NCBI RefSeq assembly: GCF_003952465.1
Contig: NZ_CP034448.1
Location: 1,364,001 to 1,428,000 of the forward strand
Source: Mesorhizobium sp. M1B.F.Ca.ET.045.04.1.1
GTDB lineage: Bacteria > Pseudomonadota > Alphaproteobacteria > Rhizobiales > Rhizobiaceae
Reading direction: 5' to 3'
Length of the DNA: 64,000 nucleotides
Shown here: piece after piece, positions 1 to 64,000 of the stretch
How positions within the stretch are numbered: position 1 is the first letter of the stretch
Layout: every line of letters begins with the position of its first letter
Program-made: the position numbers and the translations under genes
The notes under the pieces: generated by a model
The model's database searches: none
Seen by the model: the letters and a program-made list of their open reading frames with translations, nothing else
Told to the model about the DNA's origin: nothing

Positions 1-1
1 G

Positions 2-1003
2 GCGATACGCCGCCGCGTGCCGATGGGGCGCTTGGCTCGCCCCGACGAGATCGCCAGGGTCGTGCGTTTTCTGAGCAGCACGCAGGCGCGCTACATCACC
101 GGCTCGGTGCTGGCAGTCGACGGAGGCTGGATGTCATTCAACCAGCCGGGGGATGCTCACCCGCCGGTGGATGGTGCGCTCCAAGCCGAGCTCTCCTGTC
201 CGGCCGAATGCACAGATGCGCGAATCGTGCTCGTCACCGGTGGCGCAAAAAGCATTGGCGCGGCCGTCGCTCGCCGCTTTGCCGCGAACGGCGACACCGT
301 CGTGATTGCTGATAAAGATGGCACTGCAGCGGCAGAGCTGGCTACATCGCTCCCCGGCAAGCATCTGGCGAAATCGCTGGACGTGGCCGTCGAGAGCGAT
401 GTGGTGTCGATGTTCGAAGAACTGAGGGGACGCTTCGGGTATATCGATGTTCTGGTCAATAGTGCTGATACCGCCGACAGGATTGTGCCTGCGATCGAGC
501 AACTGTCGAAACAGCTCGAACACGTCCTGGATGTCAACCTTACCGGCGCCTTCACCTGCGCGCGCGAAGCGATCAAGGCTATGCGCCCGGGCGGCGTGAT
601 CCTCAATCTCGGGTCGATCGACAGCTTTCTGCCGTTCGCGCCGCGCCATGCCTACGGCGCCTCCAAGGCGGGGATGGATATGCTGACCCGTTGCATGGCG
701 GCCGAACTCGGGCCGGTCGGAATTCGGACAGCCACCGTCGCTCCTGGCCACATCCGCACGCCCGCACTTGCTCAGTTGGCCAAAGCCGGCCGCATCGACC
801 TGACAGCAATCGGACGACGCATCCCCATGGGCAGGATGGGACGGCCAGAAGACGTCGCAGATGCATCGTTCTTCCTTGCTTCGTCTGACGCCTCATACAT
901 CAACGGCTCGATCCTCTACGTGGACGGCGGCTGGACCTCGTTCGGTGATGCGGGAAACGCCAGCGAACTCTATGACGAATGTTTTGCGGAGGCCGCAGGT
1001 TAA
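2..1003 (+). CDS. Tandem short-chain dehydrogenase/reductase (SDR) fusion, 5' end outside window
   Basis: The open frame runs in from the window edge. Its first ~40 residues are the C-terminal tail of one SDR domain, recognisable by the RxPMGRLARPDEIA and VDGGW motifs. After a short linker a complete second SDR domain follows: glycine-rich NAD(P) motif TGGAKSIG, an NSAD motif in place of the usual NNAG, catalytic YGASK, and its own PMGRMGRPEDVA and VDGGW tail. So one polypeptide probably holds two SDR domains, a rare arrangement. SDR enzymes oxidise or reduce alcohols, sugars or acyl intermediates with NAD(P); the substrate cannot be told. The codon at 17 (GTG) could be read as a start, but the tail motif continues upstream of it, so a partial gene is more likely. 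It is followed 138 bp downstream by a flavin monooxygenase on the same strand. Confidence 0.8.
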   Translation, partial: AIRRRVPMGRLARPDEIARVVRFLSSTQARYITGSVLAVDGGWMSFNQPGDAHPPVDGALQAELSCPAECTDARIVLVTGGAKSIGAAVARRFAANGDTVVIADKDGTAAAELATSLPGKHLAKSLDVAVESDVVSMFEELRGRFGYIDVLVNSADTADRIVPAIEQLSKQLEHVLDVNLTGAFTCAREAIKAMRPGGVILNLGSIDSFLPFAPRHAYGASKAGMDMLTRCMAAELGPVGIRTATVAPGHIRTPALAQLAKAGRIDLTAIGRRIPMGRMGRPEDVADASFFLASSDASYINGSILYVDGGWTSFGDAGNASELYDECFAEAAG

Positions 1004-1141
1004 TTGCCAGGCCTTCGCAGGGCGACCGGCCGAGCATTATGAAGCCTCGGCTCCACGACGCACCTGAGGTGCTTGAGATCCAAGCATGTGCATGCCGAGC
1101 ACATTCCCGGTCGGCTGACGTGTCTATAACGAGGAGAAATC

Positions 1142-2194
1142 ATGGAATTTGCCACTTTCATTCTGGCCGCCCAGCGTGGCTATCACCAATCCTCAGAAAG
1201 CGTCATCCGCAACTCCATCGAACAGGCCGTCGCTTCGGAGCAGGCTGGGTTCAACACCGCGTGGTTTGCTGAGCACCACTTCAACAATTACAGCCTCATA
1301 CCATCCCCGCTGATGATGGTGGCGCACTGCGCCGGCTTGACAAGCACGATTCGCCTGGGCACTGCCGTCTGCGTGCTGCCGCTTTACCAACCGCAGCGCC
1401 TGCTGTCCGAGATCGGCTTCGCCGACATCGTTGCGAACGGCCGTCTCGAGCTCGGCGTAGGCTTGGGATACCAGCAGTTCGAGTTCGAACGGTTCGGCGT
1501 GGACATCGATGAGGCGCCGGCCGTCTTTTCGGAATACCTGGACATCATTCTCAAGGGCCTCAACCAAAACGTCTTCGAACACGACGGCCAGTATGAGAAG
1601 ATCCCCCCAACAGCGATTTCGGTCCGCACAGTCCAGCAGCCGACGCCGCCTATCTGGATCGCTGGCGGAGCCGCACGGATGGCTCGGGCCTACCGCGAGG
1701 GGCACAATTTTTTTGTCACAGCCTTCCACGACGGCTTAGAGACTTTGACCACACTGCGTGAATCAGTCGAGAGGGCGGCGGCATCCGAGGAAAAGAACGT
1801 CACCGACGTCAAGATATCGCTGCTGCGCTGCTGCTATGCCAGCCACGACGAGTTGGAGATCAACAGCTATCTCGACAATGCCCGCTTCCAGCGCCGGCTT
1901 TCTGAAGCCCTGCATCAGCGCCGCCAACAGAGCCACGATGGCTACCTGCTGCAGGAGACACCGACCCAGCAGGATCTGTCCTTCGAGACCATGCGCAAAA
2001 ATTTGCCGATTGGCAGCGTAAATCGCGTGATTGATCGCCTGCTGGAAGAGATCGATATCTTGAAACCGGACCAGATCGCAGTTCAGACTCAATTGGGCGA
2101 CTTCGACCAAAAGACGATGCTGCGCCAGATCGAGCTCTGGGGCGACAAGATCATCCCTGCGGTCAACAAGGCGCTTTGTCATGCCGGAAGCTGA
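1142..2194 (+). CDS. Luciferase-like (LLM class) flavin-dependent monooxygenase
   Basis: A 350-residue protein of the bacterial-luciferase-like family, which uses FMNH2 supplied by a reductase and O2 to oxidise an organic substrate. Visible family features are the N-terminal strand MEFATFILAAQRG, the AWFAEHHF motif near residue 40, the RLGTAVCVLPLYQP segment near 80 and the GRLELGVGLGYQQFEF phosphate-binding region near 105. The start has a good ribosome-binding site (GAGGAGAAA). The gene overlaps nifQ by 14 bp, so the two are likely co-transcribed and translationally coupled. A second, diverged LLM gene lies at 8368. The substrate is unknown; association with nifQ does not by itself indicate a role in nitrogen fixation. 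Confidence 0.85.
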   Translation: MEFATFILAAQRGYHQSSESVIRNSIEQAVASEQAGFNTAWFAEHHFNNYSLIPSPLMMVAHCAGLTSTIRLGTAVCVLPLYQPQRLLSEIGFADIVANGRLELGVGLGYQQFEFERFGVDIDEAPAVFSEYLDIILKGLNQNVFEHDGQYEKIPPTAISVRTVQQPTPPIWIAGGAARMARAYREGHNFFVTAFHDGLETLTTLRESVERAAASEEKNVTDVKISLLRCCYASHDELEINSYLDNARFQRRLSEALHQRRQQSHDGYLLQETPTQQDLSFETMRKNLPIGSVNRVIDRLLEEIDILKPDQIAVQTQLGDFDQKTMLRQIELWGDKIIPAVNKALCHAGS

Positions 2195-2807
2195 AGCCGG
2201 CCGTTACGATGATGGCTGCCTATCCAGCGCGCAATGGCGTGGGTCCGAGCTAGGGAGGAGCTTCGATCAGCATGTGCTGCCCTGCGTACATTCACGTTCG
2301 CTTGAGGAGGTCCAGGCGGGCGAGGTGTTGGCGACGGAGGGGACAGGCCTTTCGTCTGTCGAATTGCGTGATGTCTTGGCCGCAACTTTCCCGTCTACCT
2401 CCAGCAGCGTATTCGCTTTGGAGGAGTTGAGCGAGCCCGAGCCGGAACTGGAAGAGGAGCTGCTACGCCGGCTGCTGCTAGCGCATGCTGCGCCGGCCGA
2501 CCCGGCGAGCGGCCGCTTGGCCAAGATCATCGCCCGGCGTGCGATGCGCACGGACCATCTTTGGCGGGATCTTGGCCTCTCAAATCGCGCTGAGCTCAGC
2601 CGCCTGCTTGCCAGACATTTTCCCGCGCTGGCGGCAGGCAACACAGAAAACATGAAATGGAAAAAGTACTTTTACCGCAAGCTGTGTGAGGCCGAAGGCT
2701 TTTCGTCATGCACTGCACCCAGTTGTCGGGAATGCCAGGACTTCGAAAGCTGCTTCGGCCCGGAGGAAGTTGAGAGTCGCCTCTCGCCGACCAGGAATGC
2801 CGGTTAG
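2181..2807 (+). CDS. nifQ: NifQ, molybdenum donor for FeMo-cofactor synthesis
   Basis: 208 residues. The C-terminus carries the NifQ cysteine signature C-x4-C-x2-C-x5-C (CTAPSCRECQDFESCFG, around residues 176-192), which in characterised NifQ proteins binds an iron-sulfur/molybdenum cluster and passes Mo to the NifEN/NifH scaffold. The middle (around residues 95-150) has the helical NifQ segment with RRAMRTDHLWRDLGL and the LLARHFP motif. The N-terminal ~30 residues are less typical, so the true start may lie slightly downstream of the ATG used. It overlaps the upstream monooxygenase and ends tail-to-tail with rpoN2, the stop codons overlapping by a few bases. Confidence 0.92.
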   Translation: MPEAEAGRYDDGCLSSAQWRGSELGRSFDQHVLPCVHSRSLEEVQAGEVLATEGTGLSSVELRDVLAATFPSTSSSVFALEELSEPEPELEEELLRRLLLAHAAPADPASGRLAKIIARRAMRTDHLWRDLGLSNRAELSRLLARHFPALAAGNTENMKWKKYFYRKLCEAEGFSSCTAPSCRECQDFESCFGPEEVESRLSPTRNAG

Positions 2808-4237
2808 TCACTTCGCTTGATCGCAGCTGCGGACAAACGCTTATCGCGGCGCCGTAGTATGGAGGAAGGGATGTTCATCGCCTCGCGATATTTGGTGACG
2901 GTACGGCGAGCGACATTGATGCCGGTCTGCTTGAGCTGAGCAACGATGTCTTCGTCGGAAAGTACCTTGTCGAGCGATTCTTCGGCGATGATTGCCTTGA
3001 TCCGATGGCGGACAGATTTGGCGGAGTGCGCGTCGCCGCCCTCGCAGGATGCGATTGTCGCTGTGAAAAAATACTTCAGCTCGAACACCCCGCGCGGAGT
3101 TAACATGTACCTGTTCGAAGCCACCCGGCTTACCGTCGACTGGTGCATTTTGATCCCGTCAGCGACATTTTTGAGACAGAGAGGCCGCAGATGGGCGACG
3201 CCGTGTGTAAAAAAGGCATCCTGCTGGCGCACGATTTCGGTCGCAACCTTAAGGATCGTCTTAGCGCGCTGCTCGAGGCAGCTGATCAGCCAGTTCCCTT
3301 TTTCCTGGCAATGGTCGAGAAACGCTTTGCCTTCCGGATTTTGATTGGTCAGCTGCGAGATTTCGGCGACATAGGTGTGGTTGATCAACACTTTGGGCAG
3401 CGTGGCCGGATCAAGCTCCACCCGCCATCCACCTTCGGACTTGGGCATTACCCAGACGTCCGGTACGATGGTTTCCGGCGTCCCGGACTGGAACCGGTCT
3501 CCAGGCTTGGGATCGAGCGCGCGGATTTCGTTCCTCATGTCGAGGAGATCCTCCTCGTCGACTCCGCAACGCTGCTTCAATCCCTGAAAATCCCCCCGTG
3601 CAAGCATCTCGAGATTGGCGACCAAAGCTGCCATAGCCGGGTCGAACCGGTCTTGCTGGCGCAGCTGAATCTCCAGGCATTCGCTGAGAGTTCGCGCAAA
3701 AATCCCCGGCGGATCAAATTGCTGCAAGATTCCGATGACCCGTTCCACATCAGCTTGCCGAACGTTTAACCTCCTGGCCAGATCGAAAAGGTTTACCTGA
3801 AGATAGCCAGTGTCCTCCAGATGGGCGGCGAGCTGTCCGGCAATCAGCCGCTCCTGGGGGGTGAACGGGGTGAGGGCGACCTGGCGGGCGACATGGTCGT
3901 GCAATGTTTCGGTGTGGGCGGTAAACTCCTCGACGGCAGGTCGATCGTTGCCGCTACTGCGTTGCGACTTCCATTGCCCGCGCCCGCCAGACGGCCCGCC
4001 AATGGGCGATTCGCCGATTTCGCTTCTGCTTTGACTGCTCCGCTGATCCACCCCTGACAGCGGCGAATCGTCGTCAAACGGGTCAGGCTTCAAAACGGGG
4101 TTCCTCTCGAGTGCCTGCTGCACGAGCTGATGGAGTTCAGTATGCGTCAATCGCAGCAAGCGAATAGCTTCAATGGCTTGAGGCGATAAGACCATACGTT
4201 GCTTCTGGCGTTGAAGCAGGCTTGCTGAGAGATGCAT
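2804..4237 (-). CDS. rpoN: RNA polymerase sigma-54 factor (symbiotic copy)
   Basis: 477 residues, full length for sigma-54. The N-terminal activator-interacting region starts MHLSASLLQRQKQRM and is followed by a leucine/glutamine-rich segment. An acidic/variable linker lies around residues 50-110, then the core-binding domain. The C-terminus has a helix-turn-helix and the invariant RpoN box ARRTVTKYRE about 30 residues before the end. It directs polymerase to GG-N10-GC promoters, many of which are present in this window. The gene lies 68 bp downstream of prxS in the same direction, the arrangement known for prxS-rpoN2 in Rhizobium etli, where the pair is expressed from a NifA-dependent promoter. 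This is therefore probably a second, symbiosis-specific rpoN (rpoN2). Confidence 0.95.
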   Translation of the reverse strand: MHLSASLLQRQKQRMVLSPQAIEAIRLLRLTHTELHQLVQQALERNPVLKPDPFDDDSPLSGVDQRSSQSRSEIGESPIGGPSGGRGQWKSQRSSGNDRPAVEEFTAHTETLHDHVARQVALTPFTPQERLIAGQLAAHLEDTGYLQVNLFDLARRLNVRQADVERVIGILQQFDPPGIFARTLSECLEIQLRQQDRFDPAMAALVANLEMLARGDFQGLKQRCGVDEEDLLDMRNEIRALDPKPGDRFQSGTPETIVPDVWVMPKSEGGWRVELDPATLPKVLINHTYVAEISQLTNQNPEGKAFLDHCQEKGNWLISCLEQRAKTILKVATEIVRQQDAFFTHGVAHLRPLCLKNVADGIKMHQSTVSRVASNRYMLTPRGVFELKYFFTATIASCEGGDAHSAKSVRHRIKAIIAEESLDKVLSDEDIVAQLKQTGINVARRTVTKYREAMNIPSSILRRRDKRLSAAAIKRSD

Positions 4238-4305
4238 GTTGAACCGTAATCTGCCGAGGATGCTCTAGTGTGTGCTTGGGTTGTGTGAGACTTGCCACTT
4301 CTGGG

Positions 4306-4839
4306 TCATGCCGCCGCCTTCAGTTTGTCGAGAACGTTTTGCGGGGATGAAACGCCATAGGGGTCCGTCTCGCAGTTGTCACAGAAGCCTTCCTCCTCGA
4401 ACCACTGCTCCACCACGCCATCGTCGATCAGAGCGGCGTATCGCCAGGAGCGCATGCCAAAGCCCAGATTGTCCTTCGCGACCAGCATGCCCATTTTGCG
4501 CGTGAACTCGCCCGACCCGTCTGGGATCAGCTCGATCTTCTGCAGCCCCAAGGACTTTCCCCACGCATTCATGACGAAAGCATCGTTGACCGAGACGCAG
4601 TAGATCGCGTCAATTCGCAGTTCCAGAAATTGATCATAGAGTTTTTCGAAATCGGGCAGTTGGAAGGTCGAGCAGGTCGGGGTGAAGGCGCCAGGCAGCG
4701 AGAACAGGATGACGCGCTTGCCCCCGAAATAATCGTCGGAGGTCTTGTTCTCCCACCGATAAGGATTTGGCCCCCCGATCGACTCATCGCGAACACGCGT
4801 GCGAAAGGTCACGAGAGGAACGTTCTTTCTGTCGGTCAT
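4306..4839 (-). CDS. prxS: Peroxiredoxin of the Prx5 type, symbiotic PrxS
   Basis: 177 residues. The peroxidatic cysteine lies in the motif PGAFTPTCS near residue 55, typical of Prx5/AhpE-like atypical peroxiredoxins. Further family motifs are VNDAFVMNAWGK near 103 and the DGSGEFTRKMGM segment near 127. A CDNC motif near the C-terminus may provide the resolving cysteine. It reduces hydrogen peroxide and alkyl hydroperoxides in the cytoplasm and would protect nitrogenase and bacteroid metabolism. The start has a GGGAG ribosome-binding site. The upstream NifA/sigma-54 promoter indicates expression under nitrogen-fixing conditions together with rpoN2. The symbol follows the R. etli prxS-rpoN2 arrangement. 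Confidence 0.92.
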   Translation of the reverse strand: MTDRKNVPLVTFRTRVRDESIGGPNPYRWENKTSDDYFGGKRVILFSLPGAFTPTCSTFQLPDFEKLYDQFLELRIDAIYCVSVNDAFVMNAWGKSLGLQKIELIPDGSGEFTRKMGMLVAKDNLGFGMRSWRYAALIDDGVVEQWFEEEGFCDNCETDPYGVSSPQNVLDKLKAAA

Positions 4840-5100
4840 TGATTTGCTCCCAGGCCAAAGTGGTACGGTGCATTTTTCGGTTAAACTGAAGCGGCATCGA
4901 CTTCGGTCGACAGTTCCGGCAGCCTCGCGCCTTGGCGTGGTTGCCTCGGACCGGTCTTGTGCAAGACCGCCCCCGAGCAGGCACGTTTAAAGGCGACGAG
5001 CTTCCGCGGAGACGGGGAATTTCGCTCGCGTGCTTTATCGAGCTTTGAGAGGTAGGCATGGTCTGCAACCGTGATTTTGACTGCGTTCTATCGACCGAGT

Positions 5101-5261
5101 CGCAAGCGCCATGCCAATTGACCCGATGCCTTGGGTTCACTTCGGTTTTTGCAGCAACTTTCGTGTTGTGCAGTAATGCCGGTCGATATTATTGCTCAAG
5201 CAGCACTGGAAATTGGGTGCGACTCCGTTCGGCAAACCCGGCCTTTGTCCGAAGCCGGACA
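5101..5261 (-). promoter_or_regulatory. NifA/sigma-54 promoter of prxS-rpoN2
   Basis: Read on the minus strand, 5116-5101 is TGGCATGGCGCTTGCG, one of the closest matches in the window to TGGCACG-N4-TTGC, with GG and GC exactly 10 bp apart. A NifA upstream activator sequence TGT-N10-ACA lies at 5246-5261, 129 bp farther upstream, within the usual range. Transcription would begin near 5088 and leave a leader of about 250 nt before prxS. A weaker GG-N10-GC match closer to the gene (about 4960-4977, minus) has no nearby activator site. Confidence 0.75.
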
Positions 5262-5823
5262 CGAATGTCGGAAATAGCCAAACGCCAGGATCTGGGGCGG
5301 GTTAAGAAACGTTGCCGTGGGCACCGGCTTCAGCACAATTGCGCCACGCGAGCATGGCTCCCAGCGTCAATGCCGTGCAGCAGCGAGACGAAGTCACTGC
5401 AGAATATCAACCTCTGCGAAGTCGTTGAAACCCAGCATGTGCGAGCCGTTCGAGGCGCAGATCAAGGCATGCTCGAGGAAGAGCTCGTGCTCTCGGCAGC
5501 AAGTGTTGCGACGTCTGACAAGGATCGTCGCGCTTCAAGGAAAAGAACCTGAATGGTGCACGGCTTGTGAAGGCCGGCGCATGGAAATGGCTGGGCTGAT
5601 CATCCTCCATGAGGGTTGAATGAAGAGCTGGCCCCTATCTCCCTCAGCTGCAACGGGGGGAGGTAGGGCATGTCCGTCTATCGCGCTGGGTAACATTCCT
5701 CGGTGAGGCAATAAGGGGGAGCAATTTCTCATTTCGGCAGACACGACCCAGCTCTCCTTTCATGCGCTGATTCCCCCAAGGGAAATCGCGACTCCAGGCT
5801 TCCTATGCAGCGAATCGCGGTGC
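5262..5823. other. Gene-free stretch
   Basis: I see no recognisable coding sequence between the prxS promoter and the asnB relic. Short open frames exist on both strands but none shows a family motif or a convincing ribosome-binding site. Confidence 0.5.
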
Positions 5824-5913
5824 TGTCCGATGTCCGACAATGTCGGATGCGGATCGTAGCTGGGCTAGATCCGTCACTTTGCCTCGATGGTTTCCCACTG
5901 GCCTTATATCTGC
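5824..5913 (+). promoter_or_regulatory. NifA/sigma-54 promoter in front of the asnB relic
   Basis: An exact TGT-N10-ACA activator site at 5824-5839 is followed 59 bp later by TGGCCTTATATCTGC at 5899-5913, which keeps TGGC, the GG-N10-GC spacing and TGC. The pair lies just upstream of the asparagine synthetase fragment on the same strand, so the lost gene was probably under NifA control. Confidence 0.5.
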
Positions 5914-5938
5914 TTCGCCCCAAATGCGGCGACATAAC

Positions 5939-6535
5939 CTGTGCGGCATCTGTGAATGGATCGACTTCAATCGAGACCTCGGAGGTCCCGATGCGCGAAG
6001 GGAGCTTGCCGATATGACGGCCACCATAGCGAACCACGGTCCGGACGACGAGGGGACTTGGATCGGCGGGCCTGCGGCGCTGGGACACCACCGCCTGGCA
6101 ATCATCGATATCCAGGGCGGCCGTCAGCCGAGGATGCTCCAGGAGGATGGCCGACCTGACTTGGTGCTCGTCTACACGGGTGAGACTTACAACTACCGCG
6201 AGCTGCGTCAACAGCTGGCCGGCCTAGTCCATCGCATGAACACGAGCAGTGACACCGAGGTGGTGCTGCACCGCCCCCGCGAGTGGGGCTCTTCGGCGGG
6301 TACACTTTTTTCACGAAATCCGTGAATGTTTCTCGCGACATCATCCCGCAATCGGTGGTGCAGCGGGTGAAGAGCCCGTATCCGGCTATCCAGAATGCCG
6401 CCTACGACAAAATACTACGTACGCGGTTCACTGCGATGCTGGACGACCTAGTGCCGGCAGTGGCACCGCTGTTGTCCGTCGACAGGTCCCGCGCTTGCTC
6501 GGTGCGACCAACAACCTTAAGCGCTAGGGCGTAAC
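5939..6535 (+). pseudogene. asnB-like asparagine synthetase relic with a large internal deletion
   Basis: The 5' part (5939 to about 6290) encodes the glutamine amidotransferase domain of class II asparagine synthetases. It has the CGI motif with the catalytic cysteine, the NHGPDDEG segment, LGHHRLAIID and YTGETYNYRELR. The expected ATG before the catalytic cysteine is CTG here. About 30 bp later, in another frame, the C-terminal end of the same family appears (RVKSPYPAIQNAAYDKILR to about 6510). The synthetase domain in between, several hundred residues, is missing. Intact AsnB makes asparagine from aspartate, glutamine and ATP. Start loss, deletion and frameshift leave no doubt that this copy is non-functional. 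Confidence 0.8.
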
Positions 6536-6752
6536 CTGACCCTGCAAGATCTCCTCACCGACTATAAGGTGCGCCTCACGATCTGAGACGATGGGACAGG
6601 ATGGCTAAGGAGGTGCGCCGTCTTGCATGCCCCGCCACCGAGGCGAACCCTCTTGGCTACGCGCGCCACAGCGACGCTCCATATCGTCAGGCCTGCGTCT
6701 CATGCTCAGATGAGCCGGTATTTGGCTCTCTCATCAGCAAACCGAGAGAGCC

Positions 6753-6905
6753 CATGCCAAGACGGAAGCAAGCAAGACGAACGAGCGTCAGAGATATCCT
6801 GCGCCTGACCCATAAACAGGGCAGTCCGGTGGGCCAGGTGGCAGAGCAACTGAGGTTCGGCAAGACTTCGGCTTCCACCTATCTGCGGGCGCTGGAGACG
6901 GGCTG
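6753..6905 (+). pseudogene. IS21-family transposase (IstA) N-terminal fragment
   Basis: The frame contains RRKQARRTSVRDILRLTHKQG and GKTSASTYLRA, the N-terminal helix-turn-helix of IS21-type IstA. The rest of the transposase and IstB are absent. The surrounding ~250 bp on each side show nothing else recognisable. Confidence 0.6.
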
Positions 6906-7157
6906 TCGTGCAGGCCCTGCATGCGGCTTTGAGGACGATGCGATGTTGAAACACCGTCTGTTGCGCCGAATCGGCCGTCGGCCACACGTTGGGTCGTCAT
7001 CAGGTTCTCGACAGCTTGCCGGTGTCAAATCCAAACCGTGGTCGGCGATCCCCACCAGGGTGGGAAGGCAGCGCTGATATAGCCGAACGTCGATCAAGTC
7101 ACGATCAACTATTGCCTCATGTCACATGCCCTGCGGGACTGAAAAACGGAGAAGAAC

Positions 7158-8288
7158 ATGTGCGATGCAAAACTGAAGACCGTGCTTTCGCTTTTTTCGC
7201 CGGTGGCCAGCAAATTAGATGCTCTCTCGTCCAACGGACCAGCGACGGATGCAAATTGCGTTAAGCTAAATACGAACGAGAACCCGTTTCCGTTGCCGAA
7301 GAGCGTAATGCAAAGTGCAATTGCTGCGATCGAACACCAGTATCTTTATCCGGAAGACGACAATCTCAGCTTAAGGGCAGCTGCCTCCGATGCTTACGGA
7401 TTTTCCAAAGATCAGGTGATTGCCGGCAACGGTTCGTCGGAGCTGCTCGGACTCATCTACAGAGCTTTCCTCGCCCCAGGAGATAGAGTGGCGATGCTGT
7501 CGCCCGGATTTTCGTTCAACCGTAAACTTGCCATGTTGCAGGGTGCCGAGTTTCTCGAAATCGCATCGAGCGAAGCTCATCCCCTGCCGATAGAAAAACT
7601 GCTGTCCGGCCCCGCAAAAGACGCGAAGTTCATTCTGTTGGCTAATCCGAACAATCCGACCGGAACATTCGTGCCGGTGGCCGAAATCGAACGCCTTGTG
7701 GAGCAAGCAGATCGCTTGGTCGTCTTGGATGAGGCCTACGTTGACTTCGCACCCGACAATGCCCTGCGCCTCGTCAATAGACATCCGAATCTTTTGATCT
7801 TGAGGACTTTTTCAAAGAGCTATGCTGCCGCTGGCGTGCGAGTCGGCTTCGGTTTCGGTCACCCAGAAATCATTGGCAGGCTGCGCAACATCCAGAATGT
7901 CTTCAACATGAACGTGATCGGGCAGGCGGTCGGGAAAAGCATTCTTGCGCATCGCCACGCCTACGAAGAGAACCACAGGCACATCAAGCATGAACGACAG
8001 CGAGTGACCCTGGCGCTGTTGCAACTTGGCTTTTCCGTAACACCCTCCCACGCAAACTTTTTGCTGGCCCGTGTGCCGGCGGGACAGGAGGGCTCATGCT
8101 GGCAAGCCGCGTTGAAAGAGCAGGCGATCCTCATCGCCAGCTTTCCTGACGTAGATTTGAAGAACTGTATTCGCGTCAGCATTGGCACCACAGAGCAGAT
8201 GGACAAATTCCTTGCTGCCGCCAAACGAGTCTGTATGAACTTTAAGAAGAATCGCGGTGTGCACAAGCATGAAGTCAATTCACATTAA
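7158..8288 (+). CDS. Histidinol-phosphate aminotransferase-like PLP enzyme
   Basis: 376 residues of the fold-type I, class I/II aminotransferase family closest to HisC. Motifs in order: LNTNENPFPLP near residue 38, GNGSSELLGLIYRAF near 92, the PLP-contacting ANPNNPTGTF near 170, LDEAYVDFA near 197 and the PLP-lysine motif TFSKSYAAAGVRVGF near 223. A GGAGAAG ribosome-binding site precedes the ATG. HisC converts histidinol phosphate and glutamate, but HisC-like proteins outside his operons often act on other amino acids. Here the neighbour is a flavin monooxygenase 79 bp downstream rather than his genes, so a specialised biosynthetic role is more likely than housekeeping histidine synthesis. 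Confidence 0.85.
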   Translation: MCDAKLKTVLSLFSPVASKLDALSSNGPATDANCVKLNTNENPFPLPKSVMQSAIAAIEHQYLYPEDDNLSLRAAASDAYGFSKDQVIAGNGSSELLGLIYRAFLAPGDRVAMLSPGFSFNRKLAMLQGAEFLEIASSEAHPLPIEKLLSGPAKDAKFILLANPNNPTGTFVPVAEIERLVEQADRLVVLDEAYVDFAPDNALRLVNRHPNLLILRTFSKSYAAAGVRVGFGFGHPEIIGRLRNIQNVFNMNVIGQAVGKSILAHRHAYEENHRHIKHERQRVTLALLQLGFSVTPSHANFLLARVPAGQEGSCWQAALKEQAILIASFPDVDLKNCIRVSIGTTEQMDKFLAAAKRVCMNFKKNRGVHKHEVNSH

Positions 8289-8367
8289 GCATCAAGTAAT
8301 AGGTGTCGATGTGTCGAAAGCTATGATGTTTAGTGAATAAATAACAGGTAATTTGGAGAACAATTAA

Positions 8368-9402
8368 TTGAAGAAAATTTCCGCTTCGGGCCTGACCTTC
8401 GGCATCTTCGATCATCTGGACGAAAACGGCGATGACATCGCACAACAATATGCAGATCGGCTGAGCCTAGCAGAAGCGTGCGATGGCTATGGCTTTTATG
8501 CGTATCATCTCGCCGAGCACCACTGTACGCCGCATGGCAGAGGTCCATCACCGAATTTGTTCTTAGCGAGCGTCGCCCAGCGAACCCGCAGTCTTCGTGT
8601 TGGTCCCATGGTAATGCTACTTGCGCTCTATCATCCGCTGCGTGCCTTCGAGGAGATCTGCATGCTTGATCAGTTGAGCGGCGGCAGGCTTGAACTCGGC
8701 ATAGGGCGCGGCTCTGCTCCCACTGAATTGGGATACTTCGGGGTTGCTGTAGAAGCAGCACCAGAACAGTATGCGGAGGCCAGCGAGATTCTCATCAATG
8801 CGATGAAAGGCGGGACGCTTTCTTATCAGGGCCGCCACTTTGATTTGAAAGACGTTCCGCTGACGTTGAGACCTCACCAATATCCCCATCCGCCGACATG
8901 GATCGCCACCAATCGACCCGAGCCGGCTAGCTGGGCCGCCGCGAATGGGGCAAACATCGCCTGCGTCGGACCTTCCACTTCTGTTCGCAGCGTTACCGAC
9001 GCGTTCCGCGCCGCCAGAATTCACGATGCTGACATTGGCCAGCAAGCGCCATTTCTTGGATTGCTCCGAATGGTGGTGATAGGGCGTTCTGAAACAGATG
9101 CGTATTTGCTCGCAGCACCTGCCTATGAACGATGGCTCAATAGCTTCAAATTTCTATACGAACTAAATGCCATTTCCACTCCACCAAACTTGCCTTTGAA
9201 CTTCGATGCAGCAATTGAAAGTGAATTGTGCGTCGTGGGAACGGCAGATTCTGTCCGAAAAGCTCTCCTTGATCAGCTGGAAGAGGCAGGTGCTAATTAT
9301 CTTCTGTGTCAACTGGCATTTGGGGATTTGCCGCTGGATGCCTCACTATACACCGCATCGGCCATTCGATCCGAAATCATGGCTCGAGTTGCCGCATCGT
9401 GA
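8368..9402 (+). CDS. Luciferase-like (LLM class) flavin-dependent monooxygenase, second copy
   Basis: 344 residues starting at a TTG codon preceded by TTTGGAGAAC. Family landmarks are FGIFDHLDENGDD at the start, YAYHLAEHHCTPHGRG near residue 50, RVGPMVMLLALYHPLRAFEE near 80 and GGRLELGIGRGSAPTELG near 107. It is related to but clearly diverged from the protein at 1142, so the two probably act on different substrates. It directly follows the HisC-like aminotransferase, suggesting a two-gene unit. No reductase partner is encoded next to it. Substrate unknown. Confidence 0.85.
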   Translation: MKKISASGLTFGIFDHLDENGDDIAQQYADRLSLAEACDGYGFYAYHLAEHHCTPHGRGPSPNLFLASVAQRTRSLRVGPMVMLLALYHPLRAFEEICMLDQLSGGRLELGIGRGSAPTELGYFGVAVEAAPEQYAEASEILINAMKGGTLSYQGRHFDLKDVPLTLRPHQYPHPPTWIATNRPEPASWAAANGANIACVGPSTSVRSVTDAFRAARIHDADIGQQAPFLGLLRMVVIGRSETDAYLLAAPAYERWLNSFKFLYELNAISTPPNLPLNFDAAIESELCVVGTADSVRKALLDQLEEAGANYLLCQLAFGDLPLDASLYTASAIRSEIMARVAAS

Positions 9403-9479
9403 ATCCGTCTGTGATTGGAGGAGCAGCGGCAGCGCTGCTCCTCATTGCGAAACGGTTGTGGGGGCCGGACTAAACCATT

Positions 9480-9577
9480 GGAGCACGTCCTATCTGATCC
9501 AGGTCATATCCTGCGGCTGTGAAGTAGTTGGCACATTCGGCTGGGGTGAAGAGGTCGACGACCGCGCCGAGGCGTCC
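9480..9577 (-). pseudogene. IS630-family transposase 3' end, separated from 10837-10975 by an IS3 insertion
   Basis: The minus strand encodes GAVVDLFTPAECANYFTAAGYD, the usual C-terminal end of IS630-type transposases. The part that should precede it lies on the other side of the IS3 element. Confidence 0.6.
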
Positions 9578-10839
9578 TGACCTTGCCCCTCTGATCTAAT
9601 CCGGTTCGAAGTTCGTTCTGGCCCCTCCAGAGGACCAGGACATGAAACGCAGCCGCTTCTCTGAAGAGCAGATCATCGGAATTTTGAAGAAACACGAGGC
9701 CGGGGTATCGGTTGGCGATCTGTGCCGCAAGCGGGGGTCAGCGACGCCTCGATCTACAATTGGAAGGCCCGCTTCGGCGGGATGAATGTCTCCAAGGCTC
9801 GGCGACCTGAAGGCGCTGGAGGACGAGAACACGCGCCTGAAGCGGCTTCTGGCCGACGCCATGCTCGACAATGCCGCGTTGAAGGACCTTGTGGGAAAGA
9901 AATGGTGACGCCCGCGGCCAAGCGGAAAGCTGTCGCTCGCCTGAAGGAAGGCTTCGGGATGAGCGAACGGCGGGCGTGTAAAGCCATCGGCTGTTGCCGC
10001 ATGACGGTTCGCTACCAGACCAGCAGGCCGGACGACCGCGAGGTTCGCGAGCGGATGAAGGCGATCGCGCAGGTGCGACGCCGGTTCGGCTACCGGCGTC
10101 TTCTCGTCATGCTGAGGCGGGAGGGCCTGGTCGTGAACCACAAGAAGCTGTTCCGGCTCTATCGGGAGGAGAAGCTCGCCGTTCGCCGCCGTGGCGGCCG
10201 CAAGCGGGCGATCGGGACAAGGGCGCCGATGCTGGTGCCGCTGAGGCCCGACGAGCGCTGGTCGCTCGACTTCGTATCGGACCAGCTCACCGACGGGCGC
10301 CGCTTCCGCATCCTGGCCGTCGTCGACGACTGCACGAGAGAGTGCCTGCGCACTCATCGTTGATACGTCTCTCTCGGGCATGCGGGTTGCCGCGAATTGG
10401 ACCGGCTCATCAAGAGCGCGGCCGGCCAGGATGATCGTCAGCGACAATGGCAGCGAGTTCACCTCGAACGCCATCCTCCCCTGGGCGGATCAGAACCGCG
10501 TCGAATGGCATTACATTGCGCCCGGCAAGCCGATGCAGAATGGCTTCATCGAGAGCTTCAACGGCCGACTGCGCGATGAACTGCTCAACGAGACGCTGTT
10601 CACCTCGCTGGCTCAGGCGCGCGTCGCCATCGCCCTGTGGCACGCCGACTACAGCACTGCGCGACCGCACTCCCAAATCGCCTGGCAGACCCCGGCCAAG
10701 TTCGCCAGCACCTTCAATCCGCGACGGTCGCTCGCGCTGCGCTATGCCAAAGGCTTCGCGCCAGCGCCCGTCGCTTCACCCGCCCAGCAGGGCACAACCC
10801 ACGCCGGAAACGAACTCAAAACTGCTGGGGGCAACGTCA
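9578..10839 (+). mobile_element. IS3-family insertion sequence, frameshifted
   Basis: The left end begins TGACCTTGCCCCTCTGATC. The right end finishes with GGGGGCAACGTCA, an imperfect inverted copy, and the flanks share GTCC as a likely 4 bp target duplication. OrfA (from 9642, MKRSRFSEEQIIGILKKHEAG) has a 1 nt loss near 9735 and a 1 nt gain near 9808. OrfB (from 9905) carries the integrase core: [21 protein letters not shown], then after a frameshift near 10345 [11 protein letters not shown] and [14 protein letters not shown]. Several further single-base losses around 10390-10430 disrupt it. The element is therefore nearly full length but inactive. Its left 27 bp recur at 44938. Confidence 0.88.
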
Positions 10840-10975
10840 GTCCCATAGAGCCTTGATGGTTCTCTCGGCCTTTGCTCGCAGCAGCGCCTTAGGTTTGGCG
10901 AAGGCGTTCTCAATCGGATTGAAGTCGGGACTGTAGGGCGGCAGGTAGAGCAGGCTCGCCTGCGGCCTCAATCGC
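10837..10975 (-). pseudogene. IS630-family transposase fragment
   Basis: The minus strand reads [20 protein letters not shown] followed by TIKALWD, the last catalytic block of IS630 transposases. It continues, beyond the IS3 insertion, into the fragment at 9577-9480. The 5' two thirds of the transposase are gone. Confidence 0.7.
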
Positions 10976-11303
10976 GCCGCGCAGGGTTCTCCAGGCGGAT
11001 GTCGCCAATGTAAAATTTGCTGGCATCCATGCCGCCCTCGCTTTCTGGTTCGAGATCGGAAAATCGCCGAATAATCAGCACATCAACCTGCGCCTGAAGG
11101 AGCTCACTGCCACTTTCGGCTGGCGGGGTGTGCCGCCCCACAAATAGAATATCAATTGTCGTGCCAACCGCACAAGCGAAGGCCAGAAAGCCAACATGTG
11201 TTCTGCGGCTTAATTGAGAGTCAGCCGATGTCGGCCGAACATCACCTTGTCTCGAAGTCGACGATCCGACAGCAGGTTGCGAAAGTTGGCGCGATGCGAA
11301 CAA
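10968..11303 (-). CDS. Hypothetical small protein, possibly a fragment
   Basis: An open frame of up to 111 codons that I cannot assign. The section [16 protein letters not shown] resembles a stretch encoded on the minus strand near 38.7 kb (LSFGCSRSVGTTFELTVVRR), which suggests a real protein family present twice rather than chance. Its 3' end abuts the IS630 remnant, so the C-terminus may be replaced. No convincing start site was found. Confidence 0.3.
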
Positions 11304-11471
11304 ACTGCTGAAGCGCTCAACTTTTATTGATCACGCGTGTTGGACGCGACGCACTCCCGTTCCAATCGGCTGAGCGCAAATTCTCCCGGTTCACAAAACT
11401 AAGTCGCTGGAGTAGTGAGGGCGCAGAGAAATCTCCGGTCGCAGCCTTACCCGGTCAAAACAAGGATACCA

Positions 11472-12173
11472 ATGATGAAGACTCTCGCCGTCTGCTCTGG
11501 CGGATTGGACTCCGTTTCCCTTGCTCACATGGTGGCAGCGGAGCACGAACTCACCGGCCTTCTATCTTTCGACTATGGCCAACGGCACAGGAAGGAATTG
11601 GGCTTCGCCGCTCTTTGCGCGCAGCGACTGAAGGTCCCGCACCAGATCATCGACATCGGCGAAATTGGCCGTGGCCTTTCCGGCTCAGCGCTGACTGGCA
11701 GTATCGACGTGCCGGACGGCCACTACGCCGAAGACACGATGAAGATTACGGTGGTGCCGAACCGCAATGCCATCATGTTGGCAATCGCCTTCGGTCTCGC
11801 CGCCGCCCACAGCGCCGAAGCGGTGGCGGCGGCCGTGCATGGCGGGGACCATTTCATCTATCCCGATTGCCGTCCGGCCTTCATTGAAGCTTTCCAGACA
11901 ATGCAAGACCGCGCGCTCGACGGCTATGCGCAGATACGCCTCTATGCACCGTATGTGAATCTCGGAAAAGCTGACATTGTTGCGGATGGCGCAAGATACG
12001 GCACCCCGTTTGCTGAGACCTGGTCCTGTTACAAGGGCGGCGTGCGTCACTGCGGACGATGCGGGACCTGCGTCGAGCGGCGCGAAGCGTTCCATCTCGC
12101 CGGGCACGCTGATCCCACCGACTACGAGGACGCCGATTTCTGGCTTGAGGCGCTGCGCAGGAGGCGCGCGTAA
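11472..12173 (+). CDS. queC: QueC, 7-cyano-7-deazaguanine (preQ0) synthase
   Basis: 233 residues from the ATG at 11472. The ATP-pyrophosphatase loop SGGLDSVS is near residue 9, FDYGQRHRKEL near 36, and the C-terminal zinc cysteines are in the CYKGGVRHCGRCGTCVERREAF block. QueC turns 7-carboxy-7-deazaguanine, ammonia and ATP into preQ0, the precursor of queuosine in tRNA and of deazapurine DNA modifications. It is the first gene of a tight queC-queD-queE operon (TAATG overlap with queD). A degenerate copy of its 5' end lies at 36235-36345. Confidence 0.94.
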   Translation: MMKTLAVCSGGLDSVSLAHMVAAEHELTGLLSFDYGQRHRKELGFAALCAQRLKVPHQIIDIGEIGRGLSGSALTGSIDVPDGHYAEDTMKITVVPNRNAIMLAIAFGLAAAHSAEAVAAAVHGGDHFIYPDCRPAFIEAFQTMQDRALDGYAQIRLYAPYVNLGKADIVADGARYGTPFAETWSCYKGGVRHCGRCGTCVERREAFHLAGHADPTDYEDADFWLEALRRRRA

Positions 12174-12529
12174 TGTTCCACATCAGCAAGGAATTCCACT
12201 TCTCGGCCTCGCATCAGCTCACCTCCTTGCCTTCCAACCATCAATGCGCGCGCCTGCACGGGCATAACTATGTCGTCGTAGTGGAGCTGTCGGCCAAGGA
12301 ACTGGACGCCCACGGCTTCGTGCGCGACTATCACGATCTGGCGCCGCTCAAACGCTACATTGACGAGAGCTTCGACCATCGGCACCTCAACGACGTGCTG
12401 GGACATGAGAAGGTCACGGCGGAATGCCTGGCCAGACATTTCTATGAATGGTGCAAGGCACGTCTGCCGCAGACCGCGGCCGTGCGCGTTAGCGAAACAC
12501 CGAAAACTTGGGCGGAATACCGTCCGTGA
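12173..12529 (+). CDS. queD: QueD, 6-carboxy-5,6,7,8-tetrahydropterin synthase
   Basis: 118 residues of the PTPS/QueD family. The zinc histidines are visible: one in the SASHQL motif near residue 14 and two in the RLHGHNYVV motif near 28. The DHRHLND motif near 70 and the catalytic C-terminal [13 protein letters not shown] segment are also present. It converts dihydroneopterin triphosphate to 6-carboxytetrahydropterin, step two of preQ0 synthesis. The ATG overlaps the queC stop codon and the stop overlaps the GTG start of queE, so the three genes are translationally coupled. No folE is present in the window, so GTP cyclohydrolase must come from elsewhere. Confidence 0.93.
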
Positions 12530-13260
12530 CCGACATGCATCCCGCAATCCGTGTGAGCGAGATATTCGGGCCGACTATCCAGGGCGAGGGCGTGCTCATC
12601 GGCTTGCCGACGGTGTTCATCAGAACCGGCGGATGTGATTATCGCTGTTCATGGTGCGACAGCCTTCACGCGGTGGACAATCAGTATCGCCATGAATGGC
12701 TACCGATGCCGATCGATGCCGTGTGGCAAACCGTCCATGCGCTTTCCGGCGGCAGGCCGGTTATGGTCTCCTTGTCAGGCGGCAACCCGGCCATTCAGCC
12801 GTTCGGTCCCCTCATAGAACGAGGCCATCGCGAGGGCTATCGTTTTGCACTGGAAACGCAGGGTTCCGTGGTGAGGGAGTGGTTTGCGGATCTTGACGTG
12901 CTGACCCTTAGCCCAAAGCCGCCGTCCAGCGAGATGACGACCCGTTGGACTGCGTTTGATGCATGCCTCGAAGCGGCGCAAGAGAAGCCGCAAATCGTGC
13001 TCAAGCTCGTCGTTTTCGACGAGAGTGACTATGCCTACGCCAAAGAAGTCGCGGCGAGATATCCGCACCTTCCGATCTATCTGCAACCCGGCAATCACAC
13101 GCCGCCGCGCCCTGGCAGTGAAGACGCCTCTGTCGACTTGGACGGAATAATGATGCGAATGGAATGGCTTGTCGAAAGGGTGACTAGCGACAGGTGGTTC
13201 GAAGCCCGCGTGTTGCCGCAGCTGCACGTTCTGCTTTGGGGTAACAAGAGGGCGGTCTAG
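12526..13260 (+). CDS. queE: QueE, 7-carboxy-7-deazaguanine synthase (radical SAM)
   Basis: 244 residues from the GTG overlapping the queD stop (an ATG lies three codons later). The N-terminal FGPTIQGEG motif and the cysteine cluster [11 protein letters not shown], which binds the [4Fe-4S] cluster and S-adenosylmethionine, are characteristic. [12 protein letters not shown] is the family's glycine-rich SAM-binding motif. It makes the deazapurine ring from carboxytetrahydropterin. The last ~150 bp recur in degenerate form at about 14990-15192. queF and tgt are not in this window, so the fate of preQ0 cannot be read here. Confidence 0.93.
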
Positions 13261-14095
13261 TCTGCGGCTTGCGTCGCACCGGAAGGCCGGGCTCCGACGG
13301 CTTGGCAGGCTCTCTTCGCGTGCCGAGTACAGCCGAGCTTTGTTCGCGTCAGCGGTCTCGCGATTGTGCGGCTGGAAACCGCCCGGACACCCCGCTGCCG
13401 GCGTGTGTCACCTTGACTCCGATGAGCTGTCGTCACGCAAAGTTGAAATCCGTAAGAACTGGCCTTCTCGCCCCACCTGCTCCGTCGCAAGCACGTCATC
13501 CCCTCATCCTTGTCCAGCTCTTATCGATGTATCTCATTGTCCGGCCTGGCGCACGACTGTCAGACACCAGAACGCCCAAAGGGGCTGGCCCGCCGGTCAA
13601 CGGCAGCTGCTAAACAGAACGGCGATGTGCATGGGAATGCATCCATTGCGCAAATGCCTTCCATAAAGAAGATCGATTTCCTCACTGGCCCAACGTGAAA
13701 TATAGCAACGTTTTCGTGGCGTCGTCGGCTGCGTCGGGAGTAGCGATGAAAACGTATTGGGGTCGCCTGCGTCTCCTTGGGCAGCGAGTGCAAAGTATAG
13801 CGATGCGGCCTCAGGCCCGAACGGCAGCCGCGCAGTGATCACCTTCGCCTGTGCCTTTGCGGCGGGGGTCAAGCGCTGGTCTGCTCAAATTTTTCATCGT
13901 TTAGCTGGTTGAAACTGCCCCCGTTGCGGGCTGCAGAAGCCGGCCAGCCGAGAAACGGCAGCCGCACTTATGAAAGCACGCCAAGGCATGCGGGCATCCA
14001 TCAGTTGCAAAGGACAATAGTGGCCGCGCCGATTGGCCATCACGCGTCCATTAGGGCAGCCACCAACATCAGTTCGCAAGAGGAGCAAAAGCAGT
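13261..14095. other. Gene-free stretch between queE and the carbonic anhydrase gene
   Basis: No frame with family motifs, no credible promoter and no IS fragment was recognised. The last ~30 bp hold the AGAGGAG ribosome-binding site of the downstream gene. Confidence 0.5.
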
Positions 14096-14848
14096 ATGTA
14101 TCGTCGTCACCTGATCAAAGGGTTGGTTGCGCTCGGCGCATGCCGGATTTGCGTTCAAGCCGCCCATGCGACCAGTGCCCATTGGGGGTACACCGGTCCG
14201 GTCGGACCGGAGCACTGGGCTGATCTGGATAAGGAAAATTTCGTATGCTCTGCCGGCACGCAGCAATCGCCGATCAATATCAACAGCGCGGTCAAGGCGG
14301 ATATCCGGCATATCGCCATCGGTTGGCACAAGGGCGGCGGCAATATGGTGAACAACGGCCACACCATTCAAATCAATATGCCACAAGGCAGCACGCTGAC
14401 CCGCGGCGATCGTGTCTACGAACTGGTACAGTTCCATTTCCATGCGCCAAGCGAACATCATGTGGCGGGCAAGAGCTTCCCGATGGAGGTGCATTTCGTT
14501 CACAAGGACACGCAAAGTGGTACTCTGGGCGTGCTGGGCGTCTTTTTAACGCCCGGCGCGACAAATGCCAGCTTTGCTGCCCTTGCTGCGGCCTTTCCCG
14601 AACTGCCGAATGGGGAGGTTACGATCGACGAGGTGAATCCCAACTGGCTTCTGCCAGCGTCGCTTGGCTATTGGACTTATGAGGGCTCACTGACGACGCC
14701 GCCGTGCGCCGAAAACGTCGAGTGGATGGTGGCGATGGAACCGGTTGACGTTGATCCGGCAGACATCCAGCGATTTACCTCACTCTACCCGTCGAACGCG
14801 CGCCCTATTCATTCACCCAATCGACGCTTCATCCTGCGCCACAGTTGA
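14096..14848 (+). CDS. Periplasmic alpha-type carbonic anhydrase
   Basis: 250 residues from the ATG at 14096, chosen for the AGAGGAG site 11 bp upstream. The N-terminus (MYRRHLIKGLVALG...QAAHA) looks like a signal peptide ending near residue 26. The mature part starts HWGYTGPVGPEHW and has QSPINI near 60, the zinc histidines in QFHFHAPSEH (two) and the MEVHFVHK motif (one), and LTTPPCAENVEW near 205, all typical of alpha carbonic anhydrases. It hydrates CO2 to bicarbonate in the periplasm. Mesorhizobium loti is known to have a symbiotic-island alpha-carbonic anhydrase expressed in nodules; this is probably its counterpart. Confidence 0.93.
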   Translation: MYRRHLIKGLVALGACRICVQAAHATSAHWGYTGPVGPEHWADLDKENFVCSAGTQQSPININSAVKADIRHIAIGWHKGGGNMVNNGHTIQINMPQGSTLTRGDRVYELVQFHFHAPSEHHVAGKSFPMEVHFVHKDTQSGTLGVLGVFLTPGATNASFAALAAAFPELPNGEVTIDEVNPNWLLPASLGYWTYEGSLTTPPCAENVEWMVAMEPVDVDPADIQRFTSLYPSNARPIHSPNRRFILRHS

Positions 14849-14989
14849 GCGCCGCCCCAGCGGTTCCGCACGGTCCAACATTCTTGGCACAAATTGGCGC
14901 GAAGCCTCCTCTTCCGGTCTGGCGGTCTGACGGCGCTCCCCAAGCTGGCTAGTCTAAAGGATAGGGATTCGGTGCCGGCACCACTCGTC

Positions 14990-15192
14990 CCAAAGACGTC
15001 GCGGCGAGGTTTGTCTGCAATCCGGCAATCACACGCCGCCCCGCCGTGGCAATGAAGACGTCTCTCTCGAGTCCGACGGAATATGATGCGCATGGAATAG
15101 CTGGTCGAAAAGGTGACCAGCGACAGGTGGTTCGAAGCCCGCGTCTTGCCGCAGCTGCACGTTCTACTCTGGGGTAACAAGAGGGCGGTGTA
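14990..15192 (+). pseudogene. Degenerate copy of the queE 3' end
   Basis: This segment matches the last ~200 bp of queE closely, for example GACAGGTGGTTCGAAGCCCG and the final GGGGTAACAAGAGGGCGGT are shared. It has an internal deletion of about 15 bp near its start, several substitutions and an in-frame stop. It lies right after the carbonic anhydrase gene in the same direction. Confidence 0.8.
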
Positions 15193-15429
15193 TACCTTCT
15201 CCTAGCTTCGCCGCCAACTACTCGGTTTTCCGAATTGCTCTCTATATTCTTGAAGGCGATGCGTTCGTTAAAGACATATGCTGCGCACCTGGTGTAAAAG
15301 CTGCTCTCATCATGCAGAGGTCAAGCCAGTCGGGCTCATCCGAAGCTATGGCCGTGAGCACTGTTCAGTTCGGCAGAGAGGGCGCTTTTGTACACCATTT
15401 GCCATCGAGGCGGCCCCCGTAGCAGTCTG

Positions 15430-15670
15430 CAAGCTGCCGCGACACTTCCTCTCGAACCCGCCAGCCCGCCTTTCGTGCAGCTCCTCTGAACAAAACCACC
15501 GCTCGCCCTTCAGTAGGTTGATGCGCGTCTCCCAGTAAGAGTCCTGTCCAAGAACGTGATAATCTTCTTGCCAGTGTTGTAGCTGATGTTGCCCTTGATG
15601 CCGCAGCCTACCGCGGCGGGACCAAACTCAATGGCAAGCAGGCCGGCTAGGATCGTGCAGCCAGTCGCGA
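15430..15670 (-). pseudogene. Relic of a small protein with an IKGNIS...YHVLGQ motif
   Basis: Minus-strand translation gives GCGIKGNISYNTGKK and then, after a one-base loss near 15573, YHVLGQDSYWETRINL, LKGERWFCSEE. This pattern is the conserved module found near nuclease-like proteins in rhizobia (IKGNIS...IYHVPGQ...TRI...GERWFCSEEEA). Upstream residues resemble a hydrophobic leader. The frameshift shows that it is not functional. The family assignment is from memory of the motif. Confidence 0.45.
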
Positions 15671-16089
15671 GCCTCGCCCACAACGGGGTCTCACGCGCAT
15701 GAGGGCGCCGACCATGGGTTCGGCGGTTCGTACGCGTATAACACGTATCTTTCTGAAAAAATCAATGCTCTCGGCTAAGCTACTGAATTATTTGGCTTCC
15801 ATATAGCGCGTCGGCGGAACCAACTTGTAGACGGGCTATGAAAGGTTAAGCGCGGATGTCTATCGGCCGCCGGCGTTCCCGCTCTGTAAGCCTGCCTGAA
15901 CTACCCGCGCCGCGGTCAAGCCCCAGGCTCCTGCTCATCCAGCGACCGCCCGATCAATGGCAGGCTGGAAAGACAAGAGCCGATGTCTTCCGATGGTCTC
16001 GCCATCAGCTTTGGGCTAACTTCCCCATTCTCCCGCTTCGAGCTCGACACACGGCGGTTTGGATGGCGCACGACAATCTGTGTCGGCTT
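15671..16089. other. Gene-free stretch upstream of nifH
   Basis: Nothing coding was recognised. Its right part leads into the nifH activator site. Confidence 0.5.
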
Positions 16090-16210
16090 TGTCGTGTCCG
16101 TGACAGACGCCTGAAAGGCCCGTTCGCGCGTTTTGCCGCCGTCTAAGCGGCTGGAATTTAATGACAAAGTTTCTTCTGGGATCGGCCGATCACGCTGGTA
16201 CGCTTTTTGC
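16090..16210 (+). promoter_or_regulatory. NifA/sigma-54 promoter of the nifH operon
   Basis: The NifA activator sequence TGT-N10-ACA is at 16090-16105. The promoter TGGTACGCTTTTTGC at 16196-16210 has the GG-N10-GC core, with 90 bp between the two. Transcription would begin near 16223, about 75 nt before nifH. The same layout, with the same 90 bp gap, precedes the broken nifH at 56263. Confidence 0.9.
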
Positions 16211-16277
16211 GATGCTTGGTGTGAGGCGGCACGAGCTGCCTATCGGCACTTGTGTCGCGGGCAGTCGCGATGATTAG

Positions 16278-17192
<915 letters not shown>

Positions 17193-17279
17193 TGACATTA
17201 GCGCTGCCATCAATCGGCGCGCCTTGCAGAGAACGGCGCCTATTCTTTGAGGCGTCACCCAACCTTGAAAGGGGGACTC

Positions 17280-18782
17280 ATGAGCCGGGAATACGAGAAT
17301 GACGGTGCTCTTCATGCGAAGCTTATCGAAGAGGTGCTGTCGCATTATCCCGACAAGGCGGCGAAGCGCCGCAAGAAGCACCTCAACGTAGCAAAGAGCG
17401 GCAACGAGGCTGGCGGGGAAAGCGAGGTCCTTTCCGAATGCGACGTCAAATCGAACATCAAGTCCATTCCCGGGGTGATGACGATTCGCGGCTGTGCATA
17501 TGCTGGTTCGAAAGGCGTGGTGTGGGGGCCAGTCAAGGATATGGTCCATATCTCGCACGGCCCGGTCGGCTGCGGCCAATATTCTTGGTCGCAGCGCCGC
17601 AACTACTACGTCGGTACAACGGGCGTCGACACGTTCGGGACAATGCAGTTCACCTCCGATTTCCAGGAGAAGGACATCGTCTTCGGCGGCGACAAGAAGC
17701 TGGAACAGATCATTGACGAGATTGAAGTCTTGTTTCCGCTCAACAACGGCATCACCGTGCAGTCCGAATGCCCTATCGGCCTGATTGGCGATGACACCGA
17801 GGCCGTTTCTCGCAAAAAGACCAAGGAGTATGACAAGACGATCGTGCCGGTACGCTGCGAGGGCTTCCGCGGCGTCTCGCAGTCGCTTGGCCACCACATC
17901 GCCAATGATGCAATCCGGGATTGGGTCTTCGACAAAAAGGATGTCAAGTTCGAGGCCGGCCCCTACGACGTCAACGTCATCGGCGACTACAATATCGGCG
18001 GCGATGCCTGGGCCTCGCGCATACTGCTTGAGGAGATAGGGCTGCGCGTGGTTGGCAACTGGTCGGGTGACGCCACACTCGCAGAGATCGAGCGCGCCCC
18101 GAAGGCTAAGCTCAATCTTATCCACTGCTACCGGTCGATGAATTACATCTGTCGGCATATGGAGGAAAAGTATGGCGTCGCCTGGATGGAGTACAATTTC
18201 TTCGGTCCCTCCCAGATCGAAGCCTCTCTGCGCAACATAGCCAAGCATTTTGGGCCGGAAATCGAGGAGAAGACCGAAAAGGTCATTGCCAAGTACAGGC
18301 CGCTTGTTGATGCGGTCATCGCCAAGTACCTGTCGCGCCTGGAAGGAAATACCGTGATGCTCTATGTGGGCGGCCTGCGCCCCCGCCACGTCGTCACGGC
18401 CTACGAGGACCTCGGCATGGTCATCGTGGGCACCGGCTATGAATTCGCCCACAGCGACGACTATCAGCGCACCGGCCACTACGTGAAGAACGGCACGCTG
18501 ATCTACGATGACGTGACCGGCTATGAGTTGGAGAAATTCATCGAAGGGATTCGCCCAAATCTGGTCGGCTCGGGAATCAAAGAAAAATACCCGGTGCAGA
18601 AGATGGGCATACCGTTCCGCCAGATGCATTCCTGGGATTATTCAGGTCCGTATCACGGCTACGATGGCTTTGCCATTTTCGCACGTGATGTGGATCTCGC
18701 CATTAACAACCCGGTCTGGGACCTATTCCACGCGCCTTGGAAAAGAAGCCGGGGCGATGAGCGGGCGATGGCTGCCGAATAA
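17280..18782 (+). CDS. nifD: Nitrogenase molybdenum-iron protein alpha chain
   Basis: 500 residues from the ATG at 17280, preceded by AAAGGGGGA; an in-frame ATG 33 bp upstream lacks such a site. P-cluster cysteines are in [20 protein letters not shown] and [12 protein letters not shown]. The FeMo-cofactor cysteine is in [11 protein letters not shown] and the cofactor histidine in [15 protein letters not shown] near residue 450. Together with NifK it forms the dinitrogenase tetramer. It lies 87 bp downstream of nifH. Confidence 0.98.
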
Positions 18783-18911
18783 ACATTTGCTTCAGCCCCA
18801 GTCTCCCACTGAGACGGTGAACTCCCGCGGCCTCTGATCCGCCGGAGCCTGGAACGTCTTGACGTCCTGAGCTGCCGTCCCGCGCAGCCAGATGCAAAAG
18901 AGGTAATCATC

Positions 18912-20453
18912 ATGCCGCAGTCGGCTGAAAAAATTCTCGATCACGCTCCCCTGTTCCGCGAGCCGGAATACAGAAAGATGCTCGCTGAGAAGAAGCTAAA
19001 CTTCGAATGTCCGCACCCCGATGAAATCGTTTCCGATCAGCGCGATTTCACCCAGACGTGGGAATACCGCGAAAAGAACCTCGCCCGCAAAGCGCTTGTC
19101 GTGAACCCGGCCAAGGCCTGCCAGCCGCTGGGTGCGGTATTCGCTGCCGCCGGCTTCGAGCGAACCATGTCCTTCGTCCACGGCAGCCAAGGTTGCGTCG
19201 CCTATTACCGCTCGCACCTGTCGCGCCATTTCAAGGAGCCTGCCGCGGCGGTCTCCTCCTCAATGACCGAGGATGCGGCGGTGTTTGGCGGCCTGAAGAA
19301 CATGGTCGACGGGCTCGCCAACACCTACCAGCTCTACGACCCCAAGATGATTGCCGTGTCGACGACCTGTATGGCAGAGGTCATTGGCGACGACCTGCAC
19401 AGCTTCATCCAGAACGCCAAGGACGAAGATTCAGTCCCGCGCGACTTCGACGTGCCCTTTGCCCACACCCCGGCCTTCGTTGGCAGTCATGTCGACGGCT
19501 ATGACAACATGGTCAAAGGAATTTTGGAGCACTTCTGGAAAGGCCAGGAGCGTACGCAAATCGAAGGAACCATCAACATCATTCCGGGCTTCGACGGCTT
19601 CTGCGTCGGCAACAACCGGGAGCTCAAGCGCCTGCTCGATGTAATGGGCGTGTCCTATACATTGATCCAGGATGCCTCTGACCAGTTCGATACGCCTTCG
19701 GACGGTGAATACCGCATGTATGACGGGGGCACGAAGATCAACGAGGTGAAGAAGGCCCTCAACGCCGAGGCAACGCTTTCGCTGCAGCATCACAACACCC
19801 GAAAGACACTGGGCTATTGCGAGGAGGTCGGGCAGGCGACGGCCTCATTCCACTATCCGCTCGGCGTTCAGGCGACGGACGAATTCCTGATGGAGGTCGC
19901 GGCGATTTCCGGCAAGGAGATTCCCGAGGCAATTCGCCTCGAGCGCGGCCGACTGGTAGACGCCATGGCGGACAGCCAATCCTGGCTGCATGGTAAGAAA
20001 TACGCCATCTACGGTGATCCCGACTTCGTTCACGCAATGGCCCGCTTTGTCATGGAGACCGGCGGCGAGCCAACCCATTGCCTCGCCACCAATGGCACCT
20101 CGGCATGGGAAGCCGATTTGAAGAAGCTGCTAGCATCCTCGCCTTTCGGCAAGGCTGCCCAGGTTTGGGCGGGCAAGGACCTGTGGGCGCTGCGCTCACT
20201 GCTCTTTACCGAGCCGGTGGACCTTTTGATCGGCAATTCCTACGGCAAGTACCTGGAGCGCGACACCGGAACACCGCTGATCCGGCTGATGTTTCCGATC
20301 TTCGATCGGCACCATCATCACCGCTTTGCGCTCTTTGGCTACCAGGGAGCGTTGCGCGTGCTGACGACGATCCTCGACAAGATCTTCGACAAACTCGATC
20401 GCGAGACGAGCGAGACGGGTGTGACGGATTATTCCTATGACCTCACGCGCTAA
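18912..20453 (+). CDS. nifK: Nitrogenase molybdenum-iron protein beta chain
   Basis: 513 residues. P-cluster cysteine motifs are AKACQPLGA (near residue 71), [12 protein letters not shown] (near 96) and [14 protein letters not shown] (near 154). The N-terminal extension of about 60 residues is typical of NifK and wraps around NifD. The C-terminus has [20 protein letters not shown]. The start has an AAGAGGT ribosome-binding site; the 129 bp gap to nifD holds no gene. Confidence 0.98.
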
Positions 20454-20514
20454 GAGCTGTGGCCGGCTTTTCGCCGAGGCCATTCCTTGCCCAATGGACT
20501 GGGGAGGCTGAGCA

Positions 20515-21990
20515 ATGTCCTCCCTCAGCGCCAAAATCAAGGACGCCTTCGATGAGCCCGCCTGCGATAAGAACCGTGGCAAAGATGCCAAGGCGCGCAA
20601 GGAGGGCTGCTCGAAGTCGCTGACACCAGGGGCGGCAGCCGGCGGCTGCGCCTTTGACGGAGCCAAGATCGTCCTGCAGCCGATCACCGACGTTGCGCAT
20701 CTGGTCCATGCGCCGCTCGCCTGCGAGGGCAATTCTTGGGACAACCGTGGTGCGGTTTCGTCAGGGCCGACCTTGTGGCGGACAAGCTTCACGACCGACC
20801 TCACCGAACTCGACCTTGTGATGGGGCAGGGCGAGCGGAAACTCTTCAAGGCGATCCGCGAGATCAAGCACACATACGCGCCGCCGGCGATCTTCGTCTA
20901 CTCGACTTGCGTAACGGCGCTGATCGGTGACGACATCGAGGCTGTGTGCAAACGCGCCACGGAAAAGTTCGGTTTGGCCGTGGTGCCGATCAATGCGCCT
21001 GGCCTGGCAGGCTCCAAGAACCTCGGCAATAAGCTCGCCGCCGAGGCGTTGCTCGATCATGTCATCGGCACGGTCGAACCCGACGACCCCGGACCCTACG
21101 ACATCAACATCCTTGGCGAATTCAACCTCTCGGGCGAATTCTGGCTTGTAAAGCCGCTCCTCGATCGGCTCGGGATCCGGGTGCGCGCCTGCATTCCCGG
21201 CGATGCGCGTTACCGCGACATTGCTTCCGCGCACCGCGCCCGGGCGGCAATGATGGTGTGCTCGACCGCGCTGATCAGTCTTGCCCGCAAGATGGAGGAG
21301 CGCTGGGACATCCCGTTCTTCGAGGGCTCCTTCTATGGCATCTCCGACACATCGCAAGCTCTTCGAAACCTTGTCAGGCTGCTGGTGAGGAAGGGCGCCG
21401 ATCCGGAGATCCTCGAGCGCACAGAGACGCTGATCGCGCAGCAGGAGGCGATCGCGTGGAAGAAACTCGAATCCTACCGGCAAAGGCTCCAAGGCAAGCG
21501 CGTGCTGCTCAACACAGGCGGTGTGAAGTCCTGGTCGGTTGTCCATGCGCTGATGGAGATCGGAATCGAGATCGTCGGCACCTCGATCAAGAAATCTACG
21601 GTGCAGGACAAGGAGCGCATCAAACAAGTTCTCAAGCACGACAAGCACATGTTCGAATCCATGGCTGCGAGCGAGCTGTACGCCATGCTCTCTGAACACA
21701 GGGCCGATATCATGCTGTCGGGCGGTCGCACGCAATTCATTGCGCTCAAGGCCAAGACGCCCTGGCTCGATATCAACCAGGAGCGCCAGCATCCTTATGC
21801 CGGCTATGACGGCATGGTGGAACTCGTACGCCAGATCGACCTCGCCATTCACAATCCGATCTGGTCTCAGGTGCGCCAGCCGGCCCCGTGGGATTGCCAG
21901 CCTGAGCTGATAGGCGAATTGCCGTGCACGAGGAACGAGACCGCGTACCTGTTTGATGAATTCGCCTGCGCGACGGCACACGAGTGTTGA
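20515..21990 (+). CDS. nifE: NifE, FeMo-cofactor scaffold subunit
   Basis: 491 residues, homologous to NifD. Cluster-binding cysteines are in GGCAFDGAK, APLACEGNSWDNRG and YSTCVTALIGDD. The C-terminal WLDINQERQHPYAGYDG matches NifE. With NifN it forms the tetramer on which NifB-cofactor is converted to FeMo-cofactor. A GGGGAGG site precedes the ATG. Its stop codon lies 8 bp before the nifN ATG. Confidence 0.97.
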   Translation: MSSLSAKIKDAFDEPACDKNRGKDAKARKEGCSKSLTPGAAAGGCAFDGAKIVLQPITDVAHLVHAPLACEGNSWDNRGAVSSGPTLWRTSFTTDLTELDLVMGQGERKLFKAIREIKHTYAPPAIFVYSTCVTALIGDDIEAVCKRATEKFGLAVVPINAPGLAGSKNLGNKLAAEALLDHVIGTVEPDDPGPYDINILGEFNLSGEFWLVKPLLDRLGIRVRACIPGDARYRDIASAHRARAAMMVCSTALISLARKMEERWDIPFFEGSFYGISDTSQALRNLVRLLVRKGADPEILERTETLIAQQEAIAWKKLESYRQRLQGKRVLLNTGGVKSWSVVHALMEIGIEIVGTSIKKSTVQDKERIKQVLKHDKHMFESMAASELYAMLSEHRADIMLSGGRTQFIALKAKTPWLDINQERQHPYAGYDGMVELVRQIDLAIHNPIWSQVRQPAPWDCQPELIGELPCTRNETAYLFDEFACATAHEC

Positions 21991-21998
21991 GGCGACCG

Positions 21999-23351
21999 AT
22001 GGCCCGCATCCTTCCCCAGAGCAAATCGGCGGCAGTCAACCCGCTGAAGTCGTCGCAGCCGCTGGGTGCCGCCTTTGCCTTTCTTGGCGTCGACGGTGCG
22101 ATGCCGCTGTTCCACGGCAGCCAAGGCTGCACAAGCTTTGCGCTCGTTCTCTTCGTGCGGCACTTCAAAGAAACGATTCCCTTGCAGACTACGGCGATGG
22201 ATGAGGTGGCGACCATCCTCGGCGCAGCCGACCATCTGGAAGAGGCGATCCTCAACCTCAAGAACCGCACGAAGCCAACGCTGATCGGGGTGTGCACGAC
22301 CGCGCTGGTGGAGACGCGTGGCGAAGATTGCGCGGGTGATATTGCCAACATCATGCGGAAGCACACGCAACAGCTTGCGGGTACGGAGGTCGTGCTGGCC
22401 AACACGCCGGATTTTGACGGCGCGATCGAAGAGGGCTGGGCCAAGGCAGTCACCGCAATGATCGAAGGGATTACGCGCTCGGGCGAACGGGCGCGGCACC
22501 CGAAGAAGATCGCAATCCTACCCGGATGCAACCTCTCTGTCGCCGACATCGAGCATATGCGGGACATGGTTGAAAGCTTTGGGCTCAAGCCGGTTATTCT
22601 GCCCGACATTTCAGGCTCGCTCGACGGTACGGTTCCTGACCGCTGGGTAGCGACCACATACGGCGGCACCAGCGTCGAAGACATTCGCGAGTTGGGTACG
22701 GCCATGCGATGCATCGCCATCGGTGAGCACATGCGCCGCCCGGCGAAAGCGCTGCTCGGGTTGACCGGCGTGCCTTACGTGTTGTTCCAGTCACTGACTG
22801 GGCTGCAGGACACGGACCGCTTCGTGTCGCTGCTGTCTTCGATTTCGGGCGCGGCGGTACCGGCCCGCGTGCGCCGGCGCCGGGCGCAATTGCAGGACGC
22901 GATGCTCGACGGACATTTCCATTTCGGCGGCAAGAAAATTGCCATCGCTGCCGAACCAGACCAGCTGTTCCAACTTGCAACCTTCTTTGCTGGTCTCGGC
23001 TCCGAGATAGCCGCGGCCGTCACAACGACCGACAGGTCTAAAATTCTCAAGAAAGTCCCGGCGGTTTCGGTTCAGATCGGCGATCTCGGCGATCTGGAAA
23101 GTCTTGCCGTCGGTGCTGACCTGCTTGTCACGCATTCGCACGGGCGCCAGGCATCGGAGCGGCTCGGAATTCCGCTCATGCGCATCGGGTTCCCGGTCTT
23201 CGATCGACTAGGCAGCCAGCACAAGCTCGCAATTCTCTATCAGGGCACCCGCGACATGATCTTCGAGGTCGCCAGCATCTTCCAGGCCAACCAACACGCG
23301 CCCACTCCTGAGGCGCTTGATCCACTCCGTAATCGAGAAATATCACGATGA
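21999..23351 (+). CDS. nifN: NifN, FeMo-cofactor scaffold subunit
   Basis: 450 residues from the ATG at 21999, which follows GAGG within the nifE stop region. A GTG at 21984 would overlap nifE but has no better site. Family motifs: NPLKSSQPLGAAFAFLG, HGSQGCTSFALV with a cluster cysteine near residue 44, and LPGCNLSVADIEHMR near 175. It pairs with NifE. Its stop overlaps the nifX start (ATGA). Confidence 0.97.
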   Translation: MARILPQSKSAAVNPLKSSQPLGAAFAFLGVDGAMPLFHGSQGCTSFALVLFVRHFKETIPLQTTAMDEVATILGAADHLEEAILNLKNRTKPTLIGVCTTALVETRGEDCAGDIANIMRKHTQQLAGTEVVLANTPDFDGAIEEGWAKAVTAMIEGITRSGERARHPKKIAILPGCNLSVADIEHMRDMVESFGLKPVILPDISGSLDGTVPDRWVATTYGGTSVEDIRELGTAMRCIAIGEHMRRPAKALLGLTGVPYVLFQSLTGLQDTDRFVSLLSSISGAAVPARVRRRRAQLQDAMLDGHFHFGGKKIAIAAEPDQLFQLATFFAGLGSEIAAAVTTTDRSKILKKVPAVSVQIGDLGDLESLAVGADLLVTHSHGRQASERLGIPLMRIGFPVFDRLGSQHKLAILYQGTRDMIFEVASIFQANQHAPTPEALDPLRNREISR

Positions 23352-23845
23352 ACGCTGTTCGCCGCCTCTCGCTGGTCAGTAATGAGGTTTTCGCCCCGAT
23401 GCCTGAACGACGTAAGGGCGCATTGCGCGTTGCGATCGCCACTCAGGACATGCAGGACCTCAATGCCCATTTCGGGTCGGCCAGGCGCTTTGCTGTCTAC
23501 GACGTGACGCGCGAGGAATGGAATCTCGTAGAAGCCGTGGCCTTCGATGACGTGTCCGATGAAAGCGGGGAGCATCGGGCCGAGCGCGATGATCGCATCA
23601 CGCCAAAGGTGGATGCGCTCAAGGGCTGTCAGATCCTGTTTTGTCTGGCAATTGGCGGCCCTTCGGCAGCCAAGCTTGTCGCGGCAAAAATCCACCCGAT
23701 CAAAGTGGCGGAGCCCCAATCGATCCCACAGGTGCTCTTGCGCACGCAGATGATGCTCAGGACGTGTCCTCCGCCTTGGCTGCGCAAGGTGCTGGCGCGA
23801 GCGGGCATTGCCGAAAAGAAACCGTCCTTCGAGGACGAGGACTGA
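23348..23845 (+). CDS. nifX: NifX, NifB-cofactor/FeMo-cofactor carrier
   Basis: 165 residues of the NifX/NafY/NifB C-terminal family. [19 protein letters not shown] and [11 protein letters not shown] near residues 27-60 are the usual opening; the later part has [18 protein letters not shown]. It binds cofactor precursors moving between NifB, NifEN and apo-NifDK. ATGA overlap with nifN implies coupling. Decayed pieces resembling its 3' end occur before both later DUF269 copies. Confidence 0.95.
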
Positions 23846-23861
23846 AAAGAGGAGGACGCCA

Positions 23862-24341
23862 ATGCCTGACCCCGCAATCCCCCCAGCTGTCGCCGAAGAC
23901 GAGGCGGCTCTTTGCACCCCGTTCGTCAAATGCCTCGTGCGGCTGATCCGTTCTCAGGATTCCTATGGCTCGTGGGAACGCAAAGCGGACGCTGAGCTGC
24001 TGGGCGACTTCATCATTACCAAGGAACAGCGCCGAGGGATCCCAATCATCGGAGATCCCGATCCCGACGTGCTGTGGAGGCTCGACAAGTACTACGCCGC
24101 CATCGGGCTTGCGATCGAGGAGCGCTGCGGCCTTATGGCATCGCCGATGATCCAGGTGAGCCATGAGGGTTTTGGTCGGGTGCTTTTCACGACCGGACGG
24201 CTGGTCGTTTTGTCCAAAACGCTGCGCGATGTCCACCGGTTTGGCTTCGAGACGCTCCTGAAGCTCGCCACGGCCGGTACGAAGCTGGTCGACGATGCGA
24301 TTTCAGTCATCGAAACCTTTCCCCACGTGGCGCTGGCATGA
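23862..24341 (+). CDS. NifX-associated DUF269 protein (copy 1 of 3)
   Basis: 159 residues of the NifX-associated family (DUF269). Conserved blocks are [21 protein letters not shown] near residue 20, the [23 protein letters not shown] stretch near 65 and the C-terminal RDVHRFGFE. The family is found next to nifX in most diazotrophs and is thought to help cofactor delivery or nitrogenase maturation; its mechanism is not settled. AGGAGGA precedes the ATG. Two closely similar copies lie at 30376 and 34982; those lack about 10 residues present here (the [14 protein letters not shown] area differs). Confidence 0.93.
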
Positions 24342-24448
24342 TGGGCGCGATTTTCGAGAAAGGCCATCATGACGGACCCGAGAAACTATGTTGGCCAGTC
24401 CCCTCGATCCAGGGACTCGAGGCCGACCAGGTTGTTGGGGTATCGCCG

Positions 24449-25153
24449 ATGAAGAAGCCGCTGGTCCTGATCTGCTCGCAAGATGCCGAGTTCTATCTGC
24501 TCTACAGCCACATACTGGAGGTTGACGGTTTCAGCAGTGAGACGGCAGACGGCGCGAAGGCTGCGCTGGCCTTGGCCGAACAACGGGAGCTTCAGGCCGT
24601 AGTGCTGGATTGCGACCCAGCCAGCATAAACGGGTCCGCAATTTGCGCCCACCTCAAGCGGGAACCGCGCACCACCGACCTGCCTATCATCGCCCTGATC
24701 GCGCCTGGCGCCGAGCACCAGCACCTCGATCTCTTGAAGGCAGGCGTTGAGAGCTTTGTGCGGCCGGTGGCTCCGGCCAAGCTGCTCGACTGCCTGCGGG
24801 CGAGGCTCGGGCTGACCAAGCGTGGTCCGAACGGGGTTGAAAACGACAGTTGGATTTGTTGTGGAGGCCTGGAGATGAAGCTCGATGCCCATCGGGTTCG
24901 CGGTAATGGCCACGACATCCATCTCGGACGGATCGATTTCAACGTGCTGCGGCTTATGATTGAGGCCCCCGGCAAGGTCTTCAGCCGGGACGAGCTTATC
25001 GGGGCGGCCTGGCTGCCCAACATTCATGTCGGTGCACGCACCGTCGATGTCCATATCAGCCGAATCAGGAGGGCGCTGAAAACGGCCTTGCCCGGCAGCG
25101 TCATTCGCACCGTCAGGTCGGTCGGCTACTCGCTCGAGAAGCCGGACGACTGA
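24449..25153 (+). CDS. OmpR/PhoB-type response regulator
   Basis: 234 residues from the ATG at 24449, where the receiver strand MKKPLVLICSQD begins. An in-frame ATG at 24338 overlaps the DUF269 stop and may also be used. The receiver domain (about 1-120) has its phospho-acceptor in VVLDCDPASINGS. The C-terminal winged helix has RIDFNVLRLMIEAPGKVFSRDEL and HISRIRRALK...IRTVRSVGYSLE. It should bind DNA when phosphorylated. No histidine kinase gene is nearby, so it is an orphan whose targets are unknown. It sits directly behind the nif operon and may be co-transcribed with it. Confidence 0.92.
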   Translation: MKKPLVLICSQDAEFYLLYSHILEVDGFSSETADGAKAALALAEQRELQAVVLDCDPASINGSAICAHLKREPRTTDLPIIALIAPGAEHQHLDLLKAGVESFVRPVAPAKLLDCLRARLGLTKRGPNGVENDSWICCGGLEMKLDAHRVRGNGHDIHLGRIDFNVLRLMIEAPGKVFSRDELIGAAWLPNIHVGARTVDVHISRIRRALKTALPGSVIRTVRSVGYSLEKPDD

Positions 25154-25174
25154 AATCGGTGGTCGAATGTGGTG

Positions 25175-25200
25175 CCGCTCTCTCTTCCTCCTGAGAGCGG
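25175..25200 (+). terminator. Inverted repeat downstream of the response regulator
   Basis: CCGCTCTC and GAGAGCGG form a perfect 8 bp stem with a 10 nt loop, 22 bp after the stop codon. No T-run follows, so intrinsic termination is possible but not assured. Confidence 0.4.
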
Positions 25201-25248
25201 TGTTGCCGCTTTGAGGCGCTCCTAACGAAGACCAGGAGAAGCAGGCAA

Positions 25249-26112
25249 ATGGAATTTAAAAGCATATTCAGTGTGACGGGTGCTGATCATTCTGATGAGG
25301 ACCTCACAACAGCTGCCGGACTGTGTGCCGAGGTCGGCGCGCACCTATCGGTACTCATTATACCGCCTCCATTGCTCTTGATGTCGTCTCCGCCCCCCGA
25401 ATGGAATACAGGACGTGCACAGGCAATTGCAGTACCGAACTATCGATTTCAGCAAATCGAGAAATTTTCACAGGACGTGACCAGAATGGAAAGACGGTCC
25501 GCGGATATCCTCAAAAGGCTGAAAGCTATGTCGCTTTCCTGTGACGTTGACACCGACTATTGCGAGCTCGGTGAAGTGGCACGACAACGGGCGCTCTGCG
25601 CTGACCTGACGATCGTTGGAGGAGACCTCCTCAACGATGAGACTCTCGGACCTCCTGTTGTCAACGGCTGCTTGTTCGATAGCGGAAAGCCGGTGCTCAT
25701 CGTGCCGAAGGGCGTTAAGGCGACGCTGTCGCCTCGACGCGTGCTGGTCGGCTGGGATTCGCGTGTAGAGGCCTCGCGTGCGGTTCGGGAAGCTCTTAGT
25801 ATCCTATCCGCTGCCAGGGAAGTCTGTGTCGCTATGGTCGATCCAAAGGCGCAAAACAACGGGAAAGGCGCGCAGTCCGGAGCTGACATCGCTGCCTATC
25901 TTACTCGGCACGGTGCTCGGGTCTCCGTTGACCTGCTTAAGAGCGCCGGCAAATCGGCGGGCACAGTGCTGACCCAGCACGCGAACGACATCTGTGCTGA
26001 CATGATGGTCATGGGTGCTTATGGCAGCCGTGGGCTGCGTGAGCGGATTTTCGGCGGTCCGCCGAGCTGGAGCTTTGGGAAGACCACATTGCCGCTGTTT
26101 TTGGCTCGCTGA
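25249..26112 (+). CDS. Universal stress protein (tandem UspA domains)
   Basis: 287 residues. The C-terminal UspA domain starts near residue 160 (RRVLVGWDSRVEASRAVREAL) and ends with the nucleotide-binding type motif VMGAYGSRGLRERIFGG. The N-terminal half (SIFSVTGADHSDEDL...LTIVGGD) is a diverged second UspA domain. Such tandem proteins respond to stress, low oxygen or starvation. It is the last gene before an 840 bp gene-poor gap, on the same strand as the nif genes. Confidence 0.9.
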   Translation: MEFKSIFSVTGADHSDEDLTTAAGLCAEVGAHLSVLIIPPPLLLMSSPPPEWNTGRAQAIAVPNYRFQQIEKFSQDVTRMERRSADILKRLKAMSLSCDVDTDYCELGEVARQRALCADLTIVGGDLLNDETLGPPVVNGCLFDSGKPVLIVPKGVKATLSPRRVLVGWDSRVEASRAVREALSILSAAREVCVAMVDPKAQNNGKGAQSGADIAAYLTRHGARVSVDLLKSAGKSAGTVLTQHANDICADMMVMGAYGSRGLRERIFGGPPSWSFGKTTLPLFLAR

Positions 26113-26954
26113 TCAGCTCCGTAGGAACACCGATCAGGTCGTAGGACCGCCAACCAGTCCGAAGTCGTCGTCGGTTACCGGTCGGATTGCGGAGACATGG
26201 CTGGATCCGCGAACATCTTGCGACGCTTGTCAGAGCCAAACCGGACGCCTCGACTGCTTCACGACGCTCTCGTGAACCAACTCGTGCGAGATCGTCCGCA
26301 ACGGGCAGTAAAGACGAACGGCTGCAGCAGACCGCAGCCAAGCCACAGGGCGGGTGTACCAGGAGACCCCGCCTCGTGCGCGAACCCTGTTGGAAGGCCC
26401 CTTATCAGTACCCGGACGCGCGTCAAATCGGCGGCTGTCCCTGTCAGCCTGCGGTGTGCAAGGGCCGCTGCCGCGGAGCTTCCCCTGCCCGATCGTCGGG
26501 CGTGCGACAATGTCGGATTCCAGACGAGCTGGAACTGCGCGAACTCGTTGGTTTGACAGATCTTTATCCGGCACGCCGCATGCATGGGAGTCTCCGAAAG
26601 CATTAAGAGCCGTTATCCATGGTTACGCCCCTCGAAAGAAAGAGCCGCTTCCGTCGTGGCAGGGAAACAGCCACTCCTGGGGTGGAGGCCGGCGCTAGAA
26701 GCCGCCGTAAGATCCGGAAGAGCCGCGCGACAGCATCACACACTTTCCTTCTGCTCTTGGGTTCGGATCACGCCGCGCCGCTGTCGATGCCGCCGACATT
26801 GAGCCCAAGACCTGGAAGGCGGCACACGCTTTTGCTGTCCTCTCAGTCGGGACCGCGGCTCAAGCATGCCTGTGAGGTTCGCATTGCTCAATGCCCGGCG
26901 ATCGACGTCAACATGCCGCTGAGTTGGAAAACACTCCTAGAGGAGTAAGGATAA
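26113..26954. other. Gene-poor stretch with a candidate NifA/sigma-54 promoter
   Basis: No gene family was recognised. At 26569-26584 CGGCACGCCGCATGCA keeps the GG-N10-GC core; an imperfect activator site (TGT-N10-ACG) lies at 26511-26526. It could serve the N-monooxygenase gene 370 bp downstream or a lost gene. Confidence 0.35.
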
Positions 26955-28253
26955 GTGGACCTCTTTTGTATTGGTGTGGGTGCTGGACCATCTAATTTGA
27001 GCCTTGCGTGTCAGATACAGGAAGAGATTGCGCAAGGGGCACTGTTCCTGGACCGGGAGGTCGATTTCCGAGGACATCCAGGCAGCGCTTTCGATTGCGC
27101 GGAGCTCCAGGTCGGCCACTTCCAGGATCTGGTTACTCTGGTCAATCCGCGATCAGCCTACACATTCGTAAACTACCTCCACGAGAACGGGCGTCTTTAC
27201 AATTTCCTCAATGCGCAATTTCACGGGGTGCTTAGAGCCGAGTTCGCCCAATATCTCAACTGGGCGTTCCAGAAGAATCCGCTTGTCCGTGGCGGCGAGG
27301 CCGTTCGCGAAATCCGCTTTGACGGCGAGTTTCGCGTGCGGACGGACAACGCGGTCCTTGATGCAAGAAACCTCGTCATCGACATAGGCAAGCAGGCGCA
27401 AATTCCGCCTCAGTTTCATGGCTGGACTGGACCCAACCTGTTCCACTCATCTGAGTTGGCCCACATCAATCCTGAGGTGCAAAAAAAGCATGTCTGCGTT
27501 GTTGGCGGCGGACAGTCGGGAGCCGAGCTGCTACTGCACCTTGTCGGCCGGCCGAAAGAACGGCGGCCCGCGGCGATCACATGGGTTTTGACGCGCGAGA
27601 TGCCTTTCGACGACCACGCGTTCACAAACGGGCTGTTCACGCCATGCTTCTCGGATCGTTTTGCTGCGATGAGCGAGGTGCATCGACAGCTGTTCCTGCG
27701 GCGTTTCGCGCTTGCCTCCGAGGGCATTTCAGAAAGCAAGTTGCGCGCGGTCTATCAGGCGCTCTACCACCACGCCTTTCTCGAGCCACACCAATGCGAG
27801 ATCACATTGCGGCCAAGTTGCAACGTGTCGCGCTGCATCAATGCCGGAGCAGGGCACAGGCTCACGCTGCAACGCGGCTTGGACAACATCGGAGAAGTAA
27901 CCGCCGATATCGTCATCCTGGCCACCGGGTACGAGAAACCGCTGCCGGGTTTCCTAGAACCGATCGCAGATCGCCTCGAACAGATCGGCAATGAGCTCGC
28001 CATCGGCGAGGATTTTTCGGTGTACTGGGACGGACCGCGAGACCGACGCCTTTTCGTTCAGAACGCCTGCCTTGGACAGCGCGGGCTGGCTGATCCGAAC
28101 TTTGGGCTGCTGGCCTGGCGAGCGCGCCGCATCCTTGACAGCCTTCTGCGGCGCGCGCCATGCGCCAATCCCGAGCATCTAGGGTTCATCAACCGTCCCT
28201 TGACGGAGTGCTGGCCCGACCTCGGAGTCGAACAAATGGGCAGCGGGATATGA
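26955..28253 (+). CDS. L-ornithine/L-lysine N-monooxygenase (SidA/IucD/PvdA family)
   Basis: 432 residues from a GTG start preceded by GAGGAGTAAGG. The FAD motif IGVGAGPSNLSLA lies at the N-terminus. HPGSAFDCAELQVGHFQDLVTLVNPRS fits the substrate/FAD region near 40-60. The NADPH motif VVGGGQSGAELLLHL is near 180 and the C-terminal ATGY motif near 325. The family hydroxylates the side-chain nitrogen of lysine or ornithine, normally the first step towards hydroxamate siderophores. No siderophore synthetase, transporter or receptor is adjacent, so the product may be a different N-hydroxy amino acid or the pathway lies elsewhere. Confidence 0.92.
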   Translation: MDLFCIGVGAGPSNLSLACQIQEEIAQGALFLDREVDFRGHPGSAFDCAELQVGHFQDLVTLVNPRSAYTFVNYLHENGRLYNFLNAQFHGVLRAEFAQYLNWAFQKNPLVRGGEAVREIRFDGEFRVRTDNAVLDARNLVIDIGKQAQIPPQFHGWTGPNLFHSSELAHINPEVQKKHVCVVGGGQSGAELLLHLVGRPKERRPAAITWVLTREMPFDDHAFTNGLFTPCFSDRFAAMSEVHRQLFLRRFALASEGISESKLRAVYQALYHHAFLEPHQCEITLRPSCNVSRCINAGAGHRLTLQRGLDNIGEVTADIVILATGYEKPLPGFLEPIADRLEQIGNELAIGEDFSVYWDGPRDRRLFVQNACLGQRGLADPNFGLLAWRARRILDSLLRRAPCANPEHLGFINRPLTECWPDLGVEQMGSGI

Positions 28254-28758
28254 TTCGTCGATATTGATGATCGGCGGTGGCATTCAGGAAAGATTTCCGC
28301 CTCTGGCGGCAAAAGCGGGACGAGCAATATTCCTACGGCGTCAGATCGCTCTGCTCGCGCTTGAGCAAGGTAGCGTCGCGCGACTCCTGCTTGGCGTGAA
28401 ACAGCAAAGGGCATTCAATCACGATGCAGCTTTACGTGCTGTCGGGCTCAACGCCACGTGGATCGAGCCCAACGCCGCCGTTGGCAACCGCGACGCGAAT
28501 TATGACGCCGGGCCACATGCGGCGGTGGCTGCAAGGGTACCGAGCCTCTCCCGCACTTTCGACCCCATCGCCGAAGTGCGACTACTCCAGGACGCCGAAG
28601 CCGGTCTTATCGCCAGCGGGCCAGCCAAACTCTCACCTTCCTAAACGGCAGCCGCTAAGGTGAGCCGTCGAAAGCCGACATTCAGGTTAACGTCAGCTGG
28701 CCGTGTTAGGGCTCGCTTATTCAAGGCGGTACCGGCGCTTGCCGAAGCTAAGAAGGGT

Positions 28759-28773
28759 TGGCATGCCCTTTGC
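28759..28773 (+). promoter_or_regulatory. Sigma-54 promoter, copy A
   Basis: TGGCATGCCCTTTGC matches the consensus well. The activator site found in copy B is not preserved here; the corresponding area has no TGT-N10-ACA. Confidence 0.65.
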
Positions 28774-28898
28774 CGTGCTTGATGTGCGGCAACACGGTGA
28801 GAGCTCCGCTGAAGCAAGCGAGAGGGAGCAATGCCCTCGAGACCGTGTCCGATTTTGACTGGAAAATATTCCGCGACAAAAGAGACGAAAGGTGTGGA

Positions 28899-30062
28899 AT
28901 GACTTTGGACACCAAGATGGAACTGCGTATGGGGTCCCCGGCTCCTGCGCTGAAAGTGGAGAACTGGCTGCGTGGCGAGCCCCTCACGAGCCTTCGGCCC
29001 GGCAAGGTCTACCTCGTTGAATTTTGGGCGACTTGGTGCCGACCATGTGTCCACGCCATGCCCCATTTGATCGAACTGCAGGAGAAATATAAAGACAGCG
29101 GATTTGAGATTATCGGAGTCGCAGCTTGCGAAAAGGCTGCAACCGCGGACGAAGCGCGGACCAACGTGGATGCCTGGCTGACCGAGAAGTTCCCGAATCT
29201 GAATTATCGGACAGCGTTCGATTGCACTGGCGAAATGAAAAAGCTCTGGCTGGAACCCAGCTCTTCGTTCGGGATTCCCACCTCGTTCGTGGTCGACCGC
29301 GACGGCCACATCGCTTATATCGGCCACCCGGCACCTCTCGATGACGTTTTGCCGAAAGTCCTTAACAGCAGCTGGCGCAGCAGCTATGAAGCGAAAGCCG
29401 TCGATGCAAAGCGAATCTCGCGTGTGCGCGAATCGTCGCTGAGTCAGCCGATATACGCCAAACTTGGGCCGGCGATGCAGGACGAGGATTGGGCAGCGGC
29501 ACTATTGGCCATCGAAGAAGGCCTCGCCGTGATGCCAGACTCTTTTGATTTTCGGCGGGTTCATGCGGATATTCTGCTTCACAAGCTGCGCGACATCAAA
29601 ACCGGCTTGCCGCTTATGCGCGAATTGGTCGAGGACGCGATCAACAAAAAGTTCGAAGCGATGTCTTGGGTGGTGATGGCGCTGAACCAACTCTTCCATC
29701 CCACGATCGACAACTCCCATCTTCCGCATGATGATCGCTTTGCGATGGGCAAGGAGCTCTCCGAACAGATCCTGGAACTTAATCCTCCGCAAGGCGATGG
29801 AGACTTTAAATTCGGGTGTTACTTTCCGGTCGCTCAGTATTATTACGAGAGCGGCAACAAGGACCGGGCGATCGAGTTGATCGAGGTGGCAATCAAATCG
29901 CTGGACCATTCGGAGCCAGTGCCGGACCAAACCAAACAGCGCTACCTCACCTCGTTGCTCCAAGCCCTGGCCAACTACACGGGTGAGCCTGCCTGTCACG
30001 CGGGTCTCTGTGTGGCTCCGCAAAACAAGACTTCCGAAACTCAAAACGCTGTCACTTCCTGA
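28899..30062 (+). CDS. Thioredoxin/TlpA-like domain fused to a TPR-like region, copy A
   Basis: 387 residues from the ATG at 28899 (GGTGTGGA upstream). Residues ~10-160 form a TlpA/ResA-like thioredoxin fold with the redox motif WATWCRPCV near 50 and the cis-proline segment GIPTSFVVDRDG near 130. The rest is helical with TPR-like repeats (AALLAIEEGLAVMPDSFDF, VAQYYYESGNKDRAIELIEVA). No signal peptide or membrane segment is seen, so it is probably cytosolic, unlike most TlpA proteins. The gene opens the block that continues with DUF269, DUF683 and fdxB, which suggests a redox or chaperone role for nitrogenase maturation; this is inference. Copy B has CGPC instead of CRPC. Confidence 0.88.
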   Translation: MTLDTKMELRMGSPAPALKVENWLRGEPLTSLRPGKVYLVEFWATWCRPCVHAMPHLIELQEKYKDSGFEIIGVAACEKAATADEARTNVDAWLTEKFPNLNYRTAFDCTGEMKKLWLEPSSSFGIPTSFVVDRDGHIAYIGHPAPLDDVLPKVLNSSWRSSYEAKAVDAKRISRVRESSLSQPIYAKLGPAMQDEDWAAALLAIEEGLAVMPDSFDFRRVHADILLHKLRDIKTGLPLMRELVEDAINKKFEAMSWVVMALNQLFHPTIDNSHLPHDDRFAMGKELSEQILELNPPQGDGDFKFGCYFPVAQYYYESGNKDRAIELIEVAIKSLDHSEPVPDQTKQRYLTSLLQALANYTGEPACHAGLCVAPQNKTSETQNAVTS

Positions 30063-30224
30063 GCAAGGATCGCGAAGGGCATGACAATTGGAATTGGCAA
30101 ATCCGCCCGCCCAGGCGCACTTCGCAGCAATAACGTCGATGCCGCAAAAGTGCGCGGCTTGCGGCAGGTGGAATTTCCATTGCGTTTACCTCGGGTCGAA
30201 CCGCGGCGCAGGCGTTCGCGCCGC

Positions 30225-30374
30225 GGTGAAAGGTCTCGCATTGGTGGACGTGCTCGAGGTCGGCCACGGGACACTGTTGCGTGGGATCGGCTCGCCCAAG
30301 CCATTCCCCGCCCACGCAAGCGCCCGAACCACACATCGCAGAAAAAGAGATCGTCCTTCAAGAGGAGTACTGAA
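30225..30374 (+). pseudogene. Possible nifX 3' relic, copy A
   Basis: The stretch before DUF269 ends AAAAAGAGATCGTCCTTC...GAGTACTGA, similar to the last ~50 bp of nifX (AAAAGAAACCGTCCTTC...GAGGACTGA). The position also matches, since nifX precedes DUF269 in the main operon. Similarity is limited and the frame is broken. Confidence 0.4.
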
Positions 30375-30375
30375 A

Positions 30376-30819
30376 TTGGGGAAAAGCGAAATTCCTCATG
30401 AACCGGTTGGCCCTGCTGTCCACGGGGACGACGAGGCCCTTGCTTCCCCGTTCGTCAAATGCCTCCTGCGGCTCATTCGTACTCAGGATTCCTTCGGCTT
30501 ATGGGAAGGCCATTCGGATGCCGAGCTGCTGGCCGAGTTCATCATCACCAAGCAACAGCAACGTGCGGTACCCTTTGGCGGCGATCCCGATCCTGACGCG
30601 CTGTGGAGGCTCGACATGTTTTACACCGCCGTAGCGCTTGCGATCGAGGAGCGCTCCGGCGTGTCGACGTCGCCGACAATAGAAATGAAACCCGTGGGGG
30701 CTTCCGGCGGTTGGGCGTTCTGTCGAGACGTCCACCGGTTCGGCTTCGAGACTTTCCGCAAACTTGCTGAGGCCGGTACGAAACTGGTCGACGATGCGAC
30801 TGCAGCCATTGAAGCCTAG
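30376..30819 (+). CDS. NifX-associated DUF269 protein (copy 2 of 3)
   Basis: 147 residues from a TTG start behind AGAGGAG. It has ASPFVKCLLRLIRTQDSFGLWE, DPDPDALWRLDMFYTAVALAIEE and [15 protein letters not shown]. It is almost identical to the protein at 34982 except for the N-terminal ~15 residues and one G/S change, and more distant from the one at 23862. The frame is intact although the downstream genes of this block are broken, so it may still be made. Confidence 0.85.
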   Translation: MGKSEIPHEPVGPAVHGDDEALASPFVKCLLRLIRTQDSFGLWEGHSDAELLAEFIITKQQQRAVPFGGDPDPDALWRLDMFYTAVALAIEERSGVSTSPTIEMKPVGASGGWAFCRDVHRFGFETFRKLAEAGTKLVDDATAAIEA

Positions 30820-30864
30820 CCCGAGATGGAGCGCATCAAGAAACCATTGTTCCAGGAAGGATCT

Positions 30865-31068
30865 ATGTCAGACCTAAATAGGATGAGGAAAAAAGTCTGA
30901 AAGCTCCAGTTGCGTGCAGCTATTGCCAAGATGGCATTGCAGGACCTCGTCGAGGGTCTGCCGGGCAAGTGGGCCGACATACAGGAAGTCGCCGAGAAAA
31001 CCCAAGCCGTTTATGCCGAGTTGGATGTTGCCAAGAGAGAACTCGCTTCAATGAAGAATTTAGGATGA
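30865..31068 (+). pseudogene. DUF683 gene, copy A, interrupted by a stop codon
   Basis: It matches the 67-codon gene at 35466 almost base for base. The CGA arginine codon 12 is TGA here (30898-30900), leaving an 11-residue peptide. The rest of the frame to 31068 is intact. Confidence 0.9.
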
Positions 31069-31379
31069 TGCGCACATTCACCACCCGTGACGGCTCCATT
31101 TGGATGCCGCCGTACCTGACCTCCATCGATAGCAAATCTGCATCGGCTGCTGCCGTTGTTTCAAGGTCTGCTCGCGCGATGTCATGCATCTTCACGGCGT
31201 TGATGATGCGGGTGAAATCCTCGCCCCTGCGATGACGAGGCGACGATTTCGACGGCAAGCTCAATCGCATGATCATGGTTGTCGATGATGCCGGCCGCTG
31301 CATAGGCTGCGGAGCCTGCGGCCGCGTCTGCCCCAAGAACTGCCAGACGCATGTTGCGGCCGACGAGCTCGCAACATGA
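31065..31379 (+). pseudogene. fdxB, copy A, frameshifted
   Basis: The 5' end reads MMRTFTTRDGSIWM and is followed by a net one-base loss near 31135 compared with copy B (agcaagacctgc became agcaaatctgc). The first cysteine cluster is thus out of frame. Further single-base losses are at about 31226 and 31241. The second cluster (CIGCGACGRVCPKNC) survives as sequence only. Confidence 0.9.
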
Positions 31380-31650
31380 TCTGGCGAAAACCAGGGGAGC
31401 GGCGTGCACTTCATCTTTTTGTCGGCTCGTGGGGCTGGTCCTGTGCAGCAATGCGTCGATGGTTTACTTCGCTTTGGATTCGCTCCGTGTGGCAGTCGTC
31501 ACGACGCTGGCCTGTTCGCTGCTGCTTCAGGCCGGCTACTTCGGCCGCGTGCTCTTTCTGATCTGGCAGTCCTCTAGCCGCGCTCGTGGAACTCGCCACA
31601 GGGGCCAGCATGCCGATGGTTACAGGAAAGCTCGGGTACCAGTCGTCTGA
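31351..31650 (+). CDS. SyrA/ExoX-like small membrane protein, copy A (N-terminus altered)
   Basis: The part from LVGLVLCSNASMVYF to GYFGRVLFLIWQSS has the two hydrophobic segments and the GYF...VLFLIW ending of SyrA-like proteins, which affect exopolysaccharide production in rhizobia. A one-base loss near 31405 relative to copy B shifts the start into a different frame, so the 5' end used here (ATG 31351) gives an unrelated N-terminus. Its C-terminus is the complete one, unlike copy B. Function of this copy is uncertain. Confidence 0.5.
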   Translation: MLRPTSSQHDLAKTRGAACTSSFCRLVGLVLCSNASMVYFALDSLRVAVVTTLACSLLLQAGYFGRVLFLIWQSSSRARGTRHRGQHADGYRKARVPVV

Positions 31651-31886
31651 CTCTGATCAACTGCGGAATGCAATTTTCAGCTGTGTCCCGGCTTGGTCGA
31701 ATGCCCAGCATGTGCTGCTGCTTTGATGCGCGGATGACAGGATCAGTGCTCAGACCCACACCAATTTTGGTCACCCTCTGATGACTGAGCTGATCGTATA
31801 GGGAATCTGTGTTCGGCTAACACGCGACCATACCCCTGGGCTGACCGGTGCGTAGCAGGTTCAGGTACTTTTTTGCTGGAGATAGC

Positions 31887-32900
31887 ATGCTGGAAAAATT
31901 CGAACGTTATCCGCTCACCTTTGGACCCACGCCGATCGAGAGGCTCGACCGCCTCGGCAAGCATCTGGGCGACAAGGTGGAAATCTACGTCAAACGCGAG
32001 GACTGCAACTCCGGTCTCGCGTTCGGCGGAAACAAGCTGCGCAAGCTCGAATACATTGTGCCCGACGCGATCGCGTCAGATGCCGATACGCTCGTCACAA
32101 TCGGTGGCGTGCAGTCCAACCATACGCGCATGGTCGCTGCGGTCGCCGCCAAGATCGGCATGAAATGCCTCCTGGTCCAGGAGAGCTGGGTCCCACATGA
32201 TGATGCTGTCTACGACCGGGTCGGCAATATCCTCTTGAGCCGCATCATGGGGGCAGAGGTGCGCCTGGTTGACGAGGGCTTTGACATCGGCATCCGCCGC
32301 AGCTGGGAAAAGGCACTTTATGAAGTCAAGGCAAGGGGCGGCAGGCCATATGCGATACCTGCCGGCGCCTCTGTCCACAAATACGGCGGCCTGGGCTATG
32401 TGGGGTTCGCTGAGGAGGTGCGTGCCCAGGAAGAGCAGCTTGGGTTTGCCTTCGACTATATCGTCGTCTGTACGGTGACTGGTTCAACCCACGGCGGCAT
32501 GCTCGTCGGGTTCGCCAAGGATGGTCGACAGCGCAACGTGATCGGTATCGATGCCTCCGCCATGCCCGCCAAGACCAAGGCGCAGGTGCTTGGCATCGCC
32601 CAAAATACAGCGAAGCTCGTCCACCTCGGAGCGGAAATTGTCGAGGCAGACGTGGTGTTGTTCATGGACTACGCGTACCCGGGTTATGGCGTTCCATCGG
32701 AGGAAACCAAAGAGGCAATCCGTTTGTGCGCGCGGCTCGAGGGCATGATTACGGACCCCGTTTACGAGGGCAAATCGATGCAAGGGATGATCGACCTCGT
32801 CCAGAGGGGCTTCTTTCCACAGGGATCGAGGGTCCTCTACGCACATCTAGGCGGCGCACCGGCGATCAACGGGTACGGCTACACCTTTCGCAACGGCTGA
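31887..32900 (+). CDS. acdS: 1-aminocyclopropane-1-carboxylate (ACC) deaminase
   Basis: 337 residues from the ATG at 31887 with GGAGATAG upstream. It is a fold-type II PLP enzyme: the PLP lysine is in [11 protein letters not shown] near 52, followed by [15 protein letters not shown] near 75 and the phosphate-binding region [13 protein letters not shown] near 200. It cleaves the ethylene precursor ACC to ammonia and 2-oxobutyrate, lowering plant ethylene. In M. loti acdS lies on the symbiosis island and is expressed in bacteroids under NifA control. Here the upstream AGGTACTTTTTTGC has a GG-N9-GC spacing, one short of consensus, so I do not call a promoter. A broken 3' fragment recurs near 40505. 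Confidence 0.96.
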
Positions 32901-33260
32901 CGTTCGGCAGTCTGCGATTCCGCGGTCGCGCTCGAACGTGGGTAGGTAGCGTCGTTCGAGCGCTTGGCTGGAGAAGTGGAGGCAGCGACGGGCATCCACT
33001 AATTGGTACCATTACGTGCTGTCGGTGCTCAACGCCACGCGCATTGAGCGCATGCCGCCGTTGGCAACCGCGAGGCGAATTTTGACTCCGGGGCAAGAAT
33101 CCACACGCGGCGGTGGCGGCACGAGGACCAAGCCGGCGAGTTCGCGCTTTCGAACTGGCGCCAAACTGCCACTGCTCGAGGACCGAGGCCAGTCTAATCA
33201 CAGGCGAGCCGTCCAAGCTCTCAAGAGTGATAGGGCGAAACCCGACAGCGGCAGAAGACA

Positions 33261-33359
33261 TGTCGGGTTCACGACAATCGGCCGCATTTGGCCTCGTGGA
33301 GAATTTCAAAGCATTTCCCGCCGCTTACCGGAGCTGAGGGAATTGGCACCTCCGTTGCA
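33261..33359 (+). promoter_or_regulatory. NifA/sigma-54 promoter of block B
   Basis: TGT-N10-ACA at 33261-33276 is followed 67 bp later by TGGCACCTCCGTTGCA at 33344-33359, a very good sigma-54 match. It drives the thioredoxin-TPR, DUF269, DUF683, fdxB group. Confidence 0.85.
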
Positions 33360-33481
33360 GCTTGATGTGCGGCAACACGGTGAGAGCTTCGCTGAAGCAA
33401 GCCAGAGGGAGCGATGCCCTCGAGACCGTGTCCGATTTTGACTGGAAAATATTCCGCGACAAAAGAGACGAAAGGTGTGGA

Positions 33482-34657
33482 ATGACTTTGGACACCAAGA
33501 TGGAACTGCGTATGGGGTCCCCGGCTCCTGCGATCAAAGTGGAGAACTGGCTGCGTGGCGAGCCCCTCACGAACTTTCGGCCCGGCAAGGTCTACCTCGT
33601 TGAGTTTTGGGCGACTTGGTGCGGACCATGTGTCGACGCCATGCCCCATTTGATCGAACTGCAGGAGAAATATGAAGGCAGCGGATTTGAGGCGGTCGGA
33701 GTTGCCGCCTGCGAACAGGGTCCTACCGCAGACGAGGCGCGGACCAACGTGGATGCCTGGCTGACCGAGGAGTTCCCGAATCTGAATTATCGTATCGGGT
33801 TCGATTACATTGGCGAAATGAACAAGCTCTGGATGGATCCCAGCTCTTCGATTGGGATTCCCACCTCGTTCGTGGTCGACCGCGACGGCCACATCGCTTT
33901 TATCGGCCACCCGGCGGAACTCGATGACGTTTTGCCGAAAGTCCTTAACGGCAGCTGGCGCAGCAGCTATGAAGCGAAAGCCGCCGATGCAAAGCGCATC
34001 GCGCATAACCAACTTGCAGCGCGCGAAATGTCGCTTACCGGGCCGATATACGCCAAACTTGAGCCGGCGATGCAGGCCGAGAATTGGACGGCGGCGCTCT
34101 TGGCCATCGAAGAAGGCCTCGCCTTGATGCCAGACTCTTGTGAGTTCCGGCAGATTCATGCGGATCTTCTGCTTCACAAGCTGCGCGACATCAAGACCGG
34201 CATGCCGGTCATGCGAGAATTGGTCGAGGACGCGATCGACAAAACGTCCGACGCGGTGTCGTGGATGGCCTTGGCCCTCAACCAACTCTTCGATCCCACG
34301 ATGGACAATTCCCATCTTCCGCGCGCGGAGCGCTTTGCGATGGGCAACGAGCTCTCGGAACAGATACTGGCACTCAATCCCCCGAACGGCGATGGCCCGT
34401 TTAAGTACCTCCGGTACCTCCCGGTAGCTCAGTATTATTACGAGAGCGGCAACAAAGATCGCGCAATCGAGTTGATCGAGGTGGCACTGAAATCGGTGGA
34501 CCGGCTGGGGCCAATTCCGGACCACACCAAACAGTACTATCTTACCCCATTGCTCGAAGCACTGGCCAACTACACGGGTGAGCCTGCCTGTCACGCGGAT
34601 CTTTGTGTGGCTCCGCAAAAGAAGGCACCCGAAACTCAAAACGCAGTCACTTCCTGA
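33482..34657 (+). CDS. Thioredoxin/TlpA-like domain fused to a TPR-like region, copy B
   Basis: 391 residues, same architecture as the protein at 28899: thioredoxin fold with WATWCGPCV (the classical CGPC active site), GIPTSFVVDRDG, then TPR-like helices up to the C-terminal ACHADLCVAPQKK. The cysteines ACHADLC near the end are shared by both copies. No export signal. With a full NifA/sigma-54 promoter and intact downstream genes this is probably the active copy. A role in thiol or Fe-S handling for nitrogenase maturation is inferred from context only. Confidence 0.9.
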   Translation: MTLDTKMELRMGSPAPAIKVENWLRGEPLTNFRPGKVYLVEFWATWCGPCVDAMPHLIELQEKYEGSGFEAVGVAACEQGPTADEARTNVDAWLTEEFPNLNYRIGFDYIGEMNKLWMDPSSSIGIPTSFVVDRDGHIAFIGHPAELDDVLPKVLNGSWRSSYEAKAADAKRIAHNQLAAREMSLTGPIYAKLEPAMQAENWTAALLAIEEGLALMPDSCEFRQIHADLLLHKLRDIKTGMPVMRELVEDAIDKTSDAVSWMALALNQLFDPTMDNSHLPRAERFAMGNELSEQILALNPPNGDGPFKYLRYLPVAQYYYESGNKDRAIELIEVALKSVDRLGPIPDHTKQYYLTPLLEALANYTGEPACHADLCVAPQKKAPETQNAVTS

Positions 34658-34824
34658 GCAAGAATCGCGAAGGGACTGACAATTGGAATTGAACACTGGC
34701 CAATCCGCCCATCGAGGCTCTCTTCGCAGCAAGTATGTCGATGCAGCAGGGCGGCGGCTTGCGGCAGGTTGGATTTCAATTGCGTTGACCACCGGTCGGA
34801 TCGCGGCGCAGACAATGTGCGCCG

Positions 34825-34979
34825 CGAATTCGCGCCGCAGGTCTCGCACTCGTGGACATGTCGAGGTCGGCCACGGGGCACTCTTGGGGTTGGCCCGCCC
34901 AAGCCATTCGTCGGCCACGCAAGCCGACCCGGAGTGGGCATCGCAGGAAAAGGAAATCGTACCTCGAAGACGAAGACTG
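34825..34979 (+). pseudogene. Possible nifX 3' relic, copy B
   Basis: It ends GGGCATCGCAGGAAAAGG... and TACCTCGAAGACGAAGACTGA is close to the nifX ending TTCGAGGACGAGGACTGA. It occupies the nifX position before DUF269. Frames are disrupted. Confidence 0.4.
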
Positions 34980-34981
34980 AA

Positions 34982-35419
34982 ATGACGAACAACGAAATTC
35001 CTCCGGTTGGCCCTGCTGTCCACAAGGACGACGAGGCCCTTGCTTCCCCGTTCGTCAAATGCCTCCTGCGGCTCATTCGTACTCAGGATTCCTTCGGCTT
35101 ATGGGAAGGCCATTCGGATGCCGAGCTGCTGGCCGAGTTCATCATCACCAAGCAACAGCAACGTGCGGTACCCTTTGGCGGCGATCCCGATCCTGACGCG
35201 CTGTGGAGGCTCGACATGTTTTACACCGCCGTAGCGCTTGCGATCGAGGAGCGCTCCGGCGTGTCGACGTCGCCGACAATAGAAATGAAACCCGTGGGGG
35301 CTTCCAGCGGTTGGGCGTTCTGTCGAGACGTCCACCGGTTCGGCTTCGAGACTTTCCGCAAACTTGCTGAGGCCGGTACGAAACTGGTCGACGATGCGAC
35401 TGCAGCCATTGAAGCCTAG
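34982..35419 (+). CDS. NifX-associated DUF269 protein (copy 3 of 3)
   Basis: 145 residues with ASPFVKCLLRLIRTQDSFGLWE, DPDPDALWRLDMFYTAVALAIEE and [24 protein letters not shown]. It lies in the intact block between the thioredoxin-TPR gene and DUF683-fdxB, the order DUF269-DUF683-fdxB being common in nif clusters. Nearly identical to copy 2. Confidence 0.9.
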   Translation: MTNNEIPPVGPAVHKDDEALASPFVKCLLRLIRTQDSFGLWEGHSDAELLAEFIITKQQQRAVPFGGDPDPDALWRLDMFYTAVALAIEERSGVSTSPTIEMKPVGASSGWAFCRDVHRFGFETFRKLAEAGTKLVDDATAAIEA

Positions 35420-35465
35420 CCCGAGATGGAGCGCATCAACAAAACCATTGTTCCAGGAAGGATCT

Positions 35466-35669
35466 ATGTCAGACCTAGATAAGATGAGGAAGAAAGTCCG
35501 AAAGCTCCAGTTGCGTGCAGCTATTGCCAAGATGGCATTGCAGGACCTTGTCGAGGGTCTGCCGGGCAAGTGGGCCGACATACAGGAAGTCGCCGAGAAA
35601 ACCCAAGCCGTTTATGCCGAGTTGGATGTTGCCAAGAGAGAACTCGCTTCAATGAAGAATTTAGGATGA
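35466..35669 (+). CDS. DUF683 (CCE_0567-like) small nif protein
   Basis: 67 residues, helical, with MRKKVRKLQLRAAIAKMALQ and DLVEGLP. Small proteins of this family sit between DUF269 and fdxB genes in many diazotrophs and are of unknown function. AGGAAGG precedes the ATG. The stop overlaps the fdxB start, implying coupling. Confidence 0.9.
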   Translation: MSDLDKMRKKVRKLQLRAAIAKMALQDLVEGLPGKWADIQEVAEKTQAVYAELDVAKRELASMKNLG

Positions 35670-35983
35670 TGCGCACATTCACCACCCGTGACGGCTCCAT
35701 TTGGATGCCGTCGTACCTGACCTCCATCGATAGCAAGACCTGCATCGGCTGCTGCCGTTGTTTCAAGGTCTGCTCGCGCGATGTCATGCATCTTCACGGC
35801 GTTGATGATGCGGGTGAAATCCTCGGCCCCTGCGATGACGAGGACGACGATTTCGACGGCAAGCTCAATCGCATGATCATGGTTGTCGATGATGCCGGCC
35901 GCTGCATCGGCTGCGGAGCCTGCGGCCGCGTCTGCCCCAAGAACTGCCAGACGCATGTTGCGGCCGACGAGCTCGCAACATGA
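35666..35983 (+). CDS. fdxB: Nif-specific ferredoxin III (FdxB), 2x[4Fe-4S]
   Basis: 105 residues with two cluster motifs: CIGCCRCFKVC near residue 26 and CIGCGACGRVCPKNC near 80, separated by an acidic insert (CDDEDDDFDG), as in FdxB. It may donate electrons to nitrogenase or to cofactor assembly. ATGA overlap with DUF683 at the start and with the SyrA-like frame at the end. This is the only intact fdxB seen in the window. Confidence 0.95.
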   Translation: MMRTFTTRDGSIWMPSYLTSIDSKTCIGCCRCFKVCSRDVMHLHGVDDAGEILGPCDDEDDDFDGKLNRMIMVVDDAGRCIGCGACGRVCPKNCQTHVAADELAT

Positions 35984-36186
35984 TCTGGCGAAAACCAGGA
36001 GAACGGCGTTGCACTTCATCTTTTTGTCGGCTCGTGGGGCTGGTCCTGTGCAGCAATGCGTCGATGGTTTACTTCGCTTTGGATTCGCTCCGTGTGGCAG
36101 TCGTCACGACGCTGGCCTGTTCGCTGCTGCTTCAGGCCGACTACTTCGGCTGCGTGCTCTTTTTCGCGGACGTCGATGATCTGTAG
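35980..36186 (+). CDS. SyrA/ExoX-like small membrane protein, copy B (C-terminus replaced)
   Basis: 68 residues. It starts at an ATG overlapping the fdxB stop and contains LVGLVLCSNASMVYF and VAVVTTLACSLLLQADYFG, two likely membrane segments. Homology with copy A stops near 36161, and the usual VLFLIW tail is replaced by FADVDDL. SyrA-type proteins influence exopolysaccharide synthesis; whether this truncated form works is unknown. Confidence 0.6.
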   Translation: MIWRKPGERRCTSSFCRLVGLVLCSNASMVYFALDSLRVAVVTTLACSLLLQADYFGCVLFFADVDDL

Positions 36187-36234
36187 AACTGTTCATTCGC
36201 TCCGCAGAGGGCCGGCGAATCCAATCTCTTCCTA

Positions 36235-36345
36235 AGCCCGTTGGCCGTAATCGAAAGACACGAGGCCGGCGAGTTCGTGCTCAGCTGCCACAGTGCTAGC
36301 AAGGGAACGGAATCCAATCCCGGAGCAGATGGCGAGAGTTGAGCG
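36235..36345 (-). pseudogene. Degenerate copy of the queC 5' end
   Basis: Minus-strand translation gives TLAICSG, then VAAEHELAGLVSFDYGQR, matching the start of QueC (TLAVCSG...VAAEHELTGLLSFDYGQR). The pyrophosphatase loop is damaged by a frameshift and the gene ends after about 37 codons. Confidence 0.8.
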
Positions 36346-36762
36346 AAGACTGCGGTCGGAGCTCCTGCGCTTCCGGGTCTCCAAGGGGACGACTGTGCGA
36401 ACCGAAGGGACTTTGAAGCGTTGACGTGGCCGGCGTGCGGTAGGTTGGGCCAGCGACAGGGCTCCCAGCCGGCCTGTGCTGACTTCGCTTCCTTTGGCGA
36501 AATGTGGGTAACGGCGAGGGCCGCACTCTTCCCGGGCCGTCGACATTCCCGCCCTTTTGGTGCGTGCGCCGTTAGGCGCGACAATTCGGTGCCCGCGTGT
36601 AACTGCGCGCATTCGCCGAAGCTTAGACGTGGTGCATTCCCGCTCGCCCGTTTGGCGGACAGTTCCGGCCGTGCTTGTTTTGCCGGCCTAACGCCCGCCG
36701 CTCGTCACTGCCACACCCCTCTCCGGCAACGGCTCGGCGCATCGCGCAAGCCGGTTTAGCGA
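36346..36762. other. Gene-free stretch
   Basis: No motif-bearing frame was recognised on either strand between the queC relic and the ABC transporter. Confidence 0.5.
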
Positions 36763-38574
36763 TCAGGCCAGGCCCTTCGCGAGTTCCAACGCCTGCCGTT
36801 CGAAGAGGCGGCGGTAAATGCCACCATCGAGATTGATCAGGGCGGCATGATCGCCGTCCTCCATGATGCGGCCACGGTCGAAGACGAGCAGCCGATCGAG
36901 CGAGCGGACGGTCGACAGCCGGTGTGCGATGACGAGTGTGGTTCGACCCACCATCAACCGATCCACCGCTTGTTGAATGAGCACCTCGGATTCCGAATCG
37001 AGGCTCGATGTGGCCTCGTCCAGAATCAGGATCGGCGCGTTCGCGAGGAAGGCGCGCGCGATCGCCACGCGCTGGCGCTCGCCGCCGGAGAGCTTCAAAC
37101 CCCTTTCGCCGACCAATGTCCCATAGCCCTTCGGCAGGGGCGCGATGAATTCGTGGGCACTTGCCAGCCGTGCCGCTTGCTCGATCTCGGCCTGGCTCGC
37201 GCCAGGCCGGCCATAGGCGATGTTCTCGGCAAGCGACCTGTGAAACAGGATCGGCTCCTGCTGCACGATCGCGATCTGCGAACGAAGGGACTCTTGGGTC
37301 ACCTCGGAGACGTCCTGACCGTCTATCAGGATCCGGCCGCCGCTCAGGTCGTAGAGTCTCTGGATCAGCTTCACGAATGTTGTCTTGCCGGAACCGGAGG
37401 GTCCAACCAACCCAACCCTTTCGCCAGCTTCAATCGACAGCGAACATTCGCTATAGAGCGGCAGGGGATGGTTGGCGTAGCGGAAGTGGACGTTCTCGAA
37501 ATCGATACGGCCGTTCGTGATCCGGATCGGCTTGGCCTCTGGACGATCGGCAACATCCACCTTCTGATTGTGGATGGCCACCAGTTCTTCCATATCATTA
37601 ACCGAGTGCTGCACGTTGCGGACATGCATGCCGGCATCACGCAGATAGCCCTGCAGGACGATGAAGGACGTGAGAACATATGCTATCTCGCCCGGCGTTG
37701 CCTGTCCATGCGACCACAGAAGCAGGGCATATCCGACCACCGCCACCCTGAGCGCAACCAAAGTTACGCCTTGGGTTGAGCCGATGATCGTTCCGCGCAC
37801 CCAGCTCCGGCGCGCGCGGTGCCGCCATTTCGTCATGATATTTGCAAGCCGCTCGTCTTCGCGAACCTCTGCGCCGAAGCCCTTGACCACAGCGTTGCAA
37901 CTGACCGCGTCCGCAAGCGCGCCGCTGAGCCTTGTGTCCCATCGGTTGGCAAGGCTCGCCGCTGGCGCGACATAGCCGAGCGACAGCGAAATCGAAAACG
38001 CAAGGTAGACGAGAGAGCCGCAAGCAAAGATCACGCCCATGACCGGCCAGTGCCAGCCGAGCAGCACCGTCGAGCCGATCAAGATGACAAACGACGGGAG
38101 CAGCGTGACGAGTATCGTGCTGTTGAGGAGGTCGAGCGCCCACATGCCGCGCGTTATCTTGCGCACTGTCGAGCCGGCGAAGCTGTTTGCATGCCAGTCT
38201 GTCGAAAAACGCTGCACATGATGGAACGCTTCGGTCGCGACATCGGAAATCATTTTCAACACCAGGTCGTTCAGGCCAATTAAGGCGACGTGGCGCATGG
38301 CAATGGAACCGAGTGCCAATGCAATCGGTACAGAGAATGCTGCAACAGCTGAATCCGAAGCTGGTGCTGCCGCATTAGCAGCACGAGAAACAGCGTCGAT
38401 GAGTCGGCCAGAATAGAGCGGCATCAACACGTCAGCCAGCGTGGAGGCGAGCATCGCGGTCATGATGATCGCGAGCCGGGCCGGCTGCCTGTTCCAGAGG
38501 CGAACAGTGAAGGCGAAAACGTCGCGACAAGTGGCGCCGCGCCCATGGACGGGGAAACGTCTCATAGTTTCCAA
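36763..38574 (-). CDS. ABC exporter, fused membrane and ATPase domains
   Basis: 603 residues; the second Met three codons in (38565) is an alternative start. The N-terminal half is a six-helix ABC exporter membrane domain. The ATPase domain has GRIDFENVHFRYANHP near 360, Walker A GPSGSGKTT near 394, the signature LSGGERQR near 500, Walker B ILILDEATSSLD and the HRLSTVR switch histidine. Members export lipids, peptides or drugs; the substrate is unknown. A short fragment resembling its linker occurs at 41925-42055. No partner gene is adjacent. Confidence 0.92.
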   Translation of the reverse strand: METMRRFPVHGRGATCRDVFAFTVRLWNRQPARLAIIMTAMLASTLADVLMPLYSGRLIDAVSRAANAAAPASDSAVAAFSVPIALALGSIAMRHVALIGLNDLVLKMISDVATEAFHHVQRFSTDWHANSFAGSTVRKITRGMWALDLLNSTILVTLLPSFVILIGSTVLLGWHWPVMGVIFACGSLVYLAFSISLSLGYVAPAASLANRWDTRLSGALADAVSCNAVVKGFGAEVREDERLANIMTKWRHRARRSWVRGTIIGSTQGVTLVALRVAVVGYALLLWSHGQATPGEIAYVLTSFIVLQGYLRDAGMHVRNVQHSVNDMEELVAIHNQKVDVADRPEAKPIRITNGRIDFENVHFRYANHPLPLYSECSLSIEAGERVGLVGPSGSGKTTFVKLIQRLYDLSGGRILIDGQDVSEVTQESLRSQIAIVQQEPILFHRSLAENIAYGRPGASQAEIEQAARLASAHEFIAPLPKGYGTLVGERGLKLSGGERQRVAIARAFLANAPILILDEATSSLDSESEVLIQQAVDRLMVGRTTLVIAHRLSTVRSLDRLLVFDRGRIMEDGDHAALINLDGGIYRRLFERQALELAKGLA

Positions 38575-38790
38575 GCGGGCGCATCAACACGCTCGGTCCC
38601 AAAGACGATAAAAGACAAAACTGGAATTTCGACCTCCCCCATAACAGCATCAATTTTGGCGGGCAGCTCTTGCCGCCTCACGACGGTGAGTTCAAAAGTC
38701 GTGCCAACTGAGCGGGAACATCCGAAGGACAAATTCAGCAGGTTACCGAGCCTGGAGAAAGTCAGCCGCCATCCAGTCGAATACGATTGC
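38567..38790 (-). pseudogene. Possible fragment of an unknown protein family
   Basis: The minus strand can be read LTFSRLGNLLNLSFGCSRSV, then GTTFELTVVRRQELPAKIDA and on to DAPAWKL before a stop. It resembles the unassigned frame at 10968-11303 around the VGTT motif. It has no clear start and overlaps the ABC exporter start slightly. Confidence 0.3.
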
Positions 38791-38985
38791 TACGGCTGCT
38801 CAACTCGGGAGATTGGAAAAGAAGGTCGATGTATCGATTGAATTTTGAGCTTGTTCTTGCCTCGATCAAATAAGTACAGTTGCAATGCAGCTTTCTCAGG
38901 CCCGGCACTTAGGTGCTGATTTCAAAAGCGCGCCGCGAATACTTTCCTGCCCATATTCCGTCAATCGAATGCTCGACTGTCGGAT

Positions 38986-39090
38986 TGTGCGCTCCCCGAC
39001 ACAGTGCTGTCGGTTCGCCTCCTGGGTACCTCCCCCGTCGATTGACGACCTGAAGGAGAAGCTTCGCTCGCAAGCTGGCACGACTCTTGA
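38986..39090 (+). promoter_or_regulatory. Candidate NifA/sigma-54 promoter upstream of the LuxR-type gene
   Basis: TGT-N10-ACA at 38986-39001 and TGGCACGACTCTTGA at 39076-39090 are 74 bp apart. The -24 half is perfect, but the normally invariant GC of the -12 half is GA, so activity is doubtful. Confidence 0.35.
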
Positions 39091-39202
39091 GGGTACTCCA
39101 GGTGGCGGAAGGAACTCCGGCTCGAGTCCCGTTGACTTCGGATGTTGCGAGGCTGGGTTGGAGCAAACTGTGCACCAATGAGAACGCAATGAAGGAGACA
39201 TC

Positions 39203-39949
39203 ATGGAACTCCGGCGGATTGCGGTGGAGTTAGACCTATTCCTCAAGATGACTGATGATGTCGCTCAATCCGAACAGTTGTTCGAACTGTTGTCTGCGTT
39301 TGCGCTGAATTTCGATTGCCCGTGGATTGCCTATGGGCCGCTCGCATCAGAGAGGGCTTTCAAGCCGAACCGAGAGGGTTCTGTGGTGATGTGGAATTAT
39401 CCCGCTGAATGGCAGGAGCGCTACTCGAGAATGGGCTATGCCAAAATAGACCCCCTCATCAAGAAAGGTCGAAAGGAGGCGGGACCCTTTCGATGGAGCG
39501 AGGTGTATACTGATGAAAACATAACTGAAGATGGACGCCGCGTCTTGGACGAAGCAGCAACATTCGGCTTGAGGTCAGGCGTTACCGTCCCATTACATGG
39601 CCCTGGTGGCAGCTTTAGGTTTGTGAGTTTTGCTCAATCCTCGGACTGCGAATTGCAGAATAGAGCGATCACCTACCTGCAAATGGCCGCGCTGCGGTTT
39701 CATCGGATGGTTACGAAGTTCGACACTACGACTGCGTCGGAACGAGCTCATAACCTGTCTCCGAGAGAAATAGAGTGCATTGATTTGGTGTCACAAGGAA
39801 AATCATCTTGGGAAATAGGAACTATTTTAGGCAGATCACGAAATACGATAGATTTCCATTTAAAAAATGTAATGCGGAAGTTGGATGCGACCAGCAGAAC
39901 GGTAGCTGTTGTAAAAGCTTTGAACCTTGGGATTATCGAACCGCCGTAG
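39203..39949 (+). CDS. LuxR-family quorum-sensing type regulator
   Basis: 248 residues. The N-terminal autoinducer-binding domain (about 1-165) has the conserved WNYPAEWQERYSRMGYAKIDP and GLRSGVTVPLHGPGG segments. The C-terminal LuxR helix-turn-helix is complete: LSPREIECIDLVSQGKSSWE, IGTILGRSRNTIDFHLKNVM. Such TraR-like proteins bind acyl-homoserine lactones and control transfer or symbiosis genes; in M. loti, island transfer is under quorum control. No luxI-type synthase is in the window, so here it is a solo. AAGGAGAC precedes the ATG. Confidence 0.92.
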   Translation: MELRRIAVELDLFLKMTDDVAQSEQLFELLSAFALNFDCPWIAYGPLASERAFKPNREGSVVMWNYPAEWQERYSRMGYAKIDPLIKKGRKEAGPFRWSEVYTDENITEDGRRVLDEAATFGLRSGVTVPLHGPGGSFRFVSFAQSSDCELQNRAITYLQMAALRFHRMVTKFDTTTASERAHNLSPREIECIDLVSQGKSSWEIGTILGRSRNTIDFHLKNVMRKLDATSRTVAVVKALNLGIIEPP

Positions 39950-39951
39950 GT

Positions 39952-40140
39952 GCGCAGCTAGTTCTCCGCCCGTAGTAGCGCGCGTGATAGCCGAGACGCT
40001 CCGGCGTGCGCTCGCTCTTCGAAGCACCCAGCGCCTCGTCCATCTCGGCCTCGAGCACCTCCTGCATCACGGCGCGAATCACCTCGTGCAATCCATCCGG
40101 CTTCGAAAGCAAAATGTCGTTGACGCTGCTATGGCGGATT
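39952..40140 (-). pseudogene. IS256-family (mutator) transposase fragment
   Basis: Minus-strand reading LHEVIRAVMQEVLEAEMDEAL and GASKSERTPERLGYHARYYGR is the N-terminal region of IS256-type transposases. The remainder is missing. Confidence 0.65.
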
Positions 40141-40299
40141 TATCTTCAGGCTTGGTCCTGGTGGCGATGCTGAGTTCGCTTCGCTGAGATTGGGCGGTCA
40201 TGACAGGGTGGTGTTCAATGTCACCGATTCCTGGAAGAAACTACCATCCGTATTAAGCGACTGACGATGAGTGATGTGTGTCCAAAATCTGACAGCTGT

Positions 40300-40460
40300 C
40301 AGAAAACATGTCGGGTTCAATACAGCGGAGCGTCTTAGCTCTGTCGGGCTTTTCGAAGCCTATCTCGCAGTAACTGCGCGCCAGGCGCACTAGCTCGGCC
40401 TTTGCTGGTCGATGTGCGGCAATATAGTGTGAGGGCTGACCCGCATGAGAACACGGAACT
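40300..40460 (+). repeat. Third, degenerate copy of the block A/B promoter region
   Basis: It shares the ACATGTCGGGTTCA segment and the GATGTGCGGCAA segment with copy B in the same order and spacing. The activator site TGT-N10-ACA is intact (40309-40324). The promoter position, 66 bp later, reads TAGCTCGGCCTTTGC (40391-40405), with GG changed to AG. A perfect 14 bp palindrome CTGACAGCTGTCAG lies at 40289-40302. Confidence 0.65.
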
Positions 40461-40504
40461 CGCTCGATGAAGGATGATCGACGGCATCCAGAAAGCTTCT
40501 CTCC

Positions 40505-40575
40505 GGCGGGTTCGAGGGTGCTGCGCGCGCATCTCGGCGACGGGCCAGCGACCAACGGTTGAGGCTACATCTCCG
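40505..40575 (+). pseudogene. Fragment of the acdS 3' end
   Basis: About 70 bp match the end of acdS (the [20 protein letters not shown] region) with substitutions and an in-frame stop. It follows, rather than precedes, the promoter copy, so the local order is rearranged. Confidence 0.65.
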
Positions 40576-40793
40576 GAGCGAGTGATGCCTCGAAAGATGC
40601 AATGCTGTCTCTGGTCCGACGCGCTGGAAGTTTGTGAAGGTCGGCCCGGCAAGTCGGTGAACCGGGCGGCTTAGGCTGCCAAAAAGGGTAGATGTCTGCG
40701 TTGCCTCGGTAGATCAGCAGGCGGTATCAGAAAGCCAAAGGCACACGCACACCATCGTGGCGCTTCGCAGGAAGTAGATGGGAGTAATCACCA

Positions 40794-41636
40794 GTGATTT
40801 TACCGGAACTTCGCTCAGCAAACACAGCCGGCAGGGTTTTGGAGATAACGACGACCACGGGATGCGTCGTAGGATGTTCATATTGTCCCCAGGACAAGTT
40901 CGCGGTCCGGCAAAGAAAAGTGTCTCATGCGAGTCATCTGGATCTTGAAGATTTCAAGCGGTGTCTGGCCCGCGTACCGACTTCCGTCGACATTGGTTTT
41001 GCGGGATACTCCGAACCTTGGCTCAATCCGGACTGTACCGAAATGGTGGAGCACGCCTTCGCCAAAGGCCATGGCATCAGGATTTTTACGACGCTGGTGG
41101 GAATGAACGGGCAGGACCTGCAACGATTGCAAGCCTTGCGCTTGGGCGTATTCGTGGTCCATGTTTTCGATGACGGCACCTACATGAACAGCCGCCTGGT
41201 CGGAGACAAGTATCGCGATCTGGTTCGTCAACTCGTCGACGCGGACATCCCCTTGATCCGATTCGTGGCCTTGGGCGAGCCCCACCCAGATATAGCCGAC
41301 ATTATTCCTACCGAAGCCCTGATAAAAGCGCGGCCGGTGAGCAGTAGGGGTGGAAGCGTCGACCCTAAGATCGTTGCACCACGTCAGCCAGTGGTCGGAG
41401 CCCTAACCTGCGTGGACGCACGACAGTATCGGAATGTTCTTCTTCCAAACGGCGACGTTACCCTGTGCTCTATGGATTTTGAACGGCGTCACGTATTGGG
41501 CAACCTTCTATATGAGGGTTACTCCGCTCTGTTTGAAAAGCCAGTTTTTCGCGAAATCGTCGACCGCATGAATGGAGCAGATGGTTTTCTGCTTTGCAGG
41601 ATGTGTGAATTCGCCGACCCAAACGACCGGACCTGA
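40794..41636 (+). CDS. Radical SAM protein with SPASM-like C-terminus
   Basis: 280 residues from a GTG start with GGGAG upstream. The cluster motif CVVGCSYCPQDK (CxxxCxxC) lies near residue 24, followed by GYSEPWLNPDCTEM near 72. The C-terminal part has additional cysteines: LTCVDARQYRNVLLPNGD, LCSMDF and LLCRMCEFADPND, the pattern of a SPASM/twitch extension that binds an auxiliary Fe-S cluster. Such enzymes modify peptides or small amino-acid substrates by radical chemistry. It precedes a DABA-type aminotransferase and an Fe(II)/2OG oxygenase on the same strand after a 1 kb gap. No precursor peptide was identified. Product unknown. Confidence 0.88.
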   Translation: MILPELRSANTAGRVLEITTTTGCVVGCSYCPQDKFAVRQRKVSHASHLDLEDFKRCLARVPTSVDIGFAGYSEPWLNPDCTEMVEHAFAKGHGIRIFTTLVGMNGQDLQRLQALRLGVFVVHVFDDGTYMNSRLVGDKYRDLVRQLVDADIPLIRFVALGEPHPDIADIIPTEALIKARPVSSRGGSVDPKIVAPRQPVVGALTCVDARQYRNVLLPNGDVTLCSMDFERRHVLGNLLYEGYSALFEKPVFREIVDRMNGADGFLLCRMCEFADPNDRT

Positions 41637-41924
41637 GTGCATGCCGGCCGAGAGGGCGTGCCTGGCAGTGCGGATGGCCCCACGACAGATGCACCTGCCC
41701 GCGACGCCATCGTGTTTTCACGTTACGCCAGTATGTTCCTGTAGGCGCGGCAGTGGGTCTCGAGCATTTCGGAGACGAGCTCATCGAAAGGTCTTCGCCT
41801 TCCAACCGAGCTTGTCGGCCTGCCTAGCTTGAGGTAACGCCGATCACAGGTCAACCATCGGTCGGATGGAAACAGTGTTAGTCGATCCCGATCAGAGCTT
41901 GATTGCTTACTCACGGCTCACCTC

Positions 41925-42055
41925 GTCAACGCCTTCACCCTCCCGGACGATCTCCTTTTCGACTCGCCTGAAGGCAGCAGCCCAGCTGCGGCCGGGGATG
42001 GTTGCCGTCGCGGTAGTGGACGTTCTCGAAACCGATGCGGCCCTTCGCCAGCGCG
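41925..42055 (-). pseudogene. ABC transporter linker fragment
   Basis: Minus-strand reading GRIGFENVHYRDGNHPRP matches GRIDFENVHFRYANHPLP of the exporter at 36763, and the DNA is similar over about 60 bp. Nothing else of the gene is left. Confidence 0.45.
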
Positions 42056-42284
42056 TCTCCCGGTTGCTTCCGCCTGGCCTACGAACGGGCTTTCCGTCAA
42101 GGGGGTCCACGGCGGCCCCGCCCTCTTGATCCGGCGGCTCGGGCCAGTCATCGCGCAAGAGATCGGAATCCGCATTCTTCTCAAAGAGAGCGTGGCTTTC
42201 GCTGTGTCATCGGTCATCAAATAGTTTCTTGAATCAGGTTGGTGTCCGCAGCCCGAGGTTGAACGGCGAATATTGATGACCGCC

Positions 42285-42342
42285 GCGAAGCCGCTCGCTC
42301 GCTACGGCGCTATTGAGGGGGCGCGCTCGCGAGCGGCTTCGC
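42285..42342. repeat. Perfect 14 bp inverted repeat
   Basis: GCGAAGCCGCTCGC at 42285-42298 pairs with GCGAGCGGCTTCGC at 42329-42342 across 30 bp. No T-run follows. Its role is unknown. Confidence 0.6.
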
Positions 42343-42690
42343 TACCGCCGAGCTACACAACCTCTGGCGACGCGACCCTGCTAATCGTCCTTGGACTCAT
42401 TCATTGTCCGGAGGCGCTATGGGTAGCGATGGGTGGGTACGTCAACTACCTGATGCCATAGTATCGGTGCTTTCGCGGAAGCTATAGAAGCCATCTTGTT
42501 GGAGCACATTCTCTGAAGGCATCCGAATGGAGGGCAACGCAACCCAACAATATTCGATGAGGATCCCGGCATCACCAGACCAACGAAAGCTTCGGTATTC
42601 TGCTTCAATGTTAAACGGCGAACATCTGCCGCAAACCACTAGCCATTAAACAGCTCTCTTCTTTGAACGACTATGTGCAGAGGACTTAAT

Positions 42691-43947
42691 ATGAACGGCG
42701 ACGCTTTCACGGCTCATGAATCTAACGTTCGTCGTTATTGCCGGGCGTTCCCCACCGTCTTTACGAAGGCCCTTGGGGCGACGATCTGGGACGAGACGGG
42801 TAAGCCCTTTATCGATTTCCTGGTGGGTTCCGGCGCACTCAATTACGGGCACAACAATCCGGATATTATGGCGCCAGCGATTGAATATCTCGTCGGTGAG
42901 AACATTCTTCTGTCGCTTGATATGCATACGGCGGCAAAGCGTGACTTCATTGAAGGGTTCGTCGATTGGATCCTGAAACCCAGAGGCCTTTCGTACAAGA
43001 TTCAGTTTCCTGGGCCGACCGGCACGAACGCCAACGAAGCGGCGCTCGCGCTGGCGCGAAAATGCACCGGCCGCTCGAGCGTCATGGCCTTTACGAATGC
43101 GTTTCACGGGATGTCGCTCGGCTCTCTGGCGGTGTCGGGTTCGGCCTCAACCAGGGAACAGGGAGGCGTTGCTCGCCACGATGTGATCCGTGTTCCCTAT
43201 GACGGTTATCCGAGCCAAGCATTCGATTCCGTCAGCTACATCGACTGCATTTTGAGTGACCCGGGGAGCGGCATAGAAAAGCCTGCCGCAATCATTCTGG
43301 AGATCATCCAGGCAGAAGGCGGCATGAACGCCGCATCCACGGCTTGGCTCACGGAAATTCAGCGAATTTGCCGCACGCACGGCATTGTTTTTATCGTCGA
43401 CGACATTCAGGCGGGTGCGGGCCGAACTGGCGATTTCTTCTCATTCGAGTCCGCGAAAATCGAACCGGATATTGTGTGTCTTTCTAAGTCGCTAAGCGGT
43501 TCAGGTAGTCCGTTGTCCATCGTTCTGATTCGACCCGACTTGGACATATGGAAGCCCGGAGAGCATAGCGGGACCTTCAGAGGCAACAATTTCGCCTTCG
43601 TGACGGCAGGAGCCATGTGCAAGATGTGGTCGGATAGGAAATTTACTGCAGGTGTCGAGCGGACAGCCCTCAGGCTGCAAACGCACCTCGATCGCTTGGT
43701 TGCGAAATTTCCAAGATACATCGAACAGAAGCGCGGCCGCGGTCTGATGGCCGGCTTGAAATGCCGTTCACCGGCACTTGTCGGCCGCGTGCACGATGTC
43801 GCATTCGAAAATGGCCTTCTTATCGAATCCTCGGGGCCAAATCGCGACGTTATCAAAGTCCTCCCGCCGATAACCATCACCGATGCCGAACTCGATCGTG
43901 GCATCACCATCCTTGACCACGCACTACAGGAGCAGGACAATGCCTAG
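42691..43947 (+). CDS. Class III aminotransferase of the diaminobutyrate (EctB) type
   Basis: 418 residues from the ATG at 42691 (GAGGACTT upstream). GSGALNYGHNNPDI near residue 50, FPGPTGTNANEAALALARK near 108, EIIQAEGGMNAAS near 212, DDIQAGAGRTGDFFSFE near 240 and the PLP-lysine motif LSKSLSGSG near 266 fit diaminobutyrate--2-oxoglutarate aminotransferases. These interconvert aspartate semialdehyde and L-2,4-diaminobutyrate with glutamate. ectA and ectC are absent, so ectoine is not the likely product. It overlaps the downstream oxygenase by 8 bp, so the two are coupled. Confidence 0.9.
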   Translation: MNGDAFTAHESNVRRYCRAFPTVFTKALGATIWDETGKPFIDFLVGSGALNYGHNNPDIMAPAIEYLVGENILLSLDMHTAAKRDFIEGFVDWILKPRGLSYKIQFPGPTGTNANEAALALARKCTGRSSVMAFTNAFHGMSLGSLAVSGSASTREQGGVARHDVIRVPYDGYPSQAFDSVSYIDCILSDPGSGIEKPAAIILEIIQAEGGMNAASTAWLTEIQRICRTHGIVFIVDDIQAGAGRTGDFFSFESAKIEPDIVCLSKSLSGSGSPLSIVLIRPDLDIWKPGEHSGTFRGNNFAFVTAGAMCKMWSDRKFTAGVERTALRLQTHLDRLVAKFPRYIEQKRGRGLMAGLKCRSPALVGRVHDVAFENGLLIESSGPNRDVIKVLPPITITDAELDRGITILDHALQEQDNA

Positions 43948-44779
43948 TCAGATATCTCAAGTGCCAGCCATCTCCCCGGTTTCGATCAGAGAACGGATTG
44001 GCTCGATCAACACTGCGGAGATCATCTCGGTCCTGAAAGGTGAGCTCACCGCTCTGCACATCAAGCAAGCTTTCAGCACCGAAGTAGCCGAGAAGATCAC
44101 CACGAACTTTGTTGGTAGTGCCGGTCTCAAGGAGCGTAACGATGGGGTGCCCGGACAATATGTCGGCGCATCACACTACAGGAAGGATGCAGCCACTTAT
44201 TTTGCAGATGCGGAAGCTGCGCGACCTTACGTCAACGCCCTTTTTGGGAATTTGGTTGACCCAGTCCGAGCCGTATTCGGCGCGTTGAAGCGCGAGCTTC
44301 ACAGCCAGGGTATCGAATTGCGGCTCGCCCGTTCGGAACGCGGCAAGGCCAATGTCTGTCGCGCCCTCAGTTGGACTGGCACAGGCATGTTTTCTTTGGC
44401 CCCCCACGACGATGTCGCTCAAGTCCTATGGGCTGGTAACGATTACGAGCTTTCTGCGGTGGCGCACAATACCGTCGCAGCGCTCAACTTTTATCCCAGT
44501 ATGCCCGAGGAAGGTGGCAATCTTCGCCTCTGGAGCCATAAGCCGAACGTCGCCGACCGAAAGTCGCAGGATGTGGAGACAACAGGATATCCCTATTCGG
44601 CAGCCTATCTTGAAGCCGTTCCTTGCCGCGAGATCCAGCTCAAGGCCGGCGATATCGCCCTGATCGATGGCGGCTTCGTTCACGGGGTTACCGGTCAACC
44701 GGGCAACGGAAAGCGTCGCGTGCTGCTGAATTGCTTTTTCGGATTTGCGCGGCCTGATCTTGTTCTCTGGTGGACCTGA
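43940..44779 (+). CDS. Fe(II)/2-oxoglutarate-dependent oxygenase
   Basis: 279 residues from the ATG at 43940, which overlaps the aminotransferase. A plausible facial triad is APHDD (His, Asp near 154) and FVHGVTG (His near 246), followed by the arginine in KRRVLLNCFFGF that would bind 2-oxoglutarate. The core ALNFYPSMPEEGGNLRLW fits the double-stranded beta-helix fold. Such enzymes hydroxylate or desaturate amino acids and related metabolites. The coupling suggests that it acts on the product of the aminotransferase, perhaps a diaminobutyrate derivative; this is inference. Confidence 0.8.
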   Translation: MPSQISQVPAISPVSIRERIGSINTAEIISVLKGELTALHIKQAFSTEVAEKITTNFVGSAGLKERNDGVPGQYVGASHYRKDAATYFADAEAARPYVNALFGNLVDPVRAVFGALKRELHSQGIELRLARSERGKANVCRALSWTGTGMFSLAPHDDVAQVLWAGNDYELSAVAHNTVAALNFYPSMPEEGGNLRLWSHKPNVADRKSQDVETTGYPYSAAYLEAVPCREIQLKAGDIALIDGGFVHGVTGQPGNGKRRVLLNCFFGFARPDLVLWWT

Positions 44780-44937
44780 GGGGCTGCCGACAGCGGCCCA
44801 CTGTTTTTGCCGACAGTGAAGTCATCAACTGCTTCATAGGATGCCCCTAGTCAAAGGCCCTTCGGACATCCGGCCGGGAAACTCATTCCTTGCAGATGAA
44901 CTCGCAGGTCGTGGGGCCTTTGAGGGTCTTGGGCCTG

Positions 44938-45240
44938 TGACCTTGCCCCTCTGATCTAATCCGGGTTGAAATTCGCTCTGGCCATCCGGGAGGATCAGGG
45001 CAAGGAGCGCAGCCGCTTGTCTGAAGAGCACATCATCAGAGTTTTGAAGGAACATAAGGCCGGGTGTCGGTTGCCGATCTGTGCGCCGCCAAGCACGTGG
45101 TCAGCGACGCCTCGATTTACAACTGAAAGGCCCGCTTCGGTGGATGGATGCTCGAGCTCCGCAGGATGCGCGGCTGAAGCGGCTTCGCCATGTTCGACCA
45201 TGCCTCATTGAAGGATCTTATGGGAAAGGATGTATGGTCT
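44938..45240 (+). mobile_element. IS3-family element, 5' remnant
   Basis: It begins with the same 27 bp left end as the element at 9578 and continues into an OrfA relic (RSRLSEEHIIRVLKEHKAGC, then VSDASIY). Stops and frameshifts disrupt it and OrfB is absent. The next ~200 bp to 45455 hold nothing recognised. Confidence 0.75.
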
Positions 45241-45458
45241 GCCCCGCTGATGCAAGGGTTCGTGACATCGTCGACGACGATTCCAGTCGCATAAATGTAT
45301 CCTCTCGCGAGTGGACTGCTGTTGCAGCCGCGCACGCCGTTCCCAGAAATGGTTCGGGCACGAGCCCGTTTTTTTCACAGGGCTTATGGCATGCTGATCC
45401 ACGGCTCCGGCTGGGTCCATGACTATTCCCGAGCCTTGCAATCAACCGCAAGCGTTAG

Positions 45459-46300
45459 GTGAAAGCAGGGTCCCTGCGTTCTGACGATACGCACCGTCTT
45501 GGCGGCAAAGGCAACAACGGCCTTGTTCGGGTGCATCCGGCTCTGAAGACCATCAAGCCAGCATTCAGCCGATCCCGGTGTTCGATCCAGATGACGGAAG
45601 CACGATCGCGCGCCATGAACGAGAAGTTTGCGAACATAGCGGTTCCCGTTGCTTGATCATACCGAGGAGCTTCGGCTTGCCCCGGTCGAGTGTTCCCGCG
45701 GGTTAAGGCCAGCCATGCGGGCAATTAGCGAGCCTTCTGGAACTGGCGCCCGCTGCCGCCGGCCGCCGGCCGTGGCTCCGAGTGCCAATTCCCGGAATCG
45801 TCATGAGCCGGCGGGCAACATCCTCTCGATCTGCGATCGCAGGGTCTCCCTCTGTCACCTCGCTGATACGCTGCTCCAACCGCCGCAGGTCCGCGGAAAG
45901 GTCCGTCTGCGCATTGCCGGCGAGAGATAATTCGACACGTCGTCGAGCACCTGCGATAGGTCCAGCTTGAACAGACCCGCTCCCTGTCCCAGTGCTATGC
46001 CGTACTCCAAGCAGAATGCTCGCATCTGGTTGATAAGACGCGTTCGCGTGAGGACCATCTGGTCGCGCACGCGATACGAAGCGTTGAGATCAGTTTGCTC
46101 CTCGGGGCAGACCGCATTGTCGGCCGCGTGCGGCTTCGGCGATGGCCTCGGCCTCGATGATGTCGCTTTTGTTCGACTGAACGCGGGCTTCGCAAACTGT
46201 GCCGGGATCAGGCGCACATTTGTGCCACAGCGCCTGTAGCTTCCTGACGATCCATTGTGATCCAGCGCAAGGTTCATTGCCACCACAGCAGGCGCCGCCC
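45459..46300 (-). pseudogene. IS110-family transposase relic
   Basis: Minus-strand fragments in order: NVRLIPAQFAKPAF, then VRDQMVLTRTRLINQMRAFCLEYGIALGQG, and near the end ALTRGNTRPGQ and DRLNAGL. These match the IS110 transposase with many frameshifts. Confidence 0.7.
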
Positions 46301-46700
46301 GCTCAAAAAACTCAGCAACGTATCGCGCCGGAAACGAATTCGCTGGACGGGCTCGCAGTCAGGGGCAACGTCACCTGCGGCGAAGTTGTAGACTGCGGGT
46401 TAAGTCGGCAAGATGCCGACGCAGGTTGGCCAGTTCGAACGGAATCAAATGGCTATTTGCGACTTGCGCCATCCTATTTTCTTGGTCCAAACCTTTTGCG
46501 CCGGACGGGCGGCTTCGATGGCGCGAGCAGTTCCCACGTCGCTTCTTGTCCCCCGGCGCTAGATCCCCGGTCGGTGGTTGGTGACGTTCAAATGTTCTTC
46601 CGTTAACGCACTGCGTACCACTCGCCCGCTATCATCGCCTTGTCGGCAGCATTGAGGGCTGCCTAAGCCTGGAAGAACTCGTATCAGAACTTTCGCGCGG
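46301..46700. other. Gene-free stretch
   Basis: I see no recognisable gene between the IS110 relic and the end of gabT. Confidence 0.5.
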
Positions 46701-47978
46701 TCAGACCTCCTGAGCACATGCGCGCAATGTTTCTTCGAGGATGTCGAGTGCTTCGGCAAATACTGAGTCCTCGATAGTGATCGGGGGGAGGAAGCGGATG
46801 ACGTTTCCATAAACGCCGCAGATCAGGAGGATGAGGCCCCTCTCGAGCGCCTTCTCGCGGACACTATTCGTGAATTCTACACTAGGTTTTCTTGAGCCGG
46901 GGACCGTGAACTCGATCGCATTCATGAGACCCATACCACGGATGTCGGCGATCTGCGGAACGACATCCTTCAGCGATTGCAGCCGCCGTTTCAGGCGTAC
47001 GCCGAGTTGTTCGGCGCGGTGGCACAAACCCTCTTCTTCGATCACGTCGAGGACAGCATTTCCCGCGGCGATGCCGATCGGGCTGCCACCATAAGTGCCA
47101 CCTAGGCCGCCCGGTCCCGGTGCATCCATAATCTCGGCCCGACCGGTGACAGCTGCTATAGGAAATCCGCCGCCGAGACCCTTGGCCATGGTGGTGATGT
47201 CCGGAAAGACACCGAAGTGCTCCATGGCGAAGAGCTTACCGGTTCGGGCAAACCCGGTCTGTACTTCGTCTGCGATCAACAGGATGCCGTGTTTGTCAGC
47301 GATTGCGCGCAGCTGATCCATGAATGCACACGGCACTTCATAAAAGCCGCCTTCGCCCTGCACTGGCTCTACGATAAACGCAGCGACGCGGTCGGGATCA
47401 ACATCAGCCTTGAAAAGCTTGTCGAGCACGGAGAGCGATTCGTTGATCGTGGTGCCATGGAACTCTATGGGGAATGGGACGTGGAAGACGTCGGGCACCA
47501 TCGGCCCGAAACCGGCCTTGTAGGGCTGGACCTTCCCGGTCAACGTCATACCCATGAAGGTGCGGCCGTGGAAGGCGCCGGTGAAGGCGATGATCGCGCT
47601 GCGGTTTGTAGAGGCGCGGGCGATCTTGACGGCGTTCTCGACGGCTTCAGCGCCGGTTGTGACGAAGAGCGTTTTCTTTTTGAAGTTGCCAGGCACGGCG
47701 TCATTCAACCGTTCAGCGAGCCGGACGTAGTTCTCATAAGGCACGACCTGATGGCAAGTATGCGTGAAGCGGTCGAGTTGGTCTTTCACCGCTGCAACGA
47801 CCTTTGGATGACGATGGCCGGTGTTGACTACTGCTATGCCTGCGGCGAAATCGATATAACGCCGTCCCTCCACGTTCCAGATTTCGGCATTGAGCGCCTT
47901 GTCGGCATAAACCTGTGTAGTCACGCCGACCCCGCGGGCGATCGCATCGGACCTGCGAGCCGCAATATCAGTATTCAT
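46701..47978 (-). CDS. gabT: 4-aminobutyrate aminotransferase
   Basis: 425 residues, full length. GRRYIDFAAGIAVVNTGHRHP near residue 40, TTGAEAVENAVKIAR near 107, FTGAFHGRTFMGMTLTGK near 135, EPVQGEGGFYEVP near 207, DEVQTGFARTGK near 239 and the PLP-lysine motif TTMAKGLGGGFP near 270 identify GabT or a close relative. It transfers the amino group of GABA to 2-oxoglutarate to give succinic semialdehyde, which would feed bacteroid carbon and nitrogen metabolism. No gabD is in the window. Similar class III enzymes act on other omega-amino acids, so the substrate is likely but not certain. Confidence 0.93.
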   Translation of the reverse strand: MNTDIAARRSDAIARGVGVTTQVYADKALNAEIWNVEGRRYIDFAAGIAVVNTGHRHPKVVAAVKDQLDRFTHTCHQVVPYENYVRLAERLNDAVPGNFKKKTLFVTTGAEAVENAVKIARASTNRSAIIAFTGAFHGRTFMGMTLTGKVQPYKAGFGPMVPDVFHVPFPIEFHGTTINESLSVLDKLFKADVDPDRVAAFIVEPVQGEGGFYEVPCAFMDQLRAIADKHGILLIADEVQTGFARTGKLFAMEHFGVFPDITTMAKGLGGGFPIAAVTGRAEIMDAPGPGGLGGTYGGSPIGIAAGNAVLDVIEEEGLCHRAEQLGVRLKRRLQSLKDVVPQIADIRGMGLMNAIEFTVPGSRKPSVEFTNSVREKALERGLILLICGVYGNVIRFLPPITIEDSVFAEALDILEETLRACAQEV

Positions 47979-48469
47979 AAAAAAAACCTCAAAAGTGATT
48001 GCGCAAACAAAGACGCCCCCGATATGCGATCATTCCGAGGATCATAACGCTTTCGACGGCGAGACGGTCCTGATCTGGATCAAGAGGCCCCCAAGATTCT
48101 GACGAACTGAGTCTCCTCTTGGGTGCTAGTCAGCTATTGGCCACCTTAGCAACGAAAGGACTGACACGCTCACCCTTGCTGCGAAAGATGCTCGTGAACG
48201 GCGAGCCATCGACCTTGTCAACTTCGGATTCAATCGTCCTCACGCTCAAGACTGCGCACTTTGATGCAGTGGCGGGGAATGGGGGGTCGCTAAATGAGTG
48301 GCCGATCTTTCTCAAACACGGTGCTCCTGCTGCAGCACTCTTCCACTCCTCTCCTGAAGCGAGCAAGTGGTATCCTGTTCGAGAGCGGCTTATGGAACAT
48401 AAGGAGGCGCATCAGCTCCACTGCATATACTCCGAGCTCGCGCAGGAGCAAGCGTCTACGCTCTGATAT
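47979..48469. other. Gene-free stretch upstream of gabT
   Basis: It contains the divergent control region of gabT. Short open frames are present, none with recognisable motifs. Confidence 0.45.
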
Positions 48470-48563
48470 TGTCGGGTTATCGACTGTGTCGGACATGAGC
48501 CACTCAGCGTCATCAGCGCGATCGCATTTTCTTAAATCATTTTCTCTTTGGCACGAGATATGC
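48470..48563 (+). promoter_or_regulatory. Orphan NifA/sigma-54 promoter
   Basis: TGGCACGAGATATGC at 48549-48563 matches the consensus with GG-N10-GC spacing. An imperfect activator site TGT-N10-ACT starts at 48470, 63 bp upstream, and its TGTCGGGTT core resembles those at 33261 and 40309. A ribosome-binding site and ATGATG follow at about 48600-48619, but the frame soon runs into an IS21 relic. Confidence 0.5.
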
Positions 48564-48699
48564 GGAGCTATTCGGAAACGCGCTGAGGCACGGACCGAGG
48601 AGACAATCACCCCATGATGACCGCTCGACCGATATGCGGTCTCCGCCGTGAAAACCGGGTCTCCCGAGCCGGCAAGCCGGCGGGCGGCCGGGTATTTCT

Positions 48700-49195
48700 C
48701 TTGCAGCGGCGGCGGACTTCTGAACCTGCGGCAAGAAGCGTCGGCTGGACGATTTGCTGCGGGAGCCTTTCTTCCGCCATGACAACGCCGGGTTGCTCGC
48801 GTCGGCTGCATATCCGTCCCTCGCTTCGGAAGCGCCAGACGGAGTGGTTCGAGAGGATGCAAGTAGCCTTCCCTCGCTTCGGCGGGTCCGACTGTACGAA
48901 GGCGCTGGTCGAACATCAAGATGCGGCGACGCTGGAGGTGGGGTTCAACATGCGGCTGCACACTATTTGGCCCCTACGCTGCGGGTTGTGCGCCTCTCCG
49001 GGCGTACGAAAGGGAGGGGCGAATGCGGGTCGGCTCCGTCAAGCACAATGCGATAGCCGGCCGCCAGTTCGAGAGCTGGACGGCCTTCGAGGCGCATCTG
49101 GACCGGTGGATGCGCGGATTGCCGATCAGCGTGTGCATGGCGCCTGACTTGAATGAGTGGGTGGTCAATCCTCATCACCTCCAATCGCTGCGTTG
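48700..49195 (+). pseudogene. IS21-family IstA relic
   Basis: Frames in succession read MQVAFPRFGG, ALVEHQDAATLEVGFNMRLH, then VGSVKHNAIAGRQFESWTAF and EAHLDRWMRGLP, the central and C-terminal parts of IstA. Several frameshifts are present and istB is missing. Confidence 0.75.
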
Positions 49196-49307
49196 TCGAA
49201 TGGGGCGGTGCGTTTAGCGGTCCTGTGGTGGCAACCGCGATCCTTGATCGCTTGCTCGATTATTCCATAGTGATTCCCTTCGCGGTTACAGCTACCCGCT
49301 TCGTCAA

Positions 49308-49347
49308 AGCGTCGTTCCGGCCTATTGCAGAAGGCCGGAACGACGCT
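49308..49347. repeat. Perfect 15 bp inverted repeat
   Basis: AGCGTCGTTCCGGCC (49308-49322) and GGCCGGAACGACGCT (49333-49347) flank a 10 nt loop. It would form a very stable hairpin. No T-run follows. It may be a terminator-like element or the end of a lost mobile element. Confidence 0.7.
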
Positions 49348-49645
49348 CAACACCAATTAAAACTGCAAACCAATGAGAGGGTGACCGTGCAAAACATGAG
49401 GAGGCGCCCATGCTCATCGCACGTCCCTCCTTCAATGCTGGGCGAAGGGTACTGAATGTTCATGTACCAGAAGAGGGGGCCAAACTGAAGAGCGCGTTAA
49501 GTTTGGTTGTGCCGCCCCCGTGTTGCTTCGACCCGGTTCACCCCACCGGCGCAGCAGTTCAGAGTGGGCACAAGTCGCTATTCGCAAACCGCTTGGAAGG
49601 TCAGCTCAGAGTGGCTGGTTAAAACGTTAGCCGAGGACGACACCA

Positions 49646-51286
49646 ATGAACGGCGCCGAATTGCTTGTATCTGCACTTGAAAACGAGAACGTTCGGCAGA
49701 TCTTCGGCGTTCCCGGAGAAGAGAATCTCGACGTTGTTGAAGCACTACGGCATTCCTCGATCAAACTAGTGGTGACGCGCCACGAGCAGGCGGCATCGTT
49801 CATGGCGGCTACGCATGGGCGGCTTACCGGAAAGCCCGGTGTCTGTCTGGCTACGCTCGGTCCCGGCGCGCTGAATCTCACGACGGGCGCAGCCTACGCC
49901 CTGCTCGGCGCGATGCCCATGATCATGATCACCGGGCAGAAGTGCATACGCAGCCGGACCCAGGCGCGATTCCAAATCGTGGACATGGTCTCGACCATGA
50001 CGCCGCTGACCAAGATGGCGCGCCAGATTGTCGACCCAGCGACAATTCCGACCATCGTGAGTGAAGCCTTTCGGGTAGCGCAACAGGAGCGGCCAGGGCC
50101 GGTCCATCTCGAACTCCCGGAAGATATCGCAGCCGAGAAACTGGCCGTGGTCCCACCGATGGTGCCGCCCCATTTGATCAACCCGCCCGTTGCGGCCAAG
50201 GAGGCGTTGGATAGTGCGGCAGAGCTCATCCTGAAGGCCGAGCGGCCGCTGGTGATGTTGGGTGCAGCCGCAAACAGACCGCGCCTGACTGCGGAGCTGT
50301 CGGACTTCGTGAGGCGCCTGCAAATTCCGTTCTTCAACACGCAAATGGGTAAAGGCGCGGTATCGGGCGGGTCCCGACTGTACGTGGGCACGGCCGCTTT
50401 ATCGGAGCGGGATTACGTGCATCGGGCAATCGATCGCGCCGATCTCGTCATCTCGATCGGCCATGACACCGTCGAAAAACCTCCTTTTCTGATGAGGCTG
50501 AAAGGGCCGGCCGTCCTCCATGTGGGTTATCTACCGGCGACGGTAGACGAGGTATTCTTCGCATGTGCAGAGGTGGTGGGCGATATTGGACCGAGCCTGA
50601 GATTGCTTGCCGACCGCCTCGAGGGAAGGCTGCCCAACGCCGGTGCGCTACTCGGGCTGCGTGAGGGGATCCTGACCAGGATCGCCGACCGGGCGAAGGA
50701 AAGCCGGTACCCCCTAACGCCGCAGCGAATCGTGCACGACGTGCGTCAGGTTATGCCTGAGGACGGAATCGTCTGCCTCGACAACGGAATGTACAAGATT
50801 TGGTTCGCTCGCAACTACCGCACCCGGGTAGCCAACACGCTTCTCCTCGATAATGCGCTCGCCACCATGGGCGCAGGGCTGCCTTCAGCAATCGTTGCCG
50901 CGATGCTCTGTCCGGAACGTCGCGTTCTCGCTATATGCGGCGACGGCGGCTTCATGATGAACTCGCAGGAACTGGAGACGGCGATCCGCCTCGGACATCG
51001 GCTGGTCGTGCTCATCCTACAGGACGACGCTTATGGGATGATCCGCTGGAAACAGGCTGTAAATAGCTACAGCGATTTCGGCATGACCTTCGGCAATCCC
51101 GATTTTGTCGCTTATGCCAAGGCCTACGGCATCGAAGGCAGACGAATCGAAGGCCCCAACGATCTCGCGCCGACGCTCGAAGCGGCATTTGCGGCGGGCG
51201 GTATCCATCTTATCAGCACGCCGGTGGATTATTCGGAAAACATGCGGGTCCTAGTCGACGAATTATCCAGTCAGAAAGACATCTGA
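49646..51286 (+). CDS. Thiamine-diphosphate enzyme, acetolactate synthase-like
   Basis: 546 residues of the acetolactate synthase/benzoylformate decarboxylase superfamily. FGVPGEENLDVVEAL and the catalytic glutamate in VTRHEQAASFMA near residue 48 open the Pyr domain, LATLGPGALNLTTG near 70 follows. The PP domain has the ThDP/Mg motif CGDGGFMMNSQELETA near 430 and LQDDAYGMIRWKQ near 460. It resembles the catabolic, FAD-independent acetolactate synthase group (AlsS-like), but a different 2-oxo acid substrate is possible. No regulatory subunit is adjacent. The start has a CCGAGGAC site. Confidence 0.9.
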   Translation: MNGAELLVSALENENVRQIFGVPGEENLDVVEALRHSSIKLVVTRHEQAASFMAATHGRLTGKPGVCLATLGPGALNLTTGAAYALLGAMPMIMITGQKCIRSRTQARFQIVDMVSTMTPLTKMARQIVDPATIPTIVSEAFRVAQQERPGPVHLELPEDIAAEKLAVVPPMVPPHLINPPVAAKEALDSAAELILKAERPLVMLGAAANRPRLTAELSDFVRRLQIPFFNTQMGKGAVSGGSRLYVGTAALSERDYVHRAIDRADLVISIGHDTVEKPPFLMRLKGPAVLHVGYLPATVDEVFFACAEVVGDIGPSLRLLADRLEGRLPNAGALLGLREGILTRIADRAKESRYPLTPQRIVHDVRQVMPEDGIVCLDNGMYKIWFARNYRTRVANTLLLDNALATMGAGLPSAIVAAMLCPERRVLAICGDGGFMMNSQELETAIRLGHRLVVLILQDDAYGMIRWKQAVNSYSDFGMTFGNPDFVAYAKAYGIEGRRIEGPNDLAPTLEAAFAAGGIHLISTPVDYSENMRVLVDELSSQKDI

Positions 51287-51575
51287 GATCCTTTTTGATT
51301 GGGTCGTTGTCCCCAAGGTGCTCCTGCACTTTTTCGGACGTCCACGGGTCACTTGTTTCTCTTCGCCGTGGCGCTTGGGCGGCCACATGACGGGATCAGG
51401 GAGACGTCTCGATCTGGTTCACGACTGGTTTGGCAGGTTCAGGACACTCAACTAGGTGTTTAGATGGGGTATTCGGCTTTGTCCCACGTCTTGAACGGGT
51501 GTTTGAGGTGCTGCTTCGCGCTGATGATAAAACGTGGTCTGCGTGAACAGCCACAAGCATCAGGAAAGGAAGCGC

Positions 51576-52230
51576 AGCATGAGGCATTATCCCGGACTGG
51601 ACGTCTCGGTGAAAGAGACGGCCGTCTGCATCGTGGATGAAGGAGGCCGCATTTGCCGAGAGATGAAGCTTGCGAGCCATCCGAACGATCTTGTTGAGGC
51701 GTTGAAGAACCCCGCCTGGAATCTGGCCCGGATCGGGCTTGAAGCTGGTCCCTTATCAAATGGTTGTTCAGTGGTCTGGCGGGAGCCGGACTACCTGCAA
51801 TCTGCATCGTAACCCGTCATGCGAAGGCCTTTCTCAAGGCGCAGGTCAACAAGAGCGACCGCAACGATGCGCGCGGCATCGCGCAGATGATGCGGGTTAA
51901 TTGTGTTCCGGCCGATGCACGTCAAGACGCTGATGAGCAGGAACGTCGGGCGCCTGTTGACAGCCCGCAAGTTGCTGCAGGAAAAGGCCATCGCAATTGA
52001 GAATGACATTCGAGGCCTGTTGCGTAACTTCGGTCTCAGGTTGGCATTGTCGGCGCTGCCAAATTTGGGGATCGCATCCAGGACCTTTCCGGCGACATCC
52101 CGGAGCTACGTGACATCATGGAGGTGTTGCTCGCCGCCCGGCAGAAACTTCGCGAGCAATTCAAGGGTGACACGGTTTGCGCGGTTGACGACCGTCCCTG
52201 GTGTCGGACTGACCTGTCGGACTGACCTGA
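51576..52230 (+). pseudogene. IS110-family transposase relic, 5' half
   Basis: It reads MRHYPGLDVSVKETAVCIVD, then ARIGLEAGPLS, TRHAKAFLKAQVNKSDRNDA and LLTARKLLQEKAIAIENDI with frameshifts between. It stops at TTVPGVG where the next IS begins. Confidence 0.8.
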
Positions 52231-52235
52231 TGAGG

Positions 52236-53584
52236 TGGACGGCCTCCGCTCCCGGCATCGCAATGTGCCAAAGTGTGGCTGTCGAAAGTCACATGAGGGA
52301 GAGCCGTCCATGGAGAAGGTTAGCACAATCGGTCTGGATGTCGCCAAGCACGTGTTTCAGGTGCACGGCGTTGACGCGCAGGGCGCAGTGGTTGTCCGCC
52401 GGAAGTTGCGTCGCGACGATGTAGTCGCATTCTTTACGTCCTTGCCGGCGTGCTTGATCGGCATCGAAGCCTGCGCAACGAGCCATCACTGGGCTCGTGT
52501 CCTCACGGCTCTGGGGCATGAGGTTCGCCTGATGCCTGCGTCATACGTCAAGCCATACGTGGAGCGGCAGAAGAATGATGCTTCGGATGCCGAGGCAATC
52601 TGCGAGGCGGTCACGCGACCGACGATGCGCTTTGTTCCGACAAAGAGCGAGGAGCAGCAGAGCGTGTTGATGCTGCATCGCGTCCGCGAGCTTTTGATCC
52701 GGCAGCGGACAATGCTGGTGAACGCCTTGCGCGGCCACTTGGCGGAGTTGGGCATCATCACTCGTCAGGGTGCTACAGGGCTGAGCATGCTCGTCGCGTT
52801 GGTTGAGGACGAGGGGCACGACCTCATTCCCCCGCTTGCCCGATCGGCCCTCTTTCTTTTGGTACAGCAATTGCGTGAGGTGCACGAGAAGGTCGGTGAG
52901 CTGGACCGACAGATTCACATCTGGCATCGTTCGCACGAGTTGAGCCGTCGCTTCGAAACGATCCCCGGCATCGGTCCGATCACCGCCAGCGCAATCGTTG
53001 CGACCGTGACAGATGCTTCCCTGTTCAAATCCGGCCGGCAACTCGCGGCTTGGCTTGGCCTGGTGCCGCGACAGAACTCATCCGGAGGAAAGGATCGGCT
53101 CGGGCGGATCAGCAAGCAAGGCGATCCCTACATCCGTCGCCTTCTTGTTGTGGGAGCCCATGCCGTGCTTCGCTTCTGTCGTAAGGGCAAAGCGGCACCC
53201 ACTCGCTGGGCTGCCGAGCTTCTGGCGAAAAAGCCGTACAACGTCGTTGCGGTGGCCTTGGCAAACAAGATGGCCCGGATCGTCTGGGCGTTGATGACTA
53301 CGGGCAAGCGCTTCGCGGATTCACCGGCGTAGTGACGTAGTCGCAGAGGATGCGCAGAGGTTGGTGAGGTGCTGATGGTGTGATGACCGACGGTCGAACC
53401 GGGATCGGAAAAACCCGCTCAGTGGGTGCCGCTCAAAAAGCGCGTTGACCTGTCTGGGATCCGATCCGCGGACTTCATCAAGGCCAGCGGCATGAACAGG
53501 CCGCACTCAAAGGCCGAATACATGCCTGCACCCGACCAACCTGTCATCAATGTCAGAAAGCCCTTGCCACGCGGAGGCCGTCCA
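52236..53584 (+). mobile_element. IS1111-group (IS110-family) insertion sequence
   Basis: A perfect 14 bp inverted repeat, TGGACGGCCTCCGC at 52236-52249 and GCGGAGGCCGTCCA at 53571-53584, brackets a complete transposase gene. Subterminal inverted repeats of this sort are typical of the IS1111 group. It lies at the point where the older IS110 relic breaks off. Confidence 0.75.
52310..53332 (+). CDS. IS1111-type transposase (DEDD)
   Basis: 340 residues, uninterrupted. The N-terminal DEDD catalytic region has TIGLDVAKHVFQVHGVD, LIGIEACATSHHWAR and KNDASDAEAICEA. The C-terminal Tnp_20 part has ETIPGIGPITASAIVA and LAAWLGLVPRQNSSGGK. The intact frame makes this the only insertion sequence in the window that may still be active. 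Confidence 0.93.
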   Translation: MEKVSTIGLDVAKHVFQVHGVDAQGAVVVRRKLRRDDVVAFFTSLPACLIGIEACATSHHWARVLTALGHEVRLMPASYVKPYVERQKNDASDAEAICEAVTRPTMRFVPTKSEEQQSVLMLHRVRELLIRQRTMLVNALRGHLAELGIITRQGATGLSMLVALVEDEGHDLIPPLARSALFLLVQQLREVHEKVGELDRQIHIWHRSHELSRRFETIPGIGPITASAIVATVTDASLFKSGRQLAAWLGLVPRQNSSGGKDRLGRISKQGDPYIRRLLVVGAHAVLRFCRKGKAAPTRWAAELLAKKPYNVVAVALANKMARIVWALMTTGKRFADSPA

Positions 53585-53639
53585 TACATGCCACTGAAGT
53601 TTCATCCGGCTGCCGTTAGAGCCTCGGCGGGTTTTGCTG

Positions 53640-54085
53640 CGATACAGAGAGTTTGAACGCCTCGCTCCGGTGCGGCTGCAGGCCGAAGGCGGTCCAGATC
53701 CGGCGGATGTGGTATGCGACAGGATGTCGCCGCAGCCATAGAACGGATCGACGTGGGTGGCGTCCTTCAGCGTGGTGTTCAGCGCGCGCTCGATCACCTC
53801 GGCCACCTGTGTGTCCGACAGAGTGGCGCGGGCGTCCAGGGCGATACTCATCAGTGGGCCCTTCGATCCAGTCCTGCACGAAACGCCTGCGCCATTTGCC
53901 CACCGTGTCTTCATGCACCCCGAGCCGCTCGGCGACGTCCTTGCTCTGAAGACCCTCGGCGCAGAACAGGATCATCCGGCGCTGGTCCGAGAGCGAGGGC
54001 GCCGCCTTGTACCGTCGAACCTGGGCTTCGAGAAAGCGCTCCTCATCGCTCAGCGCCACCTTCGTCCGCCACCCTACCTGCCATC
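53640..54085 (-). pseudogene. IS630-family transposase relic, 5' part
   Basis: Minus-strand VALSDEERFLEAQVRRYKAA, MILFCAEGLQSKDVAERLGV and TVGKWRRRFVQDWIEG are the N-terminal helix-turn-helix region. A frameshift near 53840 and loss of the DDE core make it inactive. Confidence 0.8.
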
Positions 54086-54281
54086 GCATCACCTCCCGAC
54101 TGCTCGGATCAATGAGACGAATACAGTTCCGAATGGCTAGCGACATGCGGCTAATCTTATCGAGGCGGCGACCCCATTATAGACCCCGTCGCTCACCTGC
54201 TGTGAATTGTCCAACTATTCGGCGAGAACGTCTGTCAGCTGGCGCTAGCTGCGCCGCTCCAGGGGGGAAGGGACGCAGATT

Positions 54282-55511
54282 CTAATCTCCATCAGGGGTC
54301 GGAGAAGGCGTAATAGACCAATGGATCAAGTCGACGGCACTCTGAAGTATCGCCTCGGTCCCAGCACGGCAGGGTGAAACGGCCATTACATATCCGATAG
54401 AGTCTCGGTAATCTCCCTTCCTTACGATCAGCGTCTTGGGTTTGACGTACAACTTAACCTCGGCGACACCGGGTATAGCAGCCGCGCGACTGTCTCCGTC
54501 GATCCAATCGAGGATGCCATCGCGATCAGGAAGTAGGGCCCGCCACGCCGCAACATTCGAATGGCTTCTGTGCAAATTCCATTCGTCGCCGATGACAAGT
54601 TTGATGTGCTCGCTGGTGAGATCGATGCCGTAAGCCAGCTGAACCGAGAGAGGACCGCCGGAAAGACGCGGATTTACTTCGATGACGACTGGGCCACGCT
54701 TTGTCCACCGGAATTCAATATTCGTTGGCCCCCAGCCAAGGTCGAGAGCCCGCAAACAGCTCAACGAAAGATCGGCGATACGCTTGTGCTGGTCATCACT
54801 CAGCGGGGCTGGGCAGATGCACTGATGGAAGACGAAATGCGGTGGCGGGCCAAAGTCAGAGGCGACAATTCCAATGACCTCGTTTCCCATCATATGAGCG
54901 CAATAATAGGGGCCTTGTGCGAATTCTTCGACCAGTATCGGGGAAGACCGCGTGGGATCCCCGCCCAACAGATAGGTCGTATGTTCGGCCAGCTCTTCCA
55001 CATTGCGGCACAATCGGACACCGATGCTGCCGCTGCCCACGGCTGGCTTAATAACCACCGGCAGCCCGATCTCCACTGCAAAGCTTTCAACCTCCGTCGC
55101 ATTCGCTGCCAAGTGATAAGCAGGTATTGGAACGTCGGCCTCCGCGAGGAGCTGACGTTGAGTGTATTTGTCGCAGCATCGTTCAATCGATACGGGGTTC
55201 GGCCCCGGTAGATCGAAGTGCTGGCAGAGCTTGCCAACTGTCGCAGAGACCGACTCGTCATTGCCCGCAAAGCCCGTAATGCCAGCAATGTCATACGTCT
55301 CACTTAACCGGGAACATTCGCGGATCAGCGCATCAAGATTTTCGGTATCGACTCGGGTGGCCTCAAGCTTTTCCTCCGCAAGATAATCGTACTGAGCTGG
55401 ATCGGTCGACAGGGTAATTGGATGAAGGCCAAGACGCTGGGCCGCTTTCGTGTATCGCAGGCCCGTGTCCCTTGAATGGCCTTCAATCAGAATAAGCGCT
55501 CTTTTTGCCAT
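54282..55511 (-). CDS. ATP-grasp ligase
   Basis: 409 residues from the ATG at 55511, preceded by GGAGGTCA; a longer frame to 55628 has no such site. After an N-terminal Rossmann-like part (RALILIEGHSRDTGLRYTKAA) come the ATP-grasp lid elements: CCDKYTQRQLLAEADVPIPAY near 110, LPVVIKPAVGSGSIGVRLC near 145, ILVEEFAQGPYYCAHMM near 190, and the metal-binding VVIEVNPRLSGGPL near 275. This pattern is that of carboxylate-amine ligases related to carbamoyl-phosphate synthase and L-amino acid ligases. It probably joins an amino acid or peptide to an amine; substrates unknown. It stands alone on the minus strand between IS relics. Confidence 0.88.
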   Translation of the reverse strand: MAKRALILIEGHSRDTGLRYTKAAQRLGLHPITLSTDPAQYDYLAEEKLEATRVDTENLDALIRECSRLSETYDIAGITGFAGNDESVSATVGKLCQHFDLPGPNPVSIERCCDKYTQRQLLAEADVPIPAYHLAANATEVESFAVEIGLPVVIKPAVGSGSIGVRLCRNVEELAEHTTYLLGGDPTRSSPILVEEFAQGPYYCAHMMGNEVIGIVASDFGPPPHFVFHQCICPAPLSDDQHKRIADLSLSCLRALDLGWGPTNIEFRWTKRGPVVIEVNPRLSGGPLSVQLAYGIDLTSEHIKLVIGDEWNLHRSHSNVAAWRALLPDRDGILDWIDGDSRAAAIPGVAEVKLYVKPKTLIVRKGDYRDSIGYVMAVSPCRAGTEAILQSAVDLIHWSITPSPTPDGD

Positions 55512-56055
55512 CGGCGTTGACCTCCATTGCGTGCTGTGCTGTGGTCCGAGCTTAACAGGCATCAGCTTTTGTAGCCGTGCGACCCCGGACATGTGGTAAG
55601 TAGCACGGTCAGCTATTTGCAGGCGCAAAGGTTCTGTAAATTCATTTCAAGGAACCGTTACACGACTGAATTGTGGGTTTCTCGGTGATGTTGCGGCACA
55701 GCAGGGCAAGGCCCGTGAGCCTGAGCTCGGCCTGAAACTGGGACCCTCAATTCCGTCGCGTCTTTCGGAGCTCCCCTCTTCGGGGGCAACCCCTACACCA
55801 CGTTTCTGTGCGATGGATCGCGATAGAGCGCATAGCTGACAGAGCGCTTGGCGATGATGTGCTTCACATGCTTCTGACCGTTGCGCGGTGGTCGGTATAA
55901 GGATGCGGTCGCACAATCTTCTTGGACCAGTAGCTTTGGGTATTTGCCTGGGCCAGACTCTGGGCGAGATCGATGCGCCTCGCTAAGATCGCGGCGGTCG
56001 TAAACCATCTGGGTTCCGCGGCGCGATCAGCTGCGCGATCAGCTATTGTCGGCTT
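55512..56055. other. Gene-free stretch
   Basis: No family motif was recognised between the ATP-grasp gene and the duplicated nifH promoter. Confidence 0.5.
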
Positions 56056-56176
56056 TGTCGAATACGAGACACTGTGTTTTTGTGCTGGGCTTTCTGCTGC
56101 ACTCTCATTTGACGCTTTGATCGGCAGCCAGAACGGTCTTTTCTGTGCCCTTCTGCCCGGTTGGCACGACTTTTGA
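56056..56176 (+). promoter_or_regulatory. Duplicated nifH-type NifA/sigma-54 promoter, -12 altered
   Basis: TGT-N10-ACA at 56056-56071 and TGGCACGACTTTTGA at 56162-56176 have the same 90 bp gap as at nifH. The context TCGGCTTTGTCG around the activator site is shared with nifH. The -12 GC is GA here, which should weaken or abolish the promoter. Confidence 0.7.
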
Positions 56177-56262
56177 AGCTCGTTTGTCGCGAGGCGGCAG
56201 GGCTGCCGCCGATCTTCATATCGTGGACACCTGCGAACATCGACGAGTAGAAGGAAATCAGC

Positions 56263-56406
56263 ATGTCAGGTCAGTCTCAGAACGTATCCTGTGGGAACGG
56301 AGGGATCGGTAAATCCACAGTCACCAGGATTCGCTCGCTGCTCCTCTCCGCTTCAGGCAGAACCGTCCGAATCATTTGCTGCGACGGCAAGGCCAGAGAT
56401 CAGTGA
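56263..56406 (+). pseudogene. nifH 5' relic
   Basis: It begins MSGQ, keeps GGIGKSTVTR of the P-loop and IICCDGKA where nifH has IVGCDPKA, and stops after 47 codons at 56404. The opening G of the P-loop pair is changed (GNGG). The stop lies 8 bp before the start of the methyltransferase gene. Confidence 0.85.
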
Positions 56407-56414
56407 GGTGGACA

Positions 56415-57275
56415 ATGGCGCCAGCAGGTGCAATGCGCGGCAACATTCAGGGAAACAAGCATGATTTCACGGCAGCGTATAATCGCAGGTGGCCGCACGC
56501 CTATTTTCGCGCGCATCTGGCCTTAGATTATGTGATTTCAGATCGGGCCAAACCGGTCTTTGAAAGGATATTCGCCGAGTATCGACGTGTTCGAAACAAG
56601 ACTAGTTTGAAAATAATCGACGTCGGTTGCTCCTATGGCATCAACGCTGCTTTACTGCGCACCGATCTCGATCTCGACGATTTGTATGCTGCCTATCTGA
56701 AATCCGGAGGATCGCTCTCGGGACGACAGGAGTTAGAGCATCGCGCTTTCTTTCGGGATCGCGGTCTCCGCGACGATATCCAGTTCGTCGGCGTGGATCC
56801 ATCATTCCGGGCTGTCAGGTATGCGCAGACCCTGGGCCTGCTGGAGGTTGGAGTAACGGCAGACTTGGAAACACGTGATTTGAGCGTCAAGGAACGATGC
56901 GCCCTCGAGGATGCGGACATCCTCATCAGCACAGGCTGTGTGGGCTACGCCACCGAGCGAACCTTTGCGCGCGTGTATGACGCCTCGGCGACGTCACGCC
57001 CGTGGGTCGTCGCCTTCGTAATGCATCCCTTCAGTTATGACGACATCGCCGCGGCCCTTCGGGGCTTCGGGTTAGAAACTAAGCACCTAGACCAGTTCAG
57101 ACAGCGCCAGCGCCGCTTCTCCACACTAGTGGAACGGCGCGCAATCTTGAAGGCTATGAGCAAACTCGGCATGGAAGACCGCCTAGAGCGCACGACCGGC
57201 TATATTTACGCGTCCTGCTACGTCTCCGCACCGCCAGGCGAAGCTGGCCTGCCCCTATCGGGTGATCCATGTTGA
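56415..57275 (+). CDS. SAM-dependent methyltransferase-like protein
   Basis: 286 residues from the ATG at 56415, behind GAGGTGGAC; a TTG at 56376 would overlap the nifH relic. The class I methyltransferase motif I is LKIIDVGCSYGINAALL near residue 57. FVGVDPSFRAVRYAQ near 125 would be motif II and DILISTGCVGYATE near 170 motif IV. The 30-residue N-terminus includes HAYFRAHLALDYVISD. Substrate unknown. Its position right behind the nifH promoter and 5' relic suggests that it was captured into a NifA-regulated unit. Confidence 0.82.
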   Translation: MAPAGAMRGNIQGNKHDFTAAYNRRWPHAYFRAHLALDYVISDRAKPVFERIFAEYRRVRNKTSLKIIDVGCSYGINAALLRTDLDLDDLYAAYLKSGGSLSGRQELEHRAFFRDRGLRDDIQFVGVDPSFRAVRYAQTLGLLEVGVTADLETRDLSVKERCALEDADILISTGCVGYATERTFARVYDASATSRPWVVAFVMHPFSYDDIAAALRGFGLETKHLDQFRQRQRRFSTLVERRAILKAMSKLGMEDRLERTTGYIYASCYVSAPPGEAGLPLSGDPC

Positions 57276-57329
57276 ACGTTGGTGCATGCTTGGTCTTTGC
57301 GTACGGGTGGCCGGCGTAGCTGGTCCGGG

Positions 57330-57960
57330 TCTTGTTGTGTTGGCGACATTCTTCGATTCAGATCCGGGATTCCTAGAAGAATTCGCCCTCGAGCAGTTCG
57401 TCACGAACCTTCGAGTTGAAGCTCTCGCAATAGCGATTTCCCAGGAGTGCCGGGCATAATGTAGGCGGTTTTGACCCCGACAGCGGCGCCATCACGCGAC
57501 GCCTGGTCATGAACTCTGGGCGTCATTGGATCGAACGTGGGCCGGGAATGCCGGAGGATGAACAGATCGGAGAGAAGTCGATCACGTCGACGGCCTTCAA
57601 GTGGTGACACGCTCTCTGACGACGGTGCCTTGTGAACTCATCGATCACATTGAGCATGCGCATTACCTTCCACTGCTGGTTCGATCCTCGACGAGTCGGA
57701 GGACCAGACATTTTAGGATACTCCAGCCGAAGCCGGATGGACAGATCGTCATTGAGTCACAGAGAGACGGCCACGTCTGGGTGCTTCTGAGAACCTTCAG
57801 CCCCTCACGCCGCCAGATCCGTTTGAGGTCACCTCCAGACGCAGAGCAGCATCACGGCGACGCGCGATAGGTGTAGCGGCCATATTGGCGGGCGAGCACG
57901 ATGATGTCGGCGGTCAAAGCCACTTCATCGGAACCTCGGTCCATGGATTTATAAGCACCC
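57330..57960 (-). pseudogene. IS3-family transposase OrfB relic
   Basis: The clearest part is minus-strand NRYCESFNSKVRDELLEGEF near 57380-57440, the last integrase motif. The upstream part has many frameshifts, so the left boundary at 57960 is approximate. Confidence 0.55.
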
Positions 57961-58743
57961 GGCGCCCCCGTCATTGGGGAACTCCAAGTTCAGCAACAAT
58001 ATCCAACACGCACGCACGGCGACGGGCGGCGCCTGGAAGTTTCCCCGCGCAGCTTCCGCCAGGATCATCTTGTCCGGCGTCAGGTCGGAGCCGGCGTTCT
58101 CGGTCAAGTTCTTTCAGCCGCCTGACCTGATTCGCCTTCACCCCCCCAAGGTCCGACCAGTGACGAAAGTAGGTAACTTCCGTCACCTATCGTTGGGTTC
58201 GCCTCTGCAATCGATTTGCCCTGCAAAATTAGAACTCAACCTGCTGCAGCTTCGTGCCGATCTCGCCCGCATGTCTCTTTCTGGCCAGTTCTTCACTCAT
58301 GCATCGGCTAGAAAGCAATACCTAAGGGAAGACCTCTCAGACACAGGACAGCGCGGTCGAAGCCTGAACCATGACGAACTCGTCGATGGCCATGACATGG
58401 CAGCTTCGAGTGAACTAGTTGAACCCACTCAAGCGGTCGCCCCTCTGCGCGACGACCTGCAATGCGATCGCAGGAACCATCTGCGCAGTGCACTAGGCTA
58501 ACACTCCGTGTATCCATTAGTGGTCTGCCCCGGCGAACTTAGCGTGCAGCGACGCCGCGGCGAAGTGAAACAGCTTCGCGGCGCCTGTTATTCCATATAG
58601 GCGATCCGCAGATGCCGGCTCCGTGGGTGACATCGCAATCGGGAGTTTCATCGCGACCATACGTTCGAGTGGCATGATAGACGAACGCGGCCATTCAATG
58701 TTCCATGTGTCTCGCGTTCACTCACGTCCGATGAAAACGCCTG
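57961..58743. other. Gene-free stretch
   Basis: A plus-strand open frame of 175 codons (57974-58501) exists but shows no recognisable family motif or ribosome-binding site. I do not call it a gene. Confidence 0.45.
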
Positions 58744-58847
58744 TGTTCGCAAGCCGACACGCTGAGGTACACGTATTCCGCCAATGCTACGCGAACCACA
58801 CGGTTTTCCCTCTTTCTCGCACAGGTTTTGGTGGCACGCCGATTGCA
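58744..58847 (+). promoter_or_regulatory. Consensus NifA/sigma-54 promoter of the Ddl-like gene
   Basis: TGGCACGCCGATTGCA at 58832-58847 matches TGGCACG-N4-TTGCA perfectly. TGT-N10-ACA lies at 58744-58759, 72 bp upstream. Transcription would start near 58859, 88 nt before the ATG. Confidence 0.88.
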
Positions 58848-58946
58848 TGGAAACGATGAAGGCACCAAGTGCCGGACATAGCTGTTCACCTCGATCAGCT
58901 AATCTGAACGGTTAAATGCAACATAAAGACATCGAAGGAGTAGGTC

Positions 58947-59951
58947 ATGCGAGTAGCCGTCGTGTGGAATCATGATCATACGGGCGTGATCAACCGGTTC
59001 GGTCACCCTTGTCAGGAGGAATACGGCCGCGAGATGGTGGAACGGATGGTGGCGGCGCTGCAAGGGCGCGGCCACGAGACACTGCTGTGCGAAGGCGATA
59101 AAGGACTACTCGCCACGCTCGAGCGGTTCATGCCACCTGATCCGCAAGCCCGCCCCTCCGGAATGGTCTTCAACATGGCCGCCGGAATACAAGGCGAGTG
59201 CCGTCTCACGCACGTTCCGGCTATGCTCGAGATGGCCGGCGTCCCATACACTGGATCGAGCCCGCTCGGGCATGGGGTGGCGCTCGACAAAGCTATCACC
59301 AAAAGACTCATCCGGGATCGCGGTGTGCCGACACCGAACTTCCGCGTGATGCGTACCGGCACTGAGAGCACCGAAGGTATTCGATTCCCAGTGGTAGTGA
59401 AGCCGCGCCACGAATCCCTCAGCTGCGGATTGCAGCTCGTGCATGAACCTGCTGAGTTGAGACGCGCCGTGGAAGGTATTGTCACGCAATATGAACAGGA
59501 TGTCCTCGTGGAAGAATACATTGAGGGGCGAGAAATATACGTCGCACTGCTGGGAAATGGAGAACCCGAGGTGCTGCCTCTGATTGAGCTGGACTTCGGC
59601 GACCGTGAAACGCGTCTTGTGACTTGGGAAGACAAGCAGCACATGGCTGTCGCGGCGCCGCAGACCATTTGCCCGGCGCGAATCGATAGTAAGCTTGCGA
59701 CGGCGCTGCGGGATATTTCGGTTGCGACCTTCCGTGCCTGCCAATGCCGGGACTATGCCCGCGTTGACCTCCGGATCGACCGGTCCGGCCGGCCTTTTGT
59801 GTTGGAGATCAACTCCATGCCGGCGCTCGGCGCGAACAGCTTTTATCCCCTGGTCGCGAGGGCCGCCGGACACAGCTTTCCTAGTTTGGTTAATCGCATG
59901 CTCGACATCGCCTACACGCGGTACTTCGGAGTCGGCATTCCCCAAGGCTGA
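58947..59951 (+). CDS. D-alanine--D-alanine ligase-like ATP-grasp protein
   Basis: 334 residues; GAAGGAG precedes the ATG. It has a Ddl-like layout: N-terminal domain with VAVVWNHDHTGVINR and VFNMAAGIQGECRLTHVPAMLEMAGVPYTGSSPLGH (the Ddl EG.G/PYTGS region), then ATP-grasp elements LDKAITKRLIRDRGVPTPNF, FPVVVKPRHESLSCG, VLVEEYIEGREIYVALLG and DYARVDLRIDRSGRPFVLEINSMPAL. True Ddl makes D-Ala-D-Ala for the cell wall; a NifA-controlled relative more likely ligates other amino acids during symbiosis. Downstream only an IS relic follows. Confidence 0.9.
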   Translation: MRVAVVWNHDHTGVINRFGHPCQEEYGREMVERMVAALQGRGHETLLCEGDKGLLATLERFMPPDPQARPSGMVFNMAAGIQGECRLTHVPAMLEMAGVPYTGSSPLGHGVALDKAITKRLIRDRGVPTPNFRVMRTGTESTEGIRFPVVVKPRHESLSCGLQLVHEPAELRRAVEGIVTQYEQDVLVEEYIEGREIYVALLGNGEPEVLPLIELDFGDRETRLVTWEDKQHMAVAAPQTICPARIDSKLATALRDISVATFRACQCRDYARVDLRIDRSGRPFVLEINSMPALGANSFYPLVARAAGHSFPSLVNRMLDIAYTRYFGVGIPQG

Positions 59952-60049
59952 CGCCCGTCGAGTCGCGACCGCCGGGTGCAGCGTCGGTGACGAAGGCGAC
60001 ATAGAGAAAGCCGGCTCAGATCGCCGCATATCCGACACCCAAATTCAGG

Positions 60050-60400
60050 CGCCGGCGCTGGCGGTTGGCGTGATCCAGCGGGCAGGCGCGGCTTGTCGCT
60101 TTTGGCAATCTCCGCCGGCTTGATGGTCGACAAAGGCAATCAGCGTTTGAATGGCGTTCGAGCCCGTAAGCGGAAGCCTTAGGCAAGATCTCATTGGCTT
60201 GCCGAAACTGGCGGTTATCCGCCCTCCGCGAGCTTCTCCGCACCCGCGCGTGGGGTAAGCACATCGCTGTCCACATCCGCCCCTCCTCACCCAGTCCTTG
60301 AGCGTCTGCACCATGTAGCCGATTTTGGCCGCGATTGACGACATGGTCGCTCTCAGCGTGACTGGGGAGGTCCCCTCGTGATCCAAACCACCCGAACCGC
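60050..60400 (-). pseudogene. IS3-family transposase OrfA/OrfB junction relic
   Basis: Minus-strand pieces DHEGTSPVTLRATMSSIAAK, IGYMVQTLKDWVRR and RQANEILPKASAY match the OrfA region of IS3 elements of the IS51/IS2-like type. LIAFVDHQ begins OrfB. Frames are broken. Confidence 0.65.
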
Positions 60401-60572
60401 GCTGGCCGGACCTCGGTTGAAATCGATTTGTTGTTTGATTGGCTCCTGCTTCTCAAAAGTTGGAGCGCCCCGCACGCGGCGCGGTTCATGGGAAATCCGC
60501 CGGCTTTCATCGAAAAGTAGCTGACGATGCCTACGACTGGTCGCATGTGCTTTGCCATCTTGAATGGAGTGC

Positions 60573-61745
60573 TTATATACGCGAGAAGAGCTTGCGCTCC
60601 ATGGTGGTCAGGCGTTCCGGGCCTTTTTCCGTCACCAGCACCGTCTCGCTGAAGCCCATCCCCGCTGCCATCATCAGCATATGAAACACCATTCCCGGCT
60701 CTAAGACCCATTCGACGCCAGGCACGAATTCGCGGATAAATTCGCCGGCCGACGGGCGATGATTAAGACCAAGCGAATAGCCGGCACGATTCGTATAGGT
60801 TTCGCGCAGTCCAGATGCCAGAAGCGGCTCGCGGCAAGCTCGGTCGACCACGCTGGCCGGTGTGCCCGGCCGCATCAATGCGATCGCCTCGTCTTGGATG
60901 CGGATGATCGTGTCGGCGATACGCTGTTGCGCAGCGCTCGCCGGACCGACAACAGCGGTGCGCATCAAGCGTGCCCAGTAATTCTTGTGGACCCCGTTTT
61001 GCTCAAAGTAGACAGGATCGCCACGTTCCAGGCGCCGGTCCGAAAGTCCTCCATGTATGAGACTTGTTCGATCGCCGGAGGTGATGATACCGCCGAGCGA
61101 CGCTGCCCCCGCCTTCACCAATGCGCTAGACACAGCCTCGGCGAGTTCTCGCTCCGCGACTCCAGGCGCGATAGCCTCGATGCCGGCCCGCAGACCCACT
61201 TCAACTAGCCGCGCAGCGCCGCGCAGATGTTCTAGTTCCCGCGGCGATTTGATCAGGCGCAGGTGGTCGACAATACGGGGCTCTCCAACCAGAGTTGCCT
61301 TCGGCAGCAGCGCCTGCAGCATCTTCCAGCGCTCCACCGTCAAGAACCATGAGTGCTCATCCAGACCGATGCGCCCGCCTGCCAACCCAAGACCTTCAAG
61401 GGCTCTTCGCGCCGTGTCGAGCCAAACGGGGAGCGGATCAGCGGCATCTGCATAGACCACATGGTTTTTGACCCATGAGGTGCTGTGCGCCGTGGGGACT
61501 TCCATGTCGCGCACGATCAGCACCGGGTCGCCGCGGCTGGGTACTGCTAAAGCGTGATAGGAGAAATAGCCAATTTGATCGAGGCCACTTAGATAATTGA
61601 TGTTTTCTGGTTGGTGCAGCAGTAAGACGGGAAGATCATACTTAGCCATCTCTTCTTGCGTACGCCGTAGGCGCTCCCGATACTCCTCCGCCGGGAAATC
61701 CATGCCGTTATTCGCAGGCTCACTCACCGTCTTAAGCTCCTTCAT
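60573..61745 (-). CDS. M24-family (creatinase/ectoine hydrolase-like) protein
   Basis: 390 residues with the two-domain pita-bread layout. The N-terminal domain has YDLPVLLLHQPENINYLSGL. The C-terminal domain begins near 160 (LIKSPRELEHLRGAARLVEVGL) and has SGDRTSLIHGG, NRAGYSLGLNHRP near 325 and LEPGMVFHMLMM near 350. Most metal ligands of aminopeptidase P are replaced: the DAG aspartate by E, the GDITRT aspartate by another residue, the EPG-helix glutamate region differs. This points to the non-metal creatinase/ectoine-hydrolase (DoeA-like) branch, which hydrolyses C-N bonds in small cyclic molecules. It overlaps the PotC fragment by 14 bp and follows the PrpD gene on the same strand. Confidence 0.82.
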   Translation of the reverse strand: MKELKTVSEPANNGMDFPAEEYRERLRRTQEEMAKYDLPVLLLHQPENINYLSGLDQIGYFSYHALAVPSRGDPVLIVRDMEVPTAHSTSWVKNHVVYADAADPLPVWLDTARRALEGLGLAGGRIGLDEHSWFLTVERWKMLQALLPKATLVGEPRIVDHLRLIKSPRELEHLRGAARLVEVGLRAGIEAIAPGVAERELAEAVSSALVKAGAASLGGIITSGDRTSLIHGGLSDRRLERGDPVYFEQNGVHKNYWARLMRTAVVGPASAAQQRIADTIIRIQDEAIALMRPGTPASVVDRACREPLLASGLRETYTNRAGYSLGLNHRPSAGEFIREFVPGVEWVLEPGMVFHMLMMAAGMGFSETVLVTEKGPERLTTMERKLFSRI

Positions 61746-61990
61746 CGTTGACTAGCTCATTGTATTTGTTTCGCCGTTCACCCGTCTGGCGGACCACCTC
61801 TACGCCGGCATACATAACGACTGTCAACGCGATCAGCAGACTTGAAACGGCAGCGATTGTAGGCGTGATCTCTTCCCGAATTCCCGACCACATCTTTATC
61901 GGTAAGGTGGTGGTATCCGGCCCGCTCACGAAGAGTGACAGCACCAACTCATCGGCAGATCCGTTGCGGAAATTGAAGCTGGAAACCTGC
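61732..61990 (-). pseudogene. PotC-like ABC permease, C-terminal fragment
   Basis: The frame contains DELVLSLFVSGPDTTTLPIK, MWSGIREEITPTIAAVSSLL and IALTVVMYAGVEVV, the end of spermidine/putrescine-type ABC permeases. Only about 75 residues remain of some 260. The rest of the transporter is missing from the window. Confidence 0.85.
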
Positions 61991-62038
61991 AAGCCATGCC
62001 CATGAAATTTCGCCCGCACAGCAAGTACCTGCCCCTTC

Positions 62039-63412
62039 CTAGCTCAGGAGAATCGCGGCGTCATCTTCGGCATATCGCCTGCCCCGTCGAGAGAGAGCAG
62101 CCAGAAGAGGCCCAAGGCCTGCTGCTTCGAGGTTGCCTATTGCCGAGAGGATCTCGTCCTGCCACCGCGGGTGAACGTTCTCTCTGCTGAGGCCCTTGAA
62201 TTTCTCCCAAATCTGATCGGCCGATAAAGGGCGCAGGACATCCCCAAGTGGGTGTCGTACAATCATTTCTTCCGGCCCTTTCCCTTGATCCATGACAACG
62301 CGGGCTGGCGTTTCGGCTGGAAACGCCGAAGCGAAATCGGAGGACGCTTCAAGCTCAATACGCCCGGCCAACTCAATGATGCGTACGTCAGTGAGACGTT
62401 CAGGTTGAACAGGCCGTAGGGCTTCCCGCCCGTACAAAGCGGCCAGTGCGCAACTAAAATAGAAGCTGTATTGAGCCCCCTCCAAGGTGCTGGGGGCGCG
62501 CTCGTTTGCTAGGCGCAGCGCTTGTGGGAAAGTTTCTATGCGCAGCTTGCGGATCTCTTGCCCATCGCGACGCATGGCTAGTATCGCATCGATAGCTGCG
62601 TGGATATAGCGACAGCATGCATACGGCTTAAGATAGCATTTTTGAATTTCCCATGAAGACCCAAGATTTTGGGTCAGGAGATGGCGGGTGAAACGATCGT
62701 CGTCATCGAGAAGATTGAGAGGTCCAGTTGCGGCTGCCCGCGCGCGATAGGCGGCGGTGATACCTGCAACCACGGCGGGCGGAATCCCTTCCTTGATCGT
62801 GCTACCCTCGAATTTCGAGGTTGTGGTCAGGAAGACGATTGGTCCTTCGGATCCGGCAATACCTAACGCATGAGCGGTTTCCGTGGCACTCAAACCCAAG
62901 AGACGGCTAGCTGCAGCCGCAGCCCCGTAGCCGACCCAGCGTCCAGTTGCATACGTATCGATTGCCGCAACCGGCCGAGAGCTCGCGATTCGGAGGGCGA
63001 TTTCATATCCGAGCGCAATTGCAACCATGGTCTCGGAGACCGACGCGTCAACAGCCTGAGCCACTGCCAAGGCGGCGGGAATAACGCCGGCACCCGCGTG
63101 GCCTGCTGCGCCACGATGACCGTCGTCGATATCCAGCGCGCTTGCCGCAGCGCTGTTCGCCATCGCGGCGCCGACCACACTAGAACGATCCTCGGTCACC
63201 CAAATGCTGATCAGGCCCTCGCCATAGGCTTCCAGTGCTGATTTTCTGGCCGCATCAGCTAACGGCGATCGCAGGCCCGCAGCCGTGGCACCGATAAGAT
63301 CTAAAATGAGCAACGAAATTGTACGCCGTGTCGCCGCAGGCAGTGCACTTGCTGGATAGCTGCTAACGAATTCGGCGAGTTCAGATATGGCTCGCACTGA
63401 GGTATACTCCAA
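62039..63412 (-). CDS. MmgE/PrpD-family protein
   Basis: 457 residues from a TTG start (a GTG a few codons later is possible). LLILDLIGATAAGLRSPLAD near residue 33, AANSAAASALDIDDGHRGAAGHAGAGVIPAALAVAQ near 85-120, GYEIALRIASS near 135 and KCYLKPYACCRYIHAAIDAI near 265 are family landmarks, DIDDGH/HAG and KPYACC being in the active-site area. Known members are 2-methylcitrate dehydratase, cis-aconitate decarboxylase and an iminodisuccinate epimerase. Neither prpC nor prpB is near, and the neighbours are an M24 hydrolase and a transporter relic, so a catabolic role on a small organic or amino acid is more likely than propionate metabolism. Confidence 0.88.
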   Translation of the reverse strand: MEYTSVRAISELAEFVSSYPASALPAATRRTISLLILDLIGATAAGLRSPLADAARKSALEAYGEGLISIWVTEDRSSVVGAAMANSAAASALDIDDGHRGAAGHAGAGVIPAALAVAQAVDASVSETMVAIALGYEIALRIASSRPVAAIDTYATGRWVGYGAAAAASRLLGLSATETAHALGIAGSEGPIVFLTTTSKFEGSTIKEGIPPAVVAGITAAYRARAAATGPLNLLDDDDRFTRHLLTQNLGSSWEIQKCYLKPYACCRYIHAAIDAILAMRRDGQEIRKLRIETFPQALRLANERAPSTLEGAQYSFYFSCALAALYGREALRPVQPERLTDVRIIELAGRIELEASSDFASAFPAETPARVVMDQGKGPEEMIVRHPLGDVLRPLSADQIWEKFKGLSRENVHPRWQDEILSAIGNLEAAGLGPLLAALSRRGRRYAEDDAAILLS

Positions 63413-64000
63413 TATATCCGCTTCTTTTCGAATAAAGTCTACGGCTGCTTTTCTACCTCGGGGCGAGCCTTGTTACCCACAATAGTCTCAAGCGAAGCCA
63501 GGGCCATGTGCTGGCAGATGGAATTAGGAGACGTCAAACTCCTGCTGCAGCTCGATCAACAACGCGCCTGCTTAACAGTTAAGAAGCCACTCCATTTTGC
63601 TGGTGCACTGTTCTACCGGTTTCGATACCGCGTAGCTCCAACAAGCCAAGTTTCATAAAGAATTTACACGTTGAGAACGCCTATTTGCACTTGAGGCGGA
63701 GCAATTAACAGAACGGCGAGGTTGTGATGCGCTGACCTTCGCTTCACCATCCCCCTTGCAATCCGCATGCCACCGAAGAAGTTGTCCGAGCAAGTGGCGG
63801 ACACTGTGTTTCGCGCCGCGCTACCGGAACACTTGACCATTCGTGTGTCTTCTTCCGAACATAGGTGTCTCCGCATGAGAGGCGACCGTCGTATTCAACG
63901 TTCCAAGTTCTCGTGGGTCCATATCTAGTGCCAATTCAAACGCCCACCACAATAATGTCTATTGGGCTCTCAGTGGTGGTGGACTCGGCATCCGAGCATC
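63413..64000. other. Gene-free stretch at the window end
   Basis: No recognisable gene, IS end or promoter was seen. Confidence 0.45.

Follow-up and report, generated by a model that had tools for sequence, protein, structure and literature searches.

Rhizobium etli carries reiterated nifHDK genes that undergo gene conversion, the repeats being far apart and consisting of nitrogenase structural genes. The locus described here is likewise duplicated nif DNA that appears to have undergone recombination, but it is an accessory block with a 4.6-kb spacing and decayed parts. In ICEMlSymR7A of M. loti R7A, msi276-275-274 (DUF683-fdxB-syrA) form a NifA operon, NifA-dependent transcription has been reported for msi276::lacZ and acdS::lacZ, and nodules remained Fix+ when the orthologous DUF683-fdxB-syrA genes were removed (PMC3538637). 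These are the same three genes as in our locus, with a NifA-type promoter, and acdS (msi273) and an L-lysine 6-monooxygenase gene (msi280) are likewise close in numbering; R7A differs in having one such cluster, with a second fdxB (msi337) elsewhere (PMC3538637). A partial second copy of the block is also present in Lotus group II ICESyms, as an fdxB2-syrA2 paralogue. This copy is dispersed and consists of two genes 253 bp behind nodB, and the passage describing it mentions neither conversion nor reciprocal decay (PMC7643969). Duplication and pseudogenization of traR/traI and qseM/qseC in ICESyms similarly involved island genes that were doubled and then lost in different lineages, although these are transfer-regulation rather than nif genes (PMC8627217). 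Among the literature matches listed, no title or abstract opening named a duplication of the block considered here.

We analysed a stretch of 64,000 nucleotides from Mesorhizobium sp. M1B.F.Ca.ET.045.04.1.1 (the window), in which all genes, promoter elements and tracts given below are on the forward strand. Comparison of the window with itself by blastn bore out the initial annotation of two same-direction copies around acdS: copy A (28368-31557) and copy B (32916-36162) lie on either side of an intact ACC deaminase gene (acdS, 31887-32900; TIGR01274 568.8 bits, cut-off 392). Copy A consists of an upstream region with a sigma54 -24/-12-like core (TGGCATGCCCTTTGCC, 28759-28774), a tlpA-like gene encoding a thioredoxin and helical-array protein (28899-30062; 387 aa, WCRPC motif), DUF269 (open frame 30391-30819), a dead Rop-like DUF683 gene with a stop after 11 codons (30865-31068), a frameshifted fdxB remnant (31065-31379) and a syrA-like gene of 63 aa that is uncut by the junction (31459-31650; PF11089 SyrA 43.4 bits). 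Copy B has a NifA-type upstream activator site (TGTCGGGTTCACGACA, 33261-33276), a sigma54 -24/-12 promoter with 0 mismatches (TGGCACCTCCGTTGCA, 33344-33359), a tlpA-like gene (33482-34657; 391 aa, WCGPC), DUF269 (open frame 34988-35419), Rop-like DUF683 (35466-35669; PF05082), nif-specific ferredoxin III gene fdxB (35666-35983) and a syrA-like gene (36064-36186) cut by the right junction near 36162. The truncation of this last gene had been noticed before; its origin is the duplication junction itself. At the left junction, between copy B and the 3' flank of acdS (32916-32927), only microhomology of 3-5 bp is found. Relatives L012, L013 and L014 have the single-copy order tlpA-DUF269-DUF683-fdxB-acdS-ABC, and copy B occupies the gap between acdS and the ABC transporter gene, replacing ~58 bp. 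Lotus-type loci L164 and L165 differ from the window in that tlpA is reduced to ~40 codons and DUF269 is degraded.

A further DUF269 gene, DUF269_1, is a full-length paralogue encoding a NifX-associated protein and adjoins nifX (23871-24341; PF03270 163.8 bits), giving the three DUF269 genes within 12 kb that had been annotated; no others were found in the genome. All three proteins match PF03270, while the TIGR02935 cut-off of 132.05 is exceeded by DUF269_1 (214.9) and not by DUF269-A or -B (129), which have an altered internal segment also seen in the single-copy relatives shown. The tlpA-like proteins score 48.5 and 49.7 against the NF047696 profile for rhizobial TlpA (cut-off 230), and judged by these scores the product is a thioredoxin-fold relative and not the rhizobial TlpA of that family. 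The earlier description of this protein as thioredoxin-TPR stands in part: no Pfam TPR match was found in its "TPR" half, but a predicted structure model has a helical array at residues 163-365.

Identity between the copies is a mosaic. Blastn of the window against itself aligned 28777-31557 with 33360-36162 (90.4% over 2819 columns) and 28432-28512 with 33012-33092 (88%). Per 100 columns, identity is 55-73% across 28392-28769, 94-98% across 28770-29069, 76-93% over the remainder of tlpA, 69-76% in the spacer between tlpA and DUF269, and 94-100% across 30440-31534 with none beyond; this profile does not confine the similarity to short domains. The near-identical 3' tract extends to the limit of homology between the copies (31557/36162). 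The initial annotation of near-identical 3' halves is thus upheld, but that of a simply diverged 5' end is not, as identity is 97% over ~290 bp directly past the -12 element. When the variable columns were shuffled 10,000 times, an identical run as long as that between A and B never arose, and alternation of high- and low-identity blocks exceeded chance (0/10,000 shuffles) in all 8 genome pairs examined out of 16. Since the near identity spans dead genes, constraint does not explain it.

Both copies were verifiably present in 17 of 146 genomes of the genus, each a species representative; an eighteenth doubled genome, G071, has its copies on two contigs. The left-junction motif was found in 18/18 doubled genomes and the right-junction motif in 15/18, with neither in any of 12 single-copy loci, and these common junctions imply that the doubling was one old event. 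A recent tandem duplication followed by rapid divergence of the 5' part, one of two alternatives raised initially, would account for the last 1.1 kb being 94-100% identical, but it is very improbable given junctions common to many species, a synonymous divergence of 0.26 between tlpA-A and tlpA-B, and the placement of these genes in separate allelic lineages. That copy A and its frameshifts arose by assembly or sequencing error is also conceivable from the N gaps at the A/B repeat in seven drafts, yet this is extremely improbable, as both copies sit on single contigs in the window genome and also in the doubled genomes G099, G067, G075 and G074, and DUF683-A is broken in 9/9 gap-free doubled genomes. 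In trees of 37 rows, tlpA-A grouped with seven single-copy rows and G001_A (100/99) and tlpA-B lay apart with G001_B (97/99); with tree groups named after the first tree, a single tlpA clade of A and B was rejected by the AU test (p 4.7e-6). In the 3' half, A, B and G001_B instead came together in one clade (100/99), and placing A as in the tlpA tree was rejected (p 2.8e-38). Genomes G093, G091, G081, G095, G083 and G080 were left out of these trees, and G001 was retained despite a gap in its copy B spacer, since the 3' half of that copy runs uninterrupted into the ABC flank; the 49-row alignment was made without L122, L126, L129, L130, L131 and the split copy A of G071. This conflict between blocks of the same A/B pair supports the other initial alternative, gene conversion. 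Conversion from B to A probably occurred in an ancestor, and in the window genome conversion from A to B would have covered DUF269 (~30421-30697, equivalent to an A-type tract at 35021-35297 in copy B, bounded by B-type states at A positions 30403 and 30706). Within this tract the window copy B has A-type derived states at 30675, 30677, 30681 and 30683, found in none of the eight other gap-free B rows listed and none of 10 single-copy rows, which is suggestive of exchange in cis within one genome. These states are also present in G085_B and missing from G090_A, so that exchange was more tangled than a single event. An allele imported from another island could yield the same tracts, and recombination between genomes may have supplied either the unusual allele of A or its 3' half. 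The upstream region and spacer of A form a deep lineage seen in none of the sampled single-copy genomes, and extensive recombination between ICESyms has been reported (PMC8627217). We regard such import as somewhat unlikely, as the near-identical tract reaches the very limit of A-B homology and the window B states, which apart from G085_B occur in A copies, are most easily obtained within one genome.

We therefore favour, as probable, an ancient doubling of an accessory nif operon driven by NifA, with conversion between A and B, reciprocal decay, and B behind acdS. An old segmental duplication of the operon of tlpA-like, DUF269-2, DUF683, fdxB and syrA-like genes on the Mesorhizobium symbiosis island would have placed copy B directly 3' of acdS, its junction cutting the syrA of copy B. 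Homologous gene conversion in both directions between direct repeats 4.6 kb apart would have produced the near-identical 3' half and the short 5' tract, and relaxed selection would have allowed each copy to lose parts still supplied by the other.

The features of decay annotated initially were all found: copy A lacks the NifA site, has the DUF683 stop and fdxB frameshift, and keeps open tlpA and DUF269 frames, while copy B has the promoter and the only intact DUF683 and fdxB found in the genome (fdxB-B 130.1 bits against the TIGR02936 cut-off of 80.55; fdxB-A 69.3, below it). Complementary decay is supported more fully by the relatives than by the window. In 9/9 gap-free doubled genomes tlpA, DUF269, DUF683 and fdxB each have an intact copy, and in five of the nine A lacks DUF683 and fdxB and B lacks DUF269; most B copies have a 6-nt gap at the DUF269 start column of the alignment. 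Four drafts (G091, G093, G081 and G095) have fdxB or DUF683 broken in both copies and, if real, would break this rule; they were not counted for lesions because of a ~100-N scaffold gap within or at the end of one copy. The idea that conversion had spread dead alleles to both copies in these genomes was dropped once the gaps were found, and apparent 227-bp insertions proved to be N gaps of the same type. Complementarity could be luck, as the lesions appear to represent only about six independent events, and the Fix+ phenotype of the R7A deletion means that there may be little selective pressure for retaining one copy. Retention of A for dosage or for a distinct TlpA-A function, with WCRPC and fast protein evolution marking a new role, is consistent with tlpA-A being open in 17/17 A copies and with a dN/dS of 0.58-0.61 between it and the rows closest to it, where the four comparisons within the set of G001_A and single-copy rows gave 0.21-0.37. 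This is nevertheless rather unlikely: tlpA-B shows elevated dN/dS as well (0.58 against G001_B and 0.43-0.47 against single-copy rows), so that A is not alone in this, copy A lost its activator site, and departures from strongly conserved columns (7 in A, 3 in B) fit relaxed constraint.

Copy B would have become the NifA-controlled supplier of FdxB and DUF683. TGT-N10-ACA is present in B at 33261-33276 and absent from A, and this motif together with TGGCAC-N5-TTGC is found upstream in copy B and single-copy relatives and not in copy A. The site occurs in 17/17 B copies, 27/27 single copies (15/15 plus 12/12) and 1/17 A copies, counts that include L122, L126, L129, L130 and L131, read after alignment, and exclude G071_A. 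Its loss is due to a 14-bp deletion found in 16/17 A copies. In doubled islands copy A lies in front of acdS and the NifA-competent promoter of copy B behind it, and the acdS leader is shortened by a 171-bp deletion (at 31829-31830 in the window) in 15/18 doubled and 0/12 single-copy loci. More tentatively, acdS may be the distal gene of the single-copy NifA-driven tlpA operon, in which case loss of the upstream activator site would have uncoupled acdS from NifA. It is possible that acdS is NifA-independent or silent in nodules of doubled-island strains and that the duplication rewired a plant-hormone gene. A scan of the syrA-acdS gap in 12 non-Lotus sequences, the window among them, gave no sigma54 site that outscored shuffles in 11 of them; the exception, L020, has a sigma54-like site matching 9/11 positions, equalled in 9/300 shuffles. 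The sequence TGTCTTTGATCACACA, 70 bp 5' of acdS in G085, G001 and G032, was attributed to chance and is absent from nine single-copy or other relatives scanned. An R7A-like acdS promoter was also rejected: its 17-base pattern occurs in 14/144 genomes, but in L161-L165 the promoter listed for R7A is situated 713-714 bp upstream of acdS and cannot be aligned with the region studied here.

For annotation of this genome, the only intact fdxB and DUF683 found are those of copy B. More broadly, the A/B locus offers a natural series for following how duplicated nif accessory genes become homogenised and are dismantled on a mobile symbiosis island. With it, one can ask directly whether a good allele is kept alive through conversion and whether, in this island lineage, ACC deaminase has escaped NifA control.

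In the source genome, a single contig of 7.78 Mb in which the window occupies positions 1,364,001-1,428,000, acdS (31887-32900) is flanked by two copies of one block in the same direction, copy A before it (28368-31557) and copy B behind it (32916-36162), and this locus lies directly behind genes interpreted as nifK, E, N and X. Each copy comprises a tlpA-like gene, DUF269, DUF683 (Rop-like in Pfam), fdxB and a syrA-like gene. When the window was compared with itself by blastn, the copies were 90.4% identical over 2819 columns. In 70-bp steps, identity is 43-87% in the upstream region, 93-100% at 28780-29059, directly after the -12 element, 71-97% in the remainder of tlpA, 65-89% in the spacer and 94-100% at 30460-31557, beyond which similarity ends. 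This bears out the near-identical 3' halves described in the initial annotation, while the diverged 5' ends it described hold for the upstream region but not for the tract at 28780-29059. The self-comparison also contains an inverted repeat pair (36162-36339/11481-11664, 79% identical) that begins at the right-hand boundary of copy B, and direct repeats of approximately 180-220 bp and 84-90% identity at 13080-13256/15014-15189 and 9578-9792/44938-45153.

Some tlpA match was present in 97 of 146 genus genomes, and the proposed comparison with other Mesorhizobium islands verified both copies on one contig in 17 of the 146 (the window, G091, G083, G093, G125, G114, G099, G090, G081, G080, G085, G095, G067, G001, G075, G074 and G032, the last with its copies 45.6 kb apart). 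In G071 the copies are on two contigs, and G084, G066, G100 and G079, outside the verified 17, look similar in the genome search. The doubled state occurs in named Mesorhizobium sp. M7A, M8A and M4B strains ('Ca' in strain names presumably denoting Cicer arietinum), and in M. mediterraneum it is split by an insertion whose genes can be read as IS21-like. The insertion breaks up copy B's upstream region (locus L018, 14339 onward; G032 contig 31).

Three loci (L012, L013 and L014), taken to show the ancestral arrangement, have one block, before acdS, and an ABC transporter gene next after acdS. Copy B sits in this acdS-ABC gap, replacing approximately 58 bp (L012 14217/14276), and its ends show 3-5 bp of microhomology. 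The left-junction motif is found in 18/18 doubled genomes and the right in 15/18, and neither in any of 12 single-copy loci. One of the three genomes without the right motif, G125, has a contig that stops before the junction; in the others, G075 and G074, copy B continues for another 9 bp of A-type sequence and enters a transposase-like gene, which is followed by a 141-bp acdS fragment with 96.5% identity (gene and fragment at L153 8895-9709 and L154 8965-9779). This fragment is likely the remnant of a second acdS from a tandem duplication. Since tandem duplication of block and acdS together would be expected to leave a further acdS after copy B, we prefer a route in which both would have been duplicated in tandem and the second acdS then lost. 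The syrA-like gene of copy B is truncated, as initially described, and since the right junction cuts its frame, the truncation arose with the rearrangement. Elsewhere in the window, an acdS 3' relic (24 aa, 71%, E 0.004) lies behind a luxR-type gene at 40497-40568; comparable relics occur at L012 18712-18783, L011 17263-17373 and L114 10614-10724, and L119 contains another decayed fdxB together with acdS.

The mosaic is repeated in 15 of 16 A-B pairs aligned, with identities of 69.5-74.5% upstream, 96.3-96.9% in the 5' tract, 86.3-87.0% in the remainder of tlpA and 96.9-99.8% in the 3' half (except G081, 91.4%, with an N gap); the odd pair, G001, gives 88, 86, 90 and 95%. Shuffling the variable columns matched the observed identical run in 0 of 10,000 trials for each of eight pairs tried. 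Constraint is not the cause of the identity, as the dead genes of copy A are as similar to copy B as the live ones. In trees of 37 rows (gap-free assemblies plus G001), the tlpA part joins the A copies to G001_A and seven single-copy rows (100/99), while the B copies stand apart with G001_B (97/99); the 3' half groups A, B and G001_B together (100/99) and leaves G001_A among single-copy rows. AU tests gave p values, flattered by the choice of groups after the first tree had been seen, of 4.7e-6 for A and B forced into one clade in tlpA, 3.7e-4 for A, B and G001_B, and, in the 3' half, 2.8e-38 for the tlpA-type grouping and 0.013 for B with G001_B but without A. This conflict argues that B-type sequence overwrote the 3' half of A, an event whose direction we infer and which would be later than the split from G001. 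An apparent A-to-B conversion tract lies over DUF269 in the window's copy B, which has A-type states at 30421, 30675, 30677, 30681 and 30683 (copy A coordinates), bracketed by B-type states at 30403 and 30706. Of these, the four at 30675-30683 recur in G085_B and in 8/9 other gap-free A rows, and in 0/8 other gap-free B rows and 0/10 single-copy rows. Of the alternatives initially offered, recent duplication or gene conversion, the mosaic and tree conflict favour conversion, whereas the duplication is shared and old rather than recent.

Complementary decay was also recovered in the nine doubled genomes that are free of gaps and have two complete copies (window, G099, G067, G075, G074, G114, G090, G085 and G032), in all of which tlpA, DUF269, DUF683 and fdxB each have at least one intact copy. 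tlpA is open in both copies (9/9); DUF269 is open in every A copy (9/9), whereas in 5/9 genomes the B copy is broken, through two different one-base lesions; DUF683 and fdxB are open in B (9/9) and broken in A in 9/9 and 7/9, respectively, counting as broken the DUF683 of G090_A, whose start pattern is unmatched in one reading and which has 5 codons in another. Against this rule, G091, G093 and G081 show no intact fdxB (intact in 9/12 genomes searched) and DUF683 is broken twice in G093 and G095; in all four assemblies, N gaps lie within a copy or at its end. A search of the source genome found intact fdxB and DUF683 in copy B alone. Compared with DUF269_1 (23871-24341), a full-length paralogue adjoining nifX, both block DUF269 proteins have an altered internal segment, common to the single-copy relatives shown, and fall narrowly below the NifX-associated cut-off (129 vs 132.05).

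The thioredoxin half of the tlpA-like protein matches Redoxin (56.1 and 50.0 bits in the two copies), and no TPR model of Pfam matched. A structure predicted from 24 rows (mean pLDDT 76.6) has a helical array at residues 163-365, with pLDDT mostly 85-98 from residue 181 onward, and a less confident thioredoxin half (mostly 47-82). By Foldseek, its first half matches DsbE, ResA and TlpA structures, and E. coli YbbN, a thioredoxin-TPR protein, ranks 18th. An additional tlpA-like paralogue, 72% identical, lies on the opposite strand, approximately 80 kb downstream from the block (source-genome contig C1, 1481224-1482349). Behind the Bradyrhizobium homologues of the tlpA-like gene (L026, L027, L029, L038 and L058) comes an ABC transporter that shares 57-69% identity with the one at window 36763-38574.

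The NifA site (TGT-N10-ACA), initially described as lost from copy A and present in copy B, precedes tlpA in all 17 B copies, all 15 single copies and 1 of 17 A copies, and in 12/12 additional single copies; as the pattern by itself is frequent (15 in the window vs 7.7 expected), the argument is its conservation at one position. The sigma54 TGGCAC core is found in 17/17 B, 14/15 single and 1/17 A copies; copy A retains a TGGCAT core, with which weak promoter activity would be possible. No convincing sigma54 site was found between syrA and acdS in the relatives scanned, except L020, and acdS may thus be the end gene of the tlpA operon, although the length of that gap, some hundred bases, and a pair of weak terminator-like matches within it (4 in the stretch vs 2.3 by chance) speak against certainty. 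In 15/18 doubled and 0/12 single-copy loci, 171 bp upstream of acdS are absent. acdS remains under constraint, with nonzero dN/dS values of 0.10-0.26, and this favours continued use of the gene; in G083 its N-terminal part is lost.

Published work describes, in strain R7A, NifA2-dependent fusions of acdS and of msi276 (the DUF683-fdxB-syrA operon), a Fix+ phenotype on deletion of all three genes, and a second fdxB (PMC3538637); a second fdxB-syrA behind nodB in Lotus group II islands (PMC7643969); and other island genes that were duplicated and became pseudogenes (PMC8627217). The duplication described here is real, shared and old, with apparent conversion both ways and reciprocal loss. Such an event is of a kind already known, and the part worth testing is its consequence for acdS.
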